Shown: one piece after another, positions 1-32,974 of the stretch
How positions within the stretch are numbered: the first letter of the stretch is position 1
How the letters are laid out: every line of letters begins with the position of its first letter
NCBI GenBank assembly: GCA_945860295.1
Contig: CAMAQH010000043.1
Location: 1 to 32,974, forward strand
DNA from: Prosthecobacter debontii
GTDB taxonomy: Bacteria; Verrucomicrobiota; Verrucomicrobiia; Verrucomicrobiales; Verrucomicrobiaceae
Length of the DNA stretch: 32,974 bases
Direction of reading: 5' to 3'
Program-made: the position numbers and the translations under genes
Notes under the pieces: generated by a model
Told to the model about the DNA's origin: nothing
The model's database searches: none
The model's input: the letters and a program-made list of their open reading frames with translations, nothing else

Positions 1-1
1 A

Positions 2-184
2 ATTGAGCAGAACCTCGAATACTGTTGCTGGGCGCAGAAGCGCATCGCTCGCATCGCGGCTGATCCTTCAATTCAAGGATACGCTGATGGTGTGTTCTGG
101 GAGCGCAACAGTCTGAGCGACCAAAAAGCCGAAAAGGTGCCGGCCCGCGTGCCTGAACCAATGCTTACTCTTTTCAATGAATAA
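2..184 (+). CDS. C-terminal end of a probable DNA (N4/N6) methyltransferase, partial
   Basis: The reading frame is open from the window edge to TAA at 182-184 and encodes about 60 residues. It begins with IEQNLEYCCWAQKRIARI, which resembles the segment after motif I in beta-class N4/N6 DNA methyltransferases (typically GIEQNPEY...A..RI), followed by a short tail ending LTLFNE. Catalytic motifs would lie upstream of the window, so the family call is an inference from this short stretch. The stop overlaps the next start by 8 bases (ATGAATAA), meaning tight translational coupling of the kind seen between a modification gene and its restriction partner. The tail could belong to another protein if the resemblance is fortuitous. 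Confidence 0.5.
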   Translation: MEQNLEYCCWAQKRIARIAADPSIQGYADGVFWERNSLSDQKAEKVPARVPEPMLTLFNE

Positions 185-1334
185 CCCACTTCAGGACTTT
201 GTTCGCTTCGTTGCAGAGCGGGACGGCATCAATGACAAAGGTGCGCTTTCTCAGGCGGTGGTCACACGGTTTGGCCTGACGAAAGACCGGTCGGTCTTCT
301 ATTGCGCCGACTTCGCGGTGCGGTTTAGCGCCTCGGCCAGTGTGAACTTCGGCAACACGGTGCTTTCCTTGTCGAACTTGAAAAAGTTCGACGACAGACC
401 ATTCGTCGTCTGCCTCGTGACTCCGACTGCAAACCACTGCTTCTTGGCCAACACGACGCTGCTAAAGAAAATCAGTCACAGCTCCCAGGAACTTCGCGAA
501 AACAACATCAAGGGAAGCTTCAACGGGTCCGACATCATCCGGAGCTTTGAGGGCATCCCGAATAACGCCACCAATCTGGAGAGGCTGTTTGAGATACACG
601 CCGGGGTCGGCTTTGATGGGAACCTTGTGCGGTTGGTGGAAGCCACGAACAACATTTCTCCCACAGGCGCAAAGTTTGGGGTTGGGGCTGCTGAAGAGGC
701 TGCGATTCTCAGCGCGCCGAAACGGGCGGCGAACTTCGTAATCTCAGCCGATGCCCAAACATTGAAGGCCGAGTTGGACGCGAAGGTGGAGAAATTCAAG
801 AACGAGATCCTCTTGGCGTCGCTCATTGAGAACGTGAACGTCCGAGGACGAATCATTGAGTATTTGATCGCCGGGGAAGATGAGAAGCTTCGGGGCGAGT
901 TGGTCCACGCGTTGAAGAACCGCGAAAAGGGAATCCCAGCGTTTAAGACTGAAAACGCGCTCGGTGACTACCAGCGCATCTTCGATGCGTATCACACGGA
1001 GACCGACGTGAAGACGAAGATCATGATCCTCAACTCCAACCCGAAGGCATACAATATTGATAAAATGCTGGAGTTCCTGGCCCATGAAAAATCCGTGTTC
1101 ATGTTTTACTTCGTTGGCGTCGACGCGACCAAGATCGTGAACACAGTCTTGGTCTCAATGTTCGAGACGAACCTGTTGAATTGCACCATCGTTCTTCGGC
1201 ATTGGGCCGGTCGGAATTCACGAGGGGTAACGCAGTTCGAGGGAAAGACGATCAACTCGTTGATAGGCTCGCCCACGTTCACGATTGATCCGGACGCTGC
1301 TGCCGTCTTCCTGCGCAAGCTCATCGCACTGTAG
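177..1334 (+). CDS. Putative type II restriction endonuclease partnered with the upstream methyltransferase
   Basis: This 385-residue soluble protein has no signal peptide and no membrane segment. Its ATG overlaps the end of the probable methyltransferase gene, the main reason to suspect a restriction enzyme. The C-terminal third (about 275-385) looks most conserved: a hydrophobic segment FMFYFVGVD precedes [18 protein letters not shown], a compact polar stretch such as an enzyme core or DNA-contacting loop might have. I cannot assign a PD-(D/E)xK, HNH or GIY-YIG active site with certainty, nor a recognition sequence. The stop codon TAG (1332-1334) lies directly against sequence coding for the interior of HsdR, so this gene marks the right edge of an inserted or replacing cassette. 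A non-nuclease partner of the methyltransferase is possible. Confidence 0.45.
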
Positions 1335-1363
1335 GCTGCTGGCCGGGCGACCGTCGCGCGGGC

Positions 1364-3562
<2,199 letters not shown>

Positions 3563-3739
3563 TGGAGCGGGAATCTTGTCAGAGTGCTGAGCGCGAAACA
3601 GTGAACCGTGCAGATGGATTTCTCTGCGGTGTTTTGAACTCTGCGGTGGAAAGTGCGGGGGGGGGCGTAGCGGAAGACCTGCAAGCCGCCCTGGAGCAGT
3701 TCGCGACGATTGCCGAGGACTTGAAGTAGCAAACGCAGC
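3563..3739 (+). other. Decayed spacer with a G9 homopolymer and two CTCTGCGGT copies
   Basis: No convincing gene lies between the hsdR stop and the metallopeptidase remnant. A run of nine G occupies 3657-3665. The motif CTCTGCGGT occurs at 3622-3630 and 3639-3647 and again far away at 26262-26270. Downstream of the G run one frame reads DLQAALEQFATIAEDLK and then stops at 3727-3729. It looks like the C-terminus of a real protein, perhaps another lost type I component, but it cannot be joined to a plausible start. Confidence 0.5.
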
Positions 3740-3991
3740 GGAAGCCGCAAATGGGCTTCCTGTTCCACCGCAGGCACCCTGAGCTTTAACGATGAACTGC
3801 TCGGCATGGACACGAAGCTCGGCGACTACGTCATCGTGCACGAGCTTCTGCACTTCTCTGTGCCGAACCACGGCAAGCTCTGGAAGATGCTGATGCGGGC
3901 GCATCTGGGGGAGTGGGAGAAGCTGGAGAAGCGGCTGAATGGCATGGGATTACTCCATCTGGCTGATTCCTCATCCACACTGCATGAGTGA
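3740..3991 (+). pseudogene. Remnant of a YgjP/DUF45-family zinc metallopeptidase
   Basis: The frame reads RKWASCSTAGTLSFNDELL and then, from ATG 3806, VIVHELLHF, PNHGKLW and RAHLGEWEKLEKRL. This matches the C-terminal core of the YgjP-like (DUF45/SprT-like) metallopeptidases, with the HExxH zinc motif (HELLH) and the family's downstream PNHGKLW box. About the first two thirds of the usual protein is missing, and an in-frame TGA at 3722 blocks extension upstream. After the KRLNGM segment the frame runs into unrelated sequence and stops at 3989-3991. Such metallopeptidase genes commonly sit beside type I restriction genes, which fits this neighbourhood. The call as a broken gene is confident. 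Whether the 61-codon ATG 3806 product is made is unknown. Confidence 0.75.
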
Positions 3992-4043
3992 TTGCAGCTT
4001 TTCGCGGCCTCGACAGGATGCGACTCGTTTTCTCTCCCCCACC

Positions 4044-5570
4044 ATGGCTAAAGCACCCTCTCCATCCTCAGGCATTTGTTATCTCGTCGGCGCCGGTCCA
4101 GGCGATCCCGGACTGATGACGCTCAAAGGCAAGGAGTGCATCGAGATCGCCGACGTGCTGGTCTATGATTACCTGTGCAACATTGAGCACCTCCGCCATG
4201 CCAAGCCGGGCACGGAGCGCATCTATGTCGGCAAGAAGGCCAAGGACCACACGCTCACGCAGGACAAGATCAATGAACTGATCGTCAAACTCACCCGCGA
4301 GGGAAAGATCGTCACGCGGCTGAAAGGTGGCGACCCCGTGCTCTTTGGCCGAGGCGCTGAAGAAGCCGCCGAGCTTGCGGATGCTGGCGTGCGCTTTGAG
4401 ATCGTCCCAGGCATCACCAGCGCCATCGCCGGACCTGCCTATGCCGGCATCCCGGTGACGCATCGCGATCATTGCAGCCAGCTCACCATCTTCACCGGGC
4501 ACGAAGACCCGACGAAGGAAGACACCAGCCTCGACTACGCCAAGATTGCCAAGGCCGACGGAACCAAAGTCTTCCTCATGGGCGTGGAGCGCATGGAGGA
4601 GATCACCGGCAAATTCATCGCCAACGGCGCTGATCCTGACACCCCGATGGCACTCGTGCGCTGGGCCACCCATGGTTGCCAGCAGACACTTGTCGCCACG
4701 CTCGGCACCATGGCCGCAAAGGTCAAAGAGGCTGGCTTCAAAGCACCCGCTGTGGCCGTCGTCGGAAGCGTGGTGAACGAGCGCGCGAAGATCAACTGGT
4801 TCGAAAACCGCCCGCTGTTTGGCAAGCGCATCGTCGTCACCCGCACCCGCCAGCAGGCCGGCGTGCTGAGCAAAAAACTGCGTGATCTCGGCGCTGATGT
4901 CATCGAGTTACCCACCATCCGCATCGAGGAGCCGATGAATCCGCTGCTCTTCGGCGAACTCGTGCAGGACTGCCACACTTACGAATGGATCATCTTCACC
5001 AGCCCGAATGGGGTCGATGCCTTCTTCAAGATGTTCGACAAGCTTTACAACGACGCCCGCTGCATCGGTGGTGTGCGCATTGCCTGCGTCGGTCCCGGAA
5101 CCGCAGAGCGGGTGAAAGCGCGGCATCTCGCCGTCGATCTCATGCCCGAGAAGGACTTCGTGGCCGAGGGCCTGGTGAAGGCGCTGAAGGACTACCAGAA
5201 CTTCGAGCACGTCAACGTCCTCTGGGTGCGTGGCGATGACACACGCGAAGTCATCGCCAACGAACTCACCGCCCTCGGAGCCATCGTCGATGAAGCCATC
5301 GCCTATCGAACAGTGCCGGAAAAGGACGACAACCTCGAAGCCCTCGCCCGGCTGAAGAACGAAGGCGCGGACATGATCACCTTCACCAGCGGCAGCACCG
5401 TCGATTGCTTCATGGCCCTCGGTGTCGCCCTGCCAGAGGGCTGCAAGATCGCCTCCATCGGCCCGGTCACGTCAGAAGCCGTGAAGAAGCACGGTCTAAC
5501 CGTCGATGTCACCACCGAGGTGAACACCATCCCCGGCCTAGTCGCCGCGATCCAGAAGCACTGGGCGTGA
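4044..5570 (+). CDS. cobA-hemD: Uroporphyrinogen-III C-methyltransferase / uroporphyrinogen-III synthase fusion (CobA-HemD)
   Basis: This 508-residue fusion serves tetrapyrrole synthesis. HemD closes hydroxymethylbilane to uroporphyrinogen III, and CobA methylates it twice with SAM to precorrin-2 for siroheme or cobamides. Residues 12-255 form the CobA methylase: GAGPGDPGLMTLKG near 16-29, RLKGGDPVLFGRG at 92-104 and PGITSA at 122-127. HemD follows from about 259 (GKRIVVTRTRQQAG), with the FTSPNGV and FTSGSTV segments characteristic of that fold. The frame extends upstream to an ATG at 3939, but homology begins only after ATG 4044, which follows a C-rich leader (TCTCCCCCACC), so I place the start there. 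It converges on the peroxiredoxin gene with a 12-base gap and no obvious terminator. Confidence 0.93.
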   Translation: MAKAPSPSSGICYLVGAGPGDPGLMTLKGKECIEIADVLVYDYLCNIEHLRHAKPGTERIYVGKKAKDHTLTQDKINELIVKLTREGKIVTRLKGGDPVLFGRGAEEAAELADAGVRFEIVPGITSAIAGPAYAGIPVTHRDHCSQLTIFTGHEDPTKEDTSLDYAKIAKADGTKVFLMGVERMEEITGKFIANGADPDTPMALVRWATHGCQQTLVATLGTMAAKVKEAGFKAPAVAVVGSVVNERAKINWFENRPLFGKRIVVTRTRQQAGVLSKKLRDLGADVIELPTIRIEEPMNPLLFGELVQDCHTYEWIIFTSPNGVDAFFKMFDKLYNDARCIGGVRIACVGPGTAERVKARHLAVDLMPEKDFVAEGLVKALKDYQNFEHVNVLWVRGDDTREVIANELTALGAIVDEAIAYRTVPEKDDNLEALARLKNEGADMITFTSGSTVDCFMALGVALPEGCKIASIGPVTSEAVKKHGLTVDVTTEVNTIPGLVAAIQKHWA

Positions 5571-5582
5571 AGGGCGCGCGCT

Positions 5583-6107
5583 TTACTTGAGCTCAGCGAG
5601 CACGCGCTTGATGTCGGCGGCCTGCTCTTCGGTGGAGGCTTTTTTGTCCTGCCAGACGACTTTGCCATCTTTGATGAGGAAGCATTGACGTGTAGCGAGG
5701 GCGACGAGGCCTTTCAACATGCGCTCGACTTTAAAGGCATCGACAATCTTGCCCTCGGGATCGGCGATGAGATCGTAGGGCAGTTTGAAATCGGCTTTGA
5801 ATTTCTTTTGGGCTTCGGGCTTGTCAAAGGAGACGCCGAGAACCTGAACGCCCTCTTTGGTAAGTCCAGCAAAGGCATCACGGAGCGAGCAGGCTTGCTT
5901 GGTACAGCCGGGTGTGTTGGCCTTTGGGTAGAAGAAGACCACGGTGGGGCCTTTCTTATAGACGTCGGCAAAGTTCACGGTGGCGCCGTCCTGGTTGATG
6001 CCGGTGACTTCGGGCGCGGCGTAATTGACTTTTTCGCCGAGTCCAGCGTGGGCGTTACCGATGAGTCCGGCAAAAAGGGCGGTGAGGATGCGCATGGTGT
6101 GTTTCAT
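5583..6107 (-). CDS. bcp: Exported thiol peroxidase, PrxQ/Bcp-type peroxiredoxin
   Basis: Peroxiredoxins of this class reduce hydrogen peroxide and organic peroxides through a cysteine thiol. The 174-residue protein has an N-terminal hydrophobic segment ending NAHA, a probable Sec signal cleaved near residue 21, so it should act in the periplasm; typical Bcp is cytoplasmic. The AhpC/TSA fold follows, with FFYPKANTPGCTKQAC at about 58-73. Cys68 is the peroxidatic residue, and Cys73, five residues on, fits the PrxQ resolving position. The frame opens further upstream, but ATG 6107 gives the signal peptide and is preceded on the coding strand by the C-rich leader CTACCCCACCCC. It is divergent from lpxI, so the 169-base gap should carry promoters for both. 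Confidence 0.88.
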   Translation of the reverse strand: MKHTMRILTALFAGLIGNAHAGLGEKVNYAAPEVTGINQDGATVNFADVYKKGPTVVFFYPKANTPGCTKQACSLRDAFAGLTKEGVQVLGVSFDKPEAQKKFKADFKLPYDLIADPEGKIVDAFKVERMLKGLVALATRQCFLIKDGKVVWQDKKASTEEQAADIKRVLAELK

Positions 6108-6276
6108 GGGGTGGGGTAGAGAGTGGAGTTTGGACAATGCCAAACGACGTTGGAGGATTCGTTCTGACTGAGGAAATGGATTCAAGGGAATGACGAATGA
6201 TTTTGGAGTGCTCTCATTCCATCTCTTGTCTCCACGCCTCTCCTGTGCTCCATGGGATAATCTTTGCACAAGACAC

Positions 6277-7092
6277 ATGTCTGTTGACCTGACCTCCATC
6301 GCCCTGATTGCCGGAAGTGGCATTTATCCTGAGACGTTTATCGCCGCTGCGCGAAAAGCTGGAATGAAGAGGGTCGTGGTTGCGGCCTTTCATCATGAAA
6401 CGAAGTCTGAGTTGGCTCAGCATGTGGAAGAGATCGAGTGGTTCCGAGTGGGACAGCTCGGGAAGATGATCGGCTTTTTCAAGAAGCAAGACATCCGGCA
6501 AGTGGTGATGGCTGGGCAGATAGCGCCGAAGAATCTTTTCGATCTACGTCCGGACCTACGCACGCTGCTCATGATCGCGCGGCTGAAGAAGCGGAATGCG
6601 GAGACTTTGTTTGGCGGCATTGCCGATGAATTGGCGAAGGATGACATGACTCTGCTGCCGGCAACAACCTTCCTTGAATCGCTGATGCCATCAGTCGGGC
6701 ATGTGGCGGGTCCGCAAATCAAGAAGCGCCGATGGGAGGATGCTGAGTATGGATTTGGCATCGCTAAAGAAAGCAGTCGGCTGGATATTGGTCAGACAGT
6801 GGTCGTTAAAAACGGCACTGTTCTGGCCGTGGAGGCGTTTGAAGGAACGAACGAGGCGGTGAAGCGCGGAGGTGCACTGGGGCGAGGTGGTGCCACCATG
6901 GTCAAGGTTTCCAAGCCTAACCAGGACATGCGTTTTGATGTGCCTGTGATCGGTCCAGATACCATTCGCAACGCCGCAGCAGCGGGCGTGGACCTGATTG
7001 CTGTGGAGGCAAACAAGACTCTGCTTTTAGGTCTTGCTGAATTGCAGGATGAGTGCAAAACGCTCAAAATCAGTGTGATTGCACTTGCTTGA
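6277..7092 (+). CDS. lpxI: UDP-2,3-diacylglucosamine pyrophosphatase LpxI
   Basis: LpxI hydrolyses UDP-2,3-diacylglucosamine to lipid X and UMP in lipid A synthesis and replaces LpxH in many lineages. The 271-residue length fits the family. The N-terminal domain begins IALIAGSGIYPE (residues 6-17). The C-terminal domain contains DIGQTVVVKNGTVLAVEAFEGT and a late segment with GPDTIRNAAAAGV and AVEANKTLLL, both typical of LpxI_C (formerly DUF1009). ATG 6277 is chosen over the earlier in-frame ATG at 6190 because family homology starts immediately after it. It supports an outer membrane with lipid A. No other lpx genes are nearby. It stands alone, divergent from bcp. Confidence 0.93.
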   Translation: MSVDLTSIALIAGSGIYPETFIAAARKAGMKRVVVAAFHHETKSELAQHVEEIEWFRVGQLGKMIGFFKKQDIRQVVMAGQIAPKNLFDLRPDLRTLLMIARLKKRNAETLFGGIADELAKDDMTLLPATTFLESLMPSVGHVAGPQIKKRRWEDAEYGFGIAKESSRLDIGQTVVVKNGTVLAVEAFEGTNEAVKRGGALGRGGATMVKVSKPNQDMRFDVPVIGPDTIRNAAAAGVDLIAVEANKTLLLGLAELQDECKTLKISVIALA

Positions 7093-7221
7093 AAAGACTG
7101 GGAGTTGAAAAAAAATTCATCCATTTAGCGGTTATGTCTTGATTTATTAGGCGCAGCCCTGAAAAAATGAGCGCTTCCCGCTGAGACGGGTCGAACCGAG
7201 CTCTCCTTAACCAAACCTAAT

Positions 7222-8913
7222 ATGCTACTAATCGCCCTCAAAGTAAAACTCGCCGCCATGGTCGCCGTCGCCGGTATCGATACCGCCGACATGACGAGCC
7301 CTAGTGCCGACCTCACCAAAGTTCTTGAATCTCTGGCTGCTGACCAGACTGCCGCTCAGAAAGCCGCGCAGGACAAGACCGCTGGACCAGACGTCAACAA
7401 GTCCTTCAATGAAGCTCTCGCTAAGGTCAACGAGCTCGCCAAGAAAGGCGACAAGGATGCCCAATACGCCTTGGCTCACTGGGGCGTGCTGAGCAACAGC
7501 AACGTCACTGACATCATCGACCTCTATCGCAAGGCCGCTGCTCAAGGGCAGGTTTTGGCCAAGGTCGAGCTAGCTCAAGTCTTGCTCCAAGCTTTCCCCC
7601 AAGATCAGGAACGCGCTAAAGAAGCGGTCACTTTGATCCAAGAGGCTGAGAAGGCCGACAACAAAGTCGCTCGTCGTCTGCTTGCTAATCTCTACCTCGC
7701 AGGTGCTCCAAATGTAGGCGTCGAGCAGAGCGTGGAAAAAGCCAAAGCACTGCTCGAACAGGGTAGCGCTGCGAATGATGGTGAAGCCACTCTCGGACTC
7801 AGCCAGCTCTATGCAGCAGGCGTGACGGGTCTGGCTAAAGACGAGCAGAAGTCACTCGACTATCTGATCAAGGCCACAGAACAGAAAAACGCAGTTGCCA
7901 TGAGCACCTATGCAGCTCGCCTCTTTGATGGCGATCCTACTGTGGCAGACAGCAAGGCACTCGTGAAGAAAGATCCTTCTAAGGCGATGACGATGTTTGA
8001 AGACGCCGCAGCAACAGGATTTGCCGCAGCGAATCGCCTCCTCGGTGCCATCTATGAAAACGGTCTTGGCGGTAATGCCAAGAATCTGAAAAAGGCTGTC
8101 GAGTATTACAGCAAGGCAGCTAACGGCAACGATGCCCAAGCTCTGTTCCGCCTTGGTAACTTCTTTGAAGCAGGTATCAACGAAGGTGAAGGCGACAAAG
8201 CTGTCTCCGTCGTTCAGCAGAACGCCAAAAGCGCTCTCGACCTCTACCGCCTCGCAGCTCAAAACGGTTCCTCAGAAGCCTTCTACAATGTCGGCGTTTA
8301 TTATGAAACCGGCACCGTAGTCGACAAGGACCCAATCAAGGCTTTTGGATTCCTTCTGAAAGCAGCGACCTCAGGCGTGCCTCAGGCACAGTTCCGCCTC
8401 GCTGGTCTTTATCAGCAGGGTACAGGAACCACTCAGGACATTGTGGCTGCTATGGCATGGTTTGACCGCGCTGCTAGTGCTGGTTTTGCTCCTGCACAGA
8501 TTGCTTTGGGCCAGATGTTTGAAAGTGGCGCTGGCCTGGGTCGTGCAAATCCAACGGCGGCAGCAACACAGTATGAAGCGGCTGCTGAAGCAGGCGTGCC
8601 TCTCGCAATGCTGCGTCTGGCTAGCCTCAATGAGCGCGGCCTGACTAACATCAAGGACAACAAGGCCGTGCCAAACATGGGACGCGCTCTTGCTTATGCT
8701 GATCTGGCTGTGGACGCCTCCAACAAAGCTGAACAGGCAGTGAAGTATCGTGACGCGCTCAAGGCGGCTATGAAGCCTGAAGACGTCGCTGAAGCCAAGA
8801 AGATCTATGACAGCAAAAAGAAGACGGGTGCCGCAACGCCCGCCGCAGCGCCAGCAAGTGATGCACCTGCTACGAAGAGCAAAGGCAGCAGCAAAAAGTC
8901 CAGCGGCAACTAA
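7222..8913 (+). CDS. Sel1-repeat (TPR-like) protein
   Basis: This 563-residue protein is built largely of Sel1-type repeats of about 36 residues from roughly 75 to 470, seen as recurring LAxLYxxG, AxxLLGxIYENG and AxxxYxxAAxxGxxxA patterns. Such alpha-solenoids mediate protein-protein contacts and are often exported. The N-terminus has a short hydrophobic stretch (LLIALKVKLAAMVAVAG) that could be a weak signal or anchor; no clear cleavage site is seen. The C-terminus is a low-complexity Ala/Pro/Ser/Lys tail. The partner and process cannot be inferred. ATG 7222 follows CCAAACCTAAT with no purine-rich ribosome site. The gene is monocistronic and closed by the hairpin at 8967-9001. Confidence 0.85.
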   Translation: MLLIALKVKLAAMVAVAGIDTADMTSPSADLTKVLESLAADQTAAQKAAQDKTAGPDVNKSFNEALAKVNELAKKGDKDAQYALAHWGVLSNSNVTDIIDLYRKAAAQGQVLAKVELAQVLLQAFPQDQERAKEAVTLIQEAEKADNKVARRLLANLYLAGAPNVGVEQSVEKAKALLEQGSAANDGEATLGLSQLYAAGVTGLAKDEQKSLDYLIKATEQKNAVAMSTYAARLFDGDPTVADSKALVKKDPSKAMTMFEDAAATGFAAANRLLGAIYENGLGGNAKNLKKAVEYYSKAANGNDAQALFRLGNFFEAGINEGEGDKAVSVVQQNAKSALDLYRLAAQNGSSEAFYNVGVYYETGTVVDKDPIKAFGFLLKAATSGVPQAQFRLAGLYQQGTGTTQDIVAAMAWFDRAASAGFAPAQIALGQMFESGAGLGRANPTAAATQYEAAAEAGVPLAMLRLASLNERGLTNIKDNKAVPNMGRALAYADLAVDASNKAEQAVKYRDALKAAMKPEDVAEAKKIYDSKKKTGAATPAAAPASDAPATKSKGSSKKSSGN

Positions 8914-8966
8914 GCTGAAGAATTGATCAAAAATAGGCTTGTCAAAACGTGGCAAGTCGCTAGCAT

Positions 8967-9001
8967 CCGGCTCCCCCAACCAGGGGAGCCGGTTTTCTTT
9001 T
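8967..9001 (+). terminator. Rho-independent terminator of the Sel1-repeat gene
   Basis: A 10-base-pair GC-rich stem (CCGGCTCCCC at 8967-8976 pairing with GGGGAGCCGG at 8983-8992) has a six-base loop and is followed by TTTTCTTTT. It lies 53 bases after the stop codon and two bases before tRNA-Ala. Confidence 0.92.
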
Positions 9002-9003
9002 CC

Positions 9004-9079
9004 GGGGCATTAGCTCAGTTGGTAGAGCGCCTGCATGGCATGCAGGAGGTCAGCGGTTCGAACCCGCTATGCTCCACCA
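9004..9079 (+). tRNA. tRNA-Ala (anticodon GGC)
   Basis: The 76-base cloverleaf has acceptor stem GGGGCAT/ATGCTCC, D arm GCTC/GAGC and anticodon stem CCTGC/GCAGG with loop ATGGCAT, giving anticodon GGC. The T arm is AGCGG/CCGCT around TTCGAAC. The discriminator is A and CCA is encoded (9077-9079). The G3:T70 wobble, the alanine identity element, is present. Confidence 0.97.
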
Positions 9080-9179
9080 AGTGGTATCTATCAAGCCGCT
9101 TACATTAGCCAAGGCAGCCGTGCCCTATTGCATTCGGTCGCATCGTGACCGACAGAGCGCCCATGAATACCCAACCTAC

Positions 9180-10799
9180 ATGCCTGTGACCGAAACGAGA
9201 CACCCTGAGACAAAGAAGAAACCCTCCCTTTTTAGCCGCCTAAAAGCAGGTCTGAATAAAGTCATCGGAAGGGATGATAAAAAAGAGGCTGCTAAAACGC
9301 ACGCCAAAACCGAAGCGCAGCATCATGCCGCCAAGATGCATCCGCATCCGCGCCCTCCCCGTGATGAGTTGCGCGAAGAACGCCCGCATCGCGAACCACG
9401 CTCTGCGCGCGCGCCAGGTGAAGGTCGCCCAGAGCGCCCTCGTCGTGATGATCGTCCGCCGCCAAGAGGTGGTGATCGTGGCGAGCGTGGTGGCCGCCGT
9501 GAACGCGGCCCTGAGCGTGACCGCAGTGAAGACAAGCCAGAGCGCGAAAATTTTGAGCGTGAGGCACCACCACCGGCACCGCCAGTTCCTGAAGGTCCGT
9601 TTCCTGAAGCCTTCCAAGTCCTGGGACTATCTGATGCTGTGCTCGCGGCTATCCGTGAAAGTGGTTATGATAAACCAACCACCATTCAGGAGCTTTCCAT
9701 CCCGATCATTTTAGAAGGAAAAGATGTCATCGGTGCTTCACAGACTGGCACAGGAAAAACCGCAGCGTTCGCTTTGCCAACCCTGAGCCGACTCGGTGCT
9801 CCCGGAAAGTTCCGCGTTCTTGTTCTCGAACCCACTCGTGAACTTGCCGCACAGGTGGTCGATCAGTTTGAGAAATATGGCAAGCACACAGGCTTGCGCT
9901 CACTGCTCGTTCACGGCGGAGTTGGTTATGACAAGCAGCGCAAAGGTTTGCAAAAAGGCGTAGATATTGTCGTCGCCACTCCAGGGCGCTTGCTTGATTT
10001 CATGCAGGATGGCACGGCCAATCTGAATGACATTGATGTGCTCATCCTTGATGAAGTGGATCGCATGCTCGACATGGGTTTCCTGCCTGATGTGCGCCGA
10101 ATCATCGAGCGCACGCCGAAAGCACGCCAGACTCTTTTCTTCTCGGCCACCATGCCGCCGCAGATTAAGAGCCTCGCTGAATTTGCGCTCAAAGAACCTG
10201 CGACAATTGAAGTCGGCATTCGCTTCTCACCTGCAGAGACCGTGAGTCATTACATGTATCCTGTGGCCAGTGATCAGCGTCAGGAACTCCTGCTGGCCAT
10301 CTTGAAGCAGACACATTTCGACAGTCTCATGATCTTCACTCGCACGAAGGTTCAGGCCGACCAGATTTACTCCTCTATCCAGCAGGACGGCAATTACAAA
10401 GCTGCTGTCATGCACTCGGACATCCGACAGACTGAGCGTGAGCGCGCGCTCAAAGGCTTCCGCAGTGGTGAATTCGAAGTTATCGTCGCTACCGATTTGG
10501 CTGCGCGCGGCTTGGACATCAGCGGTGTCACCCATGTGATCAATTTCATGGTCCCTGAGCACTCAGAAGATTATGTGCATCGTATCGGGCGCACGGGCCG
10601 CGCTCAGAAAGAAGGCGATGCCTACACGATGTTCTCTGCCGAAGAGTTACCTTATGTCGCCAGCATCGAGCGCCTGATCAATCAGAAGATCGAGCGCAGA
10701 AAGCTTGAAGGCTTTAGCTACAAGTACACCACCGTCCTCGACGAAGAAGACAAAGCCCGAGCCATCCTACACGGAAAGAAGAAAAAGAAGCGGAGGTGA
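9180..10799 (+). CDS. rhlE: DEAD-box-family RNA helicase, RhlE-like, with DEVD box and charged N-terminal extension
   Basis: This ATP-dependent RNA helicase has 539 residues. The first 137 or so are a disordered, Arg/Pro/Glu/Gly-rich extension with RGG-like pieces, probably an RNA-contacting tail. The core then shows the Q motif (about 143-171), motif I ASQTGTGKT (186-194), PTREL (218-222), motif II DEVD (291-294), SAT (322-324) and a motif VI HRIGRTGR. It ends in a Lys/Arg tail. Motif II is DEVD where almost all family members have DEAD; the DNA reads GAT GAA GTG GAT. ATG 9180 is preferred because the frame's first ATG lies inside the tRNA and because ATG 9180 follows the CCCAACC leader. Likely roles are ribosome assembly or RNA turnover. 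The gene symbol is by similarity only. Confidence 0.9.
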   Translation: MPVTETRHPETKKKPSLFSRLKAGLNKVIGRDDKKEAAKTHAKTEAQHHAAKMHPHPRPPRDELREERPHREPRSARAPGEGRPERPRRDDRPPPRGGDRGERGGRRERGPERDRSEDKPERENFEREAPPPAPPVPEGPFPEAFQVLGLSDAVLAAIRESGYDKPTTIQELSIPIILEGKDVIGASQTGTGKTAAFALPTLSRLGAPGKFRVLVLEPTRELAAQVVDQFEKYGKHTGLRSLLVHGGVGYDKQRKGLQKGVDIVVATPGRLLDFMQDGTANLNDIDVLILDEVDRMLDMGFLPDVRRIIERTPKARQTLFFSATMPPQIKSLAEFALKEPATIEVGIRFSPAETVSHYMYPVASDQRQELLLAILKQTHFDSLMIFTRTKVQADQIYSSIQQDGNYKAAVMHSDIRQTERERALKGFRSGEFEVIVATDLAARGLDISGVTHVINFMVPEHSEDYVHRIGRTGRAQKEGDAYTMFSAEELPYVASIERLINQKIERRKLEGFSYKYTTVLDEEDKARAILHGKKKKKRR

Positions 10800-10812
10800 C
10801 CGCGAAACGGTG

Positions 10813-10832
10813 AGGCAGGCTGAAGTCTGCCT
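10813..10832. repeat. Palindromic hairpin between convergent helicase and purD genes
   Basis: AGGCAG and CTGCCT flank an eight-base centre in the 41-base gap between two converging stop codons. No T-run follows on either strand, so it is a weak terminator by sequence. It may be a dispersed palindromic element or a bidirectional stop structure. Confidence 0.45.
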
Positions 10833-10840
10833 TACATTCA

Positions 10841-12091
10841 TTACTCAAAGTGCATCTGACCGATGTCACTGCGGCGTTGCAGGCCATCGAACGTGACTTT
10901 GGTGGACTCGACATAAGCTTTGTCACGAGCTTCAGCGCGCGTTGTTCCTTGAGCGACGATGGCTAGCACACGGCCACCGTTGGTTTCAAAATCTCCTGCC
11001 GCATTTTTCTTGGTGCCGCAGTGATACACTCGTGCGCCAGACACTGTGTCTAGGCCATGGATGACATCTCCATTGCGTGAGCTGGCAGGGTAGCCAGCAG
11101 AGGCGGAGATTAGGCAGATACTCCAGCCTTCAGCAAAATGAATGAGGTCAGGCTGCGGCTGGCCTTTAGCTGCCTCAAAGACGTAACGAGCAAAGTCGCC
11201 GCGCAGCATAGGCATCACAGCCTCGGCTTCTGGATCACCGAAGCGGCAGTTGTACTCGATGACCTGTGGGCCATCAGGCGTGAGCATGAGTCCGAAGTAT
11301 AAGAAGCCGCGATACTTGAGGCCATCCTTGATTAGACCTGTGACGGTAGGCTGCACGATTTCGCGTTCGATGCGCGCCATCATCTCAGGATCAGCGAGCT
11401 GGCGGCTGGCCACCGCACCCATACCACCCGTGTTCGGTCCCTGATCATTGTCTCGGATGCGCTTGTAATCACGGGCGGGCATCAGGATGTGATAATGCTC
11501 ATCGCAGACGGAGACAAAAATGGAGATCTCTGGGCCAGTGAGACAATGCTCAACGAGCAAATCACCTGCACCGAAGACGCGCTTCTCCATGACATCGGAG
11601 ATGAATTCCTCAGCCTCTTCACGGTTCGGGCAAACCGCCACGCCCTTGCCCGCAGCGAGTCCGTCAAACTTCAGCACGATGGGGAATTGCGTAAGTGCTG
11701 TGCGAGCTTCTTCTGCTGTGGCGCAGACTGTGAATGCTGCTGTTGGAATGTTGTGACGTTTCAGGAAATACTTCGCAAAAGCCTTTGAGGCCTCGAGTTG
11801 TGCGGCCTCTTTGAGCGGTCCCCAGCAGGGGATGCCTGCCTCAGCGCAGAGATTCGCCAAACCGCGATCCTTCACCAGCCAGGCTTCTTCACCCGCCACG
11901 CAGAGGTCGATGGCGTTGACTTGCATCCACGCGATTAGTTCAGGTAATCCAGGCACGTCCACGCGAGTCGCGAGAGTGGCGATGGCATCGCTGCCGGGGT
12001 AAGCAAAGATTTCGTGCGTATCGGGAGATTCGCTCAGTGAAGTGATGAGGGCGTGTTCGCGACCGCCTTTGCCAGTGACCAGGATTTTCAT
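10841..12091 (-). CDS. purD: Phosphoribosylamine--glycine ligase PurD (GAR synthetase)
   Basis: PurD joins glycine to phosphoribosylamine using ATP in the second step of purine synthesis. The 416-residue protein has the family layout. It begins MKILVTGKGGREHAL (N-domain; most homologues have GxGGREHA). The ATP-grasp region carries LKFDGLAAGKGVAV, then GPNTGGMGA and EYNCRFGDPEAE, which contain the metal and nucleotide ligands. The C-terminal domain follows. ATG 12091 is chosen because the conserved start MKILV lies there; the frame's earlier ATG (12139) only adds unrelated residues. No other purine gene is adjacent. It converges on the helicase gene with a 41-base gap. Confidence 0.96.
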   Translation of the reverse strand: MKILVTGKGGREHALITSLSESPDTHEIFAYPGSDAIATLATRVDVPGLPELIAWMQVNAIDLCVAGEEAWLVKDRGLANLCAEAGIPCWGPLKEAAQLEASKAFAKYFLKRHNIPTAAFTVCATAEEARTALTQFPIVLKFDGLAAGKGVAVCPNREEAEEFISDVMEKRVFGAGDLLVEHCLTGPEISIFVSVCDEHYHILMPARDYKRIRDNDQGPNTGGMGAVASRQLADPEMMARIEREIVQPTVTGLIKDGLKYRGFLYFGLMLTPDGPQVIEYNCRFGDPEAEAVMPMLRGDFARYVFEAAKGQPQPDLIHFAEGWSICLISASAGYPASSRNGDVIHGLDTVSGARVYHCGTKKNAAGDFETNGGRVLAIVAQGTTRAEARDKAYVESTKVTFDGLQRRSDIGQMHFE

Positions 12092-12142
12092 GGGCCGCCA
12101 TTCATAGCGGGAAAGAACCACTAGCCAATGGTAAATCACAAC

Positions 12143-12170
12143 TTGCCGAGATTCATCATTCAGCCATACT
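12143..12170 (+). promoter_or_regulatory. Candidate promoter of the CAT-anticodon tRNA
   Basis: TTGCCG (12143-12148) and CATACT (12165-12170) are spaced by 16 bases and end 16 bases before the mature tRNA 5' end. Each box matches the sigma-70 consensus at 4 of 6 positions, so this is suggestive only. Confidence 0.3.
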
Positions 12171-12186
12171 CGCCGTCCATCACGAG

Positions 12187-12259
<73 letters not shown>

Positions 12260-12334
12260 CTTTATTACATGTGATCAGAACGGCTGCCCCTGTGCTGGAC
12301 ATTCTGCCACCACGACTGTATGAGCGCAGCCTCC

Positions 12335-13078
12335 ATGAAGCTCAAACATCTTACCCTTGCCTTGGCGTCTCTTTTACTGGCCGCCTGTAAACCCGCCGAT
12401 AGCACTTCCAAATCCGCTGCTGCGAATGCTCCAGAAGCATCCAAGAGTGGTGATGGCTGGATCTCTATGTTCAACGGCACCGACCTCAGTGGTTGGAAGT
12501 CGAATGAAGAAGTCCCAGGTAGTTTCACCGTATCAGATGGCACGCTGAAAGTCAGTGGTGGCCGGGCTCACATCTTCTACACCGGCGTGGATGGCGCAGC
12601 GAAGTTCAAGAATTTTGAATTCAAAGCCAAGGTGAAAACCACGGCGGGCTCGAATGGCGGCATCTACTTTCACACCCAGTTTCAGGAGAAAGGCTGGCCA
12701 GATCTAGGCTTCGAATGCCAAGTAAACAGTACCCACACTGATCCAAAAAAGACAGGCAGCCTTTATGGTGTGATCAATATCCTCGCACTGCAACCCGGTC
12801 AGGCTGAGCCTCAAGGTGGCACGCATATCAAGGTCGATGCAGCGCCGAGTAAAGATGATGAATGGTTCGACTATGTCATCCGTGTCGAAGGCAAGCACAT
12901 CACTTTGAAAGTGAATGGCAAAACCACCGTCGAATTCACCGAACCAGAAGGTTGGGACCCTGCTAAAGAATTGAAGAACATGCCTGGTCGTAAGCTGAGC
13001 GAAGGCACCATTGCCATCCAAGGTCACGACCCGAAGAGCACCTGCTTTTACAAGGACCTCTTGATCAGGCCTCTCTGA
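12335..13078 (+). CDS. DUF1080 (3-keto-disaccharide hydrolase-type) lipoprotein
   Basis: DUF1080 proteins are concanavalin-like beta-sandwich proteins, abundant in Verrucomicrobia and Planctomycetes, and are annotated as 3-keto-disaccharide hydrolases or carbohydrate-binding proteins. This 247-residue copy begins with a lipoprotein signal (hydrophobic run, lipobox LLAAC, lipidated Cys18), then a short Ser/Ala linker, then the domain from about residue 43 with FNGTDLSGW, the family's signature opening, and GGIYFHTQF in the centre. It should be membrane-anchored and periplasmic or surface exposed. Another in-frame ATG at 12320 adds five residues; 12335 gives a cleaner signal peptide. Neighbouring genes give no substrate clue. 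A terminator follows at 13117-13151. Confidence 0.9.
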   Translation: MKLKHLTLALASLLLAACKPADSTSKSAAANAPEASKSGDGWISMFNGTDLSGWKSNEEVPGSFTVSDGTLKVSGGRAHIFYTGVDGAAKFKNFEFKAKVKTTAGSNGGIYFHTQFQEKGWPDLGFECQVNSTHTDPKKTGSLYGVINILALQPGQAEPQGGTHIKVDAAPSKDDEWFDYVIRVEGKHITLKVNGKTTVEFTEPEGWDPAKELKNMPGRKLSEGTIAIQGHDPKSTCFYKDLLIRPL

Positions 13079-13116
13079 TTAAGGCGTGACAGCATCCTTG
13101 CCGTTACCACGATTTT

Positions 13117-13151
13117 GGAGTGAGTGGTTGAAAGCCCTCACTCCTTTTTTT
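13117..13151 (+). terminator. Terminator hairpin just upstream of hslO
   Basis: GGAGTGAG (13117-13124) pairs with CTCACTCC (13137-13144) around a 12-base loop and is followed by seven T (13145-13151). The hslO start codon lies eight bases after the T run. Confidence 0.85.
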
Positions 13152-13158
13152 CCCGCCC

Positions 13159-13947
13159 ATGCCTATGTCCGATCTCGCCATTGCTGAAATCCGTTGCTAC
13201 TTCGTTCGCCAAAGAAATTGCCTGCTGGTGCGTGGACAATTCAGTGACCTCTACATGGATTACTACCTGCACCTCATGCAACATGGACTCAAGCATGAGG
13301 AGCGTCTGGACGTCATGCTCAAGGAGTCGCTGACAGGGTTGACTCTGCATCTCGCTTCGCGTCCACAGGATGAAAGCAGCGCGTGGACGATCCATCTGCA
13401 TGATCCACTTCTGAATCTCTTCGTCACTGGCGGCAGCAGGCCAGGGCGAGTCACCGGACGCATCTTCACTGAAGACGTGAGGGATCTGGGCAAGTCACTC
13501 TTCATCGCCCAAATGACCCGTGCTGGCGCGACTCCACGCCAAAGCATGATCGAGTTTGAAGGCAGCGACGTGCTCACTGCCATCGAGCATTTTTACACAC
13601 AGAGTGAGCAGCGCCTCACGCGCTTCTTTCGCTTACCTGACGAGGACTTTGTGCAGATCTCTGCTGAGCCAGACGCAGATGAAACCTGGCTGACCAATCT
13701 CAAGAGCACCGACATCGCAGCACTTGATCAAGCAGAGCAACTCTCCCTGCTCGAAACTCGGGCCTATGTCTTCGAGTGCGGCTGCTCGGTGGATCGTCTG
13801 TTCCCGATGCTCAGCCGACTGCCCCAAGAAGATCTAGACGTGGTCTTTGAGGACGGCCACGCGGACATCACCTGCCCGCGCTGCGGGGCCAAGTTTGAGG
13901 CACCACTGAGTGTTTTTCAGGCATGGAAGGCAGAGCAGACAGCTTGA
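13159..13947 (+). CDS. hslO: Redox-regulated holdase chaperone Hsp33
   Basis: Hsp33 is a cytoplasmic chaperone switched on when oxidation releases zinc from four cysteines. The 262-residue protein fits the family. The substrate-binding N-terminal domain is followed by the C-terminal redox switch with Cys207-x-Cys209 and Cys239-x-x-Cys242. The 29-residue spacing is within the usual CxC...CxxC range. The start may be ATG 13159 or ATG 13165 (MSDLAIAEI); neither has a purine-rich ribosome site. It is followed after 24 bases by an IscA-type gene and then an HscB-like gene, so oxidative-stress protein folding and Fe-S repair may be co-expressed. A full terminator structure ends eight bases upstream. 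Confidence 0.92.
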   Translation: MPMSDLAIAEIRCYFVRQRNCLLVRGQFSDLYMDYYLHLMQHGLKHEERLDVMLKESLTGLTLHLASRPQDESSAWTIHLHDPLLNLFVTGGSRPGRVTGRIFTEDVRDLGKSLFIAQMTRAGATPRQSMIEFEGSDVLTAIEHFYTQSEQRLTRFFRLPDEDFVQISAEPDADETWLTNLKSTDIAALDQAEQLSLLETRAYVFECGCSVDRLFPMLSRLPQEDLDVVFEDGHADITCPRCGAKFEAPLSVFQAWKAEQTA

Positions 13948-13971
13948 TCTTTCTGACGTAACCTCATCCCG

Positions 13972-14340
13972 ATGACCACGACAGCTCCCAACTACAAACT
14001 CGGTAACGAAAAGCTCATCAAGGTGCTGCCAAATGCCTCAAACAAGCTGACCAGCCTGCTGACGAAGCAAGGTCGTGCTGAAAATGGTGCGCTGCGTGTG
14101 GCCGTCGTCGGCGGTGGTTGCTCGGGGCTCCAATACAAGATGGATCTCGTCGATGGACCTGCTAACCGCGACATCATGGTCATCACCGGAGACGTGCGTG
14201 TAGTGATCGATCCGAAAAGCGCGCTCTTTGTCAGCGGTTCAGAGTTGGACTACAGCGACGATCTCCAACAAGGTGGGTTTAAAGTGAAGAACCCGAACGC
14301 GGTTGTCACTTGTTCCTGCGGTGAAAGCTTCGCTGCCTAA
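13972..14340 (+). CDS. A-type iron-sulfur cluster carrier (IscA/ErpA/HesB family)
   Basis: A-type carriers receive nascent Fe-S clusters and deliver them to apo-proteins. The 122-residue protein has the three invariant cysteines: Cys50 in GGGCSGLQY, and Cys114 and Cys116 in the C-terminal CSCGESF. Length and spacing match the family; an N-terminal stretch of about 15 residues is extra. The sequence does not say whether it is closest to ErpA, IscA or SufA, so no symbol is given. It lies 24 bases after hslO and only three bases before the J-domain gene, indicating one operon. No IscS/SufS or scaffold gene lies in the window. Confidence 0.93.
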   Translation: MTTTAPNYKLGNEKLIKVLPNASNKLTSLLTKQGRAENGALRVAVVGGGCSGLQYKMDLVDGPANRDIMVITGDVRVVIDPKSALFVSGSELDYSDDLQQGGFKVKNPNAVVTCSCGESFAA

Positions 14341-14343
14341 GCT

Positions 14344-14913
14344 ATGGCGGACTACTTCGAGCTACTGACGCTACCGCCAAGCGCGGCATTGGATGAAGAA
14401 GTGCTTCAGCAAGCCTATCTCAAAGCCACACGCTCAGCTCATCCTGATCAAGTCGGCGGTGATGTTCAACTCAGCGCGGAACTGAATGCGGCGCTTGAGA
14501 CGCTCAAATCTCCAGTCACACGCTTGAAGCATTTGATCGATCAGCTTTCGCAAACGGCTTGGCGTGCCATTCCATTGGATAATGGATTGATGGGGCTCTT
14601 TGAAAAACTCGGCCCCTTGCTGCAACAGAGCGCCGCCTTTCTAACGCGCAAACAGGCGGCAACATCCGCCTTGGCGAAAGCGCTACTCGCTGCTGAAGAG
14701 ATGCGTCTGCGTGAAGCTTTGGAGTCACTCAATGACGAGATCGAAACGCAGTGGCAGCAGCTGCTTGAAACAAATCTACCACTCTGTGATGCGCGCCTCA
14801 CCGAAAACGACGCCAGCGTCTGGCTCGACCTACAGGCCTTGCAGGCTCGGTTCGCCTATCTCGCAAAATGGCGTGCACAGATTCGAGAGCGGCTTCTCGG
14901 ACTGATGCTCTGA
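14344..14913 (+). CDS. hscB: HscB-like J-domain co-chaperone for Fe-S cluster assembly
   Basis: HscB recruits the Hsp70 HscA to the cluster scaffold. The 189-residue protein opens with a J domain (ADYFELLTLPPSAALDEEVL) containing the obligatory HPD at residues 33-35, followed by the C-terminal three-helix region that binds the scaffold in HscB. The length is close to E. coli HscB (171) with a longer C-terminus. Its place three bases after an A-type carrier gene strengthens the Fe-S role; without that, a generic DnaJ-like protein would be possible. The partner hscA is not in the window. Its stop is one base from the stop of the convergent methyltransferase gene. Confidence 0.85.
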   Translation: MADYFELLTLPPSAALDEEVLQQAYLKATRSAHPDQVGGDVQLSAELNAALETLKSPVTRLKHLIDQLSQTAWRAIPLDNGLMGLFEKLGPLLQQSAAFLTRKQAATSALAKALLAAEEMRLREALESLNDEIETQWQQLLETNLPLCDARLTENDASVWLDLQALQARFAYLAKWRAQIRERLLGLML

Positions 14914-14914
14914 G

Positions 14915-16084
14915 TTACCAAGACGCGATCACTTCATACGCAAATCCCGTGAGGTATTCGGTCTCAGGGATCGTAGCCAGGATCGGATGATCCGGGCGCT
15001 GGCTGTAAGTGGTCACGCGGCGCAGTGTCTTGCGCGCATCCACAGCGGCATCGACGATGGAGCCGTGGAAGTCGCCAGTGCTCACATGATGACTGCAACT
15101 GAACGTTGCCATGATACCGCCGGGCTGCAGCATCTTAATCGCTCGCAGATGGATCTCTTTGTAGCCGCGCATTGCATCGCTCACTGAGGCCTTCGTTTTG
15201 GTGAAGGATGGCGGATCGAGAATGATGAGGTCATAGGTCGCTCCGCTCGATTCCTGCTGCTTGAGGAAATCAAAACAGTTCGCGGCGATGAACTGAATCT
15301 TCGCGCCCGAGATCTCGGCATTTTTAGCGGCTACAGCAGTAGCAGGCTCGCTGATGTCCACCGCCGTGACTTCGGTCGCGCCAGCCAAAGCACAGGCTTG
15401 GGCAAAGCCACCTTGATTGCTAAAGCAGTCGAGCACGCGGCGACCTTTCGCTAAGCCAGCGACGTGTTGGTAGTTGTCGAGTTGATCGAGATACAGCCCC
15501 GTCTTCTGGCCTTCGATCAGATCCGCATGAAAGGCGCTGCCGTGATGGCGCACCACAAACGGGTCTGGTGTTTCGCCATGGATGACACATTTGACTTGAT
15601 CCAGACCTTCAGCCTTGCGCACGTTGCCTTCATTGCGCTGGACGATGCTTGTGGGAGAAAAAATCTCGACCAGTGCTTGAACGATCAGGTCCTGACGTTG
15701 AGCCATTGCCAAAGTGAGTGTTTGTAGCACGAGATGGTCACCATAGCGATCCACCACCACCCCTGGCAGGCCATCAGACTCGCTCCACACCACGCGGCAG
15801 AGGCTCGTGTCCACACCTGCATCCACTCGTGATTTCAGCGCCCGTTCGATGCGACGTTTGAAGAAATCCAGATCCAAGTCCTGGCGACGATAGGAGAAAA
15901 GACGCGCGCTGATTTGTGATTGCGGATTGTAGATAGCGCTGCCGATAGGCTTGCCTCGCGCATCTTGGAGTTGCACCACATCACCCGGCTTTGGCTCACC
16001 GAAGCGGCCTTTGATCTCAGTCGCATAGACCCAGACATGACCGTGAAAAATGCGTGCGCGTGGCTGAATGGAAAGGGTAGGCAT
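14915..16084 (-). CDS. rlmI: Class I 23S rRNA (cytosine-5) methyltransferase, RlmI-like
   Basis: RlmI-type enzymes methylate a cytosine of 23S rRNA (C1962 in E. coli) with SAM. The 389-residue protein has an N-terminal PUA domain (IFHGHVWVYATEI and PGDVVQLQD near 12-45), a central domain with GLPGVVVDRYGDHLV, and a Rossmann methylase domain with VLDCFSNQGGFAQACA (SAM motif I) and LIILDPPSFTK (motif IV). Its length and order match RlmI/RlmK-type proteins. ATG 16084 starts where PUA homology begins, after the C-rich leader CTACACCCACAC. The frame's upstream ATG (16159) only adds unrelated residues. Target position is inferred from family. The desaturase gene lies 123 bases upstream on the same strand. 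Confidence 0.9.
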   Translation of the reverse strand: MPTLSIQPRARIFHGHVWVYATEIKGRFGEPKPGDVVQLQDARGKPIGSAIYNPQSQISARLFSYRRQDLDLDFFKRRIERALKSRVDAGVDTSLCRVVWSESDGLPGVVVDRYGDHLVLQTLTLAMAQRQDLIVQALVEIFSPTSIVQRNEGNVRKAEGLDQVKCVIHGETPDPFVVRHHGSAFHADLIEGQKTGLYLDQLDNYQHVAGLAKGRRVLDCFSNQGGFAQACALAGATEVTAVDISEPATAVAAKNAEISGAKIQFIAANCFDFLKQQESSGATYDLIILDPPSFTKTKASVSDAMRGYKEIHLRAIKMLQPGGIMATFSCSHHVSTGDFHGSIVDAAVDARKTLRRVTTYSQRPDHPILATIPETEYLTGFAYEVIASW

Positions 16085-16207
16085 GTGTGGGTGTAGAGGC
16101 GTAGGGAGTATAAAATGACGAAGCGCAGGAGAGATTCCTGCCAAGTTCGTCATGAACACTCGCGCAGCTAGCCCTTAAGCCAGCACGATGAACCGTCAAC
16201 CATGCGT

Positions 16208-17041
16208 TCAGCCGAGCGAGGCGGTGGCTTCTTTGCCATCGATCACTTTTTGGGAAGGTTCCCTGATCTCATAAACGATGCCGATAAGTTTCAGAAAACG
16301 CAGAACGTAATAAGTTGGGTCGATCTCCCACCAGAAGAAACCCTGACGTGCGCAGTGCGGGTAGTAGTGGTGATTGTTATGCCATCCTTCTCCAAGCGTA
16401 AGTACCGCCAAAATAAAGCTATTCTTGCTCGACTCACCGGTTTCGTAGCGGCGGCGGCCCAGCAAATGGCAGAAGGAATTGATGGCAAAAGTCGTGTGAT
16501 AAAGAATCACCGTGCTCAGGCAGAATCCCCATAGAACACCCGGTAAACCAGCGATCAAGAAACAGGCAAGACCCGTGATGATCGGCGGAATGATATGGTA
16601 TTTGTCGATGAAGACCAACTCAGGAAACTTGGTCAGATCCTTCACGCGTTTCGCGTCGTAGTCGCAGTAGTCGGGGGATAAAATCCAGCCCACGTGCGCC
16701 CAGTAGAAACCCTGCTTCTTCACCGAATGCACATCATCTTCCTGGTCTGAGTGCTGGTGATGGTGGCGATGATGTGCCGCCCACCAGAGAGCACCCTTTT
16801 GGGCCGACATACCGCCGAGGAAGGCCAGCACAAACTGAAACCACCGAGAAGTCTTGAAAGAGCGATGCGAGAAGTAGCGGTGGTAGCCACCCGTGATGCC
16901 GAACTTACGTATCAAAAACAAACCCACAAGTAGCAGGATGCAGGACAGGTCAGGCTTCACCAAGAATGCTGAAAATGCCGCCACATGAAGAGCGAAAAAC
17001 AGAGTGGAGCCGATGGAAGGTTTGAAGGCAGAATGAGTCAC
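16208..17041 (-). CDS. Membrane fatty acyl desaturase (delta-9 type)
   Basis: The 277-residue integral membrane protein carries the three histidine boxes of the acyl-CoA desaturase family: HRYFSH (54-59), HRHHH (91-95) and HNNHH (221-225), which bind the di-iron centre. Four hydrophobic segments are visible in the usual paired arrangement. It should introduce a cis double bond into acyl chains and so tune membrane fluidity. The first codon is GTG; no in-frame ATG gives a better start. Terminal residues are poorly conserved. No electron-transfer partner (ferredoxin or cytochrome b5 domain) is adjacent or fused. The gap to the rRNA methyltransferase gene (123 bases) leaves co-transcription uncertain. 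Confidence 0.92.
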   Translation of the reverse strand: MTHSAFKPSIGSTLFFALHVAAFSAFLVKPDLSCILLLVGLFLIRKFGITGGYHRYFSHRSFKTSRWFQFVLAFLGGMSAQKGALWWAAHHRHHHQHSDQEDDVHSVKKQGFYWAHVGWILSPDYCDYDAKRVKDLTKFPELVFIDKYHIIPPIITGLACFLIAGLPGVLWGFCLSTVILYHTTFAINSFCHLLGRRRYETGESSKNSFILAVLTLGEGWHNNHHYYPHCARQGFFWWEIDPTYYVLRFLKLIGIVYEIREPSQKVIDGKEATASLG

Positions 17042-17222
17042 GCGATTGGAAAAAGAGGCGGTTATTTGCCAGTAATACGGAAAATATCAACCTTTGGATT
17101 CACTCCTATCCTGTGTTCTTTCAGCTACTCGAGTTCTCATTCCGAGCAGCCTCACCCTCGAACGATGTTTTCACACTGAGAATCCTGAACATTCTGCCCT
17201 ATGGTGGGTGTCATGAAGGCAC

Positions 17223-17259
17223 AAAAAACGTTCAAAGCTGATGGCTCAACCTTGAACGT
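17223..17259 (-). terminator. Terminator of the exported cyclophilin gene
   Basis: Read on the minus strand, ACGTTCAA followed by GGTTGA pairs across a GCCA loop with TCAGCT then TTGAACGT, about 14 base pairs with one G-T pair, and a run of T follows. It sits 28 bases after the cyclophilin stop. Confidence 0.85.
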
Positions 17260-17286
17260 GTTAGATGCTCCGAAGCTTAGCGATGG

Positions 17287-17883
17287 CTACTCGCTAATCT
17301 TGGCTGACTTGATGGTGATCGGCTCCAGGGGCACGTCGCCATGTGGTCCTTTTTGACTGGTGCTCACGGCCGCGATGGCGTCCATGACTTCCTGGCCTTT
17401 GGTGACTTTTCCAAAGACACAGTAGCCCCAGCCATCCGAACCGGGATAGTCGAGAAATGTGTTGTCTTTAAGGTTGAGGAAGAACTGGGAACTGGCGCTG
17501 TGTGGATCTGATGTGCGTGCCATGGCGATGCTGCCTTTGACATTCTTGAGGCCATTCTTGGCTTCGTTCTGGATCTTGGCGCCGGGGTCTTTCTGTTGCA
17601 TGTCAGCGGTGAAGCCACCACCCTGAATCATGAAATTAGGGATCACGCGATGGAAGATGAGGCCATCAAAAAAGCCTTTCTTCACATACCCGACAAAGTT
17701 TTCAACGGTCTTGGGGGCTTTCTCAGAATCGAGTTCGAGTTCGATACTGCCTTTGCTGGTTTCTAGGGTCACTTTCACGGATTTGGTTTCACTCACGGGC
17801 TTGGTTTCCTGGGCTTGGTTGATTCCGGTCAGGCTGACAAACGTGAGAACGAGGGCTGCTAGAGTCGGTGTTTGGATTTTCAT
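17287..17883 (-). CDS. Exported cyclophilin-type peptidyl-prolyl isomerase
   Basis: Cyclophilins catalyse cis-trans isomerisation of peptidyl-proline bonds. The 198-residue protein has a Sec signal peptide (about residues 1-25, ending NQAQ), so it should act in the periplasm or beyond. The domain shows ETSKGSIELELDSEKAPKTVENF, FFDGLIFHRVIPNFMIQGG (with the catalytic Arg), an SQFFLNLKDN segment and FGKVTKG. ATG 17883 is chosen for the signal peptide; it follows the C-rich leader CCCCAACCCAACCCGAT. It is monocistronic with its own terminator (17223-17259). It is closest in kind to PpiA, but the symbol is not certain. Confidence 0.92.
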   Translation of the reverse strand: MKIQTPTLAALVLTFVSLTGINQAQETKPVSETKSVKVTLETSKGSIELELDSEKAPKTVENFVGYVKKGFFDGLIFHRVIPNFMIQGGGFTADMQQKDPGAKIQNEAKNGLKNVKGSIAMARTSDPHSASSQFFLNLKDNTFLDYPGSDGWGYCVFGKVTKGQEVMDAIAAVSTSQKGPHGDVPLEPITIKSAKISE

Positions 17884-18058
17884 ATCGGGTTGGGTTGGGG
17901 CCAAAAATAGGCGCTATAAATCAACGATTGCAACCCTCTATCGAGCGCATCATGCCGAGAGCCGATGTTTACGAATGAAAAAGATTCGGGATTTGCGTCA
18001 ATCTAGGACAACGGATAACTAAGAAAAGAGCGCTAAGGATTGACACCGAGTCCATTTC

Positions 18059-18523
18059 ATGTGGTCCCCATTCAAAATCGACCACAAATTTGTTATGCGC
18101 CACTCAGACCGTTTGGGGCTAAGTGAGCAACCCTTCAGAAGTGATTCTTTGGTTGCGCGCTCTAGCCAAGCGTCCATGCATTGGAGGCAATACGTTTATC
18201 ACTCAATGGCTTTGGAAATGCAGCGTCACCCCAGTGGCATCCTCTTCACCACACAGTTCTCCGACTACCTGCGTGAAAAGTATCATGCCGAAGAGGGAGC
18301 ACACCCTGGCGAGCTGCTTTCGCTGGAGTATGTGAGCTGCGCAGATGGTGAAAAAGCTGGCATGTCTTGGTTAAAACTAGCCTGGATAAATCTCTTCGCC
18401 GCACCGGCAGAACATCATTTAAAAATCGGAGACACGGAGGTTTTCATCCACAGGCAAAGCCAGCGGGGACTCAAGAACCGCCTTCTTCATTACACGGACG
18501 GCCAAGTGATCGTGAAGAAGTAA
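18059..18523 (+). CDS. Hypothetical protein, 154 residues
   Basis: I do not recognise this protein. It is soluble in appearance, with no signal peptide or membrane segment, and moderately rich in His, Arg and Glu. The middle (LARSSQASMHWRQYVYHSM, about 33-50) and the end (FIHRQSQRGLKNRLLHYTDG) look structured. Alternative in-frame starts are ATG 18095 and ATG 18176; the part before residue 13 is least convincing. It lies in a divergent arrangement with the cyclophilin gene and 69 bases before the TPR gene, which gives no functional clue. Codon usage looks like its neighbours, so I take it as a real gene. Confidence 0.6.
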   Translation: MWSPFKIDHKFVMRHSDRLGLSEQPFRSDSLVARSSQASMHWRQYVYHSMALEMQRHPSGILFTTQFSDYLREKYHAEEGAHPGELLSLEYVSCADGEKAGMSWLKLAWINLFAAPAEHHLKIGDTEVFIHRQSQRGLKNRLLHYTDGQVIVKK

Positions 18524-18592
18524 GATGTGTTTGATCATTGAGGCCATACAGGACTGCGTCTATCTTCGCCTTCCCCAACCCTACCCCGCCTA

Positions 18593-20425
18593 GTGCTCTC
18601 CAGCCAGTCGATCGATCCAAACCAGGAAGGAAATCAGAAGTCCTCTCTTGTGCTGCGCCCGTTTATTGCGGCATGGCAGTGGCTCGTCCCCCCCACACAG
18701 GCGCATCGTGACCGGCAGTCCACTACCGCCCGATGGGTGGCGCTCGGCAGTCTCACCCTAGTCTGTATCGGTTTGATTATTGTTGGGTTTAAATACTCAA
18801 AACCGATCCAGGATAATTATCAAAACTGGCAGGCGGAACAACTGTATAAAGAGGCGAAGGCGTTAGCGAATGATGGTCAATATCCGACAGCCTTTACTAA
18901 GCTGCAAAAGGCAGTCCAAATCGCGCCTGATAACATCAATGTTTTGCGCATGAATGCGGAATTTCTAACATTGGCAAAAAGACCTGAAGCACTTTTTTTC
19001 CTCGACCAATTGGAAAATCGTGGAGCTACGAAAGAATCGGATAATCAACTTCGCGTGCGCGCTTTGCTGAATCTTCAGCGCCCGAAGGAAGCCTCAGAAC
19101 TGCTGGAGCAAATTCTCAACCGTCAGGCACCGACAGATACCATGATGAAGCTAGCCGAGGATGTGTGGGGTAAAAGCCAGAAAGATGAAATGTTAACAAA
19201 GGCGCTGAAAACCTATGGAGCCAAGCACCCCGATGATCGTCAACATAACCTGCGACTGGCTAGGATCGAAGTAGGTTCCAAAGACAATCAAGAGATGTCT
19301 GATGGTATCCGCCTTGCCTGGAAAGTGGCTGAGGGCGAGGATGCTTTAAGTCTTCAGGCCTTGGAGTTGCTGGACGGTTTTGAGAATTTACCACCGGAAG
19401 AATCAAAAACTCTAGTTGATCGCTTACGCAAGCACCCCAATGGAAGCGGTTGGCATATTGTGGCATCTCTAAGGCGGCAAGTTCGCTTGGAACCACTGCG
19501 CAAAAACGAATTCATTCAGGAAGCGGTAACTTTGGCCAGAGGCCGTAAGCGGGAAGATCTAGTCCCCCTCGTGCGCTGGCTGGTAGAACCGCCACAGAAT
19601 GAATATCTCAAAGTACTAGCGTTGATGAGCGAAGATGAGGCCAAAAGCTATCGACCTCTTTTGGAAAACTACCTTACCGCACTCACCATGCTGGGTCGCT
19701 ACCAGGACTTAGAACGGATCGTAGCAGATCCGAAAGTGAGTAACATTCTAAGCCAAAGCGTTAGCGCCTTCTTCCGTGCTCATCTTGCCTATGTTTTGAA
19801 AAAATCTGCCGAAGAGACACGCTCAGCACTGATTCTTGCAAAGAACGCGGCCGACATCGAGCACCAGTCGGATTTGCTGCAAAAAATTGCTCGCTATGCA
19901 GAGGACAGAGGGCACAACGATATTGCTGAGGAAGCTTACCGCGCTGTCGCAATCAATCCGGCAAGTGAACGCACTGGTTTTCAAGGTCTGATTCGCACCA
20001 CTGAACTTAATGGCAACACAGAAGGTCTCATCGAAGCCTCTAGCGAGGCCGTGCGCCGCTGGCCTGATGACAGCACTTATTTAGAGCACTTGCTTTATGT
20101 TAGCCTACTCGTTGGCCGCGATGTTGAATTGGGTTTAACACGGGTGCAGAAGCTTCTAAATATGCAGCCGAAAGATTATCAGAGACGCCTACTCATGGCT
20201 CTGGCATACTGGCGACTGAAGGACATGGATTCAGCCGTTCAGTATCTTGTGGACATGAACCTCAATAGGCTGTCCCCAGGCCAAAAGGCAGTTCTAGCGG
20301 CGATCACACGAAACTGTAACATCGAAAACGCAAAAGATGCTGCTAGGCTAGCACTCAACGACATCGATCCTAAGGCGAATATGTTGCCCGAGGAGCGCGC
20401 CTGTTTCACCGAAGCCAGCCGCTGA
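18593..20425 (+). CDS. Membrane-anchored TPR-repeat protein, 610 residues
   Basis: A cytoplasmic N-terminus of about 46 residues is followed by one hydrophobic helix (about 47-66) and a long helical region. A recognisable TPR lies at about 80-112 (AEQLYKEAKALANDGQYPTAF) and further degenerate TPRs run to the C-terminus, as in envelope scaffolding proteins. It has no enzymatic motif, so its role is unknown. The start is GTG 18593, chosen because the frame opens there and the sequence before it is the C-rich leader TTCCCCAACCCTACCCCGCC. It ends 150 bases before the convergent enoyl reductase gene. Confidence 0.78.
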   Translation: MLSSQSIDPNQEGNQKSSLVLRPFIAAWQWLVPPTQAHRDRQSTTARWVALGSLTLVCIGLIIVGFKYSKPIQDNYQNWQAEQLYKEAKALANDGQYPTAFTKLQKAVQIAPDNINVLRMNAEFLTLAKRPEALFFLDQLENRGATKESDNQLRVRALLNLQRPKEASELLEQILNRQAPTDTMMKLAEDVWGKSQKDEMLTKALKTYGAKHPDDRQHNLRLARIEVGSKDNQEMSDGIRLAWKVAEGEDALSLQALELLDGFENLPPEESKTLVDRLRKHPNGSGWHIVASLRRQVRLEPLRKNEFIQEAVTLARGRKREDLVPLVRWLVEPPQNEYLKVLALMSEDEAKSYRPLLENYLTALTMLGRYQDLERIVADPKVSNILSQSVSAFFRAHLAYVLKKSAEETRSALILAKNAADIEHQSDLLQKIARYAEDRGHNDIAEEAYRAVAINPASERTGFQGLIRTTELNGNTEGLIEASSEAVRRWPDDSTYLEHLLYVSLLVGRDVELGLTRVQKLLNMQPKDYQRRLLMALAYWRLKDMDSAVQYLVDMNLNRLSPGQKAVLAAITRNCNIENAKDAARLALNDIDPKANMLPEERACFTEASR

Positions 20426-20575
20426 GGCCCACCGAAATCCGCAAGTTAGCGAAGGATAAAGTGTGACAAAACCCTCCCAAAAAAGGCAATGGAGATGTGA
20501 ATAAATAACCACAAGATTGTAACACGGCCGATCAAATCAACGACACCATCAATTCCCACGGTGGACTTAATTTGA

Positions 20576-21568
20576 TCATGCCAGATCCAAGATGACTTTG
20601 CCTTTTCGGCCACCTTCTTGAGCTCGCTGCATGGCACGGCGGTGATCTTGCAAGGGGATGACTTCATCGACGGCGGTGAACAGATCATGATGGATGATCA
20701 TTTTGGCAAGCGGCTCCAATACCTCATAAAGCTCGGCGCTACTGGCTTGCTCGAACCACTGAGTGATCCAGAGACCGTGCAGACGGAGGTTTTTGAAGAT
20801 GAGGAATTTGTTCGGCACCTTCAGACTGCGCCGACTCATGGCTCCATAAGTGACCATCATTCCGTCGGGTGAAAGCAGGTCCATGAGATGGATGGCACTG
20901 TCACCACCAACGGCATTGGCGGTTATTTTCAGCGGTGTTTTGGCGAGTAGTGCCTTGGCTTGAGCGACGCCGTTTTCATCGTCGAGAAACACGGCATCTG
21001 CGCCTAGTTCAAGCAACTCGGGTATAAGTGCAGCACGGCGGACGAAGTTGATCGTGCGCAGACCTTTTTGTTTGGCGATCTGGATCAAGGCGCGACCAAC
21101 GCCTGAGTTGGCCGCGTTCTGTGCGAACCAATCCCCGGGATCTAGATCGACGTGTTTGTTTAGCAGATGCCAGGCGGTGACTGGATTGATCCGCAACATG
21201 GAACCCTGCACGAGGTCGATGGAGCAAGGCAGCTTTGCGAAATGATATTCGGCCGCGGTGAGATGCTGGGACCAGCAGCCAGAACTGAGCAGCGGGATGA
21301 CAACATCGCCTTTCTCCAGTGACGTAACCAGCGGTCCCACGGACTCGACCTCACCACAGCCTTCATGACCGGGGATGGCGGGTGGATGGGAAACGCGACC
21401 GTAATTGCCCTCGATGAAATTTAGATCGGCGGGATTGATCGGCGCATAGCGCATCCGCACGCGCACCTCATGACCGGTGAGTTCGAGTAGTGGGTGTTCG
21501 ATCAACTCCAGCACCTCGGCTGGATTTCCGGTGACCGGGAAGGACAGGCAAAGAGACATGAGGTTCAT
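20576..21568 (-). CDS. MECR/Etr1-like trans-2-enoyl thioester reductase (MDR superfamily)
   Basis: The 330-residue protein belongs to the medium-chain dehydrogenase/reductase superfamily. The GroES-like N-domain shows MRYAPINPADLNFIEG and IPGHEGCGEVESVG. The Rossmann domain contains QNAANSGVGRALIQIAK, which matches the NAxNSGVGxxVIQIA motif of mitochondrial 2-enoyl-ACP reductases (MECR/Etr1), and MVTYGAMSRRSLKVP followed by LRLHGLWITQW, also MECR-like. No structural zinc cysteine cluster is visible, as in that family. It would reduce trans-2-enoyl-CoA or -ACP with NADPH; the substrate is inferred. ATG 21568 or ATG 21559 may start it. It follows the DUF3516 helicase by 43 bases in the same direction. 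Confidence 0.85.
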   Translation of the reverse strand: MNLMSLCLSFPVTGNPAEVLELIEHPLLELTGHEVRVRMRYAPINPADLNFIEGNYGRVSHPPAIPGHEGCGEVESVGPLVTSLEKGDVVIPLLSSGCWSQHLTAAEYHFAKLPCSIDLVQGSMLRINPVTAWHLLNKHVDLDPGDWFAQNAANSGVGRALIQIAKQKGLRTINFVRRAALIPELLELGADAVFLDDENGVAQAKALLAKTPLKITANAVGGDSAIHLMDLLSPDGMMVTYGAMSRRSLKVPNKFLIFKNLRLHGLWITQWFEQASSAELYEVLEPLAKMIIHHDLFTAVDEVIPLQDHRRAMQRAQEGGRKGKVILDLA

Positions 21569-21611
21569 GCTGGCACAGTTTTATGAAAAGCCAATCAGGC
21601 GCGTGAATGGA

Positions 21612-24149
21612 TCAGCGCTCGACTACAGGAGCGATGCTAACGAGAACCAAGGATGGCTTGCCATCTTCTCTCGCCAGTCGGAGATCGACGCTGAACTCGA
21701 TCTGCCAGTCGTTGAGTTCTTCTGGATCGACGAGCACCTGATGAATGCGCCACGTCTGCTGATCCTCGCTAGGCTCGGTGTAGGTGTGGCGGCCATTGCG
21801 CGCTTCATTGTCGAGGCGGATGCGCTCGTGATCGAGCAGGTAATCGTCGATGATCGCGCGGAGTTTATCGACCGTCCAACCGATGGCTCCAGTGCCAAAA
21901 GCGGCGAGTGCGAAGTCGAGATTCTGCGAGGCGAGCGGGCGCAGGAAACGGAAGATCTCGGTTCGAATGAGGGCGGTGAACTCGCGCTTATTGCGTGTGA
22001 TGTCGGAAACTTCGGCAGGCTTGTCTTCGGTGGGTTTCCAATTGGGATCACGCAGGCGCTCCCATTCATCGAGCAGACTAGAATCGGTGCCGCGCAGGAT
22101 GCCTGCGATCCAGGCTTCCATCTCTAAAACAGGCTCGGTCTTGGCAGCTTCAGGCACGGTCTGAGCCAGCACTTTATGCACGCTGCTCAGATGCCGCAGC
22201 AGCACGCCTTCAGCGCGGTGCAGATCATAATCATGAACGTAGTCGGCGAAGCTGCGGTAGTTCTCATACATCTCTCGGGCGATGCTTTTGGGCCGGATAT
22301 TTTCCTGGCCGACCCAGGGATGCACGGACGCGAAATCATTGAACGTGTTGTAGATGAAGTCGTGGTTTGGCTTGGGATACTCCAACTCTTCCAGCTTGGC
22401 GATTCGCTCCTCATAAGGCACTCCCTCGGCCTTCATCGCCGCCATGGCTTCATCCTTCACTTTGCTGAGCTGGCGGCGCAGGATGACGTCTGGATTCTCC
22501 AGGATGGATTCACATAGCGTCATCACATCCACGGCATAGGTCGGTGAGTTCGGGTCGATCAAAGCGAGTGCATCGATGAGATAAAGCGAGAGCGCATGGT
22601 TGAGTGAGAAGTCTTCTTGAAGCTCCACATTCAGCCCCAACTTCGAGCCGCCAGCACGCTTTGCCACGGGCACGATCTCGACAATTTTTCGCTCGATCAA
22701 GGCGCGGAACAATTGCCACGCGCGCTTTCGGTGCTGCTTCTTTGCGCCGGCCGTTTCATGGGAGTCTTTGATGAGTTTCAGCATGGCCTTGCAGCCATCA
22801 TCAGGCCGACTGAGCACTTGCAGTAAAAGGCCGTGAGAGACCTGAAAGCGTGACACGAGCGGTTCGGGCGTCGCGGTTTGAAGTCGATTAAATGTGTCCT
22901 CACTCCAGCCGACAAAACCCTCCTGTGGTTTCTTCTTCACCATCTTGCGCATCTTCTTCACATCGCCTGCAGCTTTGGCCTCCATCTTGGCGTTTTCGAT
23001 CACATGCTCGGGTGCCTGCGCCACGACGTAGCCGATGTCGTCAAAGCCACGCCGCCCTGCGCGCCCGGTGATCTGGTGAAAGTCACGCGCGGTAAGCGTG
23101 GCGACCTTTTGACCACCGTATTTGCTGAGTTTAGTGAGCACGACGGTGCGGATCGGCACATTGACCCCGACCCCAAGTGTGTCGGTGCCACAGATGATTT
23201 TCAGCAAGCCCATCTGCGCCAACTTCTCCACCAACACGCGATACTTTGGCAGCAAGCCGGCATGATGAATGCCGATGCCGTGTTGCAGATACTTCTTCAC
23301 TTCTTTGCCATACGGACTGGTGAACTTAGCTCCCTGCATGAGTTCCTTGATGGAGGCTTTTTCGGCTGTAGAGCAGAAGTTTAAACTCATCAGATCCTGC
23401 GCGGCCTGAGCGGCATCGTTCTGCGTGAAGTGGACGAGATAGACGGGCGCCTTGTTCTCGGCGATGAGCTCCTGCAAAGTCACATCGACCGAGGTCTCCA
23501 CATAACTGAACTCCAGCGGAACGGGACGCTGTGTTGATGAGACGATAATCGTATCTGTGCTGGTGAGCCGAGTGACTTCCTTTTGGAAAAAATCCGGCGT
23601 GCCGAGAGTGGCGGAGATGAGGAGGAAGCGTGCCTTACTCATCGTCAGCAGTGGCACCTGCCAGGCCACGCCGCGCTCGTGATCTGCGTAGTAGTGGAAC
23701 TCGTCCATGACGACCTCACGAAAGGGCGCGCGATCGCCATCACAGAGCGCGTAGTTGGCCAGGATTTCCGCCGTGCAACAGAGGATGGGGGCATCACGAT
23801 TCACCGTGGCATCACCCGTCGCCATGCCAACATTATCGGGACCAAAGTCACGGCACAGGGCCATGAATTTTTCATTCACCAGAGCTTTAATCGGACAGGT
23901 GTAAATGGAGCGCCGTCCTTGAGCCATGGAGCGGAAATGCATGGCCGTGGCAACGAGTGATTTACCAGAGCCTGTGGGCGTGGCGAGAATGACGTTCTTG
24001 TCCTCAAACAGCTCCAGAATTGCCTCTTCCTGCGCGGGATAAAGTTTCAACTTTTTTTCCGCAACATAGTCGAGAAAGAGGCTCAGCAATTCATCACTAG
24101 AGCAGTCCTTTGAATCAGGAAGTCGGCGGAGCAGGGGGTGGTCGGACAT
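21612..24149 (-). CDS. Ski2-like DExH helicase with C-terminal DUF3516 domain
   Basis: This is an 845-residue superfamily 2 helicase. The ATPase domain shows [29 protein letters not shown] in two steps (Q-like region, then Walker A at 56-64), [12 protein letters not shown], the motif II variant DEFH (149-152), [28 protein letters not shown] and [12 protein letters not shown] (motif VI). The second half, from about 440, matches the DUF3516 architecture, with conserved YNTFNDF and [16 protein letters not shown]. Family members are thought to act on structured RNA or DNA, and the bacterial role is unsettled. The gene sits between the GIY-YIG gene (28 bases upstream) and the enoyl reductase (43 bases downstream), a probable transcription unit. 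Confidence 0.9.
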
Positions 24150-24177
24150 GAGCTAGTAGTTTCCCGAGAGGCGCAGC

Positions 24178-24468
24178 TCAGGCAATGAGAGTCTGCTCTT
24201 TCACGGCGCGGCGCAGCTTCTTGAAAGCGAACTCGGCTTTCAAGGCTGCCGATTTACTCTCATGAATCCATGAACGAACAACGACGGCGGGTCCCCTGCC
24301 CCGTGTGTAGCGTGCCGCTTTGCCTGCATTATGCTGCGCCACACGCCGATCCAGATCATTGGTGATCCCACAATACAGGCTGCCATCGCGGCAGCGCAGG
24401 ACATAGAGATGCCAGGGCTTTGGAGCTGGATCAACGGCGGGCGCTGCTGGTTTCTTGGTGCGGGGCAT
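24178..24468 (-). CDS. GIY-YIG domain protein (UPF0213/YhbQ-like)
   Basis: The 96-residue protein is a single GIY-YIG domain. HLYVLRCRDGSLYCGIT gives the two halves of the motif (VYVL...YCGIT), followed by DLDRRVAQHN with the conserved Arg, RYTRGRGPAVVV and the Glu of KAEFAFKKL. YhbQ-type proteins are small predicted nucleases of uncertain function in DNA repair. ATG 24468 (MPRTKKP) is chosen: the frame extends upstream to 24765 but that part is antisense to another gene and unlike the family. It is first in the probable GIY-YIG, DUF3516 helicase, enoyl reductase run. It is divergent from the small membrane protein gene. Confidence 0.87.
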   Translation of the reverse strand: MPRTKKPAAPAVDPAPKPWHLYVLRCRDGSLYCGITNDLDRRVAQHNAGKAARYTRGRGPAVVVRSWIHESKSAALKAEFAFKKLRRAVKEQTLIA

Positions 24469-24586
24469 TCTTTGGGACAAAAAAGAGGCAGTTAATTTCA
24501 TGCTCGATGAGCTTTCTCCTGGCAAAATAAACTCTGTGCTGGACGCTGGGAGCAGTTTATTCGTAGTTTCACCATTTCCACTACTC

Positions 24587-24751
24587 ATGCGTCTGCTTTC
24601 TAAAATTCTCTGGTCCCTAGCCTTCCTGGCTGCCACATTCGTTTGGATGGTGCTGTTTGAGCACGGCTTCAGCATGAATGGCTTCAGCAAAGGTATGCAG
24701 GAAGAGTGGCACTCTCTGACATCACTCGTTTCTGGCAGTCCCAAAAAGTAA
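24587..24751 (+). CDS. Small membrane protein, 54 residues
   Basis: ATG 24587 encodes a 54-residue protein with one hydrophobic helix (about 7-24: ILWSLAFLAATFVWMVLF) after a basic MRLLSK, then a polar tail ending SGSPKK. This is the pattern of a single-pass inner-membrane protein. The frame is open from 24455 but only ATG 24587 puts a positively charged N-terminus before the helix. It lies 56 bases before the TPR gene and may be co-transcribed with it. I do not recognise a family. Short length makes this call less secure. Confidence 0.5.
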   Translation: MRLLSKILWSLAFLAATFVWMVLFEHGFSMNGFSKGMQEEWHSLTSLVSGSPKK

Positions 24752-24807
24752 GTCCGCCGCATCACTTTCTCTCTTTTTTAAAACTCACAATCCCCCCAAC
24801 CCCAACC

Positions 24808-26175
24808 ATGATCGTTACAGAAGCCGAACTGGAACCTAAGCATCTAAACCTTTGGAAAAAAGGCCTCTTGGCCACTGAGCAAAAAAACTGGGAGTATGCC
24901 GTCAGTCTTATCCTGCCCGTCGTCAAAGACGTTCCAGGGTTCATGGATGGTCGCATGGTCCTGCGCCGTGCTGAGGGCGAAACGGCTGGAAGCGGCCGTA
25001 AGTTCAGCTTTGGCGGTGGTATGTTCAAAGGTAGCTCGAAGAAAGATCCCTTTGAAGCAATCGCCGAACTCGAAGAGAACGTCTTCCAAAAAGATCCCTT
25101 CGGAGTCTCTGGCAATCAGCAGCTCTATGATCTGGCGATGAAGGCCAAGTTTCCCGCACTGGCCGCCTTTGCCCTGGAAACCATCCGCATGGGTCAGCCA
25201 GAGAACACAAAGAACATGCACGCTCTGGCCCAGCACTACATCGCCCATGAGCAGCCGGACAAAGCCAGTGCCGTTTACAATGCGATCCTCAAGATTGATC
25301 CGCGTGACATGATCGCCAACAAAGGTGAAAAGGACTCTGCCGCGCGCTCTTCTATCTCCAGGCAGGGCTTTGGCGACAACGATTTCCGCAAGTCGATGAA
25401 GAACGCCGATGAGGCGAATGATCTCGAACTGATGAGCAAGCAGGGCATGACTATGGAGCAGATGGAGCAGTTGCTCGGCAAGATCATCGAAAAATACAAT
25501 CAGGACCAAACCAACCTCAACACGGTCAAGGCCATGGCTGAGATCTATGAGAAGATGGACCAGATCGACAGTGCGCTGATGTTCTATGATTATGCCCTGA
25601 CCCTGAACCCGAGTGACGTGTCCCTTCAGCGTAAAACTGAACTGATCCGCGACCGCGTGCAGGAAACTCAGATGCAGCAGATGGAGTCTGACATCGAAAG
25701 CAATCCGGACGCGCCAGATGTGGAAGAAAAGCGTGCCCAGCTTGCCAAAATCCGACTCGCTCGCGCTTCCGTCGTGATCAACGAAGCCAAGGTCCGCGTC
25801 GATCGCAACCCGACTGACAAGACCCTGCGCTACGACCTTGGCCAGGCCTACTTCCTGGCGGGCATGTACACTGAGGCCATCCCCGAACTTCAACAGGCCA
25901 AAGGCAATCCACACATCCGCATCAAGGCCATGCTCATGCTCGGTCGCTGCTTTGAGCGCAAGAACATGAACGACCTCGCCAAGAGCGCTCTCATGGAAGC
26001 CAGCAAGGAAATCCTGATCATGGACGGCACCAAGAAAGAGCTGCTATATGAGCTAGCTCTCGTGCATGAAAAAATGGGCGCACGCGAGCCCTACCTCGAA
26101 GCCCTCAAAGAGATCTACAACGCCGACTACGGTTACAAAGACGTGGCCAAGCGTGTGGAATCCTCGTACACCTGA
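24808..26175 (+). CDS. Tetratricopeptide-repeat protein, 455 residues
   Basis: This soluble helical protein carries TPR-type repeats. Clear ones include AVYNAILKIDPRDMIA near 157-172 and SALMFYDYALTLNPSDV near 256-272, with others around 345-370 and in the last quarter. The middle (about 190-320) has a Met/Gln/Glu-rich stretch likely to be coiled coil. A glycine-rich patch (FSFGGGMFKGSSKKD) lies near 66-80. It has no signal peptide and no catalytic motif; it is probably a scaffold. The start is ATG 24808, directly after the C-rich leader CCCCCCAACCCCAACC; the frame is open further upstream but the extension is unlikely. It converges on the DUF456 gene, 157 bases away. Confidence 0.8.
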   Translation: MIVTEAELEPKHLNLWKKGLLATEQKNWEYAVSLILPVVKDVPGFMDGRMVLRRAEGETAGSGRKFSFGGGMFKGSSKKDPFEAIAELEENVFQKDPFGVSGNQQLYDLAMKAKFPALAAFALETIRMGQPENTKNMHALAQHYIAHEQPDKASAVYNAILKIDPRDMIANKGEKDSAARSSISRQGFGDNDFRKSMKNADEANDLELMSKQGMTMEQMEQLLGKIIEKYNQDQTNLNTVKAMAEIYEKMDQIDSALMFYDYALTLNPSDVSLQRKTELIRDRVQETQMQQMESDIESNPDAPDVEEKRAQLAKIRLARASVVINEAKVRVDRNPTDKTLRYDLGQAYFLAGMYTEAIPELQQAKGNPHIRIKAMLMLGRCFERKNMNDLAKSALMEASKEILIMDGTKKELLYELALVHEKMGAREPYLEALKEIYNADYGYKDVAKRVESSYT

Positions 26176-26332
26176 GTTGACGATTGTTGAGGCCGCTGCG
26201 CGGCGTTGACGGTGTTTAGAAGTCGTTTTTTAAGCCGAGGTCCCGTTTCTTAACGGTTGTTCTCTGCGGTTCCCCAACAACTATAAAAAAACCGTCATTC
26301 ACCGTCAACTTCACATCAACCGCCCCTCAACT
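26176..26332. repeat. Intergenic region with inverted GTTGACGGTG copies
   Basis: GTTGACGGTG at 26205-26214 has its exact reverse complement at 26300-26309, 85 bases apart. Partial copies (GTTGACG at 26176-26182, ACCGTCA at 26291-26297) lie outside and beside them. A GCCGC-TGC-GCGGC hairpin occupies 26192-26204 and CTCTGCGGT sits at 26262-26270. As it lies between two converging genes, it may act as a bidirectional transcription stop, but no strong T-run follows a hairpin. Confidence 0.4.
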
Positions 26333-26872
26333 TCAGAGTGTATCGACTAGCACCGTCGCAATCATTCCCACGCTGAGTCCCAGCCGTAGCACGAATCCTA
26401 CGCCAGTGCCCAGCAGAGTGCCCCAAGTGGACTTCACGGCTGGAGCTATGCGTTTTTTGGCAAAAATCAGCTCAAAGGCTAGACCGCCGGCCAGTGGTCC
26501 GACCACAAAACCCAAGGGCGCAAAAAACAAACCCACGAGCCCTCCGACAAACACCCCTGCAATGCCCCATCGACTGGCTCCAAACCAGCGCGCGCCCATG
26601 GCTCCAGCAGCCATATCCACCACATAGGAGGCTACCAATAGAAGCGAAAGAATCGTTATCCCCTGCCAACTCATCCCCGCATTCGGTCGCAGCACCGTAT
26701 GCAAGATGCCTGCGATGAAAATCAAGAACGGCCCCGGCAGCAGCGGCACCACCGACCCAATCAGCCCAACCAAAAGCAGACAACACGTCAGCAGCCAAAT
26801 CCCCAGCACCTCAAAAGGCACCGTGTTAAACGTCTGCACGATCCATTCCCAAGAGTCAGAAAACCATTCCAT
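26333..26872 (-). CDS. DUF456 family membrane protein
   Basis: The 179-residue protein is very hydrophobic. Hydrophobic segments lie at about 18-42, 48-62, 70-92 and 100-135, and the end (about 150-175) is glycine- and valine-rich. VPLLPGPFLIFIAGIL and GLVGLFFAPLGFVVGPLAGGLAFEL are the features of DUF456 proteins, a small integral membrane family of unknown function. The length is typical. It is third in a minus-strand run after the sugar transferase and VTT genes (42 bases from the latter), which suggests an envelope role by association only. ATG 26872 starts the conserved frame. Confidence 0.82.
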   Translation of the reverse strand: MEWFSDSWEWIVQTFNTVPFEVLGIWLLTCCLLLVGLIGSVVPLLPGPFLIFIAGILHTVLRPNAGMSWQGITILSLLLVASYVVDMAAGAMGARWFGASRWGIAGVFVGGLVGLFFAPLGFVVGPLAGGLAFELIFAKKRIAPAVKSTWGTLLGTGVGFVLRLGLSVGMIATVLVDTL

Positions 26873-26914
26873 GTGATGGCAGACATACGCTGGATTTATG
26901 ATTCAGCAAATGGG

Positions 26915-27568
26915 CTACAGGCGAGACTTCCTGATCAAAAACTGAGTTGCAAACCAAAGTAGAATGGGCAGCAAAGCGCTCAGGGTGATCGCTGTGCTGG
27001 GGCTGGTATTCCCAAGAGCGCCGATGGCGGCGAAGGCGAAGCCTACTGGTAGTGAACCACAGGCGAGAGCACGCACAAAAACACGCCATGGCATCTGCAC
27101 CAAGCCTGCGAGACAGGCGATGGCTTCTGGGAGTACGGGCATCCAACGAGAAACGGCGACGAGCCAGCCACCATGTTTGGCGAAGAGTTGCTCGCCTTTT
27201 TCCAGACCAGCCTGACCTGCGATCCAAAGTGCTGCTGGTCGGCCTAACCAACGACAACCCAAATAAGCGAACATGCCTGACAAGAAGGAACCTGCGGACG
27301 CTATCAGCCCACCCAGAAACCAGCCATAGGTGAGTCCGAGCGCGGACATGACGATGGTGCTGGGCACTGGCAGTGCGATGTCGGCGATCAGCAACAACAC
27401 TCCGGCGAGCCATGACCAAGCGCCGTAATTTGCCATCCAGGTGCGCGTGCCTTCTAGACTCAGTGCGGCATCGAACCGCGCGCCCCATATCATAAAGGGC
27501 AGGATGATACCTGAGAGGATGAGCAGGATCAGAATGGCGAAAAACCATTTACCACGTTTGGTCGGCAT
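26915..27568 (-). CDS. VTT/DedA-like (SNARE-associated) membrane protein
   Basis: The 217-residue protein has about five hydrophobic segments and the VTT/DedA signature around 70-150: PVPSTIVMSALGLTYGWFLG, then AGSFLSGMFAYLGCRWLG and a HGGWLVAVSRWMPVLPE stretch. The family is linked to flipping of undecaprenyl phosphate or phospholipids and membrane homeostasis. The placement 14 bases after the sugar transferase gene, which uses undecaprenyl phosphate, fits such a lipid-carrier role, though this is inference. ATG 27568 follows a pyrimidine-rich leader (CCTCCTAACCTCC...). Charged N-terminal residues MPTKRGKW precede the first helix. Confidence 0.85.
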   Translation of the reverse strand: MPTKRGKWFFAILILLILSGIILPFMIWGARFDAALSLEGTRTWMANYGAWSWLAGVLLLIADIALPVPSTIVMSALGLTYGWFLGGLIASAGSFLSGMFAYLGCRWLGRPAALWIAGQAGLEKGEQLFAKHGGWLVAVSRWMPVLPEAIACLAGLVQMPWRVFVRALACGSLPVGFAFAAIGALGNTSPSTAITLSALLPILLWFATQFLIRKSRL

Positions 27569-27582
27569 GAGGTGAATGGAGG

Positions 27583-28977
27583 TTAGGAGGCACCGATGCC
27601 GCGAAGCACCACAGGCAGTGTGAGCACCAGAATTTTAGCATCAAGCCACAGGAACCAGGTGTCGATGTACTTGAGATCGAGCGCCACCCATTCGTCGAAG
27701 TTACGAATACCATTGCGACCCGTGATTTGCCAAAGGCAGGTGAGGCCGGGCTTCACGCTCAAGCGGCGACGCTGGGCATGCTTTTCGTTCTTTTGAATCT
27801 CATACACTGGCAGTGGTCGTGGGCCAACCAGACTCATCTCTTCAAGGAGGACGTTGAGGAGCTGTGGCACTTCATCAATACTCATGCGCCGCAGCCAGCG
27901 TCCGAAGCCTAAGATGCGTGGATCGCGAGTAATTTTGAAGACGGGGCCATCCATCTCATTCTGTAACTCTAACGCGGCCCGCTGTGATTCGGCATCGATC
28001 AGCATGCTACGAAATTTCCACATCATGAAAGGCTTGCCATAGAGGCCTGAGCGCTCCTGTCGGAAGAAGATTGACCCCTTCGATGACATCTTGATTTCGA
28101 TCATGGCCACCAACCAAAACGGCAAAGATAGAATGAGGAGAAGCAGGGCAACGACTCGATCCAAGACGTTTTTAAAACACAACGACCAGAATATTTGCGG
28201 TGTGCTGTGAAAGACGAGCATGAGCCGCCCACCGAGAATGTCAAAGGTGGGGCGGGCAATGGCAGTCTGGAAGAAGTCAGCGGCGATCCAAGCCTCGACG
28301 CCTTCCATTTCACAGGCATGCACCGCCTCCTCGATCTTGCTGAAATGCACATGCTGCGCGGCAAAAAGGACACGCGAAACCGAGTGATCATGCATGGCTT
28401 TAACGAGTTCACTGACTGGCAACTGAGTGATGTCGATGCAAGCTGCGATCTGAAGACTGGCGCGATGCTCAGCTGGCATGTTTTCGACAAAGTTTGCCAC
28501 GTCTTCTGCGGCTCCGGCGATGATGACCCTTCCCCTGCCCTTCCCTGACGCTAGCCGGCGGCGTATTCTTTGTTTCTGCACGGCTTTTCGAAGAAGTATT
28601 GCAATGCCGGAGCACACCACGGCTAGAATAACCACGGATCGGCTTGGTACATTCCAATTCATGAAGACCACAAAGGCACCGATCATCGTTCCCATGATAA
28701 AGAGAGATTCACCCAACTGTCGGAGGCTCTGCGCTGGCGTCTTGTGAAAGAGGTTTTTGTAGAAACCACGATATTCTAGCACCACGGGCATGAAGGGCAC
28801 GACGACGGCGATGACCCAGAAGAACTGTTCCAGTGGCGGGATTTCAATAATGCCTGGCCAAATCAGCGGCGCGAAGGTGGAACGCAGAAAGTGTGCGAAC
28901 AAAAAGCAGAAACCCAACAGCGCGCTGTCGAGTAACTCTGTAAGCTGCAAATTGATTTCTTGTCGGCGGCCAAGCAT
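27583..28977 (-). CDS. Polyprenyl-phosphate sugar-1-phosphate transferase (WbaP/exopolysaccharide type)
   Basis: The enzyme attaches a sugar-1-phosphate to undecaprenyl phosphate to begin exopolysaccharide or O-antigen assembly. The 464-residue protein has four N-terminal hydrophobic segments (about 15-130), a CoA-binding/NAD-like domain (GRVIIAGAAEDVANFVE near 155-175), a fifth hydrophobic segment (about 265-290), and the catalytic bacterial sugar transferase domain with GSIFFRQERSGLYGKPF, MWKFRSM, DEVPQLLNVL and MSLVGPRPLP. This is the standard layout. ATG 28977 is chosen; the frame runs on upstream across AT-rich DNA but homology starts with MLGRRQEI. It leads the run with the VTT and DUF456 genes and is divergent from aroD. 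No glycosyltransferase cluster is in view. Confidence 0.93.
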   Translation of the reverse strand: MLGRRQEINLQLTELLDSALLGFCFLFAHFLRSTFAPLIWPGIIEIPPLEQFFWVIAVVVPFMPVVLEYRGFYKNLFHKTPAQSLRQLGESLFIMGTMIGAFVVFMNWNVPSRSVVILAVVCSGIAILLRKAVQKQRIRRRLASGKGRGRVIIAGAAEDVANFVENMPAEHRASLQIAACIDITQLPVSELVKAMHDHSVSRVLFAAQHVHFSKIEEAVHACEMEGVEAWIAADFFQTAIARPTFDILGGRLMLVFHSTPQIFWSLCFKNVLDRVVALLLLILSLPFWLVAMIEIKMSSKGSIFFRQERSGLYGKPFMMWKFRSMLIDAESQRAALELQNEMDGPVFKITRDPRILGFGRWLRRMSIDEVPQLLNVLLEEMSLVGPRPLPVYEIQKNEKHAQRRRLSVKPGLTCLWQITGRNGIRNFDEWVALDLKYIDTWFLWLDAKILVLTLPVVLRGIGAS

Positions 28978-28997
28978 AGTCGGATACAATGTTTCCT

Positions 28998-29026
28998 TTG
29001 ATTTAATTAGTATATACTTATATTTA
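28998..29026 (+). promoter_or_regulatory. Candidate promoter of aroD in a very AT-rich divergent gap
   Basis: TTGATT (28998-29003) and TATTTA (29021-29026) are separated by 17 bases. The gap 28978-29041 is by far the most AT-rich stretch here. On the other strand TATACT (plus 29009-29014) is a good -10 for the sugar transferase gene, with only a weak -35. Confidence 0.4.
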
Positions 29027-29041
29027 TAAAATTTATATAAA

Positions 29042-29752
29042 ATGGCCCAACTTGTTTCAACCCGCAATCCTCTGCACTCAACCCGACCACTGACTGTCGG
29101 CGTGATTCCAGACACGATGACACTCGGAATTTGGTCGGGGATGAATCCTGATGAGAGGGAGTTTACCTGCGACATTATCGAACTGCGACTCGACACTCTC
29201 AAGACGCCTGCCGCCGATTTGCGTGCGGCATTGGCCGGAAACACCACCCCCATTCTGCTGACCGCTCGCCATCCTGCTGAGGGCGGTCAGGGCAGCGAAG
29301 ACGCCGCAGGCCGCATGACTCTCATTGAGCCACTGCTCGACTTGGCTGTGCTGCTGGATATCGAACTGCGCAGTGCGATGGAGATGAAATCCATCGTGGA
29401 AAAAGCACACGCTCGCAGCGTTCAAGTCATCGGCTCCTTCCACGATTTTCAGGCCACACCGGGGGATGAGATTCTACGAGGCGCGATCAGCTTTGCCCAG
29501 CCTGCCGGGCTTGATGGTGTGAAACTCGCGACTTTTATCAACTCGCCTGCTGATCTCACACGCCTCATTCAAATCACTTCAGAGTCACATCGACTGCGCC
29601 TTTCCTGCATGGGCATGGGACCTTGGGGGCGCATCTCACGCTTGGTGCTTGCAAAGTGTGGCAGCCTGCTGAATTACGGCTACATCGGAGAATCAAACGC
29701 CCCAGGTCAGTGGCCCGCCGCCCGACTTAAGGCACTACTCGCGGAACTGTGA
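29042..29752 (+). CDS. aroD: 3-dehydroquinate dehydratase, type I (AroD)
   Basis: AroD dehydrates 3-dehydroquinate to 3-dehydroshikimate in the shikimate pathway through a lysine Schiff base. The 236-residue protein shows the type I landmarks: IELRLD (substrate-binding Glu/Arg), LTARHPAEGG, GSFHDF with the catalytic His, GVKLAT with the Schiff-base Lys, and MGMGPWGRISRL near the end. The length is usual. ATG 29042 starts straight after the AT-rich promoter region, with no ribosome site, so the leader may be very short. The next gene begins one base after its stop, so aroD and the carboxypeptidase are co-transcribed. Confidence 0.95.
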   Translation: MAQLVSTRNPLHSTRPLTVGVIPDTMTLGIWSGMNPDEREFTCDIIELRLDTLKTPAADLRAALAGNTTPILLTARHPAEGGQGSEDAAGRMTLIEPLLDLAVLLDIELRSAMEMKSIVEKAHARSVQVIGSFHDFQATPGDEILRGAISFAQPAGLDGVKLATFINSPADLTRLIQITSESHRLRLSCMGMGPWGRISRLVLAKCGSLLNYGYIGESNAPGQWPAARLKALLAEL

Positions 29753-29753
29753 C

Positions 29754-30803
29754 ATGAATCTTTCTTTAAACTTCCTCAAACACCTCTCAATCGCTGTCTT
29801 GACGCTAGCGACATTCACTGGATGTGGCGATCCCGAAAAGGAGGCAAAGCTCAAGTGGCGTGAAGAAGAGGTAAATGTGAAGGAAGCCGATGTGGTCCGC
29901 CGCGAAGCTGCAATATCCAAGGATAAACAAATCCTGGAAGGCACACGACTCGATCTACTCGCCAAAGAAGCGAGTGTGGCGGTACTGCAAAAACAGCTCG
30001 CTGAGGAAGTCGAAAAAACAAAACGTGTCCGTCGTGAAATCGAGATCAAGCAACTGCGCGGCCCCATTCCACAATTGACGGCCGATCGAGTCATAGTCAT
30101 CGATGCTGCTGCTGATGAAGTGCTCTTTGAAAAGAATCCCGACAAGCGCGGAGCCATCGCTAGCACGACGAAGCTACTTACCGCACTGCTCGTCGTCGAA
30201 GCGGGTGATCTGGATAAAGTCATCACCGTCGAACAGAGCGATACTCAATGCGCCCCCGTCCGCCTCGGCCTCAAAGCTGGCGAGACCTATACACGACGCC
30301 AACTCCTCACGGCCGTACTCGTCAAGAGTTCCAACGACATCGCCCAAGTGCTCGCTCGGGACAATGCTGGCAGTGTCGCAGCCTTTTCTGCCAAGATGAA
30401 CGCCAAGTGCGCTGCGTTAGGGCTGCAAAACAGTCACTATGTCAACCCCCACGGCCTGCCATCAAGAGATGGCGACGAGCCATACAGCACGGCTCGCGAT
30501 CTGAGTGTCATCGCACGCGCTTGTGACAAGCTGCCAGAAATCCGGCAGATTGTGAAACTGAAAAGCTATGTTTTTAAATGGCCCTCAGGAAAAGTCACTG
30601 AACTGTCGAACACTAACCGAGTCCTGCGCAATACGAGCTACTGCGATGGAATGAAAACTGGTTATACCGATGCTGCTGGCCACTGCCTCGTCGCTAGCGG
30701 TGCGCGCAATGGTCGCCGCCGTATTGTCGTGGTCCTCAATGACACCGATGCAGGCGTCTGGCGCGATGCACAGGCACTGCTGGACTGGGCGCTGAAAATC
30801 TAA
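29754..30803 (+). CDS. Lipoprotein D-alanyl-D-alanine carboxypeptidase (S11 family) with coiled-coil spacer
   Basis: S11 enzymes remove the terminal D-Ala from peptidoglycan stem peptides. The 349-residue protein begins with a lipoprotein signal (lipobox FTGC, Cys24). Residues 28-100 are a charged heptad-like coiled coil, followed by the catalytic domain: STTK (137-140, nucleophile Ser137), SSN (192-194), and KTG (301-303). All three active-site motifs are intact. It lacks the C-terminal PBP5_C domain and amphipathic anchor that typify DacA-type enzymes; membrane attachment is N-terminal instead. It is translationally close to aroD (one-base gap), and trmL follows 11 bases on, so the three form an operon. 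Confidence 0.92.
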   Translation: MNLSLNFLKHLSIAVLTLATFTGCGDPEKEAKLKWREEEVNVKEADVVRREAAISKDKQILEGTRLDLLAKEASVAVLQKQLAEEVEKTKRVRREIEIKQLRGPIPQLTADRVIVIDAAADEVLFEKNPDKRGAIASTTKLLTALLVVEAGDLDKVITVEQSDTQCAPVRLGLKAGETYTRRQLLTAVLVKSSNDIAQVLARDNAGSVAAFSAKMNAKCAALGLQNSHYVNPHGLPSRDGDEPYSTARDLSVIARACDKLPEIRQIVKLKSYVFKWPSGKVTELSNTNRVLRNTSYCDGMKTGYTDAAGHCLVASGARNGRRRIVVVLNDTDAGVWRDAQALLDWALKI

Positions 30804-30814
30804 AGAGAAGGATC

Positions 30815-31285
30815 ATGTTCCACATCGTCCTTTACCAGCCAGAGATCCCCCACAACACGGGCGCAGTGGGACGTCTTTGTTTGGCCACTGGCGCACGACT
30901 GCATTTGATCAAGCCACTGGGGTTCAGCCTGGAAGACAAGTATCTCAAGCGCAGCGGGCTAGACTACTGGGCTGAGGTGGATGTACATGTCTGGGATTGC
31001 TGGGAACAAATGCGTGATCAGGCGAACTGTACCGCGCGATTCATGTTCATCGAGTGTCGGGGCGAGGGCACTTACTGGGAAGCCGACCTTCATAGCGCAG
31101 AGGATCTTTATCTTGTTTATGGGCCTGAGACGAGTGGCATTCCGCCTGCCATCATGGCTCAATATCCAGGTCAGACTTGGCATATCCCAATGCAGGGGAC
31201 ACGCAGTTTAAATCTCTCAACCGCAGTCGCCATCGTACTTTTCGAGGCGGTGCGGCAACGTGCTATCACCACACCAGGCTTGTGA
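30815..31285 (+). CDS. trmL: tRNA (cytidine/uridine-34-2'-O)-methyltransferase TrmL
   Basis: TrmL methylates the 2'-O of the wobble base in certain tRNA-Leu. The 156-residue SPOUT protein has the expected features: [17 protein letters not shown] (N-terminal), [11 protein letters not shown], the [12 protein letters not shown] segment that forms part of the SAM knot, and [21 protein letters not shown] at the C-terminus. The length is typical. ATG 30815 follows AGAAGGATC, one of the few purine-rich ribosome-like sites in the window. Its last 20 bases overlap the 3' end of the opposite ABC ATPase gene (31266-31285). It is third in the aroD operon. Confidence 0.95.
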
Positions 31286-32000
31286 CAGGCACGCGCGTTT
31301 CATTGAGCTGCGATTTCACGATCTGACCATCTTTCAAATACAGGACTCGGTCCGCCATGCCAGCCATGTCCGCATTGTGAGTAATGATGACGGTCAGCGT
31401 TCCCAATTCACGATTGATGCGCTCGACCGCTTCTAAAACCGTGATGCCCGTATTTACATCCAAAGCACCGGTAGGTTCATCACAAAGCAACACTTCCGGT
31501 TTTTTAGCGATGGCCCGCGCGATGGCCACACGCTGCTGCTCACCACCACTGAGCTGGCTAGGAAAGTGATCCATGCGGTGCTCCAAGCCGACCATCGCCA
31601 GAGCCTCCTCAGGCTTCATGGGATCGCGTGAAATGTCGGTGATGAGAGCCACATTTTCACGCGCAGTGAGACTTGGGATGAGATTGTAAAACTGAAAGAC
31701 AAAGCCGACGCAGTTGCGGCGGAACATGGTAAGTGTGCGCTCGTCACCCCCCGTTAGATCCCAGCCTTTGTATCGAAGCTGGCCACTAGTGGGTACATCT
31801 AAACCACCCAAAATATTGAGTAACGTGGACTTACCGCTGCCTGAGGCTCCTAGTAAAACGACAAGCTCACTGGCGCGAAACTCGATGTCCACGCCATTGA
31901 GAGCAACGACATCAAGCTCGCCTGTGTGATAGACTTTTCTTAGACCACGCCCCTCAAAAATGGGCGGAGAAGAATGACGAGATTCAGAAGCAGTCGTCAT
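31266..32000 (-). CDS. ABC transporter ATPase, LolD/MacB type
   Basis: The 244-residue ATPase shows Walker A GASGSGKS (51-58), a Q-loop ([16 protein letters not shown]), the signature [15 protein letters not shown], Walker [12 protein letters not shown] and the H-loop IITHN. This set, with EPTGALD and an AHLITH-like end, is typical of the LolD/MacB/FtsE group that works with a FtsX-like permease to extract lipoproteins or export macrolides. No permease gene lies in the window. ATG 32000 is the frame's only start, 27 bases after the YlbF gene stop, suggesting co-transcription. It overlaps trmL by 20 bases tail to tail. It could serve a permease elsewhere in the genome. Confidence 0.92.
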
Positions 32001-32027
32001 TCGTTTTGATGAGCTGTTGACTCATTC

Positions 32028-32438
32028 TCAATGGCAGCCGCAGCCTTCACCGCAGCCGCCATTTCCGAAGACTTCTTCAGCCGTCGGCACACTGCCTTTT
32101 TCGAGTGTCTTAGCGACAAAGCCATTCACCTGAGTGGCCACCTCTTGCAGCACATCCTGAGCGGTGACAAAGGCTTGGATGCCCTCATGCGCGTCGGCTT
32201 GGTCCTGCATGTCCTGAAATTTGCTGATTTCATCTGGGGCTAGTTTTTGACCGCTGCGGTGACGCTGCTCAAGCGTGCGTCCCAAATTCATCACATCGCG
32301 ATAAAGAGCCACGGCTGGCTCGTCAGCGAGAAAGGCTTCCGCCTTGTTACGGGCGCTTTGGATAGCAGCGTCCGCAGCGATGGCGGCACAGAGGGCTTCG
32401 ATATGAGAGGCGATGGCGGGGGCGAGGGCAACAGTCAT
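32028..32438 (-). CDS. YlbF-family protein with a cysteine-rich tail
   Basis: The 136-residue protein is mainly helical, with a YlbF/YmcA-type core (about 25-110: NKAEAFLADEPAVALYRDV, LAPDEISKFQDMQD, FVTAQDVLQEV). In Bacillus such proteins help control RNase Y, competence and biofilm genes. The C-terminus ends GGCGEGCGCH, a cysteine-rich metal- or cluster-binding-like tail of about ten residues. The family is best known from Firmicutes and its role in this lineage is unknown. It lies 27 bases upstream of the ABC ATPase gene. The start ATG 32438 is the frame's first; residues 1-20 are less conserved. Confidence 0.8.
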   Translation of the reverse strand: MTVALAPAIASHIEALCAAIAADAAIQSARNKAEAFLADEPAVALYRDVMNLGRTLEQRHRSGQKLAPDEISKFQDMQDQADAHEGIQAFVTAQDVLQEVATQVNGFVAKTLEKGSVPTAEEVFGNGGCGEGCGCH

Positions 32439-32542
32439 GGGCGACGATCCTATCGCAAGTAAAGCAAATGTCGAATGCTGGTCAGAAGCAAATTTTGTGA
32501 AAAAAAAGTCCTCGATTTAGGATGTGTTAATATTTATCTAAT

Positions 32543-32974
32543 GAGCCTCTTGCAAAACCTTCAAGATGCAAAGTCGCGGAGAGTTTTTTCATTACACGAT
32601 GGCGGAGTTTTAATCGCTTCGGATCACCCTTGGCTCTGAGTGCTCGTCATTGGCTTTCATGAGCGTGTTTTGGGATCATTTTCCTGACCTGTGTCCATGG
32701 ACTCTCTGCGCCTTGGGAGGCGGACTCTCTCTGACCTACTCCGCTTGGCTCACAGCAAGCGAATGAGCGCCTCGGCGCTCACCACCACGACACCAAACAT
32801 GAGATGTGTCATCACTTTGCTTGCACCTCTCACTCTGAGCGTGCGCCCGCCGTGGTTGTCCTTGAGGTTGGAGTTCACCCGCTCGGCGCTGCTGCGTGCC
32901 TTGTATTGGCGGGCGCGGTCTGGCTCCATTGGCGCTGAGGCTGTGCCTCAGCGTTTATTCGCATCAATAATGGG
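32543..32974 (-). mobile_element. 3' end of an insertion sequence (IS5-like group), partial
   Basis: The coding remnant at 32750-32974 identifies a transposon. The region 32439-32749 has no other gene. Its IS-side part probably starts near 32543, where GAGCCTCTTGCAAAAC resembles the terminal repeat type of IS5-related elements, preceded by CTAAT. Sequence 32439-32542 is AT-rich flank. The other IS end lies outside the window, so the terminal repeat and the target duplication cannot be confirmed. Confidence 0.5.
32750..32974 (-). pseudogene. Transposase C-terminal fragment (DDE family) with an in-frame stop
   Basis: Read from the right edge the minus strand gives PIIDANKR, a TGA (32948-32950), then SSAERVNSNLKDNHGGR, LRVRGASKVMTHLMFGV and ALIRLL before the true stop at 32750-32752. 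The SxAERVNxxLKDxxGGR and VRGxxKVMxHLMFG blocks are the C-terminal end of IS5/ISL2-type DDE transposases, including the last catalytic Glu (AERV). Because PIIDAN and the later part are in one frame with normal spacing, the TGA looks like a nonsense change, perhaps CGA to TGA. A sequencing error or a downstream intact copy is possible. Confidence 0.75.

Follow-up and report, generated by a model that had tools for sequence, protein, structure and literature searches.

A predicted C-terminal PD-(D/E)XK restriction endonuclease of the PADLOC REase_II family, linked to an adenine-type methyltransferase in Prosthecobacter debontii

Introduction

SwaI, HincII and EcoRV are restriction enzymes that leave blunt ends, and a Type IIE enzyme is one that needs a second, uncut copy of its site. 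In the available sections of one published account, the EcoRV site is given as D74, D90 and K92, carried on the second and third strands, and both EcoRV and HincII are placed in the beta branch (PMC4081073). The available sections of two further papers describe Sau3AI as a tandemly duplicated PD-(D/E)XK enzyme, in which a degenerate C-terminal repeat binds an effector site (PMC1189080, PMC548270).

Here, we compare with these systems a gene pair at the left edge of a 32,974-nucleotide stretch of Prosthecobacter debontii DNA (the window, contig C43, 1-32974). The pair consists of an endonuclease gene and the tail of a methyltransferase gene (Table 1). Our main reading, to which we give a probability of about 0.88, is that the window protein is a restriction endonuclease with a PD-(D/E)XK domain at its C-terminus. 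The family is already held in PADLOC and is ordinary in kind. It gains here a predicted fold, a matching model being absent from Pfam and NCBIfam, and a supposed 'unknown nuclease' becomes a PD-(D/E)XK enzyme that can be tested at specified catalytic residues. The one point of specialist interest is a possibly dead nuclease domain in the N-terminal lobe.

Table 1. Features of the locus, in window coordinates
Feature	Position	Strand	Evidence or remark
Adenine-type DNA methyltransferase, C-terminal 60 residues, cut by contig start	2..184	+	similarity to L002 methyltransferase
Predicted Type II restriction endonuclease, 385 aa	177..1334	+	PADLOC REase_II PDLC03461
N-terminal lobe, residues 1-186, candidate pseudo-nuclease domain	177..734	+	model, Foldseek, VIA
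N-lobe conserved loop SHSS...NIKGSF, residues 100-115	474..521	+	S100-S103, N110, G113-F115 invariant
C-terminal PD-(D/E)XK catalytic domain (predicted), residues 187-385	735..1331	+	VIA match to SwaI
E228, first helix of C-domain (220-232)	858..860	+	E in 20/21 rows, one Q
D264, first catalytic acid (predicted)	966..968	+	21/21 alignment rows
D277-V278-K279, (D/E)XK part of site	1005..1013	+	strand 273-282 of model
HWAGRNSRG loop, residues 342-350	1200..1226	+	between model strands 338-340 and 351-353
hsdR (Type I restriction subunit) without N-terminal part	1337..3562	+	TIGR00348, PADLOC REase_I PDLC03040

The endonuclease gene and its family

The endonuclease frame (177-1334, forward strand) has an ATG at 177, 385 codons and a TAG that ends at 1334. 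A second frame enters from the window edge and stops at 184, giving an 8-base overlap. The preliminary description of this DNA had reported a 385-residue protein coupled to a probable methyltransferase in just this way, and the coupling is borne out by the upstream tail, which shares 90% identity with residues 291-350 in the methyltransferase frame at locus L002. The candidacy of the protein as an endonuclease is likewise upheld: PADLOC REase_II (PDLC03461) spans residues 6-385, profile positions 5-384 of 384, with an E of 6.2e-154. The same profile is matched by all three of the relatives scanned with PADLOC. The confident match falls on a nuclease family; no such match to a non-nuclease family appeared. 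Because the PADLOC match is full-length, because 16 relatives are found in a genome-contig collection (one scan; identity 91% to 40%) and because dN (0.047) lies far below dS (0.389) in the comparison with L002, giving a dN/dS of about 0.12, these comparisons mark the frame as a genuine gene rather than a chance one.

Beyond PADLOC, the family leaves little trace in reference collections. Scans of the window endonuclease against Pfam, NCBIfam and PHROGs found no family, and the 16 alignment members searched against Pfam gave single matches to two families (E 0.018 and 0.17), which we take as noise. A search of PDB sequences returned unrelated chains as its best matches (E 0.99 and 1.5), with none found via profiles, and tblastn against phage and plasmid collections gave no match. 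A literature search on duplicated SwaI/EcoRV-like lobes or Sau3AI structures, with REBASE and subscription papers outside its scope, returned nothing on this endonuclease family.

The distribution of the family is rare and patchy. In the phylum of the window genome it occurs in 4 of 387 genomes, one of them with a 37-position piece only, and it was found in none of the three other genomes listed for the genus. Two other phyla yielded 3/398 and 2/124 genomes, counts that take in the centre genomes and those known beforehand. The record titles of the 16 relatives name Verrucomicrobia, Myxococcales, Zixiibacteriota, SAR202, Hydrogenedentes, Comamonadaceae, Pirellulaceae, Cloacimonadota, Poseidoniales and others, and two scans of a viral-contig collection gave eight distinct contigs with relatives.

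The counts below refer to 28 relatives in which the catalytic segment is readable (L002-L019, L028-L033, L038, L040, L042, L045). A 37-position piece of the N-lobe (L020) is excluded from all counts, and L034-L037, L039, L041, L043 and L044 repeat loci already counted. The 28 are not all independent, since L031 and L032 are near-identical. In a divergent subfamily with about 40% identity (L016, L017, L030-L033, L038), the methyltransferase gene either lies downstream of the nuclease gene or occupies the other strand, and the aligned members have a gap of about 22 residues ahead of the catalytic acid. At L032 (1099-6705), the pair lies between genes that PHROGs assigns to a phage terminase large subunit and a portal protein, and the flanks at L031 and L038 (1089-6550) resemble those of L032 by sequence.

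The linked methyltransferase

The methyltransferase is truncated by the contig, the window beginning at base 1 of C43, and its type must be read from complete homologues. In the two that were scanned (L002 and L005), DPPYNL lies ahead of DPFLGSG, an order that we take to indicate an adenine methyltransferase of the beta order, and PADLOC MTase_II (PDLC03371) is matched. All 28 relatives carry a methyltransferase frame of the RAPRNRT...DPPY type within the stretch that was fetched. In 21 of them it lies upstream of the endonuclease gene and on its strand, in one (L016) it is on that strand but downstream, and in six (L017, L030-L033, L038) it is on the opposite strand. A stricter methyltransferase pattern missed ten of these loci (L016, L017, L019, L029-L033, L038, L040), at which the genes were present on inspection. 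Where the order is the same as in the window, the 8-base overlap is exact in 13 of the 16 pairs measured (window included), the remaining three overlapping by 17, 4 and 20.

Three other observations concern the arrangement of the pair. An extra open reading frame separates the two genes at L033. At L014 (3574-6026) an insert breaks the nuclease gene, at L030 (2499-3596) an in-frame stop does so, and at both loci the methyltransferase gene stays open.

The linkage thus extends across bacteria and one archaeon in three gene arrangements, and a gene order that varies while the methyltransferase partner stays constant is what would be expected of a cognate pair. On sequence grounds, we assign the endonuclease and the methyltransferase to a Type II restriction-modification pair. 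As the predicted activity and specificity derive from sequence and modelling, one might instead picture a modification-dependent (Type IV-like) nuclease, or one of some other kind, that sits beside a methyltransferase by chance; with the partner retained in every relative through all three arrangements, we regard this as highly improbable.

The catalytic domain

The preliminary description recognised no active site in the protein and considered that it might have a divergent or new restriction fold. The alignment contradicts the first of these statements. The window protein and all 28 relatives (29/29) share a motif D264-x12/13-(D/E)277-[VI]-K279, the full form being D-x12/13-(D/E)-[VI]-K-T-K. 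Residue 277 is D in 20 and E in one of the 21 alignment rows, and K279 is invariant. Typical (D/E)XK strands, IEVKTK or VDIKTK, occupy this place in the divergent subfamily (identity about 40%). These residues make up the predicted PD-(D/E)XK site of the endonuclease, which escaped the eye because its first acid belongs to LGDY and not to a PD pair.

Does the predicted structure agree? The full-length AlphaFold model, built from 16 alignment rows, has a pLDDT of 83.7 and a pTM of 0.63. Its C-terminal part runs helix 220-232, strands 265-268 and 273-282, helix 294-301, and strands 306-315 and 320-327. In the model, this is the order of elements expected of PD-(D/E)XK enzymes, with the putative site on the central strands. 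When this model was compared by VIA, residues 182-385 matched SwaI at Z 11.9 (3.5 A, 162 residues aligned), a further SwaI value being 11.1, and the C-domain also matched HincII at Z 8.2 and EcoRV at Z 8.0; this comparison covers the families on the tool's list, with MutH-like and other unlisted folds outside it. Foldseek with the full-length model placed HincII first, at E 0.0025 to 0.07, and the 50 matches listed include one dehydrogenase. The likeness is one of fold only, none of SwaI, HincII and EcoRV having been retrieved when PDB sequences were searched with phmmer and with profiles.

In the profile and structure searches that had been suggested, the model gave the SwaI match, PDB profiles gave no match, and Foldseek returned nothing at E <= 0.001 for either the full-length or the N-lobe model. 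The Foldseek values of the full-length model, together with the empty Pfam, NCBIfam and PHROGs scans, are what speaks for a divergent or new restriction fold that lacks the classical site. Set against them are a D...(D/E)XK motif conserved without exception, its location on the expected strands of the model, and the extent of the SwaI match. A new fold is accordingly very unlikely, and the C-domain is better described as resembling SwaI, HincII and EcoRV.

A C-terminal HWAGRNSRG block had been singled out as the likely core. Its strong conservation stands, the block being nearly invariant and W343, G345, R346, S348, R349 and G350 strictly so. Its role as the core does not, since the model puts it in a loop outside the catalytic strands, a lower-confidence stretch (residues 341-350, pLDDT about 65). 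In the PD-(D/E)XK reading, the loop probably contacts DNA, and this is more likely, judging from the model, than a place in the catalytic core.

The N-terminal lobe

The nature of the N-terminal lobe is more evenly balanced. Modelled alone from 21 rows, it has a pLDDT of 88.3 and a pTM of 0.78. Foldseek gave no E below 0.015 among the 50 matches listed, all 50 of which we take to be nucleases of the restriction-endonuclease-like fold. By the same assumption they represent about eight kinds, with many chains repeated: DpnI, HincII, PvuII, SwaI, Hjc-type resolvases, RecU, a splicing endonuclease and SPARDA. In the VIA comparison the lobe matched SwaI at Z 7.8 (rmsd 8.1 A), HincII at 7.2 and EcoRV at 6.0, bearing in mind the tool's warning that a Z under 8 may reflect a common arrangement. 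Rows 1-43 are chains of these three enzymes only, and the first non-nuclease row comes at Z 4.8.

If the lobe is a nuclease domain, it would seem to be a silent one. In its core strands (residues 33-66) no column is acidic in at least 18 of 21 rows; acids stand at residue 37 in 17 rows and at residue 45 in 14 rows, and R49 is invariant. We consider it an even chance, on the model, that the lobe is a catalytically dead PD-(D/E)XK-like pseudo-nuclease. A reading of nearly comparable standing, though somewhat short of even odds, makes it an unrelated alpha/beta domain for recognition or dimerisation, whose likeness to PD-(D/E)XK enzymes comes from a common arrangement of elements. The middling VIA scores are in keeping with that alternative, as is a PDB profile search with the N-lobe alone, which gave no match. 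So, too, is the comparison of the two halves by hhalign: residues 1-186 against 187-385 scored 13.6, with a probability of 0.19%, revealing no relation between their profiles. Since 200 column shuffles gave a mean of 14.1 (sd 2.6, maximum 22.6) and the reversed control 18.96, both above the observed score, an internal duplication has no sequence support. It is harder to reconcile an unrelated domain with listed matches that we take to be, without exception, nucleases of one fold, and with the 43 leading VIA rows.

The conserved loop of the lobe (residues 100-115), which is the least confident stretch of the N-lobe model, is probably a DNA contact.

State of the locus

The hsdR gene is a neighbour that lies outside the restriction-modification pair. 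Its frame opens 3 bases beyond the stop of the endonuclease, and from base 1337 it matches TIGR00348 positions 262-671 and REase_I PDLC03040 from profile position 292 onward. A search of the genome assembly for the HSDR_N domain found it only in a different hsdR, on contig C12. The DNA similarity to L002 (89.4%) and L003 (77.6%) ends exactly at 1334, the endonuclease stop. The 3' edge of the pair thus abuts an N-terminally truncated hsdR, which reflects either a real insertion-deletion or an assembly joint.

A short frame at 3806-3991 matches only the final quarter of the YgjP-like metallopeptidase family PF01863 (164-205 of 207) and is apparently a fragment. At the start of contig C18 (L024 1-1175), a second hsdR end, with 91% identity to window 2366-3186, is joined in frame with the start of an hsdM-like gene; the fusion arose either by deletion or as an assembly chimera. 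A foreign origin of the pair was considered from base composition and dropped: G+C is 0.537 in bases 1-1334 against 0.543 from 3563 to the end, and values so nearly equal give no such signal, the odd one being hsdR at 0.628.

One possibility is that this genome carries a relic: a pair that landed in a decayed Type I locus and may no longer work. The shortened hsdR and the yjgP/YgjP-type fragment that follows it fit this picture, and two relatives have broken nuclease genes (the insert at L014 and the in-frame stop at L030). Moreover, the remainder of the methyltransferase was not found elsewhere in the genome assembly; the only other match, on contig C19, was rejected, being 28% identical and part of another methyltransferase gene. 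However, it is precisely the contig end that cuts the methyltransferase, and its missing remainder may reflect an assembly gap, and the 385-codon frame is open with the low dN/dS against L002 reported above. We consider a relic unlikely.

Proposed mechanism

How would the pair act? The methyltransferase would methylate adenine in a short, presumably palindromic site, and the endonuclease would bind the same site, unmethylated, in invading DNA. Cutting would be by a Mg2+-dependent PD-(D/E)XK site (D264, D277 and K279) in the EcoRV/SwaI-like C-terminal domain, and the ends would probably be blunt, by likeness to SwaI, HincII and EcoRV. The N-lobe would most likely serve as a DNA-binding or allosteric partner, in the manner of the dead lobe of Sau3AI, or complete a pseudo-dimer.

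Comparison with known systems

The closest PDB relative of the partner methyltransferase is 8urk (E 1.1e-35), which we take to be the M.BceJIV-type adenine methyltransferase and whose target is presumably GTWWAC. The two are too distant for the target to be carried over, and an assignment of the window pair's target by analogy was dropped. PADLOC REase_II PDLC03461 shares a full-length family match with the window endonuclease; its output gives no described member, mechanism or site, and the structural interpretation comes from the present analysis.

R.SwaI (5tgx, 5tgq) is likewise a Type II enzyme, and its fold is like that of the C-domain. Its chain has 225-226 residues, whereas the window protein carries an extra lobe of 180 residues, and at 10% identity no sequence relation between the two was found. 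HincII and EcoRV also resemble the C-domain in fold, and EcoRV likewise has an acidic-acidic-lysine site; both differ from the window protein in being single-lobed chains of about 10-14% identity to it.

If the N-lobe is indeed a dead nuclease domain, the nearest parallel is Sau3AI, a Type IIE enzyme that, in the available sections of the papers on it, combines an active and a degenerate repeat in one chain (PMC1189080, PMC548270). As far as those sections go, the dead copy of Sau3AI is C-terminal and MutH-like, whereas the candidate dead copy described here is N-terminal and nearest to SwaI, HincII and EcoRV, and its branch would differ too. We suggest, tentatively and at a little under even odds, an independent and reversed version of the Sau3AI architecture: a dead N-lobe and an active C-lobe, both EcoRV/SwaI-like, forming a single-chain pseudo-dimer in which each chain has one active site. 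Such a protein would behave either as a Type IIE enzyme or as a monomer that nicks strand by strand. A Type IIE enzyme of this design would work as two chains, with the dead lobes holding the effector site. A true dead lobe would provide a second, separate case of a duplicated nuclease domain with one copy silenced, and would bear on the origin of two-site (Type IIE) enzymes.
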